Assembly: GCF_025822765.1 (NCBI RefSeq)
Contig: NZ_JACKUK010000027.1
Location: forward strand, 328,148-392,147
Length of the DNA stretch: 64,000 bases
Reading direction: 5' to 3'
From: Mycobacterium barrassiae
GTDB lineage: Bacteria > Actinomycetota > Actinomycetes > Mycobacteriales > Mycobacteriaceae
The notes beneath the pieces were generated by a model, which was not told where the DNA came from, did not search any database, and saw only the letters and a list, made by a program, of their open reading frames with translations. Each line of letters opens with the position of its first letter. Position 1 is the first letter of the stretch. The position numbers and the translations under genes were made by a program. Positions 1 through 64,000 of this stretch are shown in pieces.

Positions 1-500
1 TCGACGATCTCCTGGCGACCGCCGTAGCCCACGGCGACGTTGACGTGGAATGCGCTGCCGTTGCCGGAGGTCGACTCGACGGCGTCGCGCAGGCGTCGGG
101 CAGGCTCCTCGCCGATCAGCTCGAGATCGCCGACGGTGCGCACGCTCCACTTGTTGGCTGGGGCGCAGATCTCCTCGACGACGTCGGTGATGATCTCGAT
201 GAGCGACGACAGCTCGTCGGGGTCGCGCTGCAGGTTCTCGGTGGAAAGCAGGTACACCGTGGCCATTTCGACGCCGGCCTCCTGACACCAGCGCAGCATC
301 TCGGCGATCTTGCGGGCGCCCGCCCGATACCCGTAGCTGACGTCGTCGTGACCAGCATCACGGGCCCACCGTCGATTTCCGTCGCAGAGGACCGCGATGT
401 GGCGGGGTAGCTCGGACTTTGACGACGCCAACCCCTGGCGCAACCGCATCTCGTAGAGGCGGTACATCGGTTCCTTGAGTCGCGAAGGAATGATGTCCAC
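1..500 (-). CDS. Short-chain Z-isoprenyl diphosphate synthase (partial, 3' end outside window)
   Basis: Condenses isopentenyl diphosphate with a short allylic diphosphate in cis; the M. tuberculosis counterpart (Rv1086) makes Z,E-farnesyl diphosphate for decaprenyl phosphate synthesis. Reading from 500 downward, the protein begins [20 protein letters not shown] and carries the cis-prenyltransferase signature [14 protein letters not shown], whose Asp binds the Mg-diphosphate. Later come [13 protein letters not shown] and [15 protein letters not shown]. About 166 codons are visible and the frame is still open at base 1. The GTG at 500-498 was chosen because a TAGTCT -10 hexamer ends six bases before it, which suggests leaderless transcription. 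It diverges from the TrhA gene, as in M. tuberculosis. Confidence 0.93.
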
Positions 501-506
501 CGAATC

Positions 507-512
507 AGACTA
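507..512 (-). promoter_or_regulatory. -10 element TAGTCT, leaderless start of prenyl synthase
   Basis: TAGTCT read on the minus strand matches the mycobacterial SigA -10 form TANNNT. It ends six bases before the GTG at 500, so transcription would begin at or next to the start codon. No Shine-Dalgarno sequence is present. Inferred from spacing only. Confidence 0.45.
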
Positions 513-553
513 CTGTGGCCTTGAAAACTCCAATGGCATTAGTCGAGGTGATC

Positions 554-1288
554 GTGGCTCAGGTCGATGCCGACGAGGCTCAGCAACCACCGGTGCGCGT
601 CTACGCAGAGGATTTCGCCGAAGCGGTCGTAGACGGCGTCACCAATTTCATCGGAAAGCCGCGGTTACGCGGCTGGATTCACGTCTATTCGGCGATCGTC
701 GCCTTCATCGCGGGTGCGGCGTTGGTGTCGGTGTCCTGGTCGGTGGTGTCCACCCGCGCGGGCATCGCGACCCTGGTCTACACGCTGACGATCGTCGCGA
801 TGTTCGCCGTCAGCGGCGCGTACCACCGCATCAACTGGCGCTCGGCGACCGCCCGCAAATGGATGAAGCGCCTCGATCACTCGATGATCTTCATCTTCAT
901 CGCGGGCAGCTACACACCGTTCGCCGTGCTGGCCCTGCCGAGCACCGACGGGATGGTTCTGCTCAGCATCGTCTGGGCAGGCGCGCTCGCCGGCGTGCTG
1001 CTCAAGATGTTCTGGCCGTCGGCGCCGCGCTGGGTCGGGGTGCCGCTGTACCTGCTGTTGGGCTGGGTGGCGGCGTGGTTCGTCGGGCCGATCATGCACG
1101 GCGCGGGCGTCGCGGCACTGGTGCTGCTGATCGTCGGCGGCGCGCTCTACAGCATCGGCGGCGTGCTCTACGGCCTCAAGTGGCCCAACCCGTGGCCGAC
1201 GACGTTCGGCCATCACGAGTTCTTCCACGCGTGCACGGCGGTCGCCGCGATCTGTCACTACATCGCGATGTGGTTCGCCGTCTTCTAA
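554..1288 (+). CDS. trhA: Hemolysin III / TrhA family membrane protein
   Basis: Seven-helix integral membrane protein of the hemolysin III family, distantly related to adiponectin/PAQR receptors; the biochemical role in mycobacteria is not settled. After [10 protein letters not shown] the sequence is a run of hydrophobic helices. Family residues include [26 protein letters not shown] and, near the C-terminus, [21 protein letters not shown], whose His residues are the likely metal ligands. I chose the GTG at 554 because GAGG lies 5 bases upstream; it gives 244 aa, close to the roughly 242 aa of Rv1085c as I recall it. A longer form could start at the GTG at 515. A TACTGT -10 lies at 511-516. 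Confidence 0.9.
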
Positions 1289-1290
1289 TG

Positions 1291-1343
1291 GCGATTTCGG
1301 CGTGTTCAGTCACGCTGAGCGGTACCCAGCACGCCGAAATCGC
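1291..1343. repeat. Intergenic inverted repeat, copy 1 (GCGATTTCGGCGTG arms)
   Basis: Arms GCGATTTCGGCGTG (1291-1304) and CACGCCGAAATCGC (1330-1343) are perfect complements with a 25-base loop. It sits between two convergent genes directly after the TrhA stop, and its last base begins the stop codon of the minus-strand gene. A near-identical unit lies at 30456-30508. It may act as a two-way transcription terminator. Confidence 0.85.
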
Positions 1344-1714
1344 TAGAGCTGAGTGATGTTCTCCGGCGTCCAGTAGGCCTTCATGGTCGCGATCTTGCCG
1401 TCCTCGTTGAACGTCATGACGCTGATGATGTCGATGCGCATCTTGTTCTCGCCGAGATCGATGGTCAGCGCCCAGTAGAACGCGACCTCGTTACCGAGGG
1501 CGCGCAGCGTGACCACGTCGGCCGAGGCGCCGTTGGTCGGCAGGCTGTCGTAGAAGCCCCGGATCGCCTGGCGCCCGATGTGGACCTCTCCCCCGACGGG
1601 ATCCTCGACGGTGCCGTCGTCGGCGTACAACTCGGCGATGTCGTCGGCCCGGCCCTGCGAGGCCAGCTCCAGGTAGCGGTTGACGGTCTTGGCGTTGTCT
1701 TCGGGCGTGGCCAT
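1343..1714 (-). CDS. Steroid delta-isomerase-like / SnoaL-fold protein
   Basis: NTF2/SnoaL-fold protein of 123 aa closest to bacterial ketosteroid isomerase (KSI), which moves the double bond of 3-oxo-delta5-steroids. The match is clearest at DDIAELYADDGTVEDPVG and GRQAIRGFYDSL. With the ATG at 1714 (MATPEDNAKT), Tyr falls at residue 14 and Asp at 38, the same numbers as the catalytic Tyr14 and Asp38 of KSI. The region aligned with KSI Asp99 reads IISVMTF, with Ser near residue 98 where the second acid should be, so activity on steroids is uncertain. It lies 10 bases downstream of the DUF255 gene in the same direction, probably in one operon. I do not recall a counterpart at this spot in M. 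tuberculosis. Confidence 0.8.
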   Translation of the reverse strand: MATPEDNAKTVNRYLELASQGRADDIAELYADDGTVEDPVGGEVHIGRQAIRGFYDSLPTNGASADVVTLRALGNEVAFYWALTIDLGENKMRIDIISVMTFNEDGKIATMKAYWTPENITQL

Positions 1715-1724
1715 GCGCCGAAGG

Positions 1725-3720
<1,996 letters not shown>

Positions 3721-3737
<17 letters not shown>

Positions 3738-3951
3738 TCTTGTTCTCGTCGTCGTCGGCCTTGCCGTCGGGCTCGTCGAACGATTTCGGAAGCTTTCGTA
3801 GGTGCCGGTTCATCGACCAGACCAGCAGAAAGGTGCCGACCAACAGCAGCACGATGATCAGCAGGCCGAACGGGCTGGCCTTGCCGAATTCCGGGCCGGT
3901 CTCACGGTCCTGTGCCAACAGGTCGACGACTGTCAGTGCGAGGTCGGTCAT
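3721..3951 (-). CDS. Small single-pass membrane protein (Rv1083-like)
   Basis: 76-aa protein starting [20 protein letters not shown]. One strong transmembrane helix ([18 protein letters not shown], about residues 28-45) is followed by a charged cytosolic tail, [21 protein letters not shown]-like and very acidic. The ATG at 3951 overlaps the mca stop codon by four bases (ATGA), and its own stop overlaps the start of the DUF255 gene. The position between mca and DUF255 is that of Rv1083. Function is unknown; membrane anchoring of a neighbour is a guess. Confidence 0.85.
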
Positions 3952-4865
3952 TCGTCCACCTCGATCCCTGCGAATAGGTCGGTCTCGGGTAGGAACACCG
4001 GTACACGGGAGCGCGCCAATTCGAATTCCTCTGTCGGCCAAAGCCGTTGCTGCCATTCGATGGGTGCCCGGAAGAAGTCACCGTTGGGGTCGATCTGGGT
4101 GGCGTGGGCGCGCAGCGCGTCGTCCCGCTGGGCGAAATACTTCGAGCATTCGACGCGGGTGGTCACTCGCTTCTCGAAGATGTCATGGTCGGCTTCCCAG
4201 TGTTTGAGCCACTTCTCGAACGGACCAACCTCGCCGATTTTGGCGAACTCGTCCTGGAGCAGCTGCATGCGCTTACGCAGGAAGCCGTGGTTGTAGTAGA
4301 GCTTCAGCACGTTCCACGGTTCGCCCGCATCGGGGAAGAGTCGGTAGTCACCGGCCGCCTCGTACGCCGCGACCGACACCTGGTGGCATCGGATGTGGTC
4401 GGGATGCGGGTAGCCGCCGTTCTCGTCGTAGGTGGTCATCACGTGGGGCCGGAACTTGCGGATGACACGCACCAGCTCCTCGACGGGCTCCTCGATGGGC
4501 ACCACGGCGAAGCAACCGTCGGGCAGCGGCGGGGGCGGATCGCCCTCAGGCAGGCCGGAGTCGACGAAGCCGAGCCAGTGGTGCTCGACGCCGAGGATCT
4601 CGGCGGCCTTCGCCATCTCGTCGCGGCGGATCTCGGTCATCCGGCCGTGTACGTCGGGCAGGTCCATGGCCGGGTTGAGGATGTCGCCGCGCTCACCCCC
4701 GGTGAGGGTGACCACCATGACGCGCACGCCCTCGTCCGCGTAGCGTGCCGTGGTCGCCGCACCCTTGCTGGACTCGTCGTCCGGGTGGGCGTGCACCGCC
4801 ATCAGCCGCAGTTCACTCAACCTCTTCTGCCTCATCTGTGTCTCGACCATGCCTTGAGTCGACAT
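3948..4865 (-). CDS. mca: Mycothiol S-conjugate amidase
   Basis: Zinc hydrolase that cleaves mycothiol S-conjugates to a mercapturic acid and GlcN-Ins, detoxifying electrophiles and antibiotics. It belongs to the LmbE/PIG-L family with MshB. The zinc motif AVHAHPDDE (His27, Asp30 in this reading) and the later [13 protein letters not shown], which supplies the third ligand and catalytic residues, are intact, as is [22 protein letters not shown]. The ATG at 4865 gives 305 aa, but the M. tuberculosis protein begins at the [11 protein letters not shown] segment, so a TTG at 4820 or the ATG at 4835 may be the real start. It is the first gene of a minus-strand operon with the small membrane protein and DUF255 genes. 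Confidence 0.95.
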
Positions 4866-4945
4866 TCTCGAGAGATTTCAACCGTTACGAGTAGCCCTAT
4901 AGTTCCAGTCCGGTAGATCCTTTCGAACGACGGGCATGAAAGTAG

Positions 4946-5365
4946 ATGATCGAGCGTCCCACCGCCCGCTACGGGCGCCAGCGGCTGACGCGCCGCCAGC
5001 GCCGCCTGATCGCCGGCGCGCTGACCGTGCTGGTCCTGGTGGCGGGGGTGACGGTCGCGATCGTCGCCTTCGGGCGATTCGGTAGTCCGGTCGAGGGCGA
5101 ACTGAGCAGCTACCGCCTCCTCGACGACGAGACCGTCGAGGTGACGGTCAGCGTCACCAGGGAGAACCCGGCTGAGCCGGTGGTCTGCATCGTACGGGCC
5201 CGCTCGATCGACGGCGGCGAAACCGGTCGTCGCGAAGTGCTGGTGTCGCCGTCCACCCAGAGCACCGTGCAGGTGACGACGGTGGTGAAATCCAACCGGC
5301 CGCCGGTGGTGGGCGATGTGTACGGATGCGGTACCGACGTGCCCCCCTATCTCGTCGCTCCCTAG
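4946..5365 (+). CDS. DUF4307 membrane-anchored protein (Rv1081c-like)
   Basis: 139-aa protein with a basic N-terminus (RYGRQRLTRRQRRLIAG), one transmembrane helix at about residues 24-45 (ALTVLVLVAGVTVAIVAFG), and an extracytoplasmic beta-rich domain ending in GDVYGCGTDVPPYLVAP. This is the layout of DUF4307 proteins found next to mca and greA in actinobacteria. Function is unknown. A TATAGT -10 hexamer at 4898-4903 would start transcription about 36 bases before the ATG. It diverges from mca. Confidence 0.85.
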   Translation: MIERPTARYGRQRLTRRQRRLIAGALTVLVLVAGVTVAIVAFGRFGSPVEGELSSYRLLDDETVEVTVSVTRENPAEPVVCIVRARSIDGGETGRREVLVSPSTQSTVQVTTVVKSNRPPVVGDVYGCGTDVPPYLVAP

Positions 5366-5454
5366 GAGCTCAGCACCCCTTTAAAGCGCATCGCGAGCCA
5401 AATACAACAAACGCCGAACTGCGAATATGTGAAAAACGGTTGTCCTGCCGGTGC

Positions 5455-5493
5455 TAGACTCGTCGGATACACGGTTCCGCTGGGACCGTGTAT
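5455..5493 (+). promoter_or_regulatory. greA promoter -10 and leader hairpin
   Basis: TAGACT at 5455-5460 fits the TANNNT -10. The expected start, about 5467, falls at the left arm of a perfect 9-bp stem, ATACACGGT (5467-5475) with ACCGTGTAT (5485-5493). The greA mRNA would then begin with a hairpin and have a leader of about 150 bases. Both the start point and any role of the hairpin are inferred. Confidence 0.4.
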
Positions 5494-5617
5494 TGCTGCA
5501 TTTAGTGCGCTGGTTAGGCGTTGACGATCGCGGCAATACACGAAGGGCTCCCGGCGCCGAAACATGAGACTTCTTACGCGAAAAAGCGCGAGAGCAACGA
5601 CGAAGGAGCGCGACATC

Positions 5618-6112
5618 ATGACCGACACGCAGGTCACGTGGCTGACTGAGGAAGCACACGACCGGCTGAAGGCAGAGCTCGACCAGCTGATCGCCAACCG
5701 ACCCGTCATCGCCGCCGAGATCAACGATCGCCGCGAAGAGGGCGACCTGCGCGAGAACGGCGGCTACCACGCCGCCCGTGAACAGCAGGGTCAAGAGGAA
5801 GCCCGCATCCGTCAGCTGCAGGAGCTGCTGAACAACGCCAAGGTCGGCGAGGCGCCCAAGCAATCCGGCGTGGCGCTGCCCGGCTCGGTGGTGAAGGTGC
5901 AGTACGGCGACGACAAGAACGACACCGAGACCTTCCTGATCGCCACCCGCCAGGAGGGCATCACCGACGGCAAGCTCGAGGTGTACTCGCCGAAGTCGCC
6001 GCTGGGCGAAGCGCTGATCGACGCGAAGGTCGGCGAAGTCCGGACCTACACCATTCCCAACGGCAACACCGTCAAGGTGACGCTCCTCAGCGCTGAGCCG
6101 TACCACTCCTGA
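5618..6112 (+). CDS. greA: Transcription elongation factor GreA
   Basis: Binds the RNA polymerase secondary channel and stimulates cleavage of backtracked RNA. The 164-aa protein starts [21 protein letters not shown]. The N-terminal coiled coil carries the tip acidic pair in [20 protein letters not shown], and the C-terminal FKBP-like domain ends [13 protein letters not shown]. The ATG at 5618 has a good RBS, GAAGGAG at 5602-5608, so the frame upstream to 5564 is not needed. The protein is nearly identical in sequence pattern to mycobacterial GreA. Confidence 0.97.
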
Positions 6113-6137
6113 GGCGGGGCCCTCGGGGCCTTCGCAC

Positions 6138-6143
6138 TACAGT
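6138..6143 (+). promoter_or_regulatory. -10 element TACAGT, leaderless start of GPP34 gene
   Basis: TACAGT (TANNNT type) ends seven bases before the ATG at 6151 and no Shine-Dalgarno sequence is present, so a leaderless mRNA is likely. Confidence 0.45.
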
Positions 6144-6150
6144 CCGCACT

Positions 6151-6813
6151 ATGGCGAAGATCGCCGAGGACCTTCTTCTGCTGCTGCTCGACAATGCGTC
6201 GGCCCAGCCGGCGTTGGAACGTCAGCGGCGCGAGCGGGTGTTGGCGGCCGCGGTGCTGCTCGACCTGGCCCACGCGTGCCGAATCCGCCCCGCGATGGCC
6301 GAGGACGCGGTCGAACCCGGTCGGCTGATCGCCCTTGCGGTGCCCGGCGCGGTGGATCCTGTTGCCCAGCCGGCGTTTGCGTTACTCGAGCGGCGGCCGC
6401 TGCGCCCGGCGGTCGCCCTCAAGAAGCTGGCCAAGCACACCGAGGATGACGTCACGCACCATCTCGAGCGGATCGGCGAAATCCGGCGTATTCGGTTGCA
6501 GTCCACACGATTCACGCATCCGTACGCGTGGCCGCTGACGAACCGCGACCGGGTCGGGCAATCCCGCTCGGCACTGCTGGCCGCGCTGTTCGACCGGCGG
6601 CCGCCGACACCGTCCACCGCGGCGATCATCACGCTGCTGCACGCCGTCGACGGGTTGGGCGCGCTGTTGTCCCTCAACGACCGGGGCTGGCGGTCGGTAC
6701 ACGCCCGGGCAGGCGAAATCGCCAGCGGCAGTTGGGTTGACGAGTATTCGACGGCGCTGCCTGAAGTGAATCTGGCGGTCACCGCGTCAGCGCTGCGGCA
6801 GGCGTTACGCTAG
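6151..6813 (+). CDS. GPP34 (GOLPH3/Vps74-like) family protein
   Basis: 220-aa protein beginning MAKIAEDLLLLLLDNASAQP, the typical start of the GPP34 domain that in eukaryotes (GOLPH3, Vps74) binds phosphatidylinositol 4-phosphate and Golgi glycosyltransferases. Bacterial members are common in actinobacteria and their role is unknown. Further matches are LAAAVLLDLAHACRIR, the arginine-rich RIGEIRRIRL, and the C-terminal helical segment ending in the alternation AVTASALRQALR. It lies between greA and metB, where M. tuberculosis has no such gene to my recollection. Its 3' end overlaps the convergent metB by nine bases. Confidence 0.8.
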   Translation: MAKIAEDLLLLLLDNASAQPALERQRRERVLAAAVLLDLAHACRIRPAMAEDAVEPGRLIALAVPGAVDPVAQPAFALLERRPLRPAVALKKLAKHTEDDVTHHLERIGEIRRIRLQSTRFTHPYAWPLTNRDRVGQSRSALLAALFDRRPPTPSTAAIITLLHAVDGLGALLSLNDRGWRSVHARAGEIASGSWVDEYSTALPEVNLAVTASALRQALR

Positions 6814-7971
6814 CGCCTGCTCCAGGTCGGCGAGCAGGTCCGCCGAATCCTCGATACCCACCGAAAGGCGGACGAGGTCGTCGGGAACCTCCAGCTGGGA
6901 ACCAGCCGTCGACGCATGCGTCATCGCGCCCGGGTGCTCGATCAGCGACTCCACCCCGCCCAGCGACTCGGCGAGGATGAAGATCTCGGTCCTCGCGCAC
7001 AACTTGCGGGCCGCGTCGACACCGCCGCGCATCCGCACCGAGACCATGCCGCCGAACCCGCTCATCTGCTTGGCGGCGACGGCGTGGCCGGGGTGATTCG
7101 GCAGTCCCGGATACAACACGGTCTCGATCGCCGGGTGATTGGCGAGGAATTCGGCGACCAGGGTGGCGTTTTCGGAATGCTGGCGCATCCGCAGAACCAG
7201 GGTCTTGAGCCCGCGCATCGTGAGGTACGCGTCGAACGGTCCCGGGACCCCACCTGCACCGTTCTGCAGGAAGGCGAACGCGGTATCGAGTTCTTCGTCG
7301 CTGGTCAGCAGTGCACCGCCGACGACGTCGGAATGGCCCCCGATGTACTTGGTCGTCGAGTGCAGCACGATGTCCGCGCCGAGTGTCAGGGGCCGTTGCA
7401 GTGCAGGCGAGGCAAACGTGTTGTCCACCAACACCTTTGCTCTTGGCCCCTCGGGCGCCGCCGCGATCTCGGCGATTCCGGCGATGTCGGCGATGGACAG
7501 CAGCGGGTTGGTCGGCGTCTCCACCCAGATCAACCGGGTCTGCGGCGTGACCGCGGCCCGGACCGCGTCGAGGTCGGCCAGCGACACCGCGGTGTAGTTG
7601 ATGCCCCACAGCGTGAACACCTTGTCGATGAGACGAAACGTCCCCCCGTAGGCGTCGTCGGGGATCACGACGTGATCGCCGGGCCGCAGCACGGCGCGCA
7701 GCGCACAGTCGGTGGCGGCCATGCCCGAGGAGAACGCCCGCCCGTACGCAGCAGCCTCGACGGCGGCCAGCGACGCCTCCAACGCGGCGCGGGTCGGATT
7801 GCCGGTGCGGGCGTACTCGAATCCACCGCGCAGCCCGCCGACACCGTCCTGGGCGAAGGTCGAACTGGCGTAGATGGGTGCGTTAACGGCGCCGGTCGCC
7901 GGATCGGGGCGAAAACCTGCGTGAATGGCCTTGGTGGCGAGCCCTTGCCACTGGTGCTGATCAGTCATCAC
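6805..7971 (-). CDS. metB: Cystathionine gamma-synthase
   Basis: PLP enzyme joining O-succinyl- (or O-acetyl-) homoserine and cysteine to cystathionine in methionine synthesis; reverse transsulfuration activity is also possible. It has the full Cys/Met-metabolism fold: FEYARTGNPTR, AFSSGMAATD, GDHVVIPDDAYGGT, VETPTNPLL, and the PLP lysine at about residue 208 in HSTTKYIGGHSDVVGG. The end reads THASTAGSQLEVPDDLVRLS. At 388 aa it has the usual length. The GTG at 7971 and the ATG at 7968 are both possible starts; a TACCCT -10 lies five to eight bases upstream. With cbs nearby it makes this a sulfur amino-acid region. Confidence 0.95.
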   Translation of the reverse strand: MMTDQHQWQGLATKAIHAGFRPDPATGAVNAPIYASSTFAQDGVGGLRGGFEYARTGNPTRAALEASLAAVEAAAYGRAFSSGMAATDCALRAVLRPGDHVVIPDDAYGGTFRLIDKVFTLWGINYTAVSLADLDAVRAAVTPQTRLIWVETPTNPLLSIADIAGIAEIAAAPEGPRAKVLVDNTFASPALQRPLTLGADIVLHSTTKYIGGHSDVVGGALLTSDEELDTAFAFLQNGAGGVPGPFDAYLTMRGLKTLVLRMRQHSENATLVAEFLANHPAIETVLYPGLPNHPGHAVAAKQMSGFGGMVSVRMRGGVDAARKLCARTEIFILAESLGGVESLIEHPGAMTHASTAGSQLEVPDDLVRLSVGIEDSADLLADLEQALA

Positions 7972-8017
7972 CGATCAGGGTAGCGACGGGCGCGTAGGGC
8001 TACCGAACTGCACCGAC

Positions 8018-8551
8018 CTACAGCGGCACGCAGACGGTCTTCATCAGCTTGTCGGCGATGGTCTGACGCTTGGCGTCCCACAGTGGGAACAGGAACCCGA
8101 TGTAGCAGATGATGGCGTCCACGCCGTGCGCGATCTGGCGGAGGAACGACTTCGCAACTCCGATCGGCTGCTGCGTCTGCTCGTCGACGACCTTGAACTT
8201 CATCACCTGCTTGCCGATGCTCGAGCCTGTCTTACCTTGTCGCACCACGAAATTCCACAGGGAGAACAGCACGGCGATGAGTATGCACACCGAGAAGATG
8301 ATCCACGCCGTCGTGGACGGCCCGTTGTTCCCGGTTGCGCACACGTCGTACACGCAGACCGTCTCCACCTTCTGGAACGTGGCCAGGACGATGCCGCCGA
8401 TCGCAGCGAGAAGGTAGACCGGGATGCTGTCGATCACGTATGCGACCACCCGGGTGAACCACGGCGTGTAGTTGCTCGCATCCGCGGTGTGCCCTGGCGT
8501 AGGACCCTGGGCGAAGTCGCCCGAAGGCGGCGGTACCTGCTGACTGGTCAC
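8018..8551 (-). CDS. pra: RDD-family membrane protein (Pra/Rv1078-like)
   Basis: 177-aa membrane protein with an RDD domain. After a short Pro/Gly-rich head (MTSQQVPPPSGDFAQGPTPG) comes YTPWFTRVVAYVIDSIPVY, the RDD signature (Arg in helix 1 and a downstream Asp). Further helices are at about 85-108 and 145-165, and the end is FLFPLWDAKRQTIADKLMKT, as in the mycobacterial proline-rich antigen. Compared with M. tuberculosis Pra, the proline-rich head is much shorter here. Its neighbour at 8671-9615 has the long proline-rich head instead. Function is unknown. Confidence 0.85.
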   Translation of the reverse strand: MTSQQVPPPSGDFAQGPTPGHTADASNYTPWFTRVVAYVIDSIPVYLLAAIGGIVLATFQKVETVCVYDVCATGNNGPSTTAWIIFSVCILIAVLFSLWNFVVRQGKTGSSIGKQVMKFKVVDEQTQQPIGVAKSFLRQIAHGVDAIICYIGFLFPLWDAKRQTIADKLMKTVCVPL

Positions 8552-8625
8552 GTTTGCCCCTACTGTCGATACATCGCGACTGCTCGCAGCTTACGGCGGT
8601 GATCGCGACGACGCGACAACTTGCT

Positions 8626-8662
8626 GGGACCCGGCCCGCGCGAACTCGCGCAGGCCGGGCCC
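8626..8662 (-). terminator. GC-rich hairpin after the Pro-rich membrane gene
   Basis: Stem GGGACCCGGCCCGCGCGA (8626-8643) pairs, with a few mismatches, with TCGCGCAGGCCGGGCCC (8646-8662). It begins nine bases after the stop of the minus-strand gene at 8671. There is no T-run, as is usual for mycobacterial hairpins. Confidence 0.5.
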
Positions 8663-8670
8663 TTCAGCGA

Positions 8671-9615
8671 CTACTGCGTCTGCGCCACCGGCGCGATGTG
8701 GCCGTTGGTGAGGTACCGGTACGCGTAGACCAGGAACAGCGCGGACACCGGGATGGCGACGAGCAGGCCGACCAGGCAGACCAGCGCACCGACGACCGCG
8801 ATAACTCCGGCCACCAGCCAGATGAGAAGCACCTGGACGAAGTTGTTCTTGGTGATGTCGATGCTGTGCTTGATCGCATCGACCGGCGACTCGTTGCGAT
8901 CGACGATGATCACCGTGGTGAAGATCGTGAAGATGCCGATGACGAGACCGATGATCGCGCAGAACGACCCGATAGCGGATGCGACGCCGATGATCAGCGT
9001 CGCGATGATCACGCTGACTGTGTTGCGCGGCTTGAAGAACGACCCGATGGTCACCGGTTGACCGTTGGCGATATCCAAAAGACCACTGAGATAAGCGGAT
9101 TGGATCGCCGCCGCCACCACCATCAGGACGAGGTAGCCGAGGAACAGGACGAGGAAGCTCATGAAGCCGAAGCTCGCCTCGTAGCTGACGCTGTAACCGT
9201 AGGACTCGTAGGTGGTTTCCGGTGCGAGCGCGAACGCCAGTCCGTAGGTGGCGCCGGCGATGACGCCGACGATGAGTCCGTACACCAGCGCAGGAACGAT
9301 GAGTGCCGCGGCGTTCTGGGTGAACTTGTTCCAAGCCCAGGAGAACGCCTCGCTGACGTTAAACGATTGCGCGGCAGGGTAACCCGGCCCTGCGGGCGGA
9401 TATCCACCGGCCGGCGGGTAACCCCCTTGCTGCGGCGGCGGGTAGCCGCCAGGGGGCGGATAGCTCCCACCTGGCGGAGGCGGCGGTGGGGGCGGCGGAT
9501 AGTTGCCACCCGGCGGAGGCGGTGGCGGCGGTGGTGGGTAGTTCCCACCGGGCGGGGGCGGGGGCGGGTAGTTGCCACCCGGCGGAGGCGGGGGTGGAGG
9601 CGGTTGATCACTCAT
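8671..9615 (-). CDS. Proline/glycine-rich multi-pass membrane protein
   Basis: 314 aa. Residues 1-85 are a low-complexity head of repeated P(n)GGNYPPP and GGYPPAG units. The rest has about six hydrophobic helices in the layout of DUF975/glycerophosphodiesterase-membrane-domain proteins: AAALIVPALVYGLIVGV, FLVLFLGYLVLMVVAAAI, AIIGLVIGIFTIFTTVIIV, and VLLIWLVAGVIAVVGALV. The hallmark VDRNESPVDAIKHSID lies between helices. It resembles the proline- and glycine-rich transmembrane protein annotated as Rv2560. The cytosolic Pro-rich head may recruit partner proteins, but this is inference. It is the second of three successive genes with such heads. Confidence 0.8.
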   Translation of the reverse strand: MSDQPPPPPPPPGGNYPPPPPPGGNYPPPPPPPPPGGNYPPPPPPPPPGGSYPPPGGYPPPQQGGYPPAGGYPPAGPGYPAAQSFNVSEAFSWAWNKFTQNAAALIVPALVYGLIVGVIAGATYGLAFALAPETTYESYGYSVSYEASFGFMSFLVLFLGYLVLMVVAAAIQSAYLSGLLDIANGQPVTIGSFFKPRNTVSVIIATLIIGVASAIGSFCAIIGLVIGIFTIFTTVIIVDRNESPVDAIKHSIDITKNNFVQVLLIWLVAGVIAVVGALVCLVGLLVAIPVSALFLVYAYRYLTNGHIAPVAQTQ

Positions 9616-9791
9616 GGTGTGTCATTCCTTTCGAGACTGTTCGATGACTTTGGGTTGCACCATCGGCGCAAGGTGACGACGAACCAAATCCCTTGTGCCA
9701 CGGGTCAAATGGCGGCGGGTTGCCGACGGTGTATCAAGTCACCCCCTGCGGTTGTCCACCTGACTTGAACGTCGTGATCGACATGAACGCA

Positions 9792-9826
9792 GCGGAACCG
9801 AGGGCGTTCGCGCCACTCGGTTCCGC
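9792..9826 (-). terminator. Hairpin after the dispanin-like gene
   Basis: Perfect 11-bp stem GCGGAACCGAG (9792-9802) and CTCGGTTCCGC (9816-9826), 25 bases after the stop of the minus-strand gene at 9852. This is the likely terminator of that gene. Confidence 0.55.
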
Positions 9827-9851
9827 GTCAGTCGCATTCGTCTGTAAAGCG

Positions 9852-10202
9852 CTAGGAGTAAGTGGATGTCGCGCTGAAGCCGACGATCAGATTGAAGATG
9901 ACGACGATGACGAAGACGATGACGCCCGCGATCGCGCCCCAGATCGCCCACTTCTTGGCATCATCGGCCGCCTGCTGCGCTTCCGCGGCACGCCCCTGGG
10001 CCCATAGACCGGAGACCTGGGTGGATTTCACGATCGACACGATGCCAAGCGGCAGACAGCACAACACCGTCACCAGGATGCCCCAGACCAGGTTGTTGTT
10101 CGGTGGACCCGCGGCTCCGCCAGGAGGTGGCGGTGGCGTGCCGCCACTCGGCGGTGGCGGAGGAGGGTAATTCCCAGGGGGCGGTGGCGGTTGATCGGTC
10201 AT
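9852..10202 (-). CDS. CD225/dispanin-like small membrane protein with Pro-rich head
   Basis: 116-aa protein beginning MTDQPPPPPGNYPPPPPPSG. Two helices follow: LVWGILVTVLCCLPLGIVSI (about 40-59) and WAIWGAIAGVIVFVIVVIF (about 86-104). Between them is the CD225 signature, a double Cys in helix 1 followed by IVKSTQVSGLWAQGRAAEAQQAADDAKKW. This is the bacterial dispanin/interferon-induced-transmembrane-like domain. The function of bacterial members is unknown. It lies upstream of the other two Pro-headed membrane genes in the same direction. Confidence 0.8.
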   Translation of the reverse strand: MTDQPPPPPGNYPPPPPPSGGTPPPPPGGAAGPPNNNLVWGILVTVLCCLPLGIVSIVKSTQVSGLWAQGRAAEAQQAADDAKKWAIWGAIAGVIVFVIVVIFNLIVGFSATSTYS

Positions 10203-10378
10203 GTGCGCCTTCCAGTCAACGTCTTAGCTGGTAACGAGCGTGCTTACGATACCTGAGAAGTGGCTTCGTGCAGCGGTTTATGTGCGGAAGTTGATCACGT
10301 GGCGAAATGGCGAAATGCGCTGGTAACTGTCACATCGGCGGCTGGCTCGCCAAATTGTTTGCCAGGCCCCGTAAGTCG

Positions 10379-11773
10379 TTACCGACGGTTGTTTCCGTCC
10401 GAAAGGAATCCGAGTAGGTCGTGGCGGGTGAGGACGCCAACCGGCTTGCCCTCTTCGACGACCATCACGGCATCGCATTCGCGCAGTGCCTTCGCCGCGG
10501 TGCTGACGAGTTCTCCCGCCCCGATCAACGGCAGCGGCGGACTCATGTGCTGCGACACCGCGTCGGCCAGCTTTGCCCTGCCCTCGAAGACGGCGGACAG
10601 CAGTTCGCGCTCCGAGACGCTGCCTGCGACTTCGCCCGCCATCACCGGCGGCTCGGCGCCCACCACCGGCATCTGGGAGACGCCGTACTCCCGCAGGATG
10701 CCGATCGCGTCGCGCACGGTTTCCGACGGGTGGGTGTGTACCAGGTCCGGCAACGCGCCGGACTTACCTCGTAGCACCTCGCCGACGGTGTTCTCCTCCA
10801 CCGAACCGTCGAGCCGGGTCCGCAGGAATCCATACGAGGACATCCACGCGTCGTTGAAAACCTTTGACAGATAACCTCTTCCGCCATCGGGAAGCAGGAC
10901 GACCACCAGTGCGTCGGGGCCGGCTTTCTCCGCGACCCTGATCGCCGCGACGACGGCCATACCGCACGATCCGCCGACCAACAGCGCTTCTTCGCGCGCG
11001 AGCCGACGCGTCATCTCGAACGAATCGGCGTCGGACACGGCGATGATCTCGTCCGGGACGCCGGGATCGTAGGCGGACGGCCAGAAGTCCTCCCCCACAC
11101 CTTCCACCAGGTACGGCCGCCCAGTGCCGCCCGAGTAGACCGATCCCTCAGGGTCGACGCCGACGATCCTGACCTTTCCGCCGGACACCTCCTTGAGGTA
11201 GCGCCCAGCGCCGGTGATGGTTCCGCCGGTGCCGACTCCGGCGACGAAATGCGTGACCTTGCCGTCGGTGTCCGCCCACACCTCGGGACCGGTCGTCTCG
11301 TAGTGGCTCTCGGGACCCATCGGGTTCGAGTACTGGTCGGGCTTCCATGCGCCGTCGATCTCCTCGACCAGTCGGTTGGAGACGCTGTAGTAGCTGTCCG
11401 GGTGATCCGGTGGTACCGCCGTCGGGCACACGACGACGTCGGCGCCGTACGCGCGCAACACGTTCTGCTTGTCCTCGCTGACCTTGTCAGGGCAGACGAA
11501 GATGCACTTGTAGCCCCGCTGCTGCGCCACCAGCGCCAGCCCCACCCCGGTATTTCCCGACGTCGGCTCGACGATGGTGCCACCGGGTTTGAGCTCGCCA
11601 CTCTGCTCGGCGGCGTCGATCATCTTGATGGCGATGCGGTCTTTGGAGCTGCCGCCGGGATTGAGGTACTCGATCTTGGCGGCGACGGTGCCTGCGCCTT
11701 CGGGGACGACGGAGTTCAGCTGTACCAGAGGGGTATTGCCGATGAGCTCACTGACGTGCCTGGCGATGCGCAT
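10379..11773 (-). CDS. cbs: Cystathionine beta-synthase
   Basis: PLP enzyme that condenses serine and homocysteine to cystathionine. The 464-aa protein has the cysteine-synthase fold: IGNTPLVQL, then NPGGSSKDRIA with the PLP lysine at residue 44, TSGNTGVGLA, and the phosphate-binding GVGTGGTITGAGRYL. It carries two C-terminal CBS domains (from about residue 335: PDLVHTHPSETVRDAIGILR, and DAVMVVEEGKPVGVLTRHDLL), as in Rv1077 and the eukaryotic enzyme. The start at 11773 has a GGAG four bases upstream. It lies in the same direction as metB and upstream of the pra-like genes. Confidence 0.95.
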   Translation of the reverse strand: MRIARHVSELIGNTPLVQLNSVVPEGAGTVAAKIEYLNPGGSSKDRIAIKMIDAAEQSGELKPGGTIVEPTSGNTGVGLALVAQQRGYKCIFVCPDKVSEDKQNVLRAYGADVVVCPTAVPPDHPDSYYSVSNRLVEEIDGAWKPDQYSNPMGPESHYETTGPEVWADTDGKVTHFVAGVGTGGTITGAGRYLKEVSGGKVRIVGVDPEGSVYSGGTGRPYLVEGVGEDFWPSAYDPGVPDEIIAVSDADSFEMTRRLAREEALLVGGSCGMAVVAAIRVAEKAGPDALVVVLLPDGGRGYLSKVFNDAWMSSYGFLRTRLDGSVEENTVGEVLRGKSGALPDLVHTHPSETVRDAIGILREYGVSQMPVVGAEPPVMAGEVAGSVSERELLSAVFEGRAKLADAVSQHMSPPLPLIGAGELVSTAAKALRECDAVMVVEEGKPVGVLTRHDLLGFLSDGNNRR

Positions 11774-11816
11774 GACTCCATCGTGTCAGGCGCCGAACCG
11801 GCATACCAGGTGAGGG

Positions 11817-12878
11817 TTACCAGGTGGCTTCGCGGATGTAGTCGCCGATCTGGCGCAGCGACCGCGTCGCCTCGGACACCATCGGAGCCGCGAGTTGGAA
11901 GACGTGCATCTGGCCCGGCCAGACGTGGACCTCGACGGGAACACCTGCGGCGGCAAGCCGTCGAGCCGCCTTGCGCGCGTCGCTGACCAGCACTTCGGAG
12001 CCGGACACATGGATCAATGTGCGCGGCAGGCCGGGTTCGATGTGGTCGAGCGGTTCGTACACGTCTTCGGGTTTTCCGTCGACCATGTGCCGGCCGGCCG
12101 CCTCGCGGACCAGGTCTACCAGCGCATAGAACGCACGCGGGGGGAACATCGCGTCGCTGTGGATGTTCGGGTGGTTGGCTCGGGTCTCGTTGTCGATCTC
12201 GAACAGCGGCGACATCGTCACCATCGCGGCCGGGATTTCGCCTTCCAGGCCCTCGCGCTGAAGCTTCTCGGCGAGCGCCAACGCCAGGTATCCACCGGCG
12301 GAATCGCCCGCCAGCACGATCTGGTTGGGTTCGTAGCCCTTCAGGCGCAGCCACTTGTAGGCGTCGTAGCAGTCTTCGAGCGCCTGGCCGACGGAATGCT
12401 TGGGGATCATCCGGTAGTTGGCGACCAGGACCGGACAGTCGGCGTATCCGGACAGCGCCGTCACGAGACGGCCGTGGGAGTTCACACCGCACGTGAGGAA
12501 GGCACCGCCGTGCAAGTAGAGGATCACCCCGCGCTTACCGTCGGCGGGCAGCACGCCGGGGGCGCGAACCAACTGCGCGGTGCATCTTGGCAAAGAAATC
12601 GTGGCTCGGACCGTGCCGACCGGAGGACGCATGACTCGCGAAACCATGTCGACCAAACCCCAGGGCCACGGCAGGCGCGGAGCATAGCTGCCGATAGCTA
12701 GAGTCGGTCGAATAGTTAGCAGGGCCGCCAGAGAAGTGAGCCGTCCTGCCAGGCTTGGGCCGTCCTCGACCACCTCGACAGGAGCGCCATCGCTGACCGG
12801 AAACTTGCGCGGTTTATGTCCTTTAGCAGGCATTACGCCAAAGTCAGGTGCCTTGGCTACCTTGCGGGGTGCCGTCAT
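11817..12878 (-). CDS. lipU: HSL-family lipase/esterase (LipU-like)
   Basis: Alpha/beta hydrolase of the hormone-sensitive-lipase family, counterpart of Rv1076. The oxyanion-hole motif is YLHGGAFLTCG, the nucleophile elbow GDSAGGYLAL, the acid lies in the LIHVSGSEVLVSD region, and the His in VWPGQMHVF. It presumably hydrolyses short-chain esters. The ATG at 12878 was chosen because AGGAAG lies about eight bases upstream; two GTG codons at 12887 and 12884 are alternatives. It is 353 aa long. It sits next to, but separate from, cbs (44-base gap). Confidence 0.9.
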   Translation of the reverse strand: MTAPRKVAKAPDFGVMPAKGHKPRKFPVSDGAPVEVVEDGPSLAGRLTSLAALLTIRPTLAIGSYAPRLPWPWGLVDMVSRVMRPPVGTVRATISLPRCTAQLVRAPGVLPADGKRGVILYLHGGAFLTCGVNSHGRLVTALSGYADCPVLVANYRMIPKHSVGQALEDCYDAYKWLRLKGYEPNQIVLAGDSAGGYLALALAEKLQREGLEGEIPAAMVTMSPLFEIDNETRANHPNIHSDAMFPPRAFYALVDLVREAAGRHMVDGKPEDVYEPLDHIEPGLPRTLIHVSGSEVLVSDARKAARRLAAAGVPVEVHVWPGQMHVFQLAAPMVSEATRSLRQIGDYIREATW

Positions 12879-13061
12879 CGCCACCACTTCCTACGCCTTT
12901 GTAGAGCCCGGGCTCGCCGTTTGCTTCAGCGCTACCGATACCTTAGCTTGACAGGCTCTAGTGCTTTCAACAATCAACGATTCGATTTCGATACCGGACT
13001 TGATACCGCAATGTGATCCGTTGACACATGTCGCCACACTGATATCCCAGAAAATCCCTTC

Positions 13062-13067
13062 TAAACT
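13062..13067 (+). promoter_or_regulatory. -10 element TAAACT, leaderless start of SGNH hydrolase gene
   Basis: TAAACT ends six bases before the GTG at 13074, with no Shine-Dalgarno sequence between. This is the usual spacing for leaderless mycobacterial transcripts. A TTGACA at 13021-13026 is too far upstream to pair with it. Confidence 0.45.
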
Positions 13068-13073
13068 AATCGC

Positions 13074-14042
13074 GTGGGCATTCGTGCACCGCGTCGGACG
13101 ACGAAAATCGCCCTGGCGGCCGCGGCCACGCTCGCATCGTCGGGCTCCGCGTACGTCGGGGCCCGCAACCTGTTGACCGGGCAGGCCGACAAAGCCCGCC
13201 GCGTCATCCCGAAGGCTTGGGACGTTCCCCCGCGCGCTGACGGCGTCTATCACCCCGGCGGCGGCCCCGTGGAGCGGTGGCACCGCGACGTACCGTTCGG
13301 CCTGCATTTGATGGTTTTCGGCGACTCCACCGCCACCGGTTACGGCTGCCAGAGCGCCGACGAAGTGCCCGGTGTCCTCCTCGCCCGCGGACTCGCCGAA
13401 GTGTCAGGGGAGCAAATCAGACTGAGCACAAAGGCGATCGTGGGGGCGACGTCGAAAGGTCTTTCCGGGCAGATCGACGCCATGTTCGTCGCCGGTCCCC
13501 CGCCGGATGCAGCGGTCATCATGATCGGGGCGAACGACATCACCCGTCCCAACGGCATTGGGCCGTCGGCGCGGAGGCTGGGCAGGGCCGTCGAGCGGTT
13601 GCGGGCCAGCGGCACAGTCGTCGTGGTCGGGACATGTCCGGATTTCGGCGTGATCACAGCGATCCCCCAGCCGCTGCGCATGGTCGCGCGCAGTCGTGGG
13701 TTGCGACTGGCACGGGCGCAGACGTCGGCCGTACGCGCCGCGGGTGGGGTTCCTGTTCCGTTCGCTGATCTCCTCGCGCCCGAGTTCCGCAAGGCTCCAC
13801 ACGAACTCTTCAGCGACGACATGTTCCATCCGTCGGCGGCCGGTTACGCATTGGCGGCCAAGCAGTTACTGCCCGCGCTGTGTAATGCGTTGGGCGAGTA
13901 CATCGATGGGGCCCAGCCCGAAGATGCGCTGGAGCCGCGACATGCCGAGGGCGGCTCCTTGCTGACTCGCGTCGGCAACGTCAGCAGGCTGTGGCGCCGC
14001 TCGACCGGGGTCCCCGCACCCGTGGTCGTGCAGGCGAGCTAG
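13074..14042 (+). CDS. SGNH/GDSL hydrolase, exported (Rv1075c-like)
   Basis: 322-aa esterase-type protein. An N-terminal hydrophobic stretch (KIALAAAATLASSGSAYVGA) looks like a signal anchor. Block I is MVFGDSTATGYG with the catalytic Ser, block III is MIGANDITR with the Gly-Asn pair, and block V is SDDMFHPSAAGYALAA with the Asp-His pair, so the SGNH residues are complete. Substrate is unknown; cell-envelope ester or acyl groups are a plausible guess. It diverges from lipU, and fadA3 follows 32 bases downstream. Confidence 0.88.
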   Translation: MGIRAPRRTTKIALAAAATLASSGSAYVGARNLLTGQADKARRVIPKAWDVPPRADGVYHPGGGPVERWHRDVPFGLHLMVFGDSTATGYGCQSADEVPGVLLARGLAEVSGEQIRLSTKAIVGATSKGLSGQIDAMFVAGPPPDAAVIMIGANDITRPNGIGPSARRLGRAVERLRASGTVVVVGTCPDFGVITAIPQPLRMVARSRGLRLARAQTSAVRAAGGVPVPFADLLAPEFRKAPHELFSDDMFHPSAAGYALAAKQLLPALCNALGEYIDGAQPEDALEPRHAEGGSLLTRVGNVSRLWRRSTGVPAPVVVQAS

Positions 14043-14074
14043 GTTGCTTCTAGCCGTCAAATCAAGGAGTTCTC

Positions 14075-15292
14075 ATGGCTGAAGCCGTTATCGTCGCCAC
14101 TGCACGCTCGCCGATCGGCCGCGCCGTCAAGGGATCGCTCGCCACGATGCGCCCCGATGACTTGGCAGCGCAGATGGTTCGGGCGGTATTGGACAAGGTC
14201 CCGTCGCTGGATCCCAAGGACATCGACGACCTCATGATGGGCTGCGCGCAGCCCGCAGGTGAGGCTGGCTACAACATCGCGCGGGCCGTGGCCGTCGAAC
14301 TCGGCTACGACTTCCTGCCCGGCACCACGGTCAACCGCTACTGCTCGTCGTCGCTGCAGACCACCCGGATGGCGTTCCACGCGATCAAGGCCGGGGAAGG
14401 CGACGTGTTCATCTCTGCCGGTGTCGAGACGGTGTCGCGATTCGGCATCGGCGCCGCCGACGGCGCACCGAATTCGAAGAATCCGGTCTTCGACGAGGCC
14501 CAGGCGCGAACGGCCAAGCAGGCCGAGGGCGCCGACGAGTGGCACGATCCGCGCGAGGACGGCCTGCTGCCCGACGTGTACATCGCGATGGGTCAGACCG
14601 CCGAGAACGTCGCCAACTACACCGGCATCAGCCGCGAGGATCAGGACCACTGGGGCGTGCGGTCGCAGAATCGCGCCGAAGACGCCATCAAGAGCGGCTT
14701 CTTCGAGCGGGAGATCGTCCCCGTGAAGCTGCCCGATGGCACCACCGTGACGACTGACGACGGCCCGCGCGCGGGCACCACGTACGAGGCCGTGTCTCAG
14801 CTGAAGCCCGTCTTCCGGCCCAACGGCACGATCACCGCGGGCAACGCGTGTCCGCTGAACGACGGTGCGGCCGCGGTCGTCATCATGAGCGATACCAAGG
14901 CCAAGGAGTTGGGTCTGACGCCGTTGGCGCGCATCGTGTCGACGGGCGTGAGCGGATTGTCGCCGGAGATCATGGGTCTGGGTCCGATCGAGGCGATCCG
15001 CAAGGCATTGGCCAAGGCGGGCAAGACGATTTCCGACATCGACCTGGTCGAGATCAATGAGGCGTTCGCGGTGCAGGTGCTCGGGTCCGCGCGGGAACTC
15101 GGCATCGACGAAGACAAGCTCAACGTGTCGGGTGGTGCGATCGCGCTGGGGCATCCGTTCGGTATGACGGGCGCGCGCATTACGGCGACGCTGCTGAATA
15201 ACCTTGCGACATATGACAAGACGTTCGGCATCGAGTCGATGTGCGTCGGCGGTGGGCAGGGTATGGCGATGGTAGTGGAGCGCCTCTCCTAG
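14075..15292 (+). CDS. fadA3: Acetyl-CoA acyltransferase (beta-ketothiolase, FadA3-like)
   Basis: Thiolase of beta-oxidation that cleaves 3-ketoacyl-CoA with CoA. It is 405 aa. The nucleophilic Cys lies in TTVNRYCSSSLQTT, the catalytic His in GGAIALGHPFGMTGAR, and the final CVGGGQGMAM carries the second Cys; EINEAFAVQ is also present. The start at 14075 is set by AAGGAG about eight bases upstream. It is syntenic with Rv1074c and lies 32 bases after the SGNH hydrolase gene, so the two may be cotranscribed. Confidence 0.95.
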   Translation: MAEAVIVATARSPIGRAVKGSLATMRPDDLAAQMVRAVLDKVPSLDPKDIDDLMMGCAQPAGEAGYNIARAVAVELGYDFLPGTTVNRYCSSSLQTTRMAFHAIKAGEGDVFISAGVETVSRFGIGAADGAPNSKNPVFDEAQARTAKQAEGADEWHDPREDGLLPDVYIAMGQTAENVANYTGISREDQDHWGVRSQNRAEDAIKSGFFEREIVPVKLPDGTTVTTDDGPRAGTTYEAVSQLKPVFRPNGTITAGNACPLNDGAAAVVIMSDTKAKELGLTPLARIVSTGVSGLSPEIMGLGPIEAIRKALAKAGKTISDIDLVEINEAFAVQVLGSARELGIDEDKLNVSGGAIALGHPFGMTGARITATLLNNLATYDKTFGIESMCVGGGQGMAMVVERLS

Positions 15293-15302
15293 TTCTTCCG
15301 CC

Positions 15303-15356
15303 GAGACTGCTGACAGATCGCGATTTCACGAAATTTCGCGATCTGACAACAGTCTC
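15303..15356. repeat. Palindromic unit flanking DUF559 pseudogene, 3' copy
   Basis: The left arm (15303-15323) reads GAGACTGCTGACAGATCGCGA and the right arm (15336-15356) is its complement except at two positions. The stop codon of the DUF559 frame (15326-15328) lies inside the loop, so the last residues of that protein are encoded by the repeat. A related palindrome lies upstream of the same gene at 16223-16276, and its CAGATCGC core recurs at 33111. Confidence 0.8.
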
Positions 15357-16194
15357 GATCGCCACACGCGGTCAAGACGCCGCAGCACATCGACGGCACG
15401 GTTCGCTTTGACAACTCTGAGCCGCGTCCAGCCGAGTTCGGCGATATCTTCTGATCGCTGAATGTCCTTGGCATAGATTTCGGCGTCGTTGCGGTGCTGC
15501 TCTCCGTCGTATTCAAGAGCCAGCTGGCGGTCTTCCCACCCCATATCGAGGTAGTAAGTCCGACGGCCCTCGAGGCTGAGCAGTCGAATCTGCGTGCGAG
15601 GTCGCGGGTAGCCCGCGCGAATCACCAACAGCCGCAGCCAGGTTTCCTTCGGCGACTCGGCCCCGTTGTCCATGAGATCGAGTGCTTCCTCGAGCTGACG
15701 CAGGTTGCGAGCACCGCGGTGTTTTCGCGCAACTGCAAGCACATCTAGGGCCGATATGCCGGTCGCGTTGGCCAGTGCATCCAGACGCGCGACAGCCTCG
15801 CCGAGTCGACCGCGACGTCCGATGTCGAATGCCGTGCGCTCGGGGGTGGTGACGGGAGTCCGTTGTAGACACCGAATTCGTCGGCATGAAGCCTCGTGTC
15901 GTATGTCCGCAGACCGCGAGGCCGACGAGCGTTGTGCCACACCAGCTCGATGGGGTTTGTCTCGTCGACCCAGTTCGCGCCGTGTAGGGCCGACGCCGTC
16001 AACCCGGCGATTACGCCCTCTCGATGTGACCACAGCCATCCCGCGACTGCACGCTGACGCAACGTCAGCGCGACATCCGTCGGCACGTAAACATCTGGGA
16101 ATTCTGCACGGAACCGCGACCGCAGTTGATGCTTCTTGACGAGACCGTTGGCGATGGCTTCGCTGCCCACGAACGGCCACTTGAGAGTCGTCAT
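15326..16194 (-). pseudogene. DUF559 endonuclease-like / AbiEi-type protein, frameshifted
   Basis: Two frames join to give one protein of about 288 aa. The N-terminal part (ATG 16194: MTTLKWPFVGSEAIANGLVK, ending HADEFGVYNGLP near 15865) resembles the AbiEi-type DNA-binding part of mycobacterial proteins. The C-terminal part, in another frame, continues VTTPERTAFDIGRRG and ends in a Vsr-like DUF559 domain, YYLDMGWEDRQLALEYDGEQH. Adding one G to the CCCGTC at about 15863-15868 would restore LPVTTPERTAF. So this is either a real single-base deletion or a sequencing error. The position between fadA3 and the BI-1 gene is that of Rv1073 as I recall. Both ends are bordered by related palindromes. 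Confidence 0.8.
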
Positions 16195-16222
16195 GTTGCG
16201 ACTCTCGCGCTTTCGCGACTTC

Positions 16223-16276
16223 GAAACTGCTCGCAGATCGCCAGTTGTGGATAAATCGCGATCTGTGAACAGTTTC
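16223..16276. repeat. Palindromic unit flanking DUF559 pseudogene, 5' copy
   Basis: The left arm GAAACTGCTCGCAGATCGC (16223-16241) pairs with CGATCTGTGAACAGTTTC (to 16276) with two mismatches. It lies 29 bases upstream of the DUF559 start and shares arm sequence with the copy at 15303-15356: GARACTG, then CAGATCGC. Confidence 0.8.
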
Positions 16277-16303
16277 GGCGAAAGTTCAGAGTCAACGAAA
16301 AGC

Positions 16304-16335
16304 AAAAGGCCCGGCACATTCGTGCCGGGCCTTTT
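16304..16335 (-). terminator. Rho-independent-type terminator of the BI-1 gene
   Basis: Perfect 14-bp stem AAAAGGCCCGGCAC (16304-16317) and GTGCCGGGCCTTTT (16322-16335) with a four-base loop. It begins 12 bases after the stop of the minus-strand gene at 16347 and ends in an AT-rich tract. A strong canonical terminator. Confidence 0.85.
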
Positions 16336-16346
16336 CGCAAAAGCTG

Positions 16347-17192
16347 CTAGTCGCTGTTGAAGTACGACAGCAGCCGCAGGATCTCGAGGTACAGCCAGAC
16401 CAGGGTCACGGTCAGGCCGAGCGCGATGCCCCATGCCGCCTTCTCCGGCGCGCCGGCACGGATCATCTGATCAGCGGCGTCGAAGTCGATCAGGAACATG
16501 AATGCCGCCAGACCGATGCAGACGAGCGAGAAGATGATCGCCAGCGGACCGCCGCTGCGGAGGCCGAAGCCCTCGCCGCCGCCGACACCGAAGATCGCGA
16601 GCACGAAGTTCAGCAAGGCGATAGCCACCACACCGAACAGCGCGGCGACCATCATGCGGGTGAACTTCGGCGTCACCCGGATGGCTCCGGTCTTGTAGAC
16701 GACGAGCATGCCGACGAACACACCGACGGTGCCGAAGATCGCCTGCGCGATCATCCCCGGACCACCGGACGAGACGAGGTTGGCGAACAGGAACGACGCC
16801 GCGCCCAGGAAGAGGCCCTCCAACGCGGCATAGCTCAGCACGATCGCCGGGTTGTCCTGCTTGCGTCCGAACGTCGCGATCAACACCATCGCCAGTCCGC
16901 CGAGCGCGCCGACGAGCACGAACGGCATCATCAGCGCGAGGTTCTGCGACACCAAGAAGTACGACAGGACACCGACCACAGTCACCACGGCCAAGGTGAA
17001 GCCGGTCTTGGTGACGACGTCATCGATGGTCAGCGGCCGGGCGACGCCCGCCTGCCGCTGGTCGGGGTACTGGATATATGGATCGGCCTGTACCGCCTGC
17101 GCGCCGTAGCCGGCGGCACCGGTACCGAATTGCGCGTAGCCGCCCTGGCCCTTGGGCAGGGAACGAAATACCGGGTTGCTGGACTCCCGCAC
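16347..17192 (-). CDS. Bax inhibitor-1 / YccA family membrane protein
   Basis: 281-aa integral membrane protein, counterpart of Rv1072. A soluble N-terminus (VRESSNPVFRSLPKGQGGYA, then QYPDQRQAGVARPLTIDDVV) precedes seven hydrophobic helices from about residue 70 to 275, including YAALEGLFLGAASFLF, the BI-1 signature. The end is WLYLEILRLLSYFNSD. Members conduct ions or modulate proteases; the substrate here is unknown. I chose the GTG at 17192 because GAGG lies about nine bases upstream and the conserved RESSNPVFRSL begins there; a longer frame to 17237 is unlikely. Confidence 0.9.
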   Translation of the reverse strand: MRESSNPVFRSLPKGQGGYAQFGTGAAGYGAQAVQADPYIQYPDQRQAGVARPLTIDDVVTKTGFTLAVVTVVGVLSYFLVSQNLALMMPFVLVGALGGLAMVLIATFGRKQDNPAIVLSYAALEGLFLGAASFLFANLVSSGGPGMIAQAIFGTVGVFVGMLVVYKTGAIRVTPKFTRMMVAALFGVVAIALLNFVLAIFGVGGGEGFGLRSGGPLAIIFSLVCIGLAAFMFLIDFDAADQMIRAGAPEKAAWGIALGLTVTLVWLYLEILRLLSYFNSD

Positions 17193-17336
17193 CGTCGGTT
17201 CCTCTCTGATGCTTTGGTTCGACTCGTTGACGAACATTCGATCAACGACTGGCGACGCTGATGGGTTCCCGAAGAGAACCTCCCAGGGTCTTCACAGGAA
17301 ACCCTACCCGGCGGAGCTCAAAGCGGGTTGACGATC

Positions 17337-17342
17337 TAGATT
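17337..17342 (+). promoter_or_regulatory. -10 element TAGATT, leaderless start of echA9
   Basis: TAGATT ends seven bases before the GTG at 17350. This supports that GTG over the upstream TTG at 17341 as the start. Confidence 0.45.
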
Positions 17343-17349
17343 GCATTCC

Positions 17350-18393
17350 GTGGACGAAAACGAGGATGTCCTAGTAAACGCACAGCAAGGCGTCGGCCTG
17401 ATCACCCTCAATCGGCCCAAGGCCATCAATTCGCTGACGCATCCGATGGTCAACGCGATAGCGCCCGTCCTGACCGAATGGGCGGCCGACGACGGCATTC
17501 GTGCCGTCCTGGTCGACGGCGCCGGTGAACGTGGCCTCTGCGCAGGTGGCGACATTGTCGCGCTCTATCACAGCTGCCTTGGCCCCAACCAGGGCCAAGA
17601 GGCGCGACAGTTCTGGTACGACGAGTACCGGCTCAACGCCCAGATCGGCCGCTTCGACAAGCCCTACGTGGTCCTGATGGACGGCATTGTGATGGGCGGG
17701 GGCGTCGGCATCGGCGTGCACGGCAACGTCCGCATCGTCACCGATACGACGAAGATGGCGATGCCCGAGGTCGGCATCGGCTTCATCCCCGACGTCGGCG
17801 GCACCCTGTACCTGTCGCGTACGCCGGGTCTGCTCGGCCTGCACGCCGCGCTGACGGGCGCACCGTTCGGCGCAGGCGACGCGATCGCGATGGGCTTCGC
17901 CGACCACTACGTGCCTCATGACGCCCTCGAGAGCTTCAGGCGCACCGTCATCGCCGACGGTGTCGACGCCGCCGTGGCAGCGCATGCCACCGAACCGCCG
18001 CCGAGTCAGCTACTGGCCCAGCGAGGCTGGATCGACAACTGCTACGCGAAAGAATCAGTCGCCGACATCCTCGCGGCGCTGCGCGACGAAGGCGAGGGCC
18101 CCGCCACCGCCGCCGCCGACCTGATCGCCACCCGGTCGCCGATCGCACTGTCCGTCACGCTGGAGGCGGTCAGACGAGCTGCGAAGCTCGCGACTCTGGA
18201 AGACGTTCTGCGCCAGGAGTATCGGACGTCGTCCGGGGCGGCGCGCAGCCACGACTTCGTCGAGGGCATCCGTGCCCAGGTCGTCGACAAGGACCGTAAC
18301 CCGAAATGGTCGCCCGACTCGCTGGCGGCCGTCACCACCGCCGACGTCGAGGCCTACTTCGCGCCGGCCGACCGCGAATTGGAGTTCTCATGA
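17350..18393 (+). CDS. echA9: Enoyl-CoA hydratase/isomerase, 3-hydroxyisobutyryl-CoA hydrolase type (EchA9)
   Basis: Crotonase-fold protein of 347 aa. The length and the C-terminal extension fit the 3-hydroxyisobutyryl-CoA hydrolase branch (valine catabolism) better than a plain hydratase. The CoA-binding oxyanion hole is in [15 protein letters not shown] and [15 protein letters not shown], and the catalytic Glu in [16 protein letters not shown]. It is translationally coupled to echA8, since its TGA overlaps the echA8 ATG by four bases. It corresponds to Rv1071c. Confidence 0.93.
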
Positions 18394-19169
18394 CGAGCTA
18401 CGAAACCATCCTCGTCACGCGCGACGACCGCGTCGGCACCATCACGCTGAACCGGCCGAAGGCGCTCAACGCGCTCAACAGCCAGGTGATGAACGAAGTC
18501 GTCGCGGCCGCAGCCGAATTCGACAACGACCCCGGCATCGGCGCGATCATCATCACCGGCAGCGGCGAGAAGGCGTTCGCGGCAGGCGCGGACATCAAAG
18601 AGATGGCTCAGCTGTCGTTCGCCGACGTCTTCTCCTCCGACTTCTTCGCGGCCTGGGGGAAGTTCGCCGCCACCCGCACGCCGACGATCGCCGCGGTCAA
18701 CGGGTACGCGCTCGGTGGGGGCTGCGAGCTGGCCATGATGTGCGATCTGCTCATCGCCGCCGACACCGCGAAGTTCGGTCAGCCCGAGATCAAGCTCGGC
18801 GTGCTCCCCGGTATGGGCGGCTCGCAACGGCTGACCCGCGCCATCGGCAAGGCCAAGGCGATGGACCTGATCCTCACCGGACGCAACATGGACGCCGAGG
18901 AAGCGGAGCGCGCCGGCCTGGTTTCGCGTGTGGTGCCGGCGGACGCGCTCATGGACGAGGCGAACAAGGTCGCCAAGACCATCGCCGGGATGTCGCTCTC
19001 CGCGGCACGGATGGCCAAGGAGGCGGTCAACCGGGCGTTCGAATCGACGCTGGCCGAAGGACTCCTCTACGAGCGCAGGCTCTTCCACTCCGCGTTCGCG
19101 ACCGAGGACCAGACCGAGGGCATGAACGCGTTCACCGAGAAGCGCACACCGAACTTCCGCCACCGTTAA
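18390..19169 (+). CDS. echA8: Enoyl-CoA hydratase (EchA8)
   Basis: 259-aa crotonase that hydrates trans-2-enoyl-CoA in beta-oxidation. The oxyanion-hole motifs are [14 protein letters not shown] and [14 protein letters not shown], with catalytic glutamates in GGCELAM and [16 protein letters not shown]; the end is [19 protein letters not shown]. The ATG at 18390 overlaps the echA9 stop. The pair is conserved as Rv1071c-Rv1070c, and the hydrolase gene begins ten bases later, so the three form an operon. Confidence 0.96.
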
Positions 19170-19178
19170 TCTGCGTGG

Positions 19179-20876
19179 GTGACAGACACCGCTGAGGCCG
19201 TCGAGGACGCCCCGCCGCAGGAGGAAACGCCACCCAAGCGGCCGTGGTGGGTGCGTCACTACACGTTCACCGGTACGGCACTGGGTCTGGTTTTCATCTG
19301 GCTGTCCCTGACGCCGTCGCTGCTGCCGCGCGGGCCGCTGTTCCAAGGCGTCGTCAGCGGTTCCGCGGGCGCGATCGGATACGGCCTCGGCGTGTTCGTG
19401 GTGTGGCTGTGGCGCTACATGCGATCGAAGGACGCCAGTCCGCCGGCGCCGCGCTGGGCCTGGATGGCCCTCCTGGTCGTCGGTGCCATCGGCATGCTCC
19501 TGATGATCTTCTACTTCCACCGCTGGCAGGACGAGGTCCGCGACCTCAACGGCGTAGCGCGCCTGGAGTTCTGGGACTACCCGTGGTGTGCGTTCCTGTC
19601 GATCGTGGTGCTGTTCATCTTCGTCGAAATCGGCCAGCTCATCGGCAGGCTCGTGCGCTTTCTGGTGCGGCAGCTCAATCGCGTTGCACCACCCCGCATC
19701 TCGGCGGTGATCGTCGTCGTCCTGCTGCTCGCCCTGACCATCGCGCTGCTCAACGGTGTGGTGGTGCGCTTCGGCATGAGCGCGTTGAACAAGACGTTCG
19801 CGGCGGCCAACGACGAAACCGATCCCGAATTCGGGCCGCCGACATCGCCGTTGCGCTCCGGCGGGCCCGGCTCGGCGGTCACGTGGGATTCGCTGGGCCA
19901 TCAGGGACGGGTGTTCGTCTCGGCGGGGCCCACGGTCGAGGAGCTCACCGAATTCAACGGCAAACCCGCCATGGAACCGATCCGGACCTATGCCGGACTG
20001 CACTCCGCCGACGGCATCAAGGCGACCGCCGCGCTAGCGGCCGAGGAGCTGCAACGTAAGGGCGGCCTCGACCGCGAGGTGGTCGCCGTCGCCACCACCA
20101 CCGGCACGGGCTGGATCAACGAGGCCGAGGCCTCGGCGCTGGAGTACATGTACAACGGCGACACCGCGATCGTGTCCATGCAGTACTCGTTCCTTCCGAG
20201 TTGGCTGTCCTTCCTCGTCGACAAGGAGAACGCACGCCAGGCGGGGCAGGCGCTGTTCGAGGCCGTTGACGGGCTGATCCGCGAGATGCCCGAGGCGGAT
20301 AGGCCCCGGCTGGTGGTGTTCGGCGAGAGCCTGGGCTCGTTCGGCGGCGAGGCGCCCTTCCTGGCGCTGAACAACCTCATCGCCCGCACCGACGGCGCGC
20401 TGTTCTCCGGCCCGACGTTCAACAACACGATCTGGACCCAACTGACCCGCAACCGCGATGCGGGCTCGCCGGAATGGCTGCCCATTTTCGACAAGGGCGA
20501 CAACGTCCGCTTCGCCGCGAGGTCGGAGAACCTCGACAGGCCCGACGATCCGTGGGGTCATCCGCGGGTGGTGTACCTGCAGCATGCGTCGGACCCGATT
20601 GCCTGGTGGAACCCGGATCTGCTGTTCGCCGAACCGGATTGGCTCAAGGAGCCACGCGGCTACGACGTGTCAGGACGCATGCAGTGGATCCCGATCGTCA
20701 CCTTCCTGCAGGTCTCCGCGGACATGGCGGTTGCGGTTGATGTGCCCGACGGCCACGGCCACGTGTACGTCAAGGACGTCGCCAACGCCTGGGCGGACAT
20801 TCTGCAGCCCCCGGGCTGGACACCGGAGAAGACCGAGAAGCTGCGCCCGCTACTGAGCAACGACGAAAACGCCTAG
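19179..20876 (+). CDS. Membrane-anchored alpha/beta hydrolase (Rv1069c-like, Abhydrolase_9)
   Basis: 565-aa protein. Four to five transmembrane helices lie in residues 25-205 (for example GLVFIWLSLTPSLLPRGPL and VVLLLALTIALLNGVVV). A soluble hydrolase domain follows: RTYAGLHSADGIKATA, the nucleophile elbow VFGESLGSFGGEAPF, and GHPRVVYLQHASDPIAWWNP. This matches the Abhydrolase_9 family and its N-terminal membrane domain, typical of mycobacteria. Substrate is unknown. The GTG at 19179 lies ten bases after echA8. Confidence 0.9.
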   Translation: MTDTAEAVEDAPPQEETPPKRPWWVRHYTFTGTALGLVFIWLSLTPSLLPRGPLFQGVVSGSAGAIGYGLGVFVVWLWRYMRSKDASPPAPRWAWMALLVVGAIGMLLMIFYFHRWQDEVRDLNGVARLEFWDYPWCAFLSIVVLFIFVEIGQLIGRLVRFLVRQLNRVAPPRISAVIVVVLLLALTIALLNGVVVRFGMSALNKTFAAANDETDPEFGPPTSPLRSGGPGSAVTWDSLGHQGRVFVSAGPTVEELTEFNGKPAMEPIRTYAGLHSADGIKATAALAAEELQRKGGLDREVVAVATTTGTGWINEAEASALEYMYNGDTAIVSMQYSFLPSWLSFLVDKENARQAGQALFEAVDGLIREMPEADRPRLVVFGESLGSFGGEAPFLALNNLIARTDGALFSGPTFNNTIWTQLTRNRDAGSPEWLPIFDKGDNVRFAARSENLDRPDDPWGHPRVVYLQHASDPIAWWNPDLLFAEPDWLKEPRGYDVSGRMQWIPIVTFLQVSADMAVAVDVPDGHGHVYVKDVANAWADILQPPGWTPEKTEKLRPLLSNDENA

Positions 20877-21262
20877 ACCAGAACGCCTTCGGCCTTCAAC
20901 GCGTGGTAGCCGCCGATGACGTCGGTGGCACGGTGCAGCCCGAGGTCGAGCAGGGACGCGGCGGCCAGGCTGGAGGTGTAGCCCTCCGAGCACAGCACCA
21001 CCCATTCGACGTCGTCGTCCACGGCCTGCGGGAGCCGGGCATCGCTGGTCGGGTCGCAGCGCCATTCGAGCACGTTGCGTTCGATCACCAGGGCCGCCGG
21101 AACCTCCCCTTCACGTTCGCGCTGGGCCTGCGGCCGGATGTCCACCAGGATCGCGCCACGGGCCAACGCCGCAGGCACTTCCTGTGCAGTTAGTCTGGTC
21201 AGCCGGGCACGGGCGTCGGCCAGGATGCGATCGATGCGGCTCACCACCGAAACTGTAGCCAT
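20873..21262 (-). CDS. Rhodanese-like sulfurtransferase
   Basis: 129-aa single-domain rhodanese. DIRPQAQREREGEVPAA is the typical first motif and VLCSEGYTSSLAAASLLDLG holds the active-site Cys loop; GGYHALKAEGV closes the domain. It moves sulfane sulfur, probably from products of cysteine breakdown. I chose the ATG at 21262 because GGAGGG lies nine bases upstream; an earlier ATG at 21271 abuts that RBS. It follows cysteine dioxygenase by five bases, so the two are cotranscribed under the polycysteine leader ORF at 21832-21879. It corresponds to Rv1066. Confidence 0.9.
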   Translation of the reverse strand: MATVSVVSRIDRILADARARLTRLTAQEVPAALARGAILVDIRPQAQREREGEVPAALVIERNVLEWRCDPTSDARLPQAVDDDVEWVVLCSEGYTSSLAAASLLDLGLHRATDVIGGYHALKAEGVLV

Positions 21263-21267
21263 CGACG

Positions 21268-21786
21268 TCATCCCTCCGGCTCGTCGGTGAGTTCGGTGCG
21301 ATTGCGGCGCAGTGTGTTCCGAGGTGTCACCTCGTAATAGGACATCGCGGTCAACGGCGGCGAGTATGCGTGCACGCTCAAAGTCGGGGTGATCGGTGCC
21401 GAAGTGTCCCGGTCGGGCGCCCACACCACGTCGTGCACCCAGCCGAGCGGGAACGCCGCCTGGTCCCCCGCCTTGAGGTGCCGGCGCCTGAGCTCCCGGC
21501 CGTCCCAACGGGTTTCCTCCAGCGCACCGGACACCACGGTCAGTGCGCCCAGCGAACCACCGTGGTCGTGCAGCTCGGTCGAGCGGTCCGGAACCCAGCT
21601 GATGAGCCAGACGTCGAGGTCGTCGTCGCCGTGCAGCCGGGTGTACCAGCGGTCGGTTGTCGGGAGACCACCCGGCGGCAGCACGCCGTCGTAGCGGCCG
21701 GAGAACACGTCATCGGCGTAACGGTCGGTGGCATGCAGTAGGTCGGGTTGGCGCAGTCGGGTCGGCAACGAGATGGCGGAAACCAT
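21268..21786 (-). CDS. Cysteine dioxygenase type I
   Basis: Cupin enzyme of 172 aa that oxidises L-cysteine to cysteine sulfinate. The iron ligands are in TELHDHGGSLGALTVVSG (HxH) and the later His in FPLGWVHDVVW. It is preceded by GGAG at good distance from the ATG at 21786. With the rhodanese gene it forms a cysteine-catabolism operon. The 15-codon ORF upstream, with four Cys codons, suggests expression rises or falls with cysteine supply. It corresponds to Rv1065. Confidence 0.93.
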   Translation of the reverse strand: MVSAISLPTRLRQPDLLHATDRYADDVFSGRYDGVLPPGGLPTTDRWYTRLHGDDDLDVWLISWVPDRSTELHDHGGSLGALTVVSGALEETRWDGRELRRRHLKAGDQAAFPLGWVHDVVWAPDRDTSAPITPTLSVHAYSPPLTAMSYYEVTPRNTLRRNRTELTDEPEG

Positions 21787-21831
21787 GCGAACTCCAGGGA
21801 ATGACGGACGGAACGGACAGGGACAGGCGCG
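21787..21831 (-). promoter_or_regulatory. Pyrimidine-rich leader between polycysteine ORF and cysteine dioxygenase
   Basis: On the minus strand this stretch reads as repeated CTGTCC/CCGTCC-like pyrimidine units with few A residues, which is what a Rho-loading site would look like. The first part, together with the leader-ORF end, has short GCGCC repeats. If translation of the leader ORF controls access to it, it could be the attenuator. Inferred. Confidence 0.4.
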
Positions 21832-21879
21832 TCAGGCGCAACAGTCCATGCGGCAGATGCACAGGTATCCGGTCGTCAC
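21832..21879 (-). CDS. Polycysteine leader peptide (attenuator ORF)
   Basis: A 15-codon ORF from the GTG at 21879 to the TGA at 21832-21834 encodes MTTGYLCICRMDCCA, with four cysteines in the last nine residues. It lies 45 bases upstream of cysteine dioxygenase, in the same direction. Short, leaderless polycysteine ORFs upstream of sulfur genes are known in mycobacteria as cysteine-responsive attenuators, and this fits in position and content. A CAGACT hexamer seven bases before the GTG is a weak -10 candidate for leaderless transcription (A at position 2 and T at 6 are kept). The exact start is inferred. Confidence 0.75.
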   Translation of the reverse strand: MTTGYLCICRMDCCA

Positions 21880-22043
21880 GGCCGCAAGTCTGGCATGAAG
21901 ACGGGTGGCCGATCTGCAACGACGCCGTGGCCCGTACCGGACCGGACGGAAGCCGCTGTTCAGGGAGTGGCTTTTGAGGCCGGCATCTAAATTCACGGTG
22001 AGTCGAAGTCGACGGCACGATCGTCCGTCCGCGAGCCATTGCA

Positions 22044-22049
22044 TAGATT
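22044..22049 (+). promoter_or_regulatory. -10 element TAGATT, leaderless start of lpqV-like gene
   Basis: TAGATT ends seven bases before the ATG at 22057 with no RBS, which fits a leaderless transcript. Confidence 0.45.
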
Positions 22050-22056
22050 GGCTGGC

Positions 22057-22515
22057 ATGAGCAGGCATTCTCGGCGCGCCGTCGGGGCGGCGGCGCTCGT
22101 GATCGTCGCCATGGCCGTGGGCACCGGGTGCTCATCAGGAACCGACACCTCGTCAGGACCCGACGCCGGGCCCACCACGCCGGCACCGGCCGAGACGACC
22201 ACGACGACGTCGGAGACCCCTACCGCGGCCCCCGGCGAGGTCGCCGTATCCCCGGACGGCGTCACGACGGCCGTCGGAGCTCCAGCCGACTCCACCGAGG
22301 ACGAGTACTTCAAGGCGTGTAAGGCTGCGCGCGACTGGATGCAACAGCAGGGCGGCGACGCCAAGGCGCAGCTCGAGCCGTATTTGAAAAACGTGCAGGC
22401 CTCCGACGCACCGGGCCCGGGCACGTTCGACACCCCGTGGTCCCAGCTGCCTCCGCCGCGCCAGGCGGCGGTGATCGTGGCGGCGCAAGCCGCCGCCGAC
22501 GCGCTCTGCGGTTAG
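22057..22515 (+). CDS. lpqV: Lipoprotein LpqV-like
   Basis: 152-aa predicted lipoprotein. The basic N-terminus MSRHSRRAVG is followed by a hydrophobic core and a lipobox ending VGTGC with the lipidated Cys at 25. A Thr/Pro/Ser-rich linker spans about 28-65, and a small folded domain has EYFKACKAARDWMQQQGG and ends ADALCG; its two Cys could form a disulfide. Anchored on the outer face of the membrane, function unknown. It corresponds to Rv1064c. The patatin gene follows 15 bases later. Confidence 0.88.
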   Translation: MSRHSRRAVGAAALVIVAMAVGTGCSSGTDTSSGPDAGPTTPAPAETTTTTSETPTAAPGEVAVSPDGVTTAVGAPADSTEDEYFKACKAARDWMQQQGGDAKAQLEPYLKNVQASDAPGPGTFDTPWSQLPPPRQAAVIVAAQAAADALCG

Positions 22516-22530
22516 GCGCAGAATGGCCTT

Positions 22531-23478
22531 ATGGCTGGCAAGCGAGTCGCCCTTGCCCTCGGCAGTGGAGGGGCTCGCGGGTACGCCCACATCGGGGTCA
22601 TCCATGAACTGCAGGACCGCGGCTACGAGATCGTCGGCATCGCGGGATCGTCGATGGGTGCGCTCGTCGGCGGCCTCCAGGCCGCGGGAAAGCTCGACGA
22701 TTTCGCGGAGTGGGCCAGGGCGCTGACCCAACGCGCGATACTTCGCCTCCTCGATCCGAAGATCACCGCCGCCGGGGTGCTGCGCGCCGAGAAGATCCTC
22801 GACGCGGTCCGCGACATCCTCGGCGAAGTGAAGATCGAGGAGTTGCCGATCCCCTACACGGCGGTCAGCACCGACCTGCTCTCGGGGAAGTCGGTATGGC
22901 TGCAGCGCGGGCCCGTGGATGCCGCGATCCGGGCGTCGATCGCGATCCCGGGTGTGATCGTGCCGCACGTGCTCGACGGGCGACTGCTTGCCGACGGTGG
23001 CATCCTCGACCCGCTGCCGATGGCGCCGATAGCCGCCGCCAACGCCGATCTCACGATCGCGGTGAGTCTGGCCGGCAGCGAGGCGGGCGGCGAGGAGCCC
23101 GAGGATTCCGAACCCGGGCCCACCGCGGAATGGCTGGGGCGGATGTGGCGCAGCACCACCGCGCTGTTCGACGCGGGCCAGTCCGACGAGAGCGAGGACA
23201 AGCTCATCGCCGCGTCGAAGGAGGCTCCCAAGGGGATGCCGGTGCCGAAGCTCGGCAGCTTCGAGGTGATGAACCGGACGATCGACATCGCGCAGGCCGC
23301 GCTGGCCCGTCACACCCTGGCGGCGTATCCCCCCGACGTGTTGATCGAGGTGCCAAGGACCGCATGCCGCAGTCTCGAATTCCACCGCGCAAGCGAGGTC
23401 ATCGATATCGGTCGCGAACTCGCCGCGACGGTGCTCGACGGGCTGGAGAAGCCCGAGACCGCCTCTGTGAAAACGTGA
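22531..23478 (+). CDS. Patatin-like phospholipase (Rv1063c-like)
   Basis: 315-aa patatin/NTE-type serine hydrolase. The glycine-rich oxyanion motif is LGSGGARGYAHIGV (about 10-23). The nucleophile lies in GIAGSSMGALVGG (Ser41), and the catalytic Asp in DGRLLADGGILDPLPM. It likely hydrolyses phospholipid or other acyl esters; no export signal is seen. The last 100 residues diverge from the family core. It converges with a second patatin gene at 23480, one base apart. Confidence 0.9.
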   Translation: MAGKRVALALGSGGARGYAHIGVIHELQDRGYEIVGIAGSSMGALVGGLQAAGKLDDFAEWARALTQRAILRLLDPKITAAGVLRAEKILDAVRDILGEVKIEELPIPYTAVSTDLLSGKSVWLQRGPVDAAIRASIAIPGVIVPHVLDGRLLADGGILDPLPMAPIAAANADLTIAVSLAGSEAGGEEPEDSEPGPTAEWLGRMWRSTTALFDAGQSDESEDKLIAASKEAPKGMPVPKLGSFEVMNRTIDIAQAALARHTLAAYPPDVLIEVPRTACRSLEFHRASEVIDIGRELAATVLDGLEKPETASVKT

Positions 23479-23479
23479 T

Positions 23480-24337
23480 TCAGCGACCGAGGAAATCGGC
23501 GACCTCTGCCGCCACCCGCCTGCCCTGCTGACGGCCCGCCACGGCGGACGGCACCCGGCATGCGGGATCCAGCGGGTTGGGACCGAAGGCCGCCAGCGCC
23601 TCGTCGTCGGCGAACACCGCATACGTCGCACCGGAGAACGCCTCGACCTCGGCGGCAGTTCCGTCGCCGAACGGTGACGGCGACGACTTGCCCTGCGGCA
23701 CAAGGACAACGGCTTCGTCACAATCGGCTGCCAGGGCCATGTTGACGGTGCTGCCGACGCCGCCGTCCATGTAGCGCCGGTCTCCGATCGTCACGGGCGG
23801 CCAGGCACCGGGAACGGCGCAGCTGGCGGCCACCGCGTCGACCAGACTGACTCCCGACGACGCGTCGAAGGCGACGAGTTCACCTGTCGCGGTGTCGATC
23901 GCCGAGATGCGCACGTCCCGCTCCGGCCACTCGTGGCTGGGCAGGCGGTTGGCGATCACGTCGCGACGCACGGCCTCGCTGACGGTCTCCGCCGACAGCG
24001 CGATCGCACCGATCTTCTGCAGCTTCTCGGCGGTCGTCACACCGGGCTGCAGCATGGCGGCGACGAACAATTCGGTGATCTCGTCGACGCCGATCTTCGG
24101 GTTCAGCTCGGTCGACGTCGGCGCGGTCTGTCGCTGGAACAACTCGTCGAGACTGAGTCCACTGACCAGCTGCGCGGCGACCGTCGACCCTGCCGACGTC
24201 CCCACCAGGACGTCGGTGTTCAAGAGTGCCTCCACCGTCGCGGGTGATTCGTCGGCGACGCCGCGCAGAATGCCCGTCTCCCACGCGATGCCCGCCAGTC
24301 CCCCGCCGGCGAGCACCAGCGCACGTTTCGTCGTCAC
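23480..24337 (-). CDS. Patatin-like phospholipase (Rv1062-like)
   Basis: 285-aa patatin-family protein starting VTTKRALVLAGGGLAGIAWE. The oxyanion loop is LAGGGLAGIAW, the nucleophile is in VLVGTSAGSTVAAQ, and the catalytic Asp in RRYMDGGVGSTVNMALA, so the Ser-Asp dyad is complete. The GTG at 24337 was chosen because the conserved TKRALVLAGGG begins directly after it; the frame upstream runs through the neighbouring promoter and is not used. It is convergent with the other patatin gene and not closely similar to it. Confidence 0.9.
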   Translation of the reverse strand: MTTKRALVLAGGGLAGIAWETGILRGVADESPATVEALLNTDVLVGTSAGSTVAAQLVSGLSLDELFQRQTAPTSTELNPKIGVDEITELFVAAMLQPGVTTAEKLQKIGAIALSAETVSEAVRRDVIANRLPSHEWPERDVRISAIDTATGELVAFDASSGVSLVDAVAASCAVPGAWPPVTIGDRRYMDGGVGSTVNMALAADCDEAVVLVPQGKSSPSPFGDGTAAEVEAFSGATYAVFADDEALAAFGPNPLDPACRVPSAVAGRQQGRRVAAEVADFLGR

Positions 24338-24394
24338 AGCTGCGAGTGTGCCAAATGCGGCGGTGCCGACGATTCCGCGGGCCTGCGCAACCGT

Positions 24395-24400
24395 TAGTGT
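24395..24400 (+). promoter_or_regulatory. -10 element TAGTGT, leaderless start of acid phosphatase gene
   Basis: TAGTGT ends six bases before the ATG at 24407 and no RBS is visible, which fits a leaderless transcript. Confidence 0.4.
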
Positions 24401-24406
24401 CGAGCC

Positions 24407-25141
24407 ATGATGCCCGGCACGGGATTCATCGCCGCCGTCGGAGCCGCAGCGTTGATCGTCGCGGGCTGTCCGGCCGCCCTGGCCCAGCCACCCGCGCCGC
24501 CGACCCCGATCATCCCGCCGCCCGTCCAGCCGGCCAACGTGGGCGACGTCAAGCGCGACGCCGTCGCGTATTACGACAGCGGCGCATACCTGACGAACCT
24601 GCAACAGGCCGCCGCGCCCGCGGCCGCGTGGATCAAGGAGCAGGCTCCGCACGTCGCCCGTCCTGCGGTGGTTTTCGACATCGACGAAACCGCGTTGTCG
24701 AACTGGGAAGCCATCAAGGCCAACGACTTCGGCCGGTTCGGCGACGGGCCGTGTGACCAGCTGCCCGAGGGGCCATGCGGATGGCTGGCGTGGGATCTGA
24801 GCGGGCGCTCGACGCTGATCCCGCCGACGATGGATGTCTTCAACACCGCGAAAGAGCACGGTGCGACGATCTTCTTCATCACCGGCCGTGACGAGTCTCA
24901 GCGTGCCGCCACCGAACGCAATCTGCTCGACACCGGTTACATCGGATATGAGCGGCTGATCATGGAACCGACTGGCGCCCACTATGTTTCCGCCGCTGAC
25001 TTCAAGGCGCCGCAGCGGGCGGCGATCGAAGCGCAGGGCTACACGATCATCGCCAACGTCGGCGACCAGCCGTCCGATCTCGCCGGTGGCTTCGCCCAAC
25101 AGACCTACCTGCTACCGAATCCGTTCTACCGCATCCCCTAG
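24407..25141 (+). CDS. HAD-superfamily acid phosphatase (class B/III type), exported
   Basis: 244-aa secreted phosphatase. The signal peptide holds a possible lipobox (IVAGC, Cys21) and also an ALA cleavage site just after it, so it may be a lipoprotein or fully secreted. The catalytic HAD motif I is VVFDIDETALSN (Asp91, Asp93), motif II is FFITGRDESQR, and the end reads NVGDQPSDLAGG, then KTYLLPNPFY-like. It likely releases phosphate from organic monoesters outside the membrane. A zinc-alcohol-dehydrogenase gene follows seven bases downstream. Confidence 0.9.
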   Translation: MMPGTGFIAAVGAAALIVAGCPAALAQPPAPPTPIIPPPVQPANVGDVKRDAVAYYDSGAYLTNLQQAAAPAAAWIKEQAPHVARPAVVFDIDETALSNWEAIKANDFGRFGDGPCDQLPEGPCGWLAWDLSGRSTLIPPTMDVFNTAKEHGATIFFITGRDESQRAATERNLLDTGYIGYERLIMEPTGAHYVSAADFKAPQRAAIEAQGYTIIANVGDQPSDLAGGFAQQTYLLPNPFYRIP

Positions 25142-25148
25142 GAGTGAC

Positions 25149-26192
25149 ATGGTCGACACAATGCGGGCGCAGCGCTTCTACGCAGACTCGAAGACCATTG
25201 CGGTGGAAGACGTTCCGATACCGGAGCCCGGGCCCGGCGAAGTTTTGGTCAAGGTCGCGTTCTGCGGCATCTGTCACTCCGACCTCAGCCTGATCAACGG
25301 CACCTTCCCGGCAATGCTGCCCGTGGTGACACAGGGTCACGAGGCGTCGGGGACGATCGCCAAGCTCGGTCCCGACGTCACAGGCTGGAAGGAGGGCGAC
25401 CGCGTGGTCGTCGCGGCGGGCCGCCCGTGCATGTCCTGCGCGAACTGCCGCCGCGGCGACGTGACGAACTGCCTGGCCATCCAGTTGATGGCGTTCGCCT
25501 ACGACGGCGGGTGGGCGGAATACACCGTCGCGCAGGCGTTCGGCCTGACCCCGGTCCCCGACAACGTCCCGCTGGAGCAGGCGGCGATCCTCGCCGACGC
25601 GGTGTCGACGCCGTTCGGTGCGGTGGTGCGCACCGGCAAGGTCGGCATCGGCGAATCGGTCGGCGTATGGGGCGTCGGCGGTGTCGGCACCCACATCGTG
25701 CAGCTCGCGCGGCTGGTCGGTGCCGTGCCGGTGATCGCCGTCGACATCAAACCCGAAGTGCTCGATCGCGCACTCACACTCGGTGCCGACCACGCCTTCG
25801 ATGCGCGTGACGACCGGCTTGCGGAGAAGATCGCTGACGTGACGGGAGGCCGCAAGCTCGATGTCGCGTTCGACGCGGTCGGTCTGAAGTCGACGTTCGA
25901 ACAGGCCCTCGATAGCCTGACGGTCGGCGGCCGTTTGGTAGCAGTCGGAATGAGCGCCGAATCCCCCACCGTCGGACCCACCAGCATGTTCGGGCTGACG
26001 CAGAAGCACGTGCTGGGCCACCTCGGCTACCAGAACGTCGACATCGCAACCCTGGCCGCGTTGGTTTCCACTGGGCGCCTTGATATCTCGCGGTCAATCA
26101 GCGACATCGTCGCACTCGAAGACATCAGGGTCGGCATCGAACGGCTCGAGCGGCAGGAGGGCAACCCGATCCGCATCCTGGTCAAGCCGTGA
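25149..26192 (+). CDS. Zinc-dependent alcohol dehydrogenase
   Basis: 347-aa medium-chain dehydrogenase. The catalytic zinc site is CGICHSD with GHEASG. The structural zinc site is RPCMSCANCRRGDVTNC. The nucleotide fold motif GVGGVGTHIVQLA is followed by an acidic residue in VDIKPE, so NAD is the likely cofactor. The start ATG at 25149 has GGAG at 25141-25144. It oxidises an alcohol or reduces an aldehyde; substrate unknown. Close to the phosphatase gene (7 bases), so possibly cotranscribed. Confidence 0.92.
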   Translation: MVDTMRAQRFYADSKTIAVEDVPIPEPGPGEVLVKVAFCGICHSDLSLINGTFPAMLPVVTQGHEASGTIAKLGPDVTGWKEGDRVVVAAGRPCMSCANCRRGDVTNCLAIQLMAFAYDGGWAEYTVAQAFGLTPVPDNVPLEQAAILADAVSTPFGAVVRTGKVGIGESVGVWGVGGVGTHIVQLARLVGAVPVIAVDIKPEVLDRALTLGADHAFDARDDRLAEKIADVTGGRKLDVAFDAVGLKSTFEQALDSLTVGGRLVAVGMSAESPTVGPTSMFGLTQKHVLGHLGYQNVDIATLAALVSTGRLDISRSISDIVALEDIRVGIERLERQEGNPIRILVKP

Positions 26193-26256
26193 CCGGTGCC
26201 CTCACCGACCGCGGGACTAGTTGACTGCCGACGGGGCCGCCATGTCCTGTTTGCAG

Positions 26257-26327
26257 TCCTATGACCGAGATTGCGCTCATGGCTGTTGATCAGCCAAACG
26301 ACCCTGTGTTCAATCTCGGTCATAGGA
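26257..26327. repeat. Long intergenic inverted repeat between convergent genes
   Basis: Perfect 17-bp arms, TCCTATGACCGAGATTG (26257-26273) and CAATCTCGGTCATAGGA (26311-26327), enclose 37 bases that hold a smaller palindrome, GGCTG...CAGCC (26281-26295). It lies between the convergent alcohol dehydrogenase and the Rv1059-like gene. It could be a two-way terminator or a dispersed palindromic element; I did not find a second copy in the window. Confidence 0.75.
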
Positions 26328-26358
26328 CGCAGTTGGCAAACCCACCCCTCCGCCAGGA

Positions 26359-27408
26359 CTAGCCCAGTCGAGGCGCAGCCTTACCGCTGATCAGCGGCAG
26401 GTCCAGATACGTCGCAATTCCGGGTGCTGCGGCGCAGACGGCGGGAACCGAGTTCACGCAGTGCGCCGCGGTGCCGACGATGCCGTACTCCGGCCCCTCT
26501 CCACCGACGGCGGACTGGAAGCCTTTGACCGTGATCGAGATGTCGGGGTTGCCCTGGATCTCCATCTCGTAGCGTTGTCCTTCGGGGCCGAATGTCCATG
26601 CGGGATCCAGCTTTTCCTCGCCCATCAGCCAGTTGACGGTGACGCGCACGACGACCTCGTCGCCGACCAGCGCCTCCCAGTGGAACTTGCGGCCTGCGAC
26701 CTGGCCCGGCTCGATCACGCCGATCGGCGATTCGATCGGAGCTGTGGCGACCGCGATCTCCTGTGACGAGCGCACTTTCGGATCGGCGTTGAAGCCGACC
26801 TTGTCGACGATCATCTTCACGGCCTGGATGAAGCCGCCGTCGAGCAGCTTCTGCATCGGCCCGCTGAGGGCCTTGTCGGGGACCTCGCCGAAGCCCATCA
26901 CATGGCGCACGACGTCGGGCGCTTCATACGTGCGCAGGTCGGAGAACTCCTCGGCACGAACGAATGTCACGCCGGTCGAGAACGCCGAGAACAGCAGCGG
27001 AAACTTCTCGCTGATGCCGCCGGGCGCCATGCCGGTGCCGTGCAGCGTCACGTTGCCCTCGAGCGCGGCATCGCGAAGGCCGGCCGACTGTCGCTCGCTG
27101 GGATAGACCCACCCGACCGGGGTCACCACGTTCTTCCCGGACCGCAGCAGCGCAGCGACCTCGTCGGGGTTGGGCAGCAGAGGCGAATAGATGACCGCGT
27201 CGGCGTCGAGCGCGAGGACTTCGTCGACGTTGTTGGTCGCGGTGACGCCGATCGGCTCGCCTCCGATGAGCTCGCCGACGTCCTTGCCCGACTTGTCCGC
27301 CGAGTGCACCCAGCAGCCGACGAGTTCGAGGTCGGGGTGCTCGAGCACACCCTTGATGGCGGCAACTCCGACACCACCCGTCGCCCACTGCACGACCTTC
27401 AGGGCCAT
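26359..27408 (-). CDS. Dihydrodipicolinate-reductase-like NAD(P) oxidoreductase (Rv1059-like)
   Basis: 349-aa protein with an N-terminal Rossmann motif, KVVQWATGGVGVAAIKGV, followed by ELVGCWVHSADKSGKDVGEL. This is the family annotated as NAD(P)H-dependent amine dehydrogenase or DapB-like, common in multiple copies in mycobacteria. Its substrate is unknown. The ATG at 27408 has AGGAGG just upstream. A perfect KstR-type box lies 16-29 bases before the start, which suggests steroid-linked regulation. Confidence 0.85.
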   Translation of the reverse strand: MALKVVQWATGGVGVAAIKGVLEHPDLELVGCWVHSADKSGKDVGELIGGEPIGVTATNNVDEVLALDADAVIYSPLLPNPDEVAALLRSGKNVVTPVGWVYPSERQSAGLRDAALEGNVTLHGTGMAPGGISEKFPLLFSAFSTGVTFVRAEEFSDLRTYEAPDVVRHVMGFGEVPDKALSGPMQKLLDGGFIQAVKMIVDKVGFNADPKVRSSQEIAVATAPIESPIGVIEPGQVAGRKFHWEALVGDEVVVRVTVNWLMGEEKLDPAWTFGPEGQRYEMEIQGNPDISITVKGFQSAVGGEGPEYGIVGTAAHCVNSVPAVCAAAPGIATYLDLPLISGKAAPRLG

Positions 27409-27423
27409 ACCGCCTCCTAAAAC

Positions 27424-27437
27424 TAGAACACGTTCTA
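27424..27437. promoter_or_regulatory. KstR-type operator (TAGAACACGTTCTA)
   Basis: The 14-bp palindrome TAGAACACGTTCTA fits the KstR consensus TnnAACnnGTTnnA at every fixed position. KstR is the TetR-family repressor of mycobacterial cholesterol-catabolism genes. The box lies directly upstream of the RBS of the Rv1059-like gene and about 50 bases before the divergent embR-like gene, so it could control either. Confidence 0.7.
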
Positions 27438-27484
27438 TTCCGGTCTACACCACTTCTTGCCCCGTTCGGGTGACAATTGGCGCG

Positions 27485-28624
27485 ATGGCTTCGATCAAGA
27501 TCGAGTTCGGCGTGCTGGGGCCCCTGCAGATGACGGCCGACGGCGCGCCGATCACGCTGGGCACCCCCAAGCTGCGGGCCGTGCTGGCGATGCTCGTGAT
27601 GAATCGAAATCGGCCGGTGTCCATCGACGCCCTGATCACTGCGGCATGGGAGGAGGGCCCGCCGCCGGAGGCCAGGGCCAGCCTGCATTCCTACATCTCG
27701 AACCTGCGCAAGCTGATCAGCGCAGCGGGTGCGGATCCGAAAACGATGTTGGTCAACGCCCCGCCCGGGTACCGGCTCAACCTGCCCGACACCGACTGCG
27801 ACATCGGCCGGTTCGTGGCCGAGAAAGCCGCCGGGGTGCACGCCGCCGCGGCGGGTCGCTTCGAGGAGGCCAGCCGTCACCTGACCGACGCGCTGGCCGA
27901 GTGGCGCGGCCCCGTCCTCGACGACCTGCGCACCTTCCAGTTCGTCAACGTGTTCGCCACCGCGCTCACCGAGGACAAGGTGGTTGCCCACACCGCCCGG
28001 GCTGAAGCCGAAATCGCTTGTGGGCGTGCGTATGCCGTGATCGGCGAGCTCGAGAGCCTGACGGTGGAGTACCCATACCGCGAACCGTTGTGGGCACAAC
28101 TGATCACCGCGTACTACGCGGCCGAACGCCAGTCCGAGGCGCTGGACGCCTACCAGCGGCTCAAGTCGACGCTGGCCGAAGATCTGGGCATCGACCCTGG
28201 GCCGACCGTGCGGGCGCTGCACGAGAAGATCCTTCGGCAGGAGTCGCTGGACGTGAAAGGCGCCGCGAAGACCACGGCGGTACACCAGATCGGCGACATC
28301 GACATGCGCACCTCGGTCAATTCGACGGCGGCGCTGGCGACGCTGCGTTCGGCGGCCGGGCACGCCTACCCGCTGACGGCGACGGCCACCAGGATCGGGC
28401 GGCTCGCCGACAACGACATCGTGCTCGACGACAGCAATGTCAGCCGTCATCACGCGGTGATCATCGACACCGGAACCAGCTTCGTGATCACCGATCTGCG
28501 CTCGGCCAACGGCATTGACGTGCGGGGAGAGCGGATTCGAGGCACCGCAACGCTCGCCGACGGCGACAAGATCCGCATTTGCGATCACGAGTTCACGTTT
28601 GAGATCGAGCCGCGCTCGACGTAG
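27485..28624 (+). CDS. EmbR-like transcription regulator (wHTH-BTAD-FHA)
   Basis: 379-aa regulator. Residues 1-100 are an OmpR-type winged helix (FGVLGPLQMTADGAPITLG, then RASLHSYISNLRKLIS). Residues 105-250 form a bacterial transcriptional activation domain, including GELESLTVEYPYREPLW. Residues 285-379 form an FHA domain with RIGRLADNDIVLDD and VSRHHAVIID, which binds phosphothreonine. This is the EmbR domain order. The ATG at 27485 has a weak GACAAT -10 seven bases upstream. The kinase gene downstream, 52 bases away, is the obvious source of the phosphorylated partner. Confidence 0.92.
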   Translation: MASIKIEFGVLGPLQMTADGAPITLGTPKLRAVLAMLVMNRNRPVSIDALITAAWEEGPPPEARASLHSYISNLRKLISAAGADPKTMLVNAPPGYRLNLPDTDCDIGRFVAEKAAGVHAAAAGRFEEASRHLTDALAEWRGPVLDDLRTFQFVNVFATALTEDKVVAHTARAEAEIACGRAYAVIGELESLTVEYPYREPLWAQLITAYYAAERQSEALDAYQRLKSTLAEDLGIDPGPTVRALHEKILRQESLDVKGAAKTTAVHQIGDIDMRTSVNSTAALATLRSAAGHAYPLTATATRIGRLADNDIVLDDSNVSRHHAVIIDTGTSFVITDLRSANGIDVRGERIRGTATLADGDKIRICDHEFTFEIEPRST

Positions 28625-28675
28625 TGCGGCATTAGGGTGTGTTTGCCCGGCAAGACACCCCTGAGGAGAGCCCCG

Positions 28676-30451
28676 GTGAGCGACCCCGAAAAGGAGTCAC
28701 GCGTTGGTACGCAGATCGGCCCGTACCGACTGCGCCGGCTGCTGGGCAAGGGCGGCATGGGTGAGGTCTACGAGGCCGAGGACACGGTCAAGGACCGCAT
28801 CGTCGCTCTGAAGTTGTTGCCGGAGTCGGCGTCCAACGATCCGGTGTTCCGCAAGCGGCTGCAGCGCGAGGCGCATTCGGCCGGACGGCTGCAGGAACCC
28901 CACGTCGTCCCGATTCACGACTACGGCGAGATCGACGGGCTGCTGTACGTCGACATGCGCATGATCGAAGGCCAAGACCTTCGCAAGATGCTCAAGGCGT
29001 ACGGGCCGTTGACGCCGGCGCGGGCCGTGGCGATCGTGCGGCAGATCGCCTCAGCGCTCGATGCCGCGCACGAAAGCGGCGTCATGCACCGCGACGTCAA
29101 GCCCGAGAACATCATCATCACCCGCGACGACTTCGCGTACCTGGTCGATTTCGGCATCGCCAACGCCGCCACCGACGAGAAGCTCACCGAACTCGGCACC
29201 GCGGTCGGCACCTACGCCTACATGGCTCCCGAGCGGTTCACCCGCGACGAGGTGACGTACCGCGCCGACATCTACGCGTTGGCGTGCGTGCTGCACGAAT
29301 GCCTCACCGGTGGGCAGCCGTATCCCGGCGACAGCGTCAGCGTCATCATCACCGCCCACCTGATGCACCCCATCCCCAAGCCGAGCGTCGAACGGCCCGG
29401 GATTCCCGGCAGATTCGACGAGGTGATCGCCCGTGGCATGGCCAAGAAGCCGGAGGATCGCTACGCCAGCGCGGGCGACCTGGCGGCGGCCGCCACCGCA
29501 GCGCTGACCCATCGGGAGCAGGATCAGGCGGCGACCATCTTGCAGCGCAGCGAGGCGGCGACGAAGCCTGTGCCACCCACGCCGCTGCCGGGCCCGCCGC
29601 CTTATCCGATCTCCCACACACCGCCGCCGGGATCGCCGCCGACGCCGGGGTCCTACCCCGTCGCACAACCGCCCCCGCCGTCGGGCCCTCGACCCGTGGC
29701 GTTTCATACCGGTCCCCCGCCCAGCGGGCCGATCGGACCTCAGGTTCCGAGTGGGCCGCCCAGCGGGCCGATGTGGTCGGCGACGCCGGCACCCCCCGGT
29801 CCGCCGCAGCCGCCGTCGTCGGGTGGGTCAAAGGTCCCGTGGATTCCGCTGGCGGCCGTCGCCGCGGTGTTGGCGTTGGTGCTCGGGGGCCTCGGCATCT
29901 GGTGGATGGTCGGCGGGGACGACTCGTCGACGTCGGGCATGGGTACGTCGGAGACCAGCACGACGACGATGACCAGCGAACGGACCACCAGGCGGACGCC
30001 AAGGACGACAACCCCGACGCAGAACCCGGATTCGTTCGAATCGAAGCTCATGTCGGTGCTACCGCGCGGCTACGACGCCGGCGTGTGCGAGCCGGCGAGC
30101 CCACCGGCGACGGGCGCCCTCGCGACCGTCGACTGCGGTCCGGCGTCACCCGAGGGTGGTCCGGAGAACGCCCGGTATTCGCTGTTCGCCGACCAGGGCG
30201 CCCTCGACCGGGCGTTCGACGATTCCGTCGCGGCGAACTCGGAGCTGGTGCAGTGCCCGAACAGCAACGCCGATTCGCCGACGACGTGGCACTACACCGA
30301 GACGCCGGACAAGGTCGAGGGCCGGATCGCCTGCGGCGTCTTCAACGGCCGTCAGGACGTGACGTGGACCTTCAACGAACACCTGATGCTCGGCGATGCG
30401 CAGGGACCCGATCTCCCCGGCCTGCACGATTGGTGGCTGAAGTTCGCCTGA
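28676..30451 (+). CDS. Transmembrane Ser/Thr protein kinase, PknH-like
   Basis: 591 aa. The kinase domain (about 17-280) has GKGGMGEVYEAED, the ATP lysine in ALKLLP (Lys46), MHRDVKPEN, VDFGIAN and MAPERF. A Pro-rich juxtamembrane region spans about 300-395. One transmembrane helix follows (WIPLAAVAAVLALVLGGLGIWW region), then a Thr-rich linker and an extracellular domain of about 130 residues with four Cys (CEPAS, DCG, CPNS, CGVF), probably two disulfides. That sensor domain is not clearly the M. tuberculosis PknH one. GTG 28676 has GAGGAG upstream. Paired with the EmbR-like gene. Confidence 0.92.
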   Translation: MSDPEKESRVGTQIGPYRLRRLLGKGGMGEVYEAEDTVKDRIVALKLLPESASNDPVFRKRLQREAHSAGRLQEPHVVPIHDYGEIDGLLYVDMRMIEGQDLRKMLKAYGPLTPARAVAIVRQIASALDAAHESGVMHRDVKPENIIITRDDFAYLVDFGIANAATDEKLTELGTAVGTYAYMAPERFTRDEVTYRADIYALACVLHECLTGGQPYPGDSVSVIITAHLMHPIPKPSVERPGIPGRFDEVIARGMAKKPEDRYASAGDLAAAATAALTHREQDQAATILQRSEAATKPVPPTPLPGPPPYPISHTPPPGSPPTPGSYPVAQPPPPSGPRPVAFHTGPPPSGPIGPQVPSGPPSGPMWSATPAPPGPPQPPSSGGSKVPWIPLAAVAAVLALVLGGLGIWWMVGGDDSSTSGMGTSETSTTTMTSERTTRRTPRTTTPTQNPDSFESKLMSVLPRGYDAGVCEPASPPATGALATVDCGPASPEGGPENARYSLFADQGALDRAFDDSVAANSELVQCPNSNADSPTTWHYTETPDKVEGRIACGVFNGRQDVTWTFNEHLMLGDAQGPDLPGLHDWWLKFA

Positions 30452-30455
30452 GGTA

Positions 30456-30508
30456 GCGATTTCGGCGTGCTGGGTCACGCTCAGCGAGACTGAGCACGCC
30501 GAAATCGC
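30456..30508. repeat. Intergenic inverted repeat, copy 2 (GCGATTTCGGCGTGC arms)
   Basis: Arms GCGATTTCGGCGTGC (30456-30470) and GCACGCCGAAATCGC (30494-30508) are perfect complements, with a loop containing GGTCACGCTCAGC. The sequence matches copy 1 at 1291-1343 in both arms and much of the loop. It begins five bases after the kinase stop codon, the same 3' position as copy 1. Confidence 0.85.
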
Positions 30509-30606
30509 CAATAAACCAAGAATCTGACAAGGATCCATCAAGGCCGCTATCCGACTCTGATGTCGACCCGGAAACCCACCGGACGGAATCGACATCAGGA
30601 GTCCAC

Positions 30607-30948
30607 ATGTTCGCTCGCAACGGAGTCACCAAGTTCGCCGGCACCGCTATCGTCGCGGGTGCGCTCGGACTGGCCGCATTCGCCGCCGCAGGCACCGCCA
30701 GCGCCATGAGCTCGGCTGACGACAACTTCCTCGCCGACCTCAGCGCCGAGAACATCAGCTACGACAGCCCGCAGAATGCGATCCACGCCGCCCACGACGT
30801 CTGCACCGCCTTCGACGGCGGCGCTGAGCCCGTCGACCTCGGCTTGGAGATCAAGGACGAGACGGACCTGACCACCGATCAGGTCGCGACGTTCGTCGTC
30901 TCCGCGGTCCACAACTACTGCCCCGAGTACCGGACGCTCTTCGGATAA
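30607..30948 (+). CDS. Secreted DUF732 protein
   Basis: 113-aa exported protein. The signal peptide runs to about residue 33 (TAGTASA-type cleavage before MSSADDNFL). The mature part matches DUF732: DDNFLADLSAENISYDS, then AAHDVCTAFDGGAEP, and HNYCPEYRTLFG; the two Cys would form the family disulfide. Function of these small mycobacterial proteins is unknown. GGAG lies eight bases before the ATG. Confidence 0.88.
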   Translation: MFARNGVTKFAGTAIVAGALGLAAFAAAGTASAMSSADDNFLADLSAENISYDSPQNAIHAAHDVCTAFDGGAEPVDLGLEIKDETDLTTDQVATFVVSAVHNYCPEYRTLFG

Positions 30949-30960
30949 CTCCCTCCCGCT

Positions 30961-30997
30961 ACGCGGGGGCCTCGCTGCGGCGGCGGGGCCCCCGCGT
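30961..30997 (+). terminator. Hairpin after DUF732 gene
   Basis: Perfect 11-bp stem ACGCGGGGGCC (30961-30971) and GGCCCCCGCGT (30987-30997), 12 bases after the stop codon. There is no T-run, but position and strength fit a terminator. Confidence 0.65.
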
Positions 30998-31081
30998 CCT
31001 CATCCTGGCCGATAGGCGGGCTAGACAGTTTCCTCGCCATGTGTTTCTGTCATTTCGCAGACACAGCGAAGGGACTTGGGC

Positions 31082-32284
31082 ATGTCAACCGCAGGAAAAG
31101 GCCGCGTGTTCGTCGTCGGCGTCGGAATGACGAAATTCGAGAAGCCAGGCCGCCGCGAGGGTTGGGACTATCCCGACATGGCCCGTGAGTCGGGCACCAA
31201 GGCGCTCGAGGATGCCGGCATCGACTTCTCCGAAGTCCAGCAGGGCTTCGTCGGCTACTGCTCGGGCGATTCGACGTCGGGCAACCGGGCCCTCTACGAA
31301 CTGGGCATGACGGGGATCCCGATCGTCAACGTCAACAACAACTGCTCGACGGGTTCGACGGCGTTGTTCCTTGCCGCGCAGACGATTCGCGGTGGGCTGG
31401 CCGACTGCACGATCGCGCTCGGCTTCGAGAAGATGCAACCCGGTTCGCTGAAGGGCGGCGCCGAGGATCGCGAGTCGCCGCTGGGCCGCCACATCAAGGC
31501 GCTGGCCGAGATGGAGGAGTTCGCATTCCCGGTCGCGCCGTGGATGTTCGCCGCCGCCGGCCGTGAACACATGCGCCAATACGGCAGCACCGCAGAGCAT
31601 TTCGCGAAGATCGGCTACAAGAACCACAAGCACTCGGTCAACAATCCGTATGCGCAGTTCCAGGAGGAGTACACCCTCGACGACATCCTGGCGGCGAAGA
31701 TGATCTCCGATCCGGTGACCAAGCTGCAGTGCTCGCCGACGTCCGACGGCTCGGGCGCGGCGATTCTGGCCAGCGAGGCGTTCGTCGACAAGCACGGATT
31801 GGCGGGCCAGGCCGTCGAGATCGTCGGCCAGGCGATGACCACCGATTTCGAGTCGACGTTCGACGGCAGCGCCAAGAACATCATCGGCTACGACATGAAT
31901 GTGCAAGCCGCGCGCAAGGTTTACGACCAGTCCGGGCTGGGACCGTCCGATTTCCAGGTGATCGAGCTGCACGACTGCTTCTCGGCCAACGAACTGCTGC
32001 TCTATGAGGCGCTGGGACTGTGCGGCGAGGGTGAGGCGCCCAAGCTCATCGACAACAACGACACCACCTATGGCGGTCGCTGGGTGGTCAATCCGTCGGG
32101 CGGGCTGATCTCCAAGGGCCACCCACTGGGTGCCACCGGCCTGGCGCAGTGCGCCGAGCTGACATGGCAGCTGCGCGGCACCGCCGACAAGCGGCAGGTG
32201 GACAACGTCAACGCCGCCCTACAGCACAACATCGGGCTGGGCGGTGCCGCAGTTGTGACCGCTTACCAGCGCGCCGAGCGCTGA
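31082..32284 (+). CDS. Thiolase-fold lipid-transfer protein
   Basis: 400-aa thiolase-superfamily protein of the SCP-x/lipid-transfer group (Rv1627c-like). The nucleophile-position Cys is in [15 protein letters not shown], the His in [12 protein letters not shown], and the second glycine-rich loop in [13 protein letters not shown]. Such proteins take part in side-chain degradation of sterols or in acyl-CoA retro-aldol/thiolase steps; which one applies here is not known. No DUF35 partner gene lies beside it. Start at ATG 31082. Confidence 0.87.
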
Positions 32285-32301
32285 TGGGCGACAATTGGCC
32301 T

Positions 32302-32619
32302 ATGCGGACCACATGGATCGTCGCGGCCGGAGCTCTCGCTGCCGGCGCGCTGACGGCGTCGGCCGGCCTCGCGTCGGCTGACAACGGCAAATCTGCGCAG
32401 GACACGATCCAGGAGCTGCAAAAAGAGGGCTACACGGTGACGATCGACAAGATCGGCACCGCCCCGCTGTCGGACTGTGTGGTCACCAGCGTCAGGAACC
32501 CGCAACAGTTCACGCAGTTGGTACCGCTGCTCGGCGGCGGCACTGACAGCGGAGTGCTCTTCCCACAGGTGACGAGCCAGCCTGTCTCGGTGTCGCTGGA
32601 CTGCTCACGTCGCAACTGA
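32302..32619 (+). CDS. Small secreted protein, paralog A
   Basis: 105-aa exported protein. The signal peptide MRTTWIVAAGALAAGALTAS ends near LASADNGKS. The mature part is SAQDTIQELQKEGYTVTIDK, then APLSDCVVTSVRN, and ends SVSLDCSRRN; the two Cys probably pair. The ATG at 32302 was preferred over that at 32284 because the signal peptide starts there and GACAAT lies six bases upstream. The convergent gene at 32680-32976 is a paralog with the same pattern. Confidence 0.8.
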   Translation: MRTTWIVAAGALAAGALTASAGLASADNGKSAQDTIQELQKEGYTVTIDKIGTAPLSDCVVTSVRNPQQFTQLVPLLGGGTDSGVLFPQVTSQPVSVSLDCSRRN

Positions 32620-32632
32620 TTCAAAAGCATTT

Positions 32633-32668
32633 AAGAAGCCCGGCCGGATCGCTCCGGCCGGGCTTCTT
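32633..32668. terminator. Bidirectional rho-independent terminator
   Basis: Perfect 15-bp stem AAGAAGCCCGGCCGG (32633-32647) and CCGGCCGGGCTTCTT (32654-32668) with loop ATCGCT, followed on the plus strand by TTTT. It lies between the two convergent secreted-protein genes and serves both. Confidence 0.9.
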
Positions 32669-32679
32669 TTTCAGGAGGG

Positions 32680-32976
32680 TCAGCGCCGCGAGCAATCGGC
32701 GGTGACCGTGATGTTGCGTTGCTTGACCACCTCGATCAGGTCATCGCCGCGACGCACCAATTCGGTTCGGTTCCTGACGTTTCCGATATCGGTGACGACG
32801 CACTGGTTCAGCGGTGCGCTGCCGATGCGGTTGACCTTCACGTCGAAGCCCTGAGCTTCGAGCGTGGAGATGGTCAGCTGAGCGGACTCCTGGGCCGACG
32901 CAATGGCGGCCGGCAGCGTGATCAGTCCGCACGCCGCAGCGGCGAGTCCCGTCGGGGTCAAGAGCGTTGCGCGCAT
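32680..32976 (-). CDS. Small secreted protein, paralog B
   Basis: 98-aa exported protein. The signal peptide (MRATLLTPTGLAAAACGLIT) ends near AIASAQESAQ. The mature part has AQLTISTLEAQGFDVKVNR, then APLNQCVVTDIGN, and ends ITVTADCSRR, the same skeleton as paralog A across the terminator (APLxxCVVT and a final DCSRR). The ATG at 32976 has GGGAG upstream. Function unknown. The facing pair probably arose by inverted duplication. Confidence 0.8.
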   Translation of the reverse strand: MRATLLTPTGLAAAACGLITLPAAIASAQESAQLTISTLEAQGFDVKVNRIGSAPLNQCVVTDIGNVRNRTELVRRGDDLIEVVKQRNITVTADCSRR

Positions 32977-33110
32977 TGTCGCGCTCCCTTCGTCTTTCGT
33001 GTTGGCCCCGGTGGCCTTCACGCGGTACGACGAGACACCCCCCAACGGGGTTCAACGCAATTTCGAAAAACTTTTCCAGACGCCGGACTCCCCAGCTGCG
33101 CGTGGGCCCA

Positions 33111-33152
33111 GCGGGCAGATCGCGTTTTCGACGGAATCGGCGATCTGCCCGC
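33111..33152. repeat. Palindromic unit with CAGATCGC core, third copy
   Basis: Perfect 13-bp arms GCGGGCAGATCGC (33111-33123) and GCGATCTGCCCGC (33140-33152), 23 bases after the dctA stop. The CAGATCGCG inner arm and spacing match the two palindromes flanking the DUF559 pseudogene; outer arms differ. It may also act as the dctA terminator. Confidence 0.7.
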
Positions 33153-33175
33153 AGCCTCGGGAAGGGTGGTGCGGG

Positions 33176-34543
33176 CTAGGCCGGGACGGGCTCCCGCTCC
33201 TCCCGCGTCGCGTGGTCGTCGTCGACCATCGTCAACTCGTCGAACGGATCGTCGCCACGCAGCACGGCGTTCACCCGGTCGCGGTCGATGGTCTTCGTCC
33301 AGGAACCGACGAGGATGGTCGCGACGGCGTTTCCGGAGAAATTGGTCACCGCACGGGCCTCGGACATGAACCGGTCGATCCCGACGATCAGACCGACGCC
33401 GTCGAGCAGGTCGGGGCGGTGGCTCTGCAGGCCTGCGGCAAGCGTGGCCAAGCCGGCGCCGGTCACCCCGGCTGCGCCCTTGGAGGCGACGATCATGAAC
33501 ACCAACAGGCCGATCTGCTCCGGCACCGACAGCGGATCGCCCAGCGCACCGGCGATGAACAGCGACGCCATGGTCAGATAGATCGCGGTGCCGTCCAGGT
33601 TGAACGAGTACCCGGTCGGCACGACCACGCCGACGGTGCTCCGCTCGACGCCGAGGTGCTCCATCTTGGCGATCAACCGCGGCAGCGCGGACTCCGACGA
33701 CGAGGTCGACACGATCAGCAGGTATTCCCGCGCCAGGTAACGCACCAGCTTGAAGATCGAGACCCCGGAGACCACACGCAGGATCGTGCCCAGCACGCCG
33801 AAGACGAACACCAGGCAGGTGATGTAGAACCCGAGCATCAGGCCGAGCAGTTGCGTCACCGCGGTCCATCCGGTCTGCCCGACGACATTGGCGATCGCGC
33901 CGAAGGCTCCGATCGGGGCGAGCCACAGGATCATCACCAGGATCTTGAACACGAGCTTCTGCAGGTGCTCGATGCCGCGCAGAATCGGTTCGCCCGCGCT
34001 ACCCATCGCCTGCAACGCAAAGCCAACCAACAATGCGACGAACAACGCCTGCAGGACGCTGCCCGCGGTCAACGACGCGAACAGCGTGTCCGGAATGATG
34101 CCTCGCACGAAATCCATGAGACCGCCTGCCTCATGGGCGGTTTCGGCGAGTTCGGCACCCTTGCCCGCAGCACTCTCGGTGAGCTTCATACCGGTGCCGG
34201 GGTGCAGGATGTTGCCGACCACCAGACCGATCGCGAGCGCGAAGGTCGACATGACGAGGAAGTACACGAACGCCAACCCGCCGACCTTGCCGACGGTCGC
34301 CGCCTTGCGTACCGATCCGATGCCCAACACGATGGTGCAGAAGATCACCGGCGCGATCATCATCTTGATCAGGTCGACGAACATCGTGCCAAGGACGCCG
34401 ACGCTCTTGCCGACGCCCGGCGCCAGGATGCCGACCGCGACGCCGGCGAATACCGCGACGATGACTGCGATGTAGAGCCAATGGGTCCGGTCCCGTTTGC
34501 GGGGTGGATCCGCGGCCGGTTGCGTGCGGGCGAGGACGGTCAT
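33176..34543 (-). CDS. dctA: C4-dicarboxylate transporter DctA
   Basis: 455-aa sodium/proton-dicarboxylate symporter of the SDF family that takes up succinate, fumarate and malate. It has eight helices plus re-entrant loops. The loop-1 serine motif is STSSSESALPRL, followed by VPTGYSFNLDGTAIYLTMA and the substrate site in VTNFSGNAVATILVGSW. The ATG at 34543 has GGAGGT about nine bases before it; the open frame further upstream is antisense to the neighbouring hydrolase gene. It diverges from the hydrolase-sensor kinase-regulator operon, which very likely controls it. Confidence 0.94.
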   Translation of the reverse strand: MTVLARTQPAADPPRKRDRTHWLYIAVIVAVFAGVAVGILAPGVGKSVGVLGTMFVDLIKMMIAPVIFCTIVLGIGSVRKAATVGKVGGLAFVYFLVMSTFALAIGLVVGNILHPGTGMKLTESAAGKGAELAETAHEAGGLMDFVRGIIPDTLFASLTAGSVLQALFVALLVGFALQAMGSAGEPILRGIEHLQKLVFKILVMILWLAPIGAFGAIANVVGQTGWTAVTQLLGLMLGFYITCLVFVFGVLGTILRVVSGVSIFKLVRYLAREYLLIVSTSSSESALPRLIAKMEHLGVERSTVGVVVPTGYSFNLDGTAIYLTMASLFIAGALGDPLSVPEQIGLLVFMIVASKGAAGVTGAGLATLAAGLQSHRPDLLDGVGLIVGIDRFMSEARAVTNFSGNAVATILVGSWTKTIDRDRVNAVLRGDDPFDELTMVDDDHATREEREPVPA

Positions 34544-34590
34544 CAGTACCTCCGAGTCGACGAATGAGCTGTAGGTAGCGTCGAGGATGA

Positions 34591-34606
34591 CGTGAGCCAG
34601 GTCACG
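34591..34606. promoter_or_regulatory. CRP-type box between dctA and hydrolase operon
   Basis: CGTGAGCCAGGTCACG is a perfect palindrome at its outer 5 bp and fits the mycobacterial CRP (Rv3676) site TGTGAnnnnnnTCACA with one symmetric change. It is 48 bases upstream of the dctA start and 22 bases upstream of the divergent hydrolase start, well placed for catabolite-type control. Confidence 0.55.
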
Positions 34607-34627
34607 CTTTAGTTCATTTAGTTCGGT

Positions 34628-35416
34628 ATGTTCACGCACATGGCCGCCGACGCCGGGGTTGCGCACATCGCGACCGCCGATGGCCGTCGACTGGCGTATC
34701 TGCAGGTCGGCGACCCTGACGGCCCGCTCGTGATCCACAACCACGGCGGTCCGAGCAGTCGGCTCGAGGTGCGTCTGCTCGAAGGCTCGGCCACCAGGAA
34801 CGGGATCAGGCTGATCGGCGTCGACCGGCCCGGCATGGGACAGTCGAGCCCCCAGAAGGCGCAATCTTATTCGGGCTGGGCCGACGACCTGGTCGCGATC
34901 GCCGACGCACTGGGCTTCCGCGAATTCGGTGTGACCGGCTGGTCGGAGGGCGGCCCGTGGGCGCTGGCCGCGGCCGCCTACATCGATCCCGACCGGCTGC
35001 GCCACGTCAGCAGCATCGCGCCGGGCAGCTACGGGGCGTTCGGCGACAACTCTGCGGCGCAATACCTTTCGAAGATCGACGCCCTGGGAGGAACCCTCGC
35101 ACTGATCCAGCGACCCGATATCGGAACCGCCTTCGGCGAAAGCGTGGCCGAGTGCTTCGCCCATGGCTCGGACGGACTCGTGCGCGACGCCGAACTCCTG
35201 TACCGGCATTGGGCTTTCGACGTCGCGAAGATCGAGCGACCGGTCCATCTGTGGCAGGGACTTGACGACAAGCTGGTACCGGACCCCATCAACAAGGCCG
35301 TCGCCGATGCGATGCCCGGTGCGATCTGGCATCCCGTCGAGGAAGCCGGCCACTTCATCGCCGTCGGCGCGGGAGACGACATCTTCGCCATTGCCGCAGA
35401 GGAATTGCGCGCTTGA
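34628..35416 (+). CDS. Alpha/beta hydrolase
   Basis: 262-aa soluble hydrolase. HG-type oxyanion loop HNHGGPSSRLEVRLL, then GVDRPGMGQS, nucleophile elbow VTGWSEGGPWALA, Asp near LWQGLDDKLVP, and the His in VEEAGHFIAVG, so the triad is complete. Substrate unknown. Its last codons overlap the TTG start of the sensor-kinase gene by four bases, so it is cotranscribed with the two-component system and perhaps supplies or senses a dicarboxylate ester. That link is inferred. Confidence 0.88.
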   Translation: MFTHMAADAGVAHIATADGRRLAYLQVGDPDGPLVIHNHGGPSSRLEVRLLEGSATRNGIRLIGVDRPGMGQSSPQKAQSYSGWADDLVAIADALGFREFGVTGWSEGGPWALAAAAYIDPDRLRHVSSIAPGSYGAFGDNSAAQYLSKIDALGGTLALIQRPDIGTAFGESVAECFAHGSDGLVRDAELLYRHWAFDVAKIERPVHLWQGLDDKLVPDPINKAVADAMPGAIWHPVEEAGHFIAVGAGDDIFAIAAEELRA

Positions 35417-36954
35417 CCCGCGTATGGCCCCGATCGCTGGCCGGTCAAGCGATCGCCCTGCAGATCATCGTCGTCGCGGTGGTCGTGCTGGCGGGCAGCG
35501 CGCTGGCCCTGTTCGACGCCCGTCGCGACGGCGATGAGGCGGCACGCCAGCAGGTCATCGGTATCGCCACCGCCCTGGCCGACTCGCCGTCGACCGCCCA
35601 GGCGATCGAATCCGGCAGGGCCACCCAGATTCTGCAGCCGGTCACCGAAGCCGTCCGCAGGCACGCCGACATCGCCTTCATCACGATCATGGCGCCCGAC
35701 CGGACCAGGTTCACCCATACCGACCCGACGCAGATCGGCGGCAAGTACATCGGCACCATCGAGCCCGCACTGCGTGGCGAAACGTTCACCGAGGTCAACA
35801 CGGGCACGCTGGGCCCGTCGATTCGCGCCGTCGCACCGGTACGCAACCAATCGGGCACGATCGTCGGTCTGGTGTCGGCGGGCATCCTGCAGACCAGCGT
35901 GGCCGACCGGTGGCGTTCACAGTGGCCGACTATCGCCGCGGTAAGCGCTGCGGCACTTGCTATTTCGCTGCTGGGTGTCTGGCTGATCCGACGGCGTCTG
36001 TTGCGGCAGACGCATGGACTGCGCCCCGACGAGCTACGCGTCATGTACGAGCATCACGACGCGATCCTGCATTCGGTGTCCGAGGGCCTGATCGTTTTGG
36101 ACCGCAACGGTGTGGCTCTTGTCAACGACGAGGCGCGTCGGTTGCTTGCCCTGCCGCCGGGGCCGGTCGACCGCGAAGACCTGCCCGGGTTCCTGCGCAC
36201 CTACGACCCCGGTGCCCGCGACGAGGTGCACGTCACCGCCGACCGCGTGCTGGTGGTGAACCGGTCCCGTGTCGCCGACACGCACCCCACGGAGGTCGTC
36301 ACGATCCGCGACCGCACCGAATTACAGGGCGCGCTGGGCGAACTCGGATCGCTGAAGGTGCTCACCGACAGCCTGCGGGCCCAGGCGCACGAAGCCGCCA
36401 ACAAGCTACACACCATCGTCACGATGGTCGAGATGGGCCGGCCGGACGATGCGGTGCGCTTCGCCACCGAGGAGCTCGCACTGTCCCAGCAGCTCGTCGA
36501 CAGGCTGTCCAGTGCCGTCGGCGAACCCGCGCTCGTCGCACTTCTGCTCGGAAAGACCGCCCAGGCCGACGAGCGCGGCATCGAGCTGACCATCACCGAG
36601 GACACCCACCTGCCGTCGAACTCCGACGAGGTACCGCTGACCGGCCAGGAGATGGTCACGGTGGTCGGCAATCTCATCGACAATGCCATGGACGCATGCG
36701 ACCGCGACGATCCGTGGGTCGAGGTCACCGTGCAGATGGTGGACGGCACACTCACATTGCGCGTCGCCGACAGCGGACCGGGCATGGATGCCGACACCTT
36801 CGAAAAGGCCATGCAGCGTGGATATTCCACGAAAGGCAACTCGGATCATCACGGCCTCGGCCTAGCGTTGGTCAGCCAGGTCGTCAAGCGCCACAACGGC
36901 ACGCTGAGCACCGACATCACCTACGGGTCGGTCGTGACGGTGACGGTCTCATGA
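35413..36954 (+). CDS. Sensor histidine kinase, DcuS/CitA type
   Basis: 513-aa membrane kinase. TM1 lies at about 12-32 and TM2 at about 172-190, enclosing a periplasmic PAS/sCache domain (ADIAFITIMAPDRTRFTHTD, IGGKYIGTIEPALRGE) like those that bind citrate or C4-dicarboxylates. A cytosolic PAS follows at about 210-290. The H-box AQAHEAANKLHTIVTMVEMG has the phosphorylated His at about 326. The ATP domain has NLIDNAMDAC, DSGPGMDADTF and HHGLGLALV. The start is the TTG at 35413, coupled to the hydrolase stop. It likely senses dicarboxylates to control the adjacent dctA. Confidence 0.93.
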   Translation: MTRVWPRSLAGQAIALQIIVVAVVVLAGSALALFDARRDGDEAARQQVIGIATALADSPSTAQAIESGRATQILQPVTEAVRRHADIAFITIMAPDRTRFTHTDPTQIGGKYIGTIEPALRGETFTEVNTGTLGPSIRAVAPVRNQSGTIVGLVSAGILQTSVADRWRSQWPTIAAVSAAALAISLLGVWLIRRRLLRQTHGLRPDELRVMYEHHDAILHSVSEGLIVLDRNGVALVNDEARRLLALPPGPVDREDLPGFLRTYDPGARDEVHVTADRVLVVNRSRVADTHPTEVVTIRDRTELQGALGELGSLKVLTDSLRAQAHEAANKLHTIVTMVEMGRPDDAVRFATEELALSQQLVDRLSSAVGEPALVALLLGKTAQADERGIELTITEDTHLPSNSDEVPLTGQEMVTVVGNLIDNAMDACDRDDPWVEVTVQMVDGTLTLRVADSGPGMDADTFEKAMQRGYSTKGNSDHHGLGLALVSQVVKRHNGTLSTDITYGSVVTVTVS

Positions 36955-37637
36955 TCAACGTACTCATCGTCGAAGACGAGCCGTTGATCGCAGAGGCCCA
37001 CCGGACGTATCTCGGTCGGCTGCAGGGCTTCTCGGTGGCCGGCATCGCCCACACCGCCGGCGACGCCATGCGCATCGCCGCGGAAGCCAGCGCCACCGAC
37101 TCGCCGATCGACTTGGTGCTCTTGGACATCGGGCTGCCCGACGCCAGCGGAATCACCCTGGCGTCTGGGCTGTCCGGCTTGCGGCCGACCCCTGACATCA
37201 TCGCGATCACCTCCGAGCGCGATCTCGAGATGGTGCGTGCGGCGGTCGGACACGGAGCACTGGCGTACCTGTTGAAGCCGTTCACGTTCGCGGCGTTCCG
37301 GGACCGGCTGGATCGCTACCGCCGCTACCGCGAAGCCCTGCCTGCCGGAACCGATGCCGCCAGCCAGGCCGAGGTCGACCGTGCGCTTGCCGAACTGCGG
37401 GTGATCGACCGAACCACGGCGCCCAAAGGTGCTGCACCGGACACCAACGACGAAATCGCCCGAGCGGTAAGGGATTCCGTCGACGGCGTCACCGCGGATG
37501 CTGTCGCCAAGCAGGTGGGCGTGTCACGGGTGACGGCGTGGCGGTACCTCGAACGGCTCGCCGATGACGGGACGGTCACCCGTCATACGGACTACGGCAA
37601 GGCCGGACGGCCCAAAATCCGCTATCAGTGGCGCTGA
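36951..37637 (+). CDS. Response regulator, DcuR/CitB type
   Basis: 228-aa regulator. The receiver has VEDEPLIAEAHR, the phospho-acceptor Asp59 in LVLLDIGLPDASG, TSERD, and the Lys in AYLLKPFTF. The C-terminal helix-turn-helix (GVTADAVAKQVGVSRVTAWRYLERL) resembles that of CitB/DcuR. The ATG overlaps the kinase stop by four bases (ATGA). Expected target: the divergent dctA-hydrolase intergenic region. Confidence 0.93.
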   Translation: MINVLIVEDEPLIAEAHRTYLGRLQGFSVAGIAHTAGDAMRIAAEASATDSPIDLVLLDIGLPDASGITLASGLSGLRPTPDIIAITSERDLEMVRAAVGHGALAYLLKPFTFAAFRDRLDRYRRYREALPAGTDAASQAEVDRALAELRVIDRTTAPKGAAPDTNDEIARAVRDSVDGVTADAVAKQVGVSRVTAWRYLERLADDGTVTRHTDYGKAGRPKIRYQWR

Positions 37638-37645
37638 CTTTGTCG

Positions 37646-37707
37646 CGCGAGCAGACACAAATGTCACGCGACACGCCGCAGAACAGACCCTTTTGCGTCT
37701 GCTCGCG
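37646..37707. repeat. Inverted repeat between convergent genes
   Basis: CGCGAGCAGACACAAA (37646-37661) pairs with TTTTGCGTCTGCTCGCG (37691-37707) with one mismatch; the loop is 29 bases. It lies between the regulator gene and the convergent beta-propeller gene, and may be a two-way terminator. Confidence 0.7.
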
Positions 37708-37725
37708 GGCCTAAGGGGCCCGGGC

Positions 37726-38778
37726 CTAGACGGTGACCGGCTCGCGCTCGTCGACCTGGGCCGCGTAGATCGGATCGGTCTCGACGAACTGCGAGTACAG
37801 AAGCGGCGTGGCCGACGCGACGGACAGCACCGTCAGCCCGCCCGCATAGTCGGCCACGTACAGCCGACCCGCCTCGGAATCGACTGCGACACAAGAGGGC
37901 CGAGCGTCGACCTTGATCTTGTTGACGATCTTCATCGTCAGAGTGCAGAGCACAGTGACGTTGTCGTAGTCGACGATGTAGGCACGCGTCCTGTCGGCGC
38001 TGACCGCCATCTGGGTCGGAGTGCCGACACCGAGCTCGACGCTGCCGGTGATCACACCGGTCGAGAGGTCGACGGCCTCGACGGCGCCACCCCGCGCGCG
38101 GTCCGAAACCAGGACATAGGCGATGCCGTCGGCAATCGCGATGTCGCGGATCGGCGAGCCGAGTGCGACCGTGCGCACGACCTTCGCACTGTCGGCGTCA
38201 ACCACGACGAGCGCGCTGCCATCCATGTCGGTGGTGCCCACGTACAACCGCTTCCCGGCGGCATCCATCCGGACGGCGTCGATACCGATACCCGCGCCGG
38301 TCGCGATGTCGATGGTGCTCACGCGCTGGGCCGTCGTATCGATCACGACGACGTCCGCAGAGCCGTCGCCCGTCCGCGCCGCGAAAACGCGCTTCCCGTC
38401 CGGGCTGGCGGCCAGTGCCGTCACGCTGAAGGCGAGCGAGTAGGTCGCGACCACCGTCTGCGTGACGGTGTCGACCACCGCGATCGCGTCGGAATTCGCC
38501 GACGTGGTGCTGACGTAGGCGCGACCGTCCGCGACAACGACGGCGAACGGCTCGCCCGGAACCGCCACAACGCCTGCCACGGCGAGAGTGCCGGGATACA
38601 GCAGCGTCACGGTGTCGTCCCCGTGATTGGTGACCACGATCGTGCCGTCATCGGCGGTGGCGATGTCTCCGATCGGGCCGCGGCCCACCTCGGCGGCACC
38701 CATCCGGGCGACGTCGGCATACGCCTCGTCACTCACTCCTGCCACAGGAGCCTTCTTGGGCATCAAAAAGTTAGCCAT
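37726..38778 (-). CDS. YVTN/YncE-type beta-propeller protein
   Basis: 350-aa protein of about seven repeats with the YVTN pattern: GTIVVTNHGDDTVTLLYPGT, GRAYVSTTSANSDAIAVVDT, KRVFAARTGDGSADVVVID, KRLYVGTTDMDGSALVVVD, and RLYVADYAGGLTVLS. No signal peptide is visible: the N-terminus is MANFLMPKKAPVAGVSDEAY. Such propellers bind partners or substrates; function here is unknown. The ATG at 38778 has GGAGG upstream. No enzyme partner lies beside it. Confidence 0.85.
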   Translation of the reverse strand: MANFLMPKKAPVAGVSDEAYADVARMGAAEVGRGPIGDIATADDGTIVVTNHGDDTVTLLYPGTLAVAGVVAVPGEPFAVVVADGRAYVSTTSANSDAIAVVDTVTQTVVATYSLAFSVTALAASPDGKRVFAARTGDGSADVVVIDTTAQRVSTIDIATGAGIGIDAVRMDAAGKRLYVGTTDMDGSALVVVDADSAKVVRTVALGSPIRDIAIADGIAYVLVSDRARGGAVEAVDLSTGVITGSVELGVGTPTQMAVSADRTRAYIVDYDNVTVLCTLTMKIVNKIKVDARPSCVAVDSEAGRLYVADYAGGLTVLSVASATPLLYSQFVETDPIYAAQVDEREPVTV

Positions 38779-39253
38779 TTCACCGGTACCTCCGCCGGTT
38801 TGGCGTTCACCGGCTCTAGATTCCACGTCTGCATACGCCCTCGGGGGCGCAATCTGTACCGAGTGTAGCGACGAAAATCAGTCCTCCGACGCGTCGCGAA
38901 CATACGTCTATCACAACGCACGGAAACCTCTCAGACACCGCTTAGAAAACAATTCGTTACGCAGTCGTGACCTATGGCTGGCGACCGAATTCAACCCGTT
39001 GAACAGCCCTGACAGCTCTGTGGCAACCCCTCGTCGCGAGCTCCATTAGTTCGCCTCGGTAACGGTCTCTTAGGTTGAGGCGCGAAATTGAGCCGTAAAT
39101 CACAGGAAGACACGCCAGCAAACTTCCCGGGATCGCTTCCACGACGAAATCCGCGCCGAGCGGTAGGCAGATATCCGATTCGGTGATGGGCGACGTGCGG
39201 GTTCGCTGTTCGCTAGCTTGCCGGTCGCGAGTGACGCGACGATTCCGGCTGCG
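38779..39253. other. Non-coding region, 475 bp
   Basis: Separates the propeller gene and the anti-sigma gene, both on the minus strand. It is noticeably richer in A/T than its surroundings, and I see no open frame with coding character, strong hairpin, or known motif in it. It should hold the propeller promoter. Confidence 0.5.
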
Positions 39254-39709
39254 TCACACGGACGCGAAGGCCTTGCTACGCACGAGGGCGCAATCGCCGA
39301 AGCGCATCTGTACATGCGTGCCGTTCGGCGAAGGGGAAATGGTGGTGTCATCCGCGAGTGCCCGCATCAATGGGATACCGCGGCCCCGGGTGTTCGGTTG
39401 GGCGGCGGAATCCACATGTCGCCAGGTCCCATGGTCGAACACATCGACGACCAGAGAGCGGTTGGCCTCGTCGAAATGGACGTTGAGCCCCATCGTCCCC
39501 CGCTTTCCGCGGTAGGCGAACTCGGCGGCGTTGGTCAATGCTTCGTTCACCGCAAGCAGGATGTCGTTGAGCTTGTCAACGTCGAGCGTGACGTGCGATC
39601 GCAGCCACTGAGAGAGTTCGTGCCGTAACCGGGCCACGGAATGCGCATCCGCCGCATCGATACGGGCGAAGTCAGCATCCACGTCGTCGGAGAAAGGCTG
39701 GTCGGTCAT
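39254..39709 (-). CDS. Anti-sigma factor, RsbW/SpoIIAB-type ATPase
   Basis: 151-aa GHKL-fold serine kinase/anti-sigma protein. The N-box is ILLAVNEALTNAAEFAY and the G-box region VVDVFDHGTWRHVDSAA, then RGRGIPLMRALADDT. It would bind a SigF/SigB-type sigma factor and phosphorylate the STAS protein encoded 32 bases upstream. No sigma gene lies in the window, so its target is elsewhere. Confidence 0.88.
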   Translation of the reverse strand: MTDQPFSDDVDADFARIDAADAHSVARLRHELSQWLRSHVTLDVDKLNDILLAVNEALTNAAEFAYRGKRGTMGLNVHFDEANRSLVVDVFDHGTWRHVDSAAQPNTRGRGIPLMRALADDTTISPSPNGTHVQMRFGDCALVRSKAFASV

Positions 39710-39741
39710 GGTGCCCGTTGGATACCCCTAAGGGCCAAGGC

Positions 39742-40089
39742 TCATGCAGTGAGGTTCTCCACAGCCTCATCCAGTGACGAGAACAGGTCGATCAGATCCG
39801 CGATCCCCGTGATCTTCAGCGGCCGACTGGTCGCCGATCCTTCGGCGACGACGGCGAACCGGGTCTCCGTCCCGCCCGTCTGGTTATGCGCCTCCATCAG
39901 CACCTGCATGCCGGCCGACCCCAGGAATTCGACGTCGGTGAGGTCGACGATCAACCCGGCGGGGTTCTGGCTCAACGCGGACTGAACGGCGTCCCTCAGC
40001 TGGGGCGCCGTGAGCATGTCGAGTTCTCCGGACGCGGAAACGACCGCGACACGATCGACCCACTTCTCACTACAAAGCTGCTCGTCCAA
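39742..40089 (-). CDS. STAS-domain anti-anti-sigma factor
   Basis: 115-aa SpoIIAA/RsbV-type protein. The phosphorylated Ser is in DLTDVEFLGSAGMQVLMEA (Ser58). The start is a TTG at 40089 with GAGGTGAGG just upstream. The downstream anti-sigma gene is the natural partner; unphosphorylated STAS protein would release the sigma factor. Confidence 0.88.
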   Translation of the reverse strand: MDEQLCSEKWVDRVAVVSASGELDMLTAPQLRDAVQSALSQNPAGLIVDLTDVEFLGSAGMQVLMEAHNQTGGTETRFAVVAEGSATSRPLKITGIADLIDLFSSLDEAVENLTA

Positions 40090-40294
40090 GCCTCACCTCT
40101 TGTTAAGCGACCGGCTCGCGGTCATGGCTAATATCGCAAGGCTGCAGTCTGAACCCGCGCAACAGGCTAGCGAGTTCATCACACCCTTGCATGGGGCGAT
40201 ACTGCTTGTCCTGATCAGGGCATCAGGATATAGGACGGGCCGCACAGGTACCGCATTCCCCTCCTGTAGCCGTGTTGAGCAGGCAACTTGCCGC

Positions 40295-40843
40295 CTAGGC
40301 ATCAGAGGCTTCAGAGTCGTCAGAGCCGTCAGAGTCGTCGGACCGCGGCGCGCCTGCCACCCTACGCTCGCCGCCATTGCGGTCCTGCCAGAGCCGATAC
40401 ACATCGACGGCGTCCTCGCGCGGCTCGTAGCGCATCGGAAGGCGGCGCTGCTCCCACGACTTTGCGAACTCCTGGTAGAAGGTGTCGAGTTCGAAGTACT
40501 TGCGGTCGTCCACGTAATGCGGCTCGTATGCCTCACGGGTGGTCAGGAAGACGACCTCGTCCGGCGAGCAGTAGTACAGCGCACCGAGGCACATCGGGCA
40601 CGGGTGCGCCAACACGTAGATGGTGGCCCCGACCAGGTGCTCGGTACCGACGCGCCGGCATGCCTCACGGATGGCCAGGATCTCGGCGTGGGCAGTCGGG
40701 TCGGTTGTCTGTGCGACGAGATTCGGGCTCTCGGCGAGGACTTCGCCGTCCCGCACGATGACCGTGGCGAAGGGGCGGCCGCCGGCCACGACATTGTTTC
40801 GGGCGAGCTCTATCGTGCGCTGCACAAAATCGGCCACGACCAC
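40295..40843 (-). CDS. Cytidine/guanine deaminase-family protein
   Basis: 182-aa zinc deaminase of the CMP/dCMP type, closest to guanine or tRNA-adenosine deaminases. The zinc site is PTAHAEILAIRE (His52, Glu54) and LAHPCPMCLGALYY (Cys82, Cys85). After about residue 150 there is an acidic Ser/Asp tail (RSDDSDGSDDSEASDA). GTG starts at 40843 or 40837 are both possible. The substrate is not certain. Confidence 0.87.
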   Translation of the reverse strand: MVVADFVQRTIELARNNVVAGGRPFATVIVRDGEVLAESPNLVAQTTDPTAHAEILAIREACRRVGTEHLVGATIYVLAHPCPMCLGALYYCSPDEVVFLTTREAYEPHYVDDRKYFELDTFYQEFAKSWEQRRLPMRYEPREDAVDVYRLWQDRNGGERRVAGAPRSDDSDGSDDSEASDA

Positions 40844-40858
40844 CGAATATAGCCAGTA

Positions 40859-42202
40859 TCAGCGCCGCAGATCAGGCGACATGCGCTCGCGCAGCGAGTC
40901 GTAGATGGGCGGTGACCCGGTGAGATTGGCGACGAGCACCGCGGCGGCGGTCGCGGCGAGCATCGGGATGGCGGCCGAGGTGGTGGCCGTCATCTCGATG
41001 ACGATGACGATGCCCGTGACGGGCGCCCGCACCGTCGCCCCGAAGAACGCCGCCATGCCGACGAGCGCCATCGGGATGGCCAGAGAGGTCGCGCCACCGG
41101 GCCACACGGCGTCGAAAGCCCCGACGAACAGCAGTCCCCAGAGCGCGCCGACCGCGAGTAGCGGTGCGAACAGGCCACCCGGCACCGCCGCGGCATACGA
41201 CAACGGGCCTGCGACGAAGCGCACCGCAAGAACTCCGAGGACGACCGGAAGAACGAAGTCCTGCCCGGCGAGGATCATCTGCGTCAACGCGTCGCCGCCT
41301 CCGACCGCGTGCGGGTAGACGAACATCGCCAGGCCGATGACGGCGCCGATCATGGCCGCTTTCGCGATCGCAGGAATCCGCCGGATTCGCCCGACATGGT
41401 CGAGGAACCACAACAACAGCCGGTTGTACACCGCGCCCAGACATCCGGTGAGCAGACCGAAAACCACGAACAGTGGCAGCCAGTGGAGAGCGGGCGCCCC
41501 GATCACGTCGACGTGGAAGTCCGGATCGTTGCCGAGGAGTACGCGCATACAGCCGACGGCAGCGGCCGCCGCGAACAGAGTGGCCAGCACTGTCTGCAGG
41601 CGGAACGACCTCGTCACCTCTTCCAGGGAGAAGAGCGTGCCCCCGATCGGCGCATTGAATGCGACCGCAAGACCGGCCCCGCCCACGGCGGTCTGCATCA
41701 TCCTGACGTCGGCCTCGCTGAGTTTGATCCGCTTCGCCGCTTCGGTGCCGATCGCTGCGCCCATGTGAACGGTCGGGCCCTCGCGACCGAGGACAAGCCC
41801 CGACCCGATCGACAGCACACCACCGATGAACTTCGCGGGCAGGACTGGGAGCAGCGGAGGATCGGCGTTGCCCCGGTACACGGCCTCCACGTGCTGTATC
41901 CCGCTACCGGCAGCCAGCGGCACCCACCGCACGATCAGGGCTGCGAGCGTCGCCCCCAACGCCGCGACGGCGATGGGCACCAGCCACCCCGGTCCCGGCA
42001 GCCCATGCGCCCAGTCGACGAGGTCGATGCGCAACCGATCGGCGGTCTCCAGGCACCAGCGGAAGGCGCCGCCGATGAAGCCGATCGCGACGCCCGCCAC
42101 GACGGCGGTCACGCAGATGAGCGCCAGTCCGCGGGCGGATTCGCCGGGCGGGTCCGGTTCCGGGTCCGGTGCTGGGTCGTTCACGGCAGCGGAATCGGGC
42201 AT
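40859..42202 (-). CDS. CLC-family chloride channel/antiporter
   Basis: 447-aa CLC protein with about eleven membrane helices. The ion-path motifs are GSGIQHVEAVY, GREGPTVHMGAAIG (gating Glu in GREGP) and GGLFAPLLAVGALWG; the proton-path Glu is in LFSLEEVTRSF, which favours an H+/Cl- antiporter. No cytosolic CBS domains. The ATG at 42202 was chosen because the open frame upstream is not protein-like. It ends 15 bases before the deaminase start. Confidence 0.92.
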   Translation of the reverse strand: MPDSAAVNDPAPDPEPDPPGESARGLALICVTAVVAGVAIGFIGGAFRWCLETADRLRIDLVDWAHGLPGPGWLVPIAVAALGATLAALIVRWVPLAAGSGIQHVEAVYRGNADPPLLPVLPAKFIGGVLSIGSGLVLGREGPTVHMGAAIGTEAAKRIKLSEADVRMMQTAVGGAGLAVAFNAPIGGTLFSLEEVTRSFRLQTVLATLFAAAAAVGCMRVLLGNDPDFHVDVIGAPALHWLPLFVVFGLLTGCLGAVYNRLLLWFLDHVGRIRRIPAIAKAAMIGAVIGLAMFVYPHAVGGGDALTQMILAGQDFVLPVVLGVLAVRFVAGPLSYAAAVPGGLFAPLLAVGALWGLLFVGAFDAVWPGGATSLAIPMALVGMAAFFGATVRAPVTGIVIVIEMTATTSAAIPMLAATAAAVLVANLTGSPPIYDSLRERMSPDLRR

Positions 42203-42388
42203 GGCGTTAGAAAGGGGGAAGGTGCGTGGCCGTCGGTGGTGCGAATGTGCACGACCGGCATCCTCCTTCGGGGGTGGACCGCAGCGACAAGTGCTCAGTC
42301 TCGCAGATCGCGACGCGCCTCGTTGGCACGCCGCGGACCTTCGTTGCGCCCTATGGTGATGCTCAGACTCCGAACGACGGGATGAGCG

Positions 42389-43624
42389 ATGGCGGCAAGA
42401 GCGTTCAGACGGTGCAGGCTTCTCGCGGTGGTGGCGGTACTCGTGTTGGTCGCCGGATGCGGACAGGATTCGACGTCGCAGAGCACGTCGACGAGCGCGC
42501 GAGCGGACAACGGGTTGGACGCCGGAGTCGTGCAGCGGCTCAACGATACGATCAACAAGACGATGGACGAAACGTCGATCCCCGGTGCGATCGTGGGCAT
42601 CTGGGGTCCCGACGGGGATTTCGTGCAGACGTTCGGCGTCGCCGACCAGGCCGGCGGGGAACCGATGAAGACGGACTTCTACCACCGGATCGGTAGTCAG
42701 ACAAAGACATTCACCGTGACGGGCGTGCTGCAGCTGGCAGATCAGGGCAAGCTCGGGCTCGACGATCCCATCTCGAAATTCGTCGACGGCGTCCCCGAGG
42801 GCGACACGATCACACTGAGGCAGCTCGCGCGCATGCAGAGCGGGCTGCCTAACTACTCCTCGACGAGCGCCTTCCAGCAGGCGTTCTTCGAGGACCCGTT
42901 CCAGAACTTCACGCCGCAACAGCTGCTCGACTACGCATTCGCCGAACCGATGGAGTTCCCGCCCGGCGAGGGCTTCCTGTACTGCAACACCAACACCGTT
43001 CTGCTCGGCCTGGTCGTGGAGAAGGTCAGCGGGCAATCGCTGCCGGATTACATCCGCGAGCACATCTCTCAGCCGTTGGATATGGGGCACACCAGCTTTC
43101 CGACGACCAACGCGTTCCCGAAGCCGCACGCGCAGGGTTACACCACGCAGGACGCCGACAATGCGGTGACGACGGCCACCGACTGGAATCCGTCATGGGG
43201 GTGGGCCGCAGGCGCGATGATCTCCACCCTCGAGGACATGCACATCTGGGTGCCTGCACTGGCGACCGGAAAGCTTTTGACGCCGGAGATGCAGGCGCAG
43301 CGGCTGCAGACCGTCACTCCCCCAGGCACGCCGCCCGGCGACGGCTACGGGGTGGGAATCTTCAACCTCGGCGGCTGGATCGGACACAACGGCAGCCTGC
43401 CCGGCTACCAGACCGTCGGTGTATACCTCCCGGAAAAGCAAACGACGCTAGTGATTTTCACCAACACCGACATCGAATATCAGGACCAGGAACCGAGCAC
43501 TCTGCTGGCCAAGGCGATCACCGAGATCATCACTCCGGACAACGTCTACACAATGGGCGAGGCGGTTCAGCCGCCCGATGTGACGCCACCGCCGTCCGCG
43601 CCGACGACCACCAAGCCGCGGTGA
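42389..43624 (+). CDS. Serine hydrolase lipoprotein, class C beta-lactamase / DD-peptidase family
   Basis: 411-aa lipoprotein. The lipobox ends LVAGC with Cys24. A Ser/Thr linker leads to the penicillin-binding fold: SxxK is RIGSQTKTFTV (Ser103, Lys106), YxN is LYCNTN (Tyr198, Asn200), and the third motif is GHNGSLPG. The C-terminus is Pro/Thr-rich. It may be a D-Ala-D-Ala carboxypeptidase, esterase, or lactamase; substrate unknown. Confidence 0.9.
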   Translation: MAARAFRRCRLLAVVAVLVLVAGCGQDSTSQSTSTSARADNGLDAGVVQRLNDTINKTMDETSIPGAIVGIWGPDGDFVQTFGVADQAGGEPMKTDFYHRIGSQTKTFTVTGVLQLADQGKLGLDDPISKFVDGVPEGDTITLRQLARMQSGLPNYSSTSAFQQAFFEDPFQNFTPQQLLDYAFAEPMEFPPGEGFLYCNTNTVLLGLVVEKVSGQSLPDYIREHISQPLDMGHTSFPTTNAFPKPHAQGYTTQDADNAVTTATDWNPSWGWAAGAMISTLEDMHIWVPALATGKLLTPEMQAQRLQTVTPPGTPPGDGYGVGIFNLGGWIGHNGSLPGYQTVGVYLPEKQTTLVIFTNTDIEYQDQEPSTLLAKAITEIITPDNVYTMGEAVQPPDVTPPPSAPTTTKPR

Positions 43625-43686
43625 TCGTCGGCTGACTGGCGCTCCAAGAAATTTCCAAGAGCCGCGCGCGAATCTGCTGTCAGCAG

Positions 43687-43719
43687 GTGCGGGGACCTTA
43701 CCCGACGAGGCCCCCGCAC
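43687..43719. terminator. Hairpin between convergent genes
   Basis: GTGCGGGG (43687-43694) pairs with CCCCGCAC (43712-43719) between the lipoprotein gene and the convergent membrane gene. A likely shared terminator; no T-run. Confidence 0.5.
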
Positions 43720-43727
43720 TTGCTTCC

Positions 43728-44711
43728 TCACTCCTCGACCGACCCCACCGCTTCGGCCGCATCATCGGCGCCCGCGGGGCCGTCCGGTGTGCTGGCGACG
43801 AGCAGCCAGACGAGTGTCGCCAGCCCTGTGAAGATGCCCTGGACCGTCAGCAGGAACGCGATGTACTCGTGCCAGCGGGACAGCACGTCGCCGCATCCCT
43901 GGCCATCCCACGGAAGGGTGGAGAGCGTCGCGACCAACGCGGCCGCCAGCACCGTCACCGTGGCTGCGGTCGCTGCGCGCTGGCCGGCGTCGGTCAGCGT
44001 CCGGCGGAAGTAGTTGAACTCGACGCCGAGCGCCAGCAACAGGACGGGTATCACTTCCGCCACCAGCTGGAAGAACACCGGGCTGATCGCACCCTGACAG
44101 AGTTGCGAGAGCACCGACATCTGTTCTGACTCCGAGAGATTCGCGATCTCGGCCTCGAGCGCCGGGCCCAGCGTCCGAATCGTGTCGATGTCGAAGAGGT
44201 CGACGTAGGCAGTCGCCGCCAGGTAACAAAGCCAGGTTCCGATGACCAGCGGGACGATTGCCCGCACCCGGGACCAGTCGACGAGCAACCTCAGCCGTCG
44301 CTCGCTGTTGACCAGGGTGAGCGGGTCGGCATTCAGCGATGCGGCGATGGTGAAACCCATTGCGGCGGCGTAGACAGTCGCGGTCACCACGTCCACGCCG
44401 ATCGAATCCAGGGAGATGAGTCGGAACCCGTCGATACCGATCAGGATGGCGACGCCCGTCCACCACCAACCCCAAAGCCGCGGCGCATCACCGTCCGCCC
44501 GCGTGATCGCACGCTTCATCAAGCCGACGAGGGTGAGCACGGCGGCGTCGACGACGATCACCGCGATCCGCCATGCCATCTCTTGGCGGGAGCCGGTGGA
44601 CGGAAACAGCTGTGACACGACCTGCTCGCTGTAGGAGAACGCGAACACCATGAGGAAGACGACGCCGAAGACCGCGCGATCTGCCCGCGGAGGTGAGATT
44701 GCTTCAGACAC
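43728..44711 (-). CDS. Multi-pass membrane protein, tandem paralog 2
   Basis: 327-aa protein with about seven transmembrane helices (for example AVFGVVFLMVFAFSYSEQV, VIGTWLCYLAATAYVDLFD, LLLALGVEFNYFRRTL). It is a clear paralog of the gene upstream: shared blocks are FAFSYSE/FVFSYSE, VIGTxxxYLAxTAxxDxFDxDT, GVEFNYFRRTL and STLPWxGxGCGxVLxxWHEY. I do not recognise a known family. The two genes overlap by eight bases and are surely cotranscribed. The conserved GCG...WHEY loop may carry a functional site. Confidence 0.8.
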   Translation of the reverse strand: MSEAISPPRADRAVFGVVFLMVFAFSYSEQVVSQLFPSTGSRQEMAWRIAVIVVDAAVLTLVGLMKRAITRADGDAPRLWGWWWTGVAILIGIDGFRLISLDSIGVDVVTATVYAAAMGFTIAASLNADPLTLVNSERRLRLLVDWSRVRAIVPLVIGTWLCYLAATAYVDLFDIDTIRTLGPALEAEIANLSESEQMSVLSQLCQGAISPVFFQLVAEVIPVLLLALGVEFNYFRRTLTDAGQRAATAATVTVLAAALVATLSTLPWDGQGCGDVLSRWHEYIAFLLTVQGIFTGLATLVWLLVASTPDGPAGADDAAEAVGSVEE

Positions 44712-45693
44712 TGTCGACTCCCGAGGTGTTGCGTCGGTCTGGGTCGCTCACCACAAGCACCCACACGAGCGTCGCCAGGCCCGTGGCGACGCCCTGCACG
44801 GCGATCACGAACGTCAGGTATTCATGCCAATAACCCAGCACTTCACCGCAACCGCTGCCGCCCCACGGCAGTGTGGAGATCGCCAGCGCCAGCCCGGTCG
44901 ACATGACGGTCACGGTGGCAGCAGCGGCAGCGCGTTGGACGGGCTCGGCCAGCGTGCGCCGGAAGTAGTTGAACTCCACGCCAAGTGTGAGCAGCAGCAA
45001 TGGGATCACCTTGACGACCTGCTGGAAGAACGCCGGGCTCACCGCCCCCTCGCACAGGGTCGCGTTGGCGCCGAGCTGTTCCTCCAATGGCATGGCCGCG
45101 ACTTCGGCCGCAATCTCGGGATCGAGGATCCGCACGGTGTCGAGATCGAAGAAATCGTCGAAGGCGGTGGAGGCGAGATAAAGGACGAAGGTTCCGATGA
45201 CAAGCGGAACCACCGCGCGAACGCGCTCCCAATCGGCCGGCGCCGCGGCGCGCCACTCCTTGCCGAACAACACCAGCGGAGAGACGTTGAGCGACAACGC
45301 CATCAGGACTCCCATCAGGCAGGCCATCCCGACGGACATCGCGATGTCGAGCCACAGCGGGTGCTCGTCCGGAAGGAGAATCAGTAACACGTCGAGGACG
45401 ACCACAGTGGCGAACGCGATCCACCATGGGCGCCACAGCCGTTGGACCCCACCGTCGGCTTGCGCAATCTCACGCTTGAGCAGACCGACCACGGCGAGCA
45501 CGGCCGCGTCGAGTCCGACCAGCCCGACGATCCAACCGAGCACGTGGTCGTTGCCGGTCGCATCGAGCACCGCGAACACGATGTCTTCGCTGTAGGAGAA
45601 GACGAAGAGCAGAAGGAAGACCACCGCCAGCACGGCGCGGTCGCGGTTATGTCGTGTCAAGAGCGTGCGGAAGACGGTGTCAGATTTGACCAC
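44704..45693 (-). CDS. Multi-pass membrane protein, tandem paralog 1
   Basis: 329-aa protein with the same helix plan and motifs as its downstream paralog (FVFSYSEDIVFAVLDATGND, GVEFNYFRRTLAEP, WGGSGCGEVLGYWHEYL). The GTG at 45693 (or 45696) was chosen because GAGGAGGG lies a few bases upstream and it matches the paralog length; the frame continues to 45741. Unknown function; two diverged copies in one operon could form a heterodimer. Confidence 0.78.
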   Translation of the reverse strand: MVKSDTVFRTLLTRHNRDRAVLAVVFLLLFVFSYSEDIVFAVLDATGNDHVLGWIVGLVGLDAAVLAVVGLLKREIAQADGGVQRLWRPWWIAFATVVVLDVLLILLPDEHPLWLDIAMSVGMACLMGVLMALSLNVSPLVLFGKEWRAAAPADWERVRAVVPLVIGTFVLYLASTAFDDFFDLDTVRILDPEIAAEVAAMPLEEQLGANATLCEGAVSPAFFQQVVKVIPLLLLTLGVEFNYFRRTLAEPVQRAAAAATVTVMSTGLALAISTLPWGGSGCGEVLGYWHEYLTFVIAVQGVATGLATLVWVLVVSDPDRRNTSGVDSV

Positions 45694-45813
45694 CACCGCG
45701 CCCTCCTCGTGCTCCGCTGGTACTAGGCACTCGCGCCTCATTTGGCACGATCAGGCTAGACCGCGGGGCGGCCGTGCGGGAGTCAACGCCGCGCGGTCGA
45801 GTCCGGACTGACG

Positions 45814-46830
45814 CTAATCCTCTTGATTCGTGGACGTACGAGCGGATTCCGCGCGCTCGCGCTTGATCTTCCGGACGTAGGCCAGATAGGCCTTCACCGC
45901 CGGGATGCCCATATTGGGGTTCACGATGTGCGCGAGGATGCTGATGTTGCGGCTGACGGCCATCATCGCGGTGAAGAGCGTCATGCGCGCTTTCCGGCTC
46001 AGCCCATGCTGATCCCCGTGCTGCCGGTAGTAGGTGGTCTCGTCGCCACTGAAGTTCTTGGCCGGGGCGGCCGTGTAGTAGAAGAGCGCGACGGATCGCC
46101 GCCAACGGCCGTCGGCGATCGGATCGGTGTAACCGTGTACCGACTGGTCATCGGTGCGGAAGATGACGGCCCTACCCCACCCCGGCACGGCCGTGTCGAC
46201 GGCGCGGCCCTCTTGGTCGTAGAACGACAGACAACCGCCGTCCTGCGCCGTCCAGCCCTCGTTCAAGTACACGATGACGTTGATGCGTCGGTACAGATTC
46301 AAGAAGCGATAGAAGTGGAAGTCGGTGTGCGGCGTGAGGATTCCGCCCGGGCCACTGACGTGTATGCCACCGCCGTACAGATAGGGATCCGGGAGCAACT
46401 GCTTGATGCCGGTGATCTGTTCGAGCACTCGCAGGAACGGCGGCTCGTTGAGCTCCCGGATGAGGCCTTTATACGGTTCCGGAATGCGGTCGATTTCAAA
46501 GCAGAACCGCTTGTTTCGGATGTAGCCGTCGTCCACTTCGTTCCACAAGGGCCATGAGCTATCCGGAAAGGCGTTGGCTGCCGAAGGGTCGAGGCGCAGG
46601 AGGTCGTCGACCACCAGGTGCGGAAAGGGTTGCGCCGCATGGAATTGGCGGCGTAACTCGGATGCGTTCCGCTCGAGTTCGGCGATGTTCAGAAGTGACT
46701 CTGCGTTCGCTTCCGCGCTTCCCGCAGGCGTCCAACGGTTTACAACAGCCTTACTTGCCCCCGCCCCGTTTGAGTCGGTCACTCGGCGGCTGCTGACCGA
46801 CGCGTCGGCCGGTACGGCGGGGGTATTCAT
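45814..46830 (-). CDS. 2-oxoglutarate/Fe(II) oxygenase
   Basis: 338-aa dioxygenase of the prolyl-4-hydroxylase-like group. Iron ligands: HxD in GILTPHTDFHFYRFL and the distal His in SVHGYTDPIADGRWRRS, whose later Arg would bind 2-oxoglutarate. The N-terminal 60 residues are low-complexity and unlike the core. Substrate unknown. ATG 46830 has GAGGAG upstream. A 16-bp palindrome sits 14 bases before the start. Confidence 0.87.
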   Translation of the reverse strand: MNTPAVPADASVSSRRVTDSNGAGASKAVVNRWTPAGSAEANAESLLNIAELERNASELRRQFHAAQPFPHLVVDDLLRLDPSAANAFPDSSWPLWNEVDDGYIRNKRFCFEIDRIPEPYKGLIRELNEPPFLRVLEQITGIKQLLPDPYLYGGGIHVSGPGGILTPHTDFHFYRFLNLYRRINVIVYLNEGWTAQDGGCLSFYDQEGRAVDTAVPGWGRAVIFRTDDQSVHGYTDPIADGRWRRSVALFYYTAAPAKNFSGDETTYYRQHGDQHGLSRKARMTLFTAMMAVSRNISILAHIVNPNMGIPAVKAYLAYVRKIKRERAESARTSTNQED

Positions 46831-46844
46831 AGCTCCTCTAACGG

Positions 46845-46860
46845 AAGTAAGTATTTACTT
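46845..46860. promoter_or_regulatory. Palindromic operator upstream of 2OG oxygenase gene
   Basis: AAGTAAGTATTTACTT has perfect 6-bp arms AAGTAA and TTACTT around a 4-bp centre. It lies between RBS and probable promoter of the minus-strand oxygenase gene. This is the style of a TetR-family operator. No regulator gene lies beside it. Confidence 0.5.
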
Positions 46861-47024
46861 TCGTTCTATTGGAGCACGCTCCCCGGCACGCCGTCAACCC
46901 GCAAACGCAGGCTGTAGTGACGCGACGACGCCTAAAACCTTGACCACCGCATGTCGGTCTCGATCGTGCGGCGCATCGAATTCGGCACACGGACCACGCC
47001 GTTCGGCGTGTTTGCGCGTATCTA

Positions 47025-47447
47025 CTACTCGACGACGAAAACCGGGATCTGCCGTTCCGTCTTCGTCTGGTACTCGGCGTACGGCGGGTACGCCTCCACC
47101 GCAAGCTTCCACCAGTGTTCGCGTTCCGCGCCGTGGATTTCCCGTGCGGTCATCGTGGCGACCTTGTCGCCGTCTTGGACCGTCACCTCGGGGTTCGCCT
47201 TGACGTTGAAGTACCAGAATGGGTGCTCAGGAGCGCCGCCCTTTGACGCCACCATGGCGTATCGGCCGTTCTCCTCGACCCGCATCAGCGGCACATAGCG
47301 CTTCGCACCGGTCTTGGCGCCGGTCGTGGTGAACAGGACGATCGGACGGTCGAGCACCTGGACACCGTCGGTCGTACCCTGTTCCAGGATGCGTTCGGTC
47401 TGCTCACGGACCCAGTCGGTAGGGCTCAGCTTTGGTTGCTCGGTCAC
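47025..47447 (-). CDS. Deazaflavin (F420)-dependent nitroreductase-family protein
   Basis: 140-aa protein of the Ddn family: LFTTTGAKTGAKRYVPLMRV, then GRYAMVASKGGAPEHPFWYF with NVKANPEVTVQDG, and ending IPVFVVE. It likely uses reduced F420 to reduce quinones or nitro compounds. The GTG at 47447 was chosen because AAGGG lies about five bases upstream; the frame extends to 47480. Confidence 0.88.
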   Translation of the reverse strand: MTEQPKLSPTDWVREQTERILEQGTTDGVQVLDRPIVLFTTTGAKTGAKRYVPLMRVEENGRYAMVASKGGAPEHPFWYFNVKANPEVTVQDGDKVATMTAREIHGAEREHWWKLAVEAYPPYAEYQTKTERQIPVFVVE

Positions 47448-47571
47448 GAAACCCTTCAACGCGCCGGCCGGACGCCTCATTCCCTGCGACTTGAGATACC
47501 GCAGCCCACGTGGCTATCGCGGTAGGGTCGCGGCAGAGCCAATCGACAAACAATTGAAAGCGGGGAGCACG

Positions 47572-47898
47572 ATGCAAACCCTTCTTCAAACCACGCGACG
47601 ACTGGCCATCGCAGGTGCGTTCCTGGCGGCACCGCTGATTGCGGCGGTCATTCTCGGCCACCCCGGTCAGCCCGCGTCGCTTGCCCAATGTGCGCCGGGC
47701 GAGGACGGGGATCTCTATACCGGCCATTGTGTTCCGTACCTTGTCCCCAACTCACCCGCGAGCGGGTGCCCGGCCGGAGTCAGCGGCGCGGAATGCAATG
47801 TCCAGAGCCAACCCGTCTCCAACCCGCCGGACGTCCGCGGCGACCAGCCGGCGGAGCCGGATCAGTCACTCCTCGAAGTGTCGACGCCCGACTACTGA
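47572..47898 (+). CDS. Small secreted Cys-containing protein
   Basis: 108-aa exported protein. Signal peptide MQTLLQTTRRLAIAGAFLAA and on to about residue 38 (SLAQ). Mature part has four Cys: QCAPGEDGDLYTGHCVPYL, SGCPAGVSG and ECNVQSQP, probably two disulfides, then a Pro-rich acidic tail. GGGGAG lies seven bases before the ATG and TAGGGT at 47523-47528 is a -10 candidate. Function unknown. Confidence 0.8.
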   Translation: MQTLLQTTRRLAIAGAFLAAPLIAAVILGHPGQPASLAQCAPGEDGDLYTGHCVPYLVPNSPASGCPAGVSGAECNVQSQPVSNPPDVRGDQPAEPDQSLLEVSTPDY

Positions 47899-47978
47899 TC
47901 CGCGGCCGCGCGCAGGATTCCGAGTAGCGTCCGCAGCTGCGCGCAACCTAGAAGCCGGTCGAGGGCCATGTGTGGTCC

Positions 47979-48848
47979 TCAGGGCGCGAAGGGCGCTGGG
48001 CCCGGCGGCACAGCCGGCGCCGGTGCGGGACCCGGCAGCGGTCCAGGCGCCCGGAGCGTCGAACCGCCGGCATGCGGCTGACCTGCGACGGGCACGGACA
48101 ACAACGCGGGGGCCTGCGGCTGAGCCGGCGCAGTCGACTCCGGCGTTTCGGTGGCGGCCTCCTCCGTCCAGCTCGCCAGAAGTTTGTGGGCAACCAACGT
48201 CGCTCCTTCATTCGCCAGCCCGACCTCGGGGTAGCGACTGTGCACACCGAAGCTCCTGCCATCGGGATCGCACACCAGGTCGTCTTCGACACACAGATCG
48301 ACGGTCTTGTCTACGTAGCGGGGCCCGATCACGATCTGCGGGTCATTGATCGCCCGCATGAAGCGCGCCGACGGCTTACCGAACAACGCGACCGCGGCGA
48401 CGTGCTCGGCGACCTCGAGCGGCATCGGCGCGGGCACCGCCATGTCCGTTACTCCGTCGGGTACGACATTCGCGGTGACAAAGCCCATGACTGCTGCGCC
48501 TTGGGAGAAGCCGCCGAGCACCATCTTGGTTTCAGGGCACGCGGCAGCCGTGGCGAGGATACGGGCGCGGGCATCGTTGATGCCGTCGACAGCGGTCCGA
48601 AAGTCAGTGGTGGCAGGGTAATTCACCGCATACACACTGAGCGACTTCGGACCGACTTGAGACTGCAACGATTTGACGAACGCCTCCCCCGTCGGGCCGA
48701 CGCCAGGTAGCTCGGTGGTGCCGCGGGCGAATATCACCTCGGCGTCAGGACACGGCGCTGCATGCACGGCGGGCACAGAGGCGCTTTGCAGCAACGCAGT
48801 TGCGGCTGCTGCGGCGCCCAGTACCCCAATCGTTCGAAATGCCCCCAT
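47979..48848 (-). CDS. Cutinase-family serine esterase, secreted
   Basis: 289-aa exported cutinase-like protein. Signal peptide to about residue 31. Catalytic Ser115 in VLGGFSQGAAVMGF, Asp in EDDLVCDPDGRS, His in GVHSRYPEVG; the Cys pair CPDAEV and CPETK frames the fold. The last 60 residues are Pro/Ala-rich. It would hydrolyse lipid esters outside the cell, as CLPs do. ATG 48848 begins the signal peptide. Confidence 0.92.
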   Translation of the reverse strand: MGAFRTIGVLGAAAAATALLQSASVPAVHAAPCPDAEVIFARGTTELPGVGPTGEAFVKSLQSQVGPKSLSVYAVNYPATTDFRTAVDGINDARARILATAAACPETKMVLGGFSQGAAVMGFVTANVVPDGVTDMAVPAPMPLEVAEHVAAVALFGKPSARFMRAINDPQIVIGPRYVDKTVDLCVEDDLVCDPDGRSFGVHSRYPEVGLANEGATLVAHKLLASWTEEAATETPESTAPAQPQAPALLSVPVAGQPHAGGSTLRAPGPLPGPAPAPAVPPGPAPFAP

Positions 48849-49019
48849 GTGCTCATGCTGACACGCAGCGCTACACGCCGCGCTCCGAGCGGAGGAATAC
48901 TCAGAGAAAAGCCAAACTTTGGTTGCCCGACAGATCAACCACTAAGAAATTCGTGAGGCGTTATTGTCGCCACTGAAAATTTAATTGGGGTGCGCCACAA
49001 TGTGATTCCCCCGGCCTGG

Positions 49020-49202
49020 TCACCTCCGACGCCGCAGCAATGCGATCACGACACTGACGCCAACCGACAGCGCGAAGATCGCGAGTATCAGGTGGCGCAG
49101 GCCGTGCTCACTCGCTGTGAACGCCGCGAACTGAAGTCCGCCCGCGGTGAACGCGATCAACACGAACAGCCAGCCGAGCATTCGAAGCACCCGGGTCGAC
49201 AC
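49020..49202 (-). CDS. Small two-helix membrane protein
   Basis: 60-aa protein with two hydrophobic helices (LRMLGWLFVLIAFTAGGLQF and HLILAIFALSVGVSVVIALL) and an Arg-rich C-terminus. GTG start at 49202, with TATGCT five bases upstream. Function unknown. It follows the alpha/beta hydrolase gene by 25 bases in the same direction. Confidence 0.6.
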   Translation of the reverse strand: MSTRVLRMLGWLFVLIAFTAGGLQFAAFTASEHGLRHLILAIFALSVGVSVVIALLRRRR

Positions 49203-49227
49203 GCTTCAGCATAGGGCTCCGCGGCGA

Positions 49228-50163
49228 CTACGAGACCGTCGCGAGTGAACCCTGCGCACCACCCGTCGCCGACAGCGCGAGGCCGATGGCACTGCTGACT
49301 TGCTGCGGCGCCTCGTGCAGAAGCATGTGGCCCGCCGAAGGCACGTGCACGTGGACGGCGCCGGCGATCGCGTCAGCCAGATCGTCGGAATGTGACACCG
49401 GGGTCGCGAAGTCCATTCCACCGCTGACCACCACGGCCTTGGCGGTGATCGACTCGAGTGCGTCGTATCGGTCATAGTGCTTGAGTCCCAGCAGGAAACC
49501 GGCCGCGGTCGTCAGTGTGTTCTTCGGCAGCGCAGCCAATCCGGTCCGCGCGTGTGGGTTGAGGCCAGGGATCGCCAGGAGAGCATCGCTGAGTGGTTTC
49601 ACGATGGACTTGATCGCCCGGTCAGTGGCGAACCTCGGTGCGCATTCGACGATTTCACACAGCATTTCGGTGGCGGGTGTGGCGATCAGGCGCCCGATCC
49701 CCCGCTCGGCGAGCTTGCCCGCCGCGGTCGCGACGAGGACCAGCCCGCTCGGCTCGACTGGTCGATGAGCGGCGGGGCGTCCGAGGTACTCGAGCGCCGT
49801 CATGCCACCCATCGAATGCCCGACGAGCGTCAACGCGCCACTCACGTTCAGTGCGGATAACACGTTGGCCAGGTCGGCGGCGAGCCGCCCGATCCGGTAG
49901 GTGCGCATGGGCGCCGACGACGAGGCGCCGTGGCCACGGTGGTCGTAGGTGATGATTCGGATCGAATTGCCCCACCGTTGCACGAGATCGCGGACCTGGG
50001 CTGCCCAGCTGTCTTGCGTCAGGCACAGTCCGTGCATCAGCACGATGGTGTGCTCCGCGTCGGCGCTGCCGAAGTCGCGAACCGCGAGTCGCACACCGTC
50101 GCTAGCGGTCACTCTGCGATCGAGATAGCCCAAGGTCGGTACGTCCTCATCAGTTGCGAACAC
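49228..50163 (-). CDS. Alpha/beta hydrolase
   Basis: 311-aa hydrolase. Oxyanion HG motif IVLMHGLCLTQDSW, IITYDHRGHGAS, nucleophile elbow LVGHSMGGMTALEY (Ser117), Asp in VVSGGMDFATPVSH, and His in HVPSAGHMLLHE, so the triad is complete. GTG start at 50163. Substrate unknown; it resembles lipase/esterases of the Rv-type LipV/LipG group. The small membrane gene follows. Confidence 0.88.
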   Translation of the reverse strand: MFATDEDVPTLGYLDRRVTASDGVRLAVRDFGSADAEHTIVLMHGLCLTQDSWAAQVRDLVQRWGNSIRIITYDHRGHGASSSAPMRTYRIGRLAADLANVLSALNVSGALTLVGHSMGGMTALEYLGRPAAHRPVEPSGLVLVATAAGKLAERGIGRLIATPATEMLCEIVECAPRFATDRAIKSIVKPLSDALLAIPGLNPHARTGLAALPKNTLTTAAGFLLGLKHYDRYDALESITAKAVVVSGGMDFATPVSHSDDLADAIAGAVHVHVPSAGHMLLHEAPQQVSSAIGLALSATGGAQGSLATVS

Positions 50164-50313
50164 TGTTGTCTCCCTGCCGATCCCATGCGCCCTCGAGCGC
50201 TTCCTGCTTTAGAAGGTAGGGATGGCCCCATGCGTTGTCGCGCTTATGCGCACAAGCCACGCAACGCGCGATGCCGCAACTTCTGCGCATTGTGCTCAGA
50301 CACGCGTGTGCAC

Positions 50314-51066
50314 TTACTTGCGCAGGTTGCGGTAGGCGTTGCCGATGCGCTCGATGACGTCGGGATGCCAGATGACCTCGCGGTAGGCCAGCGTCTCGTA
50401 GGTGAGCGCGGCGATCGGGTCCATGGCGGGCGAGCGCAGAGCCATCTCCTTGTTGATCATGGCCGACGCGGTGGTGGTCTCCGCGATCGATTTCGCGAGT
50501 TCGGTTGCGGCGGTGACGGCCTGCCCGGCGGGGACGAGTCGGTCCAGCAGACCGATGCGGAATGCCTCAGCGGCATCGATGCGGTCACCGGAGAAGGTCA
50601 GCAGCTTGGCCTGACTGAGCCCGACGATCTTCCACAGCGGGGAGAAGTACGGGGTCAAGCCCATCTTGATCTGCGGGTATCCCATGATGACGTCGTCGGA
50701 GCCGATGCGGATGTCGGAGAAGACCGCGATGTCGCAGCCGCCGCCGAGTGCAGGCCCGGCGACCGCGGCGATGGTCGGCTTCGGGTAGTCCAGCAGCGTG
50801 CCGTAGGCGCGCAGGCACGCATCGGAGTAGGTGCCGCGCAACTCATCGGTGAACCCGGATTGCAGTTTGAGATCCAGTCCTGCGCAGAACACGCTGTCAC
50901 CACCGGTGATGACCACGGCGGCGACATCGTCGTTGGCGCGCCAATCGTCGAGGCAGTCGCTGAGGTTGCCCAGCACCTCCAGGCTCAGCGCGTTGCGACG
51001 GTCCGGCCGATTGAAAGTGATGGTGCCGACGCCGTCGGTGATGTCGGTGAGAATCTCGGTATACAT
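50314..51066 (-). CDS. Enoyl-CoA hydratase/isomerase family protein
   Basis: 250-aa crotonase. Oxyanion-hole motifs GGDSVFCAGLDLKLQSG and GPALGGGCDIAVFSD; the usual second Glu position reads MGYPQIKMGLTPYFSP, with Gln instead of Glu, so it may not be a plain hydratase. Start ATG 51066 has GAAGGA six bases upstream (the ATG at 51072 abuts it). It follows the acyl-CoA dehydrogenase by 45 bases in a catabolic operon. Confidence 0.9.
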   Translation of the reverse strand: MYTEILTDITDGVGTITFNRPDRRNALSLEVLGNLSDCLDDWRANDDVAAVVITGGDSVFCAGLDLKLQSGFTDELRGTYSDACLRAYGTLLDYPKPTIAAVAGPALGGGCDIAVFSDIRIGSDDVIMGYPQIKMGLTPYFSPLWKIVGLSQAKLLTFSGDRIDAAEAFRIGLLDRLVPAGQAVTAATELAKSIAETTTASAMINKEMALRSPAMDPIAALTYETLAYREVIWHPDVIERIGNAYRNLRK

Positions 51067-51111
51067 GGTCATTCCTTCGGGTTCGGTGGGCAGGGTGTTC
51101 GGTGAAAAGGG

Positions 51112-52257
51112 TTACAGCCCAAGGTCTTTGCCGATGATTTCCTTCATGATCTCGGTGGTCCCGCCGTAGATGGTCTGAATCCGGGCGTCGGCGAACGCCC
51201 GGCACACCGAGTACTCGCGCATATAGCCGTAGCCGCCGTGCAGCTGCAGGCACCGGTCAGCCACCCGAACCTGCAGTTCGGTGGTCCACCACTTCGCCTT
51301 GGCTGCACTGGTGGCGCTGAGTTCATTGCGCGCATGCAGTTCCACGCAGTGGTCGACGAACACCCTCGCGATCTCGACTTCCGTGCACAGCTCGGCCAGC
51401 AGGAATCTGTTGTGCTGAAAGGCGCCGATGGGCTTGCCGAAGGCGGTGCGCTGCTTGACGTATTCCAGGGTGGTGGCGAGCACTCCCTCGGCGGCGGCCA
51501 CCGCGCTGACGGCCAAAGACAGTCGTTCCCGTGGCAGGTTGCGCATCAGTTGGTAGAAGCCGTCGCCTTCGTTGCCGAGCAGGTTGGCGGCTGGAACGCG
51601 GACGCCGGTGAAGCTGAGCTCGCTGGTGTCCTGTCCGTGCAGACCGAGCTTGTCGAGGTTGCGTCCCTTCTCGAATCCGGGGGTGTCGGCCTCGACGACG
51701 AAGAGGGACAGACCTCGGTGCCGGTCCTCGCCGGTGCGGGCCGCCACCACGACGAGATCGCAGTTCTGTCCGTTCGAGATGAAGGTCTTGGAGCCGTCGA
51801 TGACGTAATGGTCACCGTCGCGGACCGCACGGGTGCTGATGCCCGACAGGTCGCTGCCTGCGCCCGGTTCGGTCATGGCGATGGCCCCGATGAGTTCGCC
51901 GCTGGTCAGTCCAGGAAGCCAGCGCTCCTTCTGCTCCTCGGAGGTCATGTCGGTCAGGTAGGCGGCGACGACGTCGTTCTGCAGCACCAGCCCCATGCCG
52001 GCAGAGGGGTAGCCCGACCTTGCGAACTCCTCGTTGAGGATCGCGTTGAACCGGAAGTCGTCGACGCCGGCGCCGCCGAACCGCTCCGGGGTGGCGAACA
52101 GCAGCATGCCGTGCGCTCCGGCAGCGGCGAACATCGCCCGATCCACCCGCTTGTCGTGTTCCCACCGCGCGTAGTGGGGCGCCACCTCCGACGCGATGAA
52201 ACGCGCGACGGTGGACCGGAACTGCTCGTGCTCGTCGCTGTAGACCGGCCGGGTCAT
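51112..52257 (-). CDS. Acyl-CoA dehydrogenase
   Basis: 381-aa flavoprotein. Signatures are GAIAMTEPGAGSDLSGIST and, near the C-terminus, LQLHGGYGYMREYSVCRAFA. The region of the catalytic base reads DARIQTIYGGTTEIMKEIIG, with the Glu in GTTE as in typical FadE proteins. It introduces the alpha-beta double bond in an acyl-CoA of unknown structure. A TACGGT -10 seven bases before the ATG suggests leaderless transcription, and it overlaps the palindrome at 52268-52313. Confidence 0.94.
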   Translation of the reverse strand: MTRPVYSDEHEQFRSTVARFIASEVAPHYARWEHDKRVDRAMFAAAGAHGMLLFATPERFGGAGVDDFRFNAILNEEFARSGYPSAGMGLVLQNDVVAAYLTDMTSEEQKERWLPGLTSGELIGAIAMTEPGAGSDLSGISTRAVRDGDHYVIDGSKTFISNGQNCDLVVVAARTGEDRHRGLSLFVVEADTPGFEKGRNLDKLGLHGQDTSELSFTGVRVPAANLLGNEGDGFYQLMRNLPRERLSLAVSAVAAAEGVLATTLEYVKQRTAFGKPIGAFQHNRFLLAELCTEVEIARVFVDHCVELHARNELSATSAAKAKWWTTELQVRVADRCLQLHGGYGYMREYSVCRAFADARIQTIYGGTTEIMKEIIGKDLGL

Positions 52258-52267
52258 GGCAGAGACC

Positions 52268-52313
52268 GTACATGGTGTTCGACTTTTTGCATAAAAACTC
52301 GAACACCATGTAC
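52268..52313. promoter_or_regulatory. Operator-like palindrome in divergent promoter
   Basis: Perfect 15-bp arms GTACATGGTGTTCGA (52268-52282) and TCGAACACCATGTAC (52299-52313), 16 bases apart. It overlaps the -10 hexamers of both genes: TACGGT (52270-52265, minus) and TACAGT (52311-52316, plus). For the plus gene, TTGCAT at 52287-52292 lies 18 bases before that -10. A dimeric TetR-type repressor bound here would shut both promoters. Two TetR genes lie in the same cluster. Confidence 0.8.
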
Positions 52314-52377
52314 AGTTTCCTGCGGATGGGCGCGGTCAGCGCTCCTGACCCGCTCGCGTGAGGACTACAAGGACGGC

Positions 52378-53169
52378 ATGGACGGCCACGACTATCTGCT
52401 CACCAGCATCGAGGACGGGGTGGGCATCCTCCAGCTCAACCACCCGGAGAAGCGCAACGCGCTCGGGTGGGAACTGCACGAGGCGCTGATTGCCGCGCTC
52501 GCGGACTGGGCCTACGACGACGAGGTCGCCGCCGTGCTGATCATCGGCAACGAGGACTACTTCTGCGCGGGCTGGGCGTTGGACGTCTTGCAGGGCACCG
52601 AGGGTGACGATCGAAATCGTTTCACCGACTTGGCCTTACGGTTGATGACCGACCTCTACGACTACCGCAAACCCACGGTCGCCGCGGTGGCCGGCGTCGC
52701 CCCCGGTTACGGCATGGACGTGGCCAACATGTGCGATATCACCATCGCCTCAGAGAACGCCGTCTTCGGCTCCACCCAGGTGAAGTACGCGATGAACGGC
52801 TTCTACCACGGGATGCTGGCCAAGATGAACACCCAGCGGGCCCGCCGCATGTTCTTCACCGGCGATCCGGTCAGCGCGCACGAAGCGGCGCGCGTGGGGC
52901 TGGTCGACGAGGTGGTTCCCGTCGGCCGATTGCGGGACACCGCACTGACTTTGGCCAAGCAGATCGCCGAGGCCGGCGCCGAACTGACCACCATCCTCAA
53001 AGAGGTCGCGCTGCGCGCCCAGAACATGGACCATATCGGCGCGACGGCCTACGAACTACGGGTCACGCACGATCTGCTCCAGCGCGGCCTCTTCACCCGC
53101 CAACTCGACGAGGGACTCAAGCGGCTGAAATCCGGCGCGAGCCGCGCCACCGAACGATCGGCGCGATGA
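52378..53169 (+). CDS. Enoyl-CoA hydratase/isomerase family protein
   Basis: 263-aa crotonase. LNHPEKRNALGWELHEALI, oxyanion region GNEDYFCAGWALDVLQG, then GVAPGYGMDVANMCD and VFGSTQVKYAMNGFYHG, where the usual catalytic glutamates are replaced, so the reaction is uncertain (perhaps isomerase or hydrolase). ATG 52378 is preceded by AAGGA. The TGA overlaps the ATG of the next gene by four bases. Confidence 0.88.
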   Translation: MDGHDYLLTSIEDGVGILQLNHPEKRNALGWELHEALIAALADWAYDDEVAAVLIIGNEDYFCAGWALDVLQGTEGDDRNRFTDLALRLMTDLYDYRKPTVAAVAGVAPGYGMDVANMCDITIASENAVFGSTQVKYAMNGFYHGMLAKMNTQRARRMFFTGDPVSAHEAARVGLVDEVVPVGRLRDTALTLAKQIAEAGAELTTILKEVALRAQNMDHIGATAYELRVTHDLLQRGLFTRQLDEGLKRLKSGASRATERSAR

Positions 53170-53666
53170 CGACGCTCGGCACGCACGCTGTTCCGTGTGC
53201 GGTGGCCGACCCCGGTTCGGTGGAAGCACGGTTCGGCGCCCGCAACTGCCGGCCCGGCGGGTGCGACTTCGATCCTGCGCCATGGGTGCTCGACGAACAC
53301 AACCGGATCCCGGCAGGTGCGCTGATGGTGCTGGCCGACCACATCCTCGGTGAGCCGGCCTTCATGGTGAGACCCGCCGGGTGGTGGACGCTGACCACCG
53401 AGGTGACGTTGGACATCGTCGGCGACCTGCCGGCACGCGGTGCGCTCAGCGGCGAAGCCCGACTCGTCAGACACGAACACCACGCCGCATTCGCCGAATG
53501 CGCGATCACCGATGCCACGGGCAAGGTGCAGGCGGTGGGCACAGCACAGCACGCACCATCACCATGGCCCCCAACGGACACCTCGAGGGCACCGACGTTG
53601 CCTGGCACACGATCGATGTGCAGACGGGCACCCTGGATGACGTTCTCGGACTGCAATACTCGGTGA
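53166..53666 (+). CDS. Hotdog-fold thioesterase-like protein 1
   Basis: 166 aa in this frame. A hotdog domain spans about 15-130: GARNCRPGGCDFDPAPWVLD, then IPAGALMVLADHILGEPAF and STEV-like LTTEVTLDIVGDLPARG. The last 33 residues (after VGTAQHAPSPWPP) overlap the next gene in another frame and have no hotdog character. So either the gene truly overlaps by 103 bases, or a frameshift separates what was a two-hotdog fusion. ATG overlaps the hydratase stop (ATGA). Confidence 0.7.
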   Translation: MTTLGTHAVPCAVADPGSVEARFGARNCRPGGCDFDPAPWVLDEHNRIPAGALMVLADHILGEPAFMVRPAGWWTLTTEVTLDIVGDLPARGALSGEARLVRHEHHAAFAECAITDATGKVQAVGTAQHAPSPWPPTDTSRAPTLPGTRSMCRRAPWMTFSDCNTR

Positions 53667-53998
53667 CTACCGACGGTGTGCAGGTGACGATGCCGGACAC
53701 GACGGGCTGGGTCAACGACTTCGGCGTCCTGCACGGTGGGTTGTGGGCGTGTCTGTCCGATCGCGCTGCTACGAACTTGATCGCCCGGCGCAGCCCCGAA
53801 CTGACGACGGCCCGCATCCACACCGCATTTCTGCGATCGGGGGTCCCGGGGGCGCCGGTGAGTGTGACGGCGCGGGCACATCACGTCGGGAAGAACTTCG
53901 CCGTAATCCAGGTGACGGGACACAGTGCAGGCAGCCAGCTGTGCGCAGTGACCACCTTGACCGCCCGGCGAGTGGGTCCGGAGATCGAGAGGAGTTGA
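53564..53998 (+). CDS. Hotdog-fold thioesterase-like protein 2 (PaaI type)
   Basis: 144 aa from the ATG at 53564. The PaaI-type core is VNDFGVLHGGLWACLSDRAA, where HGG and the acidic residue form the thioesterase site, followed by TARIHTAFLRSGVPGAPVSV and GKNFAVIQVTG. It lies entirely downstream of the first hotdog domain but its start is inside that gene. No RBS precedes the ATG, which supports coupling or a fusion. The SnoaL-like gene follows directly. Confidence 0.75.
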   Translation: MAPNGHLEGTDVAWHTIDVQTGTLDDVLGLQYSVTTDGVQVTMPDTTGWVNDFGVLHGGLWACLSDRAATNLIARRSPELTTARIHTAFLRSGVPGAPVSVTARAHHVGKNFAVIQVTGHSAGSQLCAVTTLTARRVGPEIERS

Positions 53999-53999
53999 G

Positions 54000-54497
54000 A
54001 TGGTGGCTGATGCACCGCAGAGCGAGGAGTTTCTGCGCGACTTCGGCAACCGCTGGGATCGTGCGTGGAACTCGCACGACACCGACCGAGTGCTCGAGCT
54101 GCTGCATCCTGAGATTCGGTGGGAAGACACCGTTTTCTGGCCCGACGTGATCGATGGTATCGACGGCATGCCCGCCTACGTGGACATGATCTGGAAGGTC
54201 ATGCCGGATGTGCAGTTCGAGGAGGTGCAGTTCTTCACCGCACCGGCCGACGGCAAAGCGCTGTACTTGTTCCGGCAGAGCGGCAGCGCGCCGGCCCGAT
54301 TCGGCGACGGGCGGTTTTCGACCTACGGCTGCGACATCTTCCTCGGGTTCCGCGACGGCCTGCTGTCGCAGTATCTCGCGCAGTACGAGATCACCGAGAT
54401 GATGCGGCAATACGGCGCACTACCGCCGCGCAATGGCCTGATCGGCGGTTCCTACCTGCTTTCGCTCCTCCGCGGCGACCCCGTCTCCGGTGCGTAG
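54000..54497 (+). CDS. SnoaL/NTF2-like protein
   Basis: 165-aa NTF2-fold protein: FGNRWDRAWNSHDTDRVLEL, PEIRWEDTVFWPDVIDGIDG, then GCDIFLGFRDGLLSQYLAQYE. Members act as cyclases, isomerases or hydratases on small ring compounds. RBS GAGAGGAG just upstream of the ATG at 54000. It is the last gene of the plus-strand operon, and its end overlaps the convergent TetR gene by 46 bases. Confidence 0.82.
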   Translation: MVADAPQSEEFLRDFGNRWDRAWNSHDTDRVLELLHPEIRWEDTVFWPDVIDGIDGMPAYVDMIWKVMPDVQFEEVQFFTAPADGKALYLFRQSGSAPARFGDGRFSTYGCDIFLGFRDGLLSQYLAQYEITEMMRQYGALPPRNGLIGGSYLLSLLRGDPVSGA

Positions 54498-55102
54498 AGT
54501 GCGTGCCACACGATGGCGGCCAGCGCGGCCACGTGGTGTGGCACGCCATCGGCGTCGGCGGGACGAATCTGTTGGTAGAGACCGCGTTCCACCATCCACA
54601 CCAGCCAGGCGGCGGTAGGTTCGGGATCGATCGACGCCCGTGCGCCGCCGGCAGCTTGAGCGCGGCGAATGTGTTTGGCGAGTTCGACATGCCCGATCGT
54701 CAAGAGTCGGTGGAACTCCTTGCGGACACCTGGGTCGTATGCCGACGCGTCGGCCAGCGCGGCGAGCAGCGTCGCACGGCGCCGGTAGGTCTGCACCAAA
54801 TCCGTGAAAATCTGCACCAGTTCGTCTTGCGTGACGCCGGTGTCGAGGTCCATCCACTTACGTGCCGATTCGACGATCTCGCCGACCACACTCTCGCCGA
54901 CCGCCCGCAACAGATGACCCATGTCATCGAAGTAGCTGTAGAACGTCGAGCGGGAGACGCGAGCGCGTGAGATGACCTGTTCCACAGAGATATCGGAGAA
55001 CCGGTCGGCCTCTGCAAGCAGTTCCTCGCCGGCGGTGACGATGCGCGCGACCGACGCCGCGCGCTGCAGTTCGCGTCGGGAAGGCGCGCTGTCGGCCGTC
55101 AT
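54452..55102 (-). CDS. TetR-family transcriptional regulator
   Basis: 216 aa from the ATG at 55102. N-terminal helix-turn-helix: SVEQVISRARVSRSTFYSYFDDMGHLL. The rest is the alpha-helical ligand and dimer domain, with MDLDTGVTQDELVQIFTDLV. It likely represses one of the palindromic promoters in the cluster. The frame extends upstream to 55156, overlapping the next TetR gene; ATG 55102 avoids that. Confidence 0.88.
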   Translation of the reverse strand: MTADSAPSRRELQRAASVARIVTAGEELLAEADRFSDISVEQVISRARVSRSTFYSYFDDMGHLLRAVGESVVGEIVESARKWMDLDTGVTQDELVQIFTDLVQTYRRRATLLAALADASAYDPGVRKEFHRLLTIGHVELAKHIRRAQAAGGARASIDPEPTAAWLVWMVERGLYQQIRPADADGVPHHVAALAAIVWHALYAPETGSPRRSESR

Positions 55103-55121
55103 CGATTCGTGAGCGGACGTT

Positions 55122-55658
55122 TCATCGGACGTCCGCGTGTAGTCGCACGAGTGCAATGAATTGGCCGAGGGACCAGTCCATTTCGGCGATATCGAGGTGC
55201 TGATGGCCGATGACGATCGACAGGCCCAGGCCTGCCAAGCGTCCCGCGAGAGTCGGGTCTGTGATGAGGCCGTGCACGGCGTCGAAGATCAGTTTGCGAC
55301 GGATCGCGTCGACCTCGTCACGTACCCGTGCCGCCCGGGCGTCGGTGTTACCCCAGGCTCGGAGTGCGACCTCAGCGTCATGCGGAATGGCGCGCGCGAG
55401 TTCGCGCAGCCGATCCAGGCGCGCCGCCGGATCGGCGGTCTTGCTGGCCTCGGCGGCGATTCGCTCGGTCAGCTCCGATTCCCAGTACGCCAGGAACTGG
55501 TCGACGAAGTCGTTCCAGTCGCGAAACCAGTTGTAGAACGAGCCGGTGGTCATCCCCAGCGACCGGCACAACGTGTTCTGCCGCAGCGCGCCGAACCCGT
55601 CTTTCGCCAGTAGATCAAGGGCGCCCTGGAAGTAGTCGAGTCGATTGACGGTCGCCAC
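55122..55658 (-). CDS. TetR-family transcriptional regulator
   Basis: 178-aa regulator. Helix-turn-helix QNTLCRSLGMTTGSFYNWFRDW, then a helical C-terminal domain ending IGHQHLDIAEMDWSLGQFI. Lies just upstream of the other TetR gene (19-base gap) and in the same direction, but the two are not close paralogs. Candidate ligand sensor for the P450/SDR substrate or acyl-CoA intermediates. Confidence 0.88.
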   Translation of the reverse strand: MATVNRLDYFQGALDLLAKDGFGALRQNTLCRSLGMTTGSFYNWFRDWNDFVDQFLAYWESELTERIAAEASKTADPAARLDRLRELARAIPHDAEVALRAWGNTDARAARVRDEVDAIRRKLIFDAVHGLITDPTLAGRLAGLGLSIVIGHQHLDIAEMDWSLGQFIALVRLHADVR

Positions 55659-55700
55659 GGTTCTCCCTGGGTTGTCCGGCGGATCGCAACACCGACGGAA

Positions 55701-56576
55701 TTATCGCACCTCGGGTCGGGCGGATTCCGTCGCTGCCGAGGCGCGTGCCCGTATCTCGTAGGCGCGGCGCTGGTCGGCGTCGTATTCCAGGAATGTGCGG
55801 TCGCTGCCCATTCGGCGGTTGATGAAGCGGCGCGCACGCGGCCTCAGCAGCGCGATGAAGCGTCCCAGCGAGCGCAGATGGCCGGGCACCGACAGCTGTC
55901 CCAACCGCTTGTCGAGAACTTTGACGACCGCAGCGGCGACGTCCTCGGGCGTGACCAAGCCCTGCGCGGCGCTCGGTGTGGTGCCCGCGATGAGTTCGGT
56001 CTTGGTGAAGGTCGGTAGGACGGCCGAGACATGAACGCCGTGCGGTGCGTACTCGTCGGCCAGTGCGGTAGACAGGCCGACCACCGCGAACTTGGTCGCG
56101 GCGTACACCGCCTGACCGGGCACGGCGACCAGTCCGGCCATGGAAGAGATGTTGACGACGTGACCGTCACGACGGGCCGTCATCTCGGGCAGGACCAGGT
56201 GGCAGCCGTTGATGACGCCGGCGAGGTTGACCTCCAGTGCGGCGCGGATGGATACCGGCGACTGTTCGATGAACGATCCGACTGGCATCACGCCCGCGTT
56301 GTTGATCAGGACGTCGATGCGCCCGTTCCCGTCTGCACGAGCCTGATCCAGGAACGTGGCGAACGACTCGCGGTCGGTGACATCGACGTGGTGTCCGGTG
56401 ACCGCACCGCGCGGATGGAGTCGGTTCAATGCGTCGGCCAAAGCTTCCGTGTCCCGGTCCCCGATGATCACCGTCGCTCCGCGCGCCAGCAGTGCCGCTG
56501 CGGTGGCGTAGCCTATGCCGCGGGCAGCGCCGGTGATGGCGATGGTCTTGGCCCTGATGCGATCGCCGTTGCTCAT
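55701..56576 (-). CDS. Short-chain dehydrogenase/reductase
   Basis: 291-aa classical SDR. Cofactor motif AITGAARGIGYATAAALLAR, an acidic ASP in IIGDRDTEAL that favours NAD, NNAG in VLINNAGVMPV, Ser in VVNISSMAGLVA and the YxxxK in AVYAATKFAVVG. The C-terminal 45 residues are Arg-rich. ATG 56576 overlaps the P450 stop by four bases, so it is the second gene of a P450-SDR operon. It probably oxidises an alcohol made by the P450. Confidence 0.93.
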   Translation of the reverse strand: MSNGDRIRAKTIAITGAARGIGYATAAALLARGATVIIGDRDTEALADALNRLHPRGAVTGHHVDVTDRESFATFLDQARADGNGRIDVLINNAGVMPVGSFIEQSPVSIRAALEVNLAGVINGCHLVLPEMTARRDGHVVNISSMAGLVAVPGQAVYAATKFAVVGLSTALADEYAPHGVHVSAVLPTFTKTELIAGTTPSAAQGLVTPEDVAAAVVKVLDKRLGQLSVPGHLRSLGRFIALLRPRARRFINRRMGSDRTFLEYDADQRRAYEIRARASAATESARPEVR

Positions 56577-57862
56577 GCTGTCCTCTCCGGGGTGAAGCGC
56601 ACGTCCAGCTTCTTGATGCCGTTGATGAAAGTGCTTGTCAGGTAATCTGGTTCGCCGACCGCCTCGATGTCGGGCAACCGGTGGAAGAGCTCGCTGAAGA
56701 TCGCCTTGAGTTGCAGTTTGGCGACGTGGCTGCCGAGGCAGTAGTGCGGGCCTCCGCCGCCGAAGCCGATGTGCGGGTTGGGTTTGCGGCCGAGATCGAA
56801 TCGGTAGGGGTCGTCGAAGCACTGCTCGTCGCGGTTGCCCGAGTTGTAGAACAGGACCACATGCTCCCCGGGCTCGATCGTGATGCCGGACAGCTCGAAT
56901 GGTTTCAGGGCGGTGCGGCGAAACGTCAACACCGGAGAGGCCCAGCGGACGAACTCCTCGATGGCCACATCGATTCGCGCATCAAAATCGTCGAGCAGAT
57001 AGGCACGTTGGTCAGGATGGCGGGTCAATGCCAGCAGGGCGTGGCTGGTGGTCTGCTTGGTGGTGTCGTTGCCTGCGACGCACAACAGCACGAAGAACGC
57101 GCGGATCTCGTCGTCGGTCAGCCGGTCACCGTCGACCTCGGCCTGCACCAGCGCCGAGATCAGATCGTCGCGCGGGGTGGCGCGGCGGGCCTCGATGAGC
57201 TCCTGGCATCGGGCGTGCAGGGTGGTGATCCCGGTGAACATGGTGGTGAGAGCGTCTGTGGCCGCGGTACTTTCGTCGTCCCAGGCGGTCAGAGGCGCGG
57301 CAGCCTCGGCCACTTCCTGGTGCCGCTCCTTCGGGATGCCGATCATCTCCGAGACTGTCCACATCGGCAGCCGAGCACTCACCGCGTGGACGAACTCCGC
57401 CTGACCGCTGGGCTCGTTGGCGAGATCGTCGACGATCTGGCGGGCCTGGTCGTAGATCTGGTCGCTGATCATGGCGATGCGGCAAGGGGTGAACACCGAG
57501 CTGATGACGCGGCGGACCTTGCCGTGGCGGGGCTCGTCCATGGACAGGATCGAACTCGCCGCCTCGAGCACCTCGTCGGGAAAGTCCTCGAACATCACAC
57601 CGCCGGTGGCCGAGGAGAACACGTCGGCATGGCGGCTGACAGTCACGATGTCGTCGCGGCGGGTGATCGCCCAGTAGCCGGGCGGACCGGGCTGATCCAG
57701 CGCGTCCATCATCGGGCTACGGATGGGGCGTTGCCAGCTCACCGGCCGGTCGCGACGCAGTTCGGCGAACAAGCGGTCGCGTTCCTCGGAGGGACCCGAC
57801 CACAGTCGTTCGGCGGAGAGATCGATCGGGTCGTGCGGACGTTTGATGGCGATGCCGGTCAT
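56573..57862 (-). CDS. Cytochrome P450
   Basis: 429-aa bacterial P450. I-helix AGNDTTKQTTSHALLAL, K-helix ExxR in EEFVRWASPV, and the heme-binding FGGGGPHYCLGSHVAK with Cys375. The general pattern is that of mycobacterial CYPs acting on steroids, terpenes or fatty acids, but the exact family cannot be read by eye. ATG 57862 has AAGGAG upstream. No ferredoxin gene is adjacent. First gene of the operon with the SDR. Confidence 0.94.
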   Translation of the reverse strand: MTGIAIKRPHDPIDLSAERLWSGPSEERDRLFAELRRDRPVSWQRPIRSPMMDALDQPGPPGYWAITRRDDIVTVSRHADVFSSATGGVMFEDFPDEVLEAASSILSMDEPRHGKVRRVISSVFTPCRIAMISDQIYDQARQIVDDLANEPSGQAEFVHAVSARLPMWTVSEMIGIPKERHQEVAEAAAPLTAWDDESTAATDALTTMFTGITTLHARCQELIEARRATPRDDLISALVQAEVDGDRLTDDEIRAFFVLLCVAGNDTTKQTTSHALLALTRHPDQRAYLLDDFDARIDVAIEEFVRWASPVLTFRRTALKPFELSGITIEPGEHVVLFYNSGNRDEQCFDDPYRFDLGRKPNPHIGFGGGGPHYCLGSHVAKLQLKAIFSELFHRLPDIEAVGEPDYLTSTFINGIKKLDVRFTPERTA

Positions 57863-57922
57863 CGCGGCTCCTTTGCTACGCGTCGTTGCGGAGTGTGCCA
57901 ACAGTGACGGATCGCACAATAA

Positions 57923-57938
57923 CATAATATGAATTATG
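57923..57938. promoter_or_regulatory. Palindromic operator upstream of P450 gene
   Basis: CATAATATGAATTATG has perfect 6-bp arms around ATGA. A TATTGT -10 on the minus strand (57921-57916) abuts it, so it fills the -35/-10 spacer of the P450 promoter. It differs from the 52268-52313 palindrome, which fits control by a different TetR protein. Confidence 0.55.
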
Positions 57939-58277
57939 GTTAGAAGAGCCTTGACACGTCCTTTCAGCTTCCATCGCCCGTCATAACGTAAATTCGCTTA
58001 CTCGCGCGGTCCGTATCGTCGGCCGTTCGCTCCGACGCGAGATGTGCTCGACATCTCGGCTCGAGAACGGCACAGCATTCCACCCGCCGAATCACCGTGT
58101 GTACCAGTCCAGTCCGCCATGTTTCGACGCGGACGGCATGGGGCATCCAAAGCATGGATGCATAGGCTTGCTAAGAATACGGTGGACTCAGTTTTTCGTC
58201 CTCGTCGAATTCGTGGCGCCACACCTGCCTCTTCGAGCAAGTAACTGCAGGGTCGGCGATGTAAGGGGGTTGGCGGC
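57939..58277. other. Non-coding region with promoters
   Basis: About 340 bp between the P450 gene and the divergent LuxR-type gene. It holds a TTGACA (57951-57956) without a well-spaced -10, and a small inverted repeat GCATCC/GGATGC at 58143-58161. I see no credible coding frame. Confidence 0.5.
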
Positions 58278-58949
58278 GTGGCACCGCCCAATGAAGGCGA
58301 GCGGTCGACATCGGTCGTCGTCGTGGGCAGCCATCGAGTGGTGTATGTCGGCATCGAGGAGTGGTTGCACGGCAGCCACCCCCGCATCAAAATGATCGGC
58401 CATTTCTCCAGTACCGCGGAGTTCGTGGCAACGCGGCGCGCGTCGGCTCAGGGCCCGGTGGTGCTGTTCGACCTGCCCTGTGAGAGCGGCGGGCAGGACC
58501 TTGAGGCGCTTCGGGAGATCTGCGCAGCGGGCCACCGCGTCATCGTCTACACCTGCCTGATCGATGACGACGTCGTATCGGCGGCCCGGGATGCTGGCGC
58601 CGTCGGATGTGTTGCGAGGTCTGAACCCGAAGAGGTGCTGGCGGCGGCGATCTATGCCGCGCAAAGCGACCGCCCGCACGTCAGCCCCCGAATGGCACAG
58701 GCGCTGGACAAAGAGCGACGGAAGCGGCCCCGCCTGAGTCGCCGCGAACAACAGGTGCTCATCGCGTGGTTTCAGACCGAGAACAAAAATGCGGTCGCCG
58801 AGCGGTTGTACATCGAGCCGTCGACGGTGGCGACTCACCTGCAACGCGTGCGGGCAAAGTATGCGGCGGTCGGCAGACCGGCCCCCACCAAGGCTGCTCT
58901 GGTCGCCCGGGCGATTCAAGACGACATCCTCAGCGTGGACGACCTTTGA
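58278..58949 (+). CDS. LuxR-type regulator with atypical receiver
   Basis: 223 aa. Residues 10-125 look like a receiver: VVVVGSHRVVYVGIEEWLHG, VVLFDLPCESGG (Asp65 at the phospho-acceptor site), and VGCVARSEPEEVLAAAI. The acidic pair that binds Mg (DD) is replaced by GS, and the conserved Lys is missing, so it is probably not phosphorylated. Residues 150-215 are a LuxR helix-turn-helix: LSRREQQVLIAWFQTENKNA, then IEPSTVATHLQRVRAKY. GTG start at 58278. No kinase is adjacent. Target unknown. Confidence 0.82.
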   Translation: MAPPNEGERSTSVVVVGSHRVVYVGIEEWLHGSHPRIKMIGHFSSTAEFVATRRASAQGPVVLFDLPCESGGQDLEALREICAAGHRVIVYTCLIDDDVVSAARDAGAVGCVARSEPEEVLAAAIYAAQSDRPHVSPRMAQALDKERRKRPRLSRREQQVLIAWFQTENKNAVAERLYIEPSTVATHLQRVRAKYAAVGRPAPTKAALVARAIQDDILSVDDL

Positions 58950-59026
58950 TTGAGCGCGGTTGCAGCAGGTAGCGGTTGAACCCCTGACGCGTATGCGCGG
59001 AGCCACTGAACAGTTTCAAATATTTG

Positions 59027-59042
59027 TCATCTGAACAGATGA
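59027..59042. promoter_or_regulatory. Perfect 16-bp palindrome upstream of small secreted gene
   Basis: TCATCTGAACAGATGA, arms TCATCTG and CAGATGA around AA, within AT-rich DNA between the LuxR-type gene and the small secreted gene. It may be an operator. Confidence 0.4.
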
Positions 59043-59169
59043 ATTCGTCCTTCTTCGGACAACCCAGCAACATAACGACTGCGTTAATTAGCCCCGACCC
59101 CACTTCGCCGCCGGCCCCTTCGCCGGAGCGAAGCGCGGTCTTCGGACCAATTTGAGAGGCGAATGAAGC

Positions 59170-59397
59170 ATGAAAAGAGTGATCGCCGCCGGCGCAATTG
59201 CCGCGGGCGGGCTACTGACGCTTGGGCTGGGAGTGGCCAACGCAGACGAGGTTCAGGTCGAGGGCAGCTACTCGACGCTTGAGGCCTGCCAGGTCGACGG
59301 CCCGCAAGTCGAGATCGCGCAGGGCAACGACAACTACACGCACTGGGACTGCCGTCAGGGTGACGACGGCCTTTGGTACGTCTGGTTGAGCAACTGA
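59170..59397 (+). CDS. Small secreted protein
   Basis: 75-aa exported protein. Signal peptide MKRVIAAGAIAAGGLLTLGL ends VANA-DEVQ. Mature part of about 50 residues with two Cys (LEACQVDG and WDCRQGDDG) and Trp-rich end WYVWLSN. Function unknown. It is like other small cysteine-paired mycobacterial exported proteins. Confidence 0.8.
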   Translation: MKRVIAAGAIAAGGLLTLGLGVANADEVQVEGSYSTLEACQVDGPQVEIAQGNDNYTHWDCRQGDDGLWYVWLSN

Positions 59398-59473
59398 TGC
59401 ACTCGCCGACGAAAGGCGCCATGGCCACTCGCGCTGCGCTGCATATAGATCCGTCGCCAACATTGGAGCTCGT

Positions 59474-61546
59474 GTGAGTTCGGCACAGCATGCGCTGCGG
59501 GTAGGGGCCGTTGCCTTTTCGCTCGGCGTAGTGGGGTTGGTCGGCACCGGAGGCATGGGCGCGGCGTCGGCCGCACCGAACGATTCAGACTCGTCGTCGA
59601 GTTCGTCTGGGTCGTCGAGCTCATCCTCCGGGTCGACCGGCTCATCCTCCGAGTCGACGAGCTCATCGACTGAATCGGCGACCTCCTCGTCTGCGTCGAC
59701 GAGCACGTCGTCGACCACAGGCACGAATTCGGACTCGTCGGGCAATAGTTCCGGTTCGACTACCTCGCGTGCCAAGCCCGTGTCCACTGTCGGCTCGGAT
59801 CCGTCAGCGACTCGGCCGGGACCGGCGTCCTCGGTCACAGGACAGACGTCGACGTCGTCGGCTACTGAGCGCGATACGGATTCAGAATCCGAGTCGACGA
59901 GCAAAAAAGTCGACGAGCCTGACACATCCTCCTCGGTTACTCCGGTAGCCGGCAGTGAAACCAATCCGACTGTCCCGGTAGATGATTCGGCGAACGCCTC
60001 GCCGGTCGTGGTCGAGGTCGACACAAAGCAGTCGAAGAGCAATGGTTCGGACCTGCAGGACCACGCCCCTTCGGTGACCGCAAAGCCGAGCGACGGCGCC
60101 GCTGTCGTGGTCGACGCGACGAGCATCGTCCAGTCCGGCGGTAACGATGGCTCCCCCGCGTCCGTCTCCGGTACGACAGGCATCGACGAGTCGAACGGTG
60201 ACATTGGCTTTGTATCCGTCACGCTGGACGCGCTATCGGGCGACGCCGACAACCAAGGCGATGTCGTCGAGTATGTGGACACCGTCCCATCGCTCTCGGC
60301 GATAGCTCTCGAGTCCGACCCGTCGGGCCTTGACTCGCCATTGTCGGCAAACGGTGACCCCCTGGCGCCGCCCGCGAGCGCAATGCTGGTGGGCGCACTC
60401 GAATTGGTGCGCCGCGATCTGGACCAGGCGTCCGAAGTCGAATTGACCAGCGATAACCCGGAGGTCACGGAAACCCCGCTGATCATCGATCCTGCGTCGA
60501 ATGTCTCGAACAACGCTGCCCTGACGGCAGCGGCGCCGCCGACGGTGGTCTCGGAGCCGTATCACTTGACGGTGGAGCCCACTTCGGCCGAACGAACCGC
60601 AGCGTTCCAAAAGGACCAAGTCAAGCGGATCGAGGCGTTCACTGAGGCGCAGGCCACCCGGAAGGCAGCGCTCGAAGGACAGCTGGCGTCGCAGTACGCG
60701 GAGTCTCCGCTGGGGGCGCTCGTCGCAAGCGCGGCGTATGTGGTCTCGGAACTCGCGAACACGGCGGCGTTCGTGGTGACGGAGTTCGTCAACTACATCT
60801 CGTTCGCCATCACCGAATTCGTCCACGGCTTGCAGGACTGGTTCACCGCCCCGGCCGAATTCACCGGCCTGTACGGCGAACCGACATTGAGTGAGCAGTA
60901 CTTTCGGGCGCAGTCAGCTCAGAACTGCGTGTTGATGGCGACGGCGATGGTCATCGGTCAACTAACGGGAACCTCGCCAACCGAGCAAGAGATCGCCGAG
61001 GAGGCCGGCAACACCCCAAGCGTCGTCAACGAGGGCAGGCCGATGTACTCCGGCCTGCAGACGCAGGACGGTGTTGACGTCAAGGACGCCATCAAACTGC
61101 TTGATATGCACGGTATTTCAGCGACCCTCACCTCGTATGGCAAGAACGAGGGCAACCTGGCGCTGAGAGCCGTGGCGATCGCACTTCAGCAGAACAAGGC
61201 CGTGTCGGTCGGGCTCCATGGGGGAACCATCTGGAATGCGGTCGAGAACAAGCCGCTGCCCGAGGGGGTCTCCGCCTCGGATCATCAGGTGGTCGTCACC
61301 GGCATCGATTTCGATAAGGGGATCGTCCACCTCAACGACAGCGGATTCGGCGAAAACGAACAGGGCGTCAACGGCGGGATAAACATGAAAGTTCCGCTGG
61401 CGGCCTTCATGAAGGCGTGGCAGACCGACAGCTTCGAGACCATCGTCGCGCAGCTGAAGCCGGCGAACTCGACACCGGAACCGGCTCCGGGACCGGCATC
61501 GACCCGTATCGCCGGTTCGGACCTACTCCTGATCGACGTCGCGTAG
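59474..61546 (+). CDS. Secreted Ser/Thr-rich protein with C39-like papain-fold domain
   Basis: 690 aa. Signal peptide to about residue 34 (GAASA). Residues 35-160 are extremely Ser/Thr-rich (mucin-like) and 160-330 acidic and low-complexity. A helical, charged linker lies at about 370-440 (AAFQKDQVKRIEAFTEAQA). The C-terminal 210 residues are a C39-like peptidase domain: AQNCVLMATAMVIGQLTG (Cys485), SDHQVVVTGIDFDKG (His604), VHLNDSGFGE (Asn621-Asp622). The triad layout fits a papain fold, so it may be a surface protease or transpeptidase. No lipobox or anchor is seen. GTG start. Confidence 0.85.
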   Translation: MSSAQHALRVGAVAFSLGVVGLVGTGGMGAASAAPNDSDSSSSSSGSSSSSSGSTGSSSESTSSSTESATSSSASTSTSSTTGTNSDSSGNSSGSTTSRAKPVSTVGSDPSATRPGPASSVTGQTSTSSATERDTDSESESTSKKVDEPDTSSSVTPVAGSETNPTVPVDDSANASPVVVEVDTKQSKSNGSDLQDHAPSVTAKPSDGAAVVVDATSIVQSGGNDGSPASVSGTTGIDESNGDIGFVSVTLDALSGDADNQGDVVEYVDTVPSLSAIALESDPSGLDSPLSANGDPLAPPASAMLVGALELVRRDLDQASEVELTSDNPEVTETPLIIDPASNVSNNAALTAAAPPTVVSEPYHLTVEPTSAERTAAFQKDQVKRIEAFTEAQATRKAALEGQLASQYAESPLGALVASAAYVVSELANTAAFVVTEFVNYISFAITEFVHGLQDWFTAPAEFTGLYGEPTLSEQYFRAQSAQNCVLMATAMVIGQLTGTSPTEQEIAEEAGNTPSVVNEGRPMYSGLQTQDGVDVKDAIKLLDMHGISATLTSYGKNEGNLALRAVAIALQQNKAVSVGLHGGTIWNAVENKPLPEGVSASDHQVVVTGIDFDKGIVHLNDSGFGENEQGVNGGINMKVPLAAFMKAWQTDSFETIVAQLKPANSTPEPAPGPASTRIAGSDLLLIDVA

Positions 61547-61719
61547 AAGTGCAGCCGTTCGCCGGTCCCCCGCATCCTGGCTGGCGGGGGAACCGGAACG
61601 CATTGCATCCCAAGGTAGCTCCCCGCCGTAAGGGGTGGTCGACCGCCGGGTGATCTCGGCTGTCAGTTGTCGCTGGTCGTCCCGCGCCGCTTTGGGCGGC
61701 CCGATCGAAGGATCATCAC

Positions 61720-62961
61720 ATGAACGAATCTCGGATCGCCGTTTACCGTCGCGGCGCGCTCGCCTTATCGTCGGTAGCAGTCACGACGGCTGTGTGGTTG
61801 GGTGCCGTCCCACCCGCACTGGCCGACCCGTTCGACGACGGTGACTCGTCCGAGGTAACCGACAATTCCGGGTCCACAAACCCGCCTGCCGACGAGCCGG
61901 CTCCGTCCGACCAGGGCGAATCCGGAACCGCGCCGGAGGAATCCAACCTGGGTTCGGAGGACCCTGAGGAGTCCGCGACCGGCGCGGACGATACCCCCGG
62001 CGCCGGCGGCGAACCGGCCGTCGCCGGATCGCCGGATGACTCGGATTCGAACGTGACCGATACGGGCGTCGAGGCCGATACACCGGATCCCAACGTCGCC
62101 GAGGTGTCGCAGGAGGCCTTCGACGAGGCGCACGGCGCCGACGTGGTGGACGTCGACTCGACCACCGCGTCGGAAACCGAAGTCACCGAGCTCACCGAGT
62201 CACTGGAGTCGGTAGTCAACAGCACGACCACCGCAACGTCTTCGATATGGAGCAGCAGTGTGTCGCAATGGAATTCGTCGTGGATAGGCTATGACAATTG
62301 GTACCGGCCGGTCTTCACCAATCCGTACAGCACGCCGCTGCAGGTGATCTACCCCTACGACAACACCACTCGCATTGTCGAGGTCCCGCCGATGCAGCGT
62401 GCGGTAGTGAGCGCGCCTGTTGCCGATGTCTTCAGCTTCACCGCGGTGAACCGGGATCCCTCCGGAAAGCCGGTGACGGTGTCCACTGGCAGCTTCTCCG
62501 GGGGCGGATATCAGCCAGCTCCCGGTCAGCCGCCGCCCGTAAAACCCGCGCTGCCCACCACCTTCAAGAACGTGCTGGTGCAGCTGAAGTACAACGACAA
62601 GCTGTCGAAGCTGTTCAGAGTGAAGACGCTTGCCGACCTCGGCGACGATCCGTCGATCGGCGGTCACCGCGCCCTGCTCGACGGCGAAACACCGGTGTGG
62701 GGAACGTGGAGCAAGACCGCGGGCGGCGAGCGCGTGTTCGAGGTCACCAGCACCAATCAGCTGCCCGGACTCACCAAGCCGTCGCCAGGCCCGATGCCGG
62801 GTTATCAAGTGCAGCTGGTCAGCAGCGAGGCGGCGGCGGAGACGGCGGAAACGGCGCGGGTCAAACCGTTGGTCATCGTCGCGGCCGTCGGCGGAGTACT
62901 GGCGCTCGGAGCGATCGTGCTCCTCGTACTGGTAGGCAGACGGCGGAGGACGGCTTCGTAG
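61720..62961 (+). CDS. Acidic surface protein with C-terminal membrane anchor
   Basis: 413 aa. Signal peptide to about residue 35 (PALA-DPFDD). Residues 36-150 are a very acidic Asp/Glu/Ser/Pro stretch. A folded region follows: WIGYDNWYRPVFTNPYSTPL, then VIYPYDNTTRIVEVPPMQRA and PVADVFSFTAVNRDPSG. The C-terminus is a membrane helix (VKPLVIVAAVGGVLALGAIV) and RRRR, an anchor like cell-wall proteins without LPxTG. Function unknown. The GYDxWYRP block is a pattern I associate with other mycobacterial surface proteins. It follows the C39-like protein gene. Confidence 0.82.
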   Translation: MNESRIAVYRRGALALSSVAVTTAVWLGAVPPALADPFDDGDSSEVTDNSGSTNPPADEPAPSDQGESGTAPEESNLGSEDPEESATGADDTPGAGGEPAVAGSPDDSDSNVTDTGVEADTPDPNVAEVSQEAFDEAHGADVVDVDSTTASETEVTELTESLESVVNSTTTATSSIWSSSVSQWNSSWIGYDNWYRPVFTNPYSTPLQVIYPYDNTTRIVEVPPMQRAVVSAPVADVFSFTAVNRDPSGKPVTVSTGSFSGGGYQPAPGQPPPVKPALPTTFKNVLVQLKYNDKLSKLFRVKTLADLGDDPSIGGHRALLDGETPVWGTWSKTAGGERVFEVTSTNQLPGLTKPSPGPMPGYQVQLVSSEAAAETAETARVKPLVIVAAVGGVLALGAIVLLVLVGRRRRTAS

Positions 62962-63455
62962 CGGCGGTTCTCTCGATAGCCGCGCGCTCCGGCTTGCGGG
63001 TCACTCGCCGTCGTCGGGATTCGGGTCCATCCACCCGGGCTCGACGACGGTGATGGTCGGCGTCGGCCGGACGGGTGAAGGTGCCACGTGGGCGTGCGCC
63101 AGCACGACCACGCTTGTTGCAACACAACCCAGATTCGGCCCAGATCGTCCTGCGTGCCCCAACCCGACAAGGACGACTGGTACTGACGGGCGAGTGGGAC
63201 GGTAGGCAGATCGAGGGCACGTTCGAGCGTCGGTTGATGTAACGCAGCAAGTCGGGTTTCGACTCATAAGCCCAGCGTTCGCGCGGCCTGCAGGCTCCGG
63301 ATCGGCTGCGCCGCCTTTGCGTGAGCTGGTCCAGCGCAGGAGTGACGCACCTGAATGCCTGCCGCCTCGGGGTCCGAGCTGTAAAGCGGAGCAAGGGCAG
63401 GTGTTCAGGAAACACCTGCCCTTTACCCGCTCAACTCACTTGCGTGTAGAGCACC
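62962..63455. other. Mostly non-coding region
   Basis: Between the anchored protein gene and the convergent repeat protein gene. A short minus-strand frame (63001-63267) ends NTITVV-like TITVVEPGWMDPNPDDGE after a hydrophobic stretch (GCVATSVVVLAHAHVA), and could be a small exported protein or a remnant; no convincing start or RBS. Nothing else supportable. Confidence 0.4.
63394..63421 (-). terminator. Hairpin after the repeat-containing secreted gene
   Basis: Perfect 11-bp stem GGGCAGGTGTT (63395-63405) and AACACCTGCCC (63411-63421) with a five-base loop, 35 bases after the stop of the minus-strand gene. No T-run. Likely its terminator. Confidence 0.65.
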
Positions 63456-63905
63456 TCACTCGTCAATCACCTCGTAGCAGGCGGGTCCACAGTTAGGGTC
63501 GTAGTCGGGAGCGTTGGGGTAAATGCTGCCGGACGGGTAGACCATGCCGATTTCGTTTGGATTCGACGTGGAACCCAGAGTCGGGTGAGCGGTCTGCGGA
63601 TGTTCGGCGGCCGGTGGTACGAGCTTGACGCCGGGAATCAGGTGGGCATGGACTACGTCATCACCCGCAGGCGAGGCCGCGTCGGCGTGCGGCGCCGAAG
63701 ACTCGACGTGCGGGGCTGACGACTCGACATGCGGGGCCGACGACTCGACGTGCGGGGCCGACGACTCGACGTGCGGGGCCGAGACCGAGCCGGCGTGATC
63801 CCCGGAGGATGACGTGGAGTGCGTCGACCCGGAGTCGTGGGCGGGTGCCGCGGCCGCGGTGCCGGCCATGCCGAGGACAGCTGATATGTAGGCACTGTTT
63901 GTCAA
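63456..63905 (-). CDS. Secreted protein with tandem SAPHVES repeats
   Basis: Up to 149 aa. After a hydrophobic start (AYISAVLGMAGTAAAAPA) comes a Ser/His-rich region with four copies of SAPHVES-type heptapeptides encoded by 21-bp DNA repeats. The C-terminal part is VHAHLIPGVKLVPPAAEHPQ, then SIYPNAPDYDPNCGPACYEV with a Cys pair. The start is uncertain: TTG 63905 gives a signal-like but uncharged N-terminus, while the ATG at 63869 leaves none, so the gene may be truncated at its 5' end. The His-rich repeats might bind metal. Confidence 0.65.
   Translation of the reverse strand: MTNSAYISAVLGMAGTAAAAPAHDSGSTHSTSSSGDHAGSVSAPHVESSAPHVESSAPHVESSAPHVESSAPHADAASPAGDDVVHAHLIPGVKLVPPAAEHPQTAHPTLGSTSNPNEIGMVYPSGSIYPNAPDYDPNCGPACYEVIDE
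63700..63783. repeat. Four 21-bp tandem coding repeats
   Basis: Unit GACTCGACGTGCGGGGCCGAC, written on the plus strand, occurs at 63700-63720, 63721-63741, 63742-63762 and 63763-63783 with one or two changes each; a degenerate copy precedes it at 63679-63699. Its length keeps the frame, so copy number can vary without breaking the protein. Confidence 0.9.
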
Positions 63906-63915
63906 TAGGCAGGGG

Positions 63916-63950
63916 AAAGCCGCCCCGGGTGTGATGCCGGGGCGGCTTTC
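63916..63950 (-). terminator. Strong hairpin terminator
   Basis: AAAGCCGCCCCGG (63916-63928) pairs with CCGGGGCGGCTTT (63938-63950 region) around a 9-base loop. It lies 13 bases after the stop of the partial minus-strand frame ending at 63963, and probably ends that gene. Confidence 0.75.
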
Positions 63951-63962
63951 GTTTGATCGGGG

Positions 63963-64000
63963 TCAGTCGGTGCGCGGCGGTCGTTGCTCAACGACGGTGG
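63963..64000 (-). CDS. 3' end of an unidentified gene (partial)
   Basis: The last 11 codons read TVVEQRPPRTD then TGA (63963-63965). The following hairpin at 63916-63950 in terminator position supports a real gene end. Too little is visible to name it. Confidence 0.45.
   Translation of the reverse strand, partial: TVVEQRPPRTD

Follow-up and report, generated by a model that had tools for sequence, protein, structure and literature searches.

On the minus strand of the analysed stretch of Mycobacterium barrassiae DNA (64,000 nucleotides; hereafter referred to as the window), a 15-codon open reading frame, MTTGYLCICRMDCCA, precedes the genes encoding cysteine dioxygenase (CDO) and a rhodanese-like protein. 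On balance, we regard this ORF as probably a cysteine-sensing leader (uORF) of the CDO-rhodanese operon, in which RNA helices govern the exposure of the CDO start and the operon would be ON at low cysteine. This best explanation has its comparative basis in the ORF itself, its conservation, the codon bias of its Cys codons, a hairpin at its stop codon (P2) and, moderately, a helix closing onto the CDO ribosome-binding region (P1); from these we infer the transcription start site, ribosome dwell, exposure of the ribosome-binding site (RBS) and direction of control.

In the proposed mechanism, the transcript would begin at the leader GTG, at which a 70S ribosome would initiate without a Shine-Dalgarno sequence. 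When cysteine is plentiful, the ribosome would pass the Cys codons fast and depart, and after its exit P1 would sequester the CDO ribosome-binding region around P2, keeping CDO translation low. Under a shortage of Cys-tRNA, the ribosome would dwell on the Cys codons and disrupt the helices, so that the CDO start would be exposed and the operon turned ON.

A short leader ORF with tandem Cys codons

The leader ORF extends from a GTG (21879–21877) to a TGA (21834–21832) and contains four Cys codons (21861–21859, 21855–21853, 21843–21841 and 21840–21838; minus strand). A C/T-rich linker of 45 nt separates its TGA from the CDO ATG at 21786. An earlier reading of the sequence alone had described just such an arrangement, a 15-codon ORF with four Cys codons 45 bases before cysteine dioxygenase, and the sequence agrees with it. 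A longer in-frame ORF of 78 codons (21832–22068) is also present around the leader. The features of the region are collected in Table 1.

Table 1. Features of the leader region and its downstream genes (window positions)
Feature	Position	Strand	Basis or remark
-10-like hexamer CAGACT	21887..21892	minus	ends 7 nt 5' of leader GTG; relatives with the same spacing
Leader ORF GTG..TGA, MTTGYLCICRMDCCA, leaderless-type	21832..21879	minus	sequence and tandem-Cys conservation
P1, 5' strand (TGACG + CGGA)	21868..21878	minus	9 pairs, window-clade comparison
Extra Cys codons 7 and 9 (TGC ATC TGC)	21853..21861	minus	window sequence, clade comparison
Tandem Cys codons TGT TGC, conserved	21838..21843	minus	window sequence, codon counts in relatives
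Hairpin P2, GCGC-CTGAC-GCGC, stop codon in loop	21827..21839	minus	family swap tests; window clade
C-rich, G-poor linker	21798..21831	minus	between leader stop and Shine-Dalgarno
P1, 3' strand (TCCG + CGTCA)	21802..21812	minus	directly 5' of Shine-Dalgarno
Shine-Dalgarno CTGGAG of CDO	21792..21797	minus	window sequence
Cysteine dioxygenase (CDO), 172 aa, PF05995	21268..21786	minus	E 4.4e-10
Rhodanese-like protein, 125 aa, PF00581, second gene	20873..21250	minus	E 1.4e-8

The hexamer upstream of the leader is placed as expected of a leaderless transcript, and the GTG would accordingly be the transcript start. The distance from the end of the hexamer to the start codon was 7 nt in 92 and 6 nt in 10 of 102 candidate leaders, a count that is partly circular because the candidates were ranked by that hexamer, and that includes one wrong pick (L063).

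The assignment of the downstream genes is straightforward. All 26 of the PDB sequences matched by CDO are named cysteine dioxygenases, one of them as putative. The rhodanese gene was adjacent to that of CDO in 160 of 166 loci and fused to it in 3 (163/166 in total); of the remaining three, two had too little flank and one (L060) was without a rhodanese. In the fused cases (L171, L172 and L173), CDO and rhodanese form one frame. Thus, CDO and the rhodanese are the sulfur/cysteine-metabolism genes downstream of the leader, the operon being read from gene adjacency. A minus-strand ORF at 10379–11773 of the window, which we take to resemble cystathionine beta-synthase, is situated some 10 kb away from the CDO operon.

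We scanned both strands of the window for leaderless-type ORFs, defined as a -10-like A...T hexamer 6–8 nt before RTG, at most 20 codons and tandem Cys, and obtained two hits, against a mean of 0.8 (range 0–5) in 20 Markov shuffles. On these numbers, a single tandem-Cys ORF is weak evidence by itself. A second tandem-Cys ORF, at window position 15390 on the minus strand (beginning MCCGVLTACGDRDCCQIAKF) and likewise preceded by a -10-like hexamer, overlaps a larger ORF and was taken as probably a chance occurrence.

That the leader is itself a chance ORF, for which the scan numbers leave some room, is contradicted by its conservation and may practically be dismissed. CDO was preceded by a short ORF of the leaderless type, with tandem Cys, in 106 of the 110 loci read. 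These loci, which are mutually non-independent, comprise the 30 best matches of a genus search, 60 chosen loci and 20 new loci from a family draw; 93 belong to the genus of the window and 17 to other genera, with CDO starts assigned by a rule that may be off in a few cases (e.g. L055). The four exceptions were L013 (DCRA), L016 (Cys, then stop), L044 (SCRA) and L060 (one Cys). Among titled records from another collection, which are mostly of Mycobacterium or Mycolicibacterium, include some MAGs and overlap with the 110 loci, 79 of 80 had the tandem-Cys ORF before CDO, the exception (L195) reading DCRA. The comparison of leaders before the same operon in other mycobacteria, which the sequence-only reading had proposed as a check, thus finds the tandem Cys kept. 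These sequence comparisons confirm that the 15-codon leader is real and strongly conserved, and it is conservation that carries the case. The tandem pair of L039 occupies codons 4–5 instead of its usual site. L016, in which a stop replaces the second Cys codon to give MTTGRQEC, is a natural single-Cys variant.

The choice of Cys codons is also biased. TGT served as the first Cys codon of the pair in 98 of 100 leaders and as the second codon in 74, and it is the rarer Cys codon in the 13 genes of the window (8 TGT vs 24 TGC). In 85 of the 100 tandem-pair leaders, two codons lie between the Cys pair and the stop. The tandem Cys was the most constant feature of the leaders, the residues flanking it varying from one to another; because of this variation, it is apparently the codons, not the peptide, that are conserved, and we ruled against a nascent-chain arrest peptide. 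As to the extra Cys codons of the window leader, codon 9 encodes Cys in all but one of the 7 window-clade loci, and codon 7 does so in the window alone.

To follow the leader outward, we considered the distribution of CDO, whose protein was matched in 274 of 297 genus-draw, 146 of 201 family-draw and 144 of 296 class-draw genomes. The leader was present in all six of loci L135–L140, one of which (L140) has no clear -10. Among 20 scanned loci of other genera (L171–L190), it was found in 11, two of them without a -10, and not in nine, which include the three CDO-rhodanese fusions. In Nocardia farcinica (L271) the leader reads VYSRVRTQECCRG. An upstream scan did not find a Cys leader in L171–L173 or in Tsukamurella tyrosinosolvens (L272); a -10-like hexamer is seen by eye near the CDO start in these four.

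Outside the family but in the same class, eight loci of the group f21 have a Cys leader. In five of these (L142, L144, L145, L147 and L149) it is a leaderless-type ORF of only five codons, MRCCC, 73–76 nt before the CDO match; in L151 it is MQSCR, and in L150 and L152 a longer leader of the RRHIDLKR form, MQASALVLVMRRHIDLKRTCTAICR, occupies, by eye, the equivalent position before CDO. This longer form resembles the nirA leader, with 36.7 bits to the Ms4527A model, under the cut-off of 45. The tandem-Cys leader was absent from the 22 other out-of-family loci scanned (L141, L143, L146, L148 and L153–L170), with a scan floor of four codons for the first four; a floor of six misses five-codon ORFs.

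Putative RNA helices and the CDO ribosome-binding region

P2 is a GC-rich stem directly 3' of the Cys pair, and its loop encloses the stop codon. Its stem reads CGAGGC..GCCUCG in other genera, GCAGC..GCUGC in one mycobacterial group and GCGC..GCGC in the window, and within the window clade one of the 7 sequences breaks one pair. To evaluate the pairing quantitatively, we used swap tests, in which the 5' and 3' halves were re-paired among diverged loci, with representatives cut at 75% or 70% identity. The native halves of 61 representatives gave -9.75 kcal/mol, as compared with -7.62 (SD 0.24) kcal/mol after permutation, the native value being reached in 0 of 1000 permutations; pooling with the titled records (66 representatives, 70%) gave -9.77 vs -7.82 kcal/mol, again 0/1000. 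The result held when the swaps were restricted to the genus (0/500 with 54 representatives; 0/1000 with 60), and was not significant in the 7 representatives of other genera by themselves (71/500). The best fold differs among loci, and not every locus shows exactly the P2 stem. Taken together, the partner-swap tests support the P2 helix.

P1 would pair leader codons with the region just before the CDO start. In the window clade, its 9 pairs are formed in all 7 sequences, one pair being G-C in 5 and A-U in 2. The clade covariation score was reached by 26 of 500 shuffles and the number of both-side pair changes by 259 of 500, these counts covering P1 and P2 together and the structure being derived from those same 7 sequences. 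More broadly, the leader ORF complements the CDO Shine-Dalgarno beyond its own shuffles (mean z -0.92, n=55). Among 32 windows of 16 nt between -150 and +36, the best Shine-Dalgarno complement came from the 16-nt window that ends at the first Cys codon, with a gain of 2.48 kcal/mol over shuffled targets (55 loci).

Swap tests of the leader against the RBS from -30 to +9 gave 0/1000, and 8/1000 in the genus; pooled with the titled records, the values were 0/1000 and 1/1000. A narrower target (-20..+9) gave 16/1000 and, in the genus, 149/1000, and leader -18..+1 against -20..-3 gave 15/1000 and 94/1000. Confined to GGAG loci, the test gave 263/1000 and, in the genus, 678/1000. This test and the position scan of 16-nt windows omit the 13 of 110 loci without GGAG, and the linker complement test described below likewise covers GGAG representatives only; the other P1 swap tests, the P2 pooled test and the opening-cost model include loci without GGAG. 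The lowest of eight controls was 86/1000, and a pooled control with the coding sequence (leader vs +9..+48) gave 33/1000 in the genus. These comparisons moderately support a P1 pairing of leader codons with the CDO ribosome-binding region, more weakly than they do P2. We rejected the idea that the Cys codons themselves pair with the Shine-Dalgarno region (swap test 203/500), and likewise that the P2 5' or 3' arm does so (464/500 and 331/500, respectively).

We then modelled the cost of opening the RBS in 61 loci. It was 8.60 with the native leaders and 7.13 with shuffled leaders. Placing a ribosome at the Cys pair brought it down by 1.72, to 6.88, as against 0.70 for shuffled leaders, although the drop occurred in only 37 of the 61 loci. 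This pattern, a higher predicted cost with native leaders and its relief by a ribosome at the Cys pair, fits translational attenuation, ON during dwell at the Cys codons. The site would open about equally well with the ribosome at the stop codon (7.32; p 0.52 vs stall) or at the start (6.59); therefore, at best, dwell time could discriminate.

With the leader of the window itself, no useful change is predicted (6.06 free, 5.95 with the ribosome at the Cys pair and 6.36 at codon 7), the scored region, -16..+3, omitting most of the P1 3' strand in the window. A simple stall model likewise gave no change in the unpaired probability of the Shine-Dalgarno (0.23, 0.22, 0.24). Judging from the size of a ribosome footprint, occupancy of codon 7 would mask the P1 5' strand, and occupancy of codons 13–14 would leave it free.

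The predicted equivalence of initiating and stalled ribosomes is what would be expected if the leader merely delivered ribosomes to the CDO start or insulated it, with incidental Cys codons and no dependence on cysteine, and passages of Shell 2015 (PMC4633059) describe leaderless small ORFs of mycobacteria that are coupled to the genes following them. The constancy of the tandem Cys amid varying neighbours argues against such coupling, which we consider improbable, slightly more so than the Rho-dependent scheme discussed below.

The linker deserves separate consideration, since the sequence-only reading had seen in it a pyrimidine-rich tract that might load Rho. Rho-dependent attenuation, in which the linker would load Rho unless a leader ribosome blocks it, is in keeping with its composition in 54 representatives of the genus, richer in C (0.513) and poorer in G (0.179) than the 120 nt upstream of the leader (0.345 and 0.330). 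Several observations run against it. The distance from the leader stop to CDO is short (median 43 nt; 189 loci), and the linker C content is 0.408 in the 7 representatives of other genera. The linker also avoids complementarity to the Shine-Dalgarno (mean z +0.94), pairing better than its own shuffles in only 3 of 54 cases, and this avoidance may be a sufficient reason for its composition. In addition, conserved pairing extends to the ribosome-binding region. Because the linker composition may have this other reason and the RNA helices are conserved, Rho loading is not supported, and we hold it to be improbable; the tract itself is there, but the conserved helices point to translational control.

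Direction of control

In the attenuation scheme proposed here, the anatomy of the leader leans towards control that is ON at low cysteine. The earlier reading is supported in part, as to the Cys-rich regulatory leader; its corollary, that cysteine breakdown is tuned to supply, needs the operon to be OFF at low cysteine. It is paradoxical for an enzyme that destroys cysteine to be raised when cysteine is low; this would point to sulfur salvage. Because the target destroys cysteine, the direction of control is a sharp test of the purpose of this bacterial CDO.

The same leader could also work in the opposite direction, ON at high cysteine, if finishing ribosomes opened the region after the stop codon or reinitiated and arrested ones did not, a tnaC-like logic though with codon sensing. 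This would suit a catabolic operon and the named role of the enzyme. It also finds an anatomical counterpart in the f21 loci, in each of which the strand directly 3' of the Cys leader folds onto the CDO Shine-Dalgarno; by the footprint sizes used above, this strand would be covered by a terminating ribosome but left free, in the long form, by one stalled at the first Cys. Against this direction, the modelled opening costs for the genus and its relatives do not differ between ribosomes at the Cys pair and at the stop.

Passages of two expression studies give conflicting hints. In Gordonia NB4-1Y, a cysteine dioxygenase transcript was among those raised on organosulfur sources relative to sulfate (PMC7661421), a rise on poor sulfur sources at odds with ON at high cysteine; in Rhodococcus IGTS8, two rhodaneses were lower on dibenzothiophene, a poor sulfur source (PMC8557817), a fall that agrees with it. 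Both come from other genera and bear on the present operon only if the genes concerned lie behind this leader. We judge the opposite direction to be rather unlikely.

A fuller version of the low-cysteine reading combines three elements: starvation would turn the operon ON through the two-helix switch with the stop codon in its loop, CDO and rhodanese would carry out sulfur salvage, and the leader would shrink to MRCCC in a distant actinobacterial family. We put this forward tentatively, as a possibility that we do not favour as a whole. If it is true, CDO would oxidise another thiol or recycle sulfur through sulfite, instead of disposing of excess cysteine, and a cysteine-destroying enzyme would be added to the targets of a set of leaders that in this analysis otherwise precede operons for sulfur uptake and cysteine synthesis. 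The leader is small and widely conserved, with explicit base pairs to mutate, and is therefore directly testable.

Comparison with known leaders

Cys-rich uORFs before cysA2, Rv0485 and nirA are described in passages of Shell 2015 (PMC4633059), and the leaderless-type, Cys-rich regulatory ORF that had been proposed before the CDO-rhodanese operon is thus of a kind described in mycobacteria. In the literature passages on such leaders, a set without Canestrari 2020, the CDO leader is not named; passages of another report (PMC9094748) count six M. tuberculosis Cys-rich sORFs whose names are absent from them, and one of these could be the CDO leader.

A search with NCBIfam profiles retrieved three known families in the genome of the window: an Ms4527A-family leader before a nirA-like gene with NIR_SIR_ferr domains, an Ms5788A-family leader before a two-domain rhodanese and an Ms4533A-family leader before a sulfate-binding protein. 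The search assigned 0 families to five extended in-frame ORFs of the CDO leader, and the single Rfam hit (E 0.52) was under the gathering score. An Erm-like methyltransferase in the same genome (L274, G000:C16:586476-587219) scored 356 bits to NF042938, for which the cut-off is 525.

Like the CDO leader, Ms5788A, Ms4527A and Ms4533A (NF042933, NF042936 and NF042937, respectively) are leaderless-type sORFs before sulfur operons, with clustered, mostly TGT, Cys codons near the end of the ORF. They differ in length, CDO leaders in mycobacteria having mostly 11–15 codons and the three known-family leaders of this genome 30–33. The CDO leader usually has two tandem Cys and lacks the RR-x-x-D motif found in Ms5788A and Ms4527A. 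Unlike the Ms families, it has a stop-codon hairpin, P2 having been examined in CDO leaders alone, and a cysteine-oxidising target.

Among other systems, tnaC, the leader of the E. coli tryptophanase operon, is likewise a short leader peptide before an operon that degrades an amino acid. The residues around the Cys pair of the CDO leader vary, unlike those of an arrest peptide, and there is no evidence of Rho for it. The attenuator of ilvB1 in M. tuberculosis, as portrayed in passages of one report (PMC13236596), is an amino-acid uORF with an intrinsic terminator; it resembles the CDO leader in having regulatory codons in a uORF and alternative RNA structures, and differs in its terminator, no hairpin with a T-run being seen on reading the window leader.

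By anatomy and target, the CDO leader appears to depart from the known polycysteine attenuators, unless it is listed in Canestrari 2020. In its manner of working, it most likely resembles the catalogued polycysteine leaders, acting through translational rather than Rho control.
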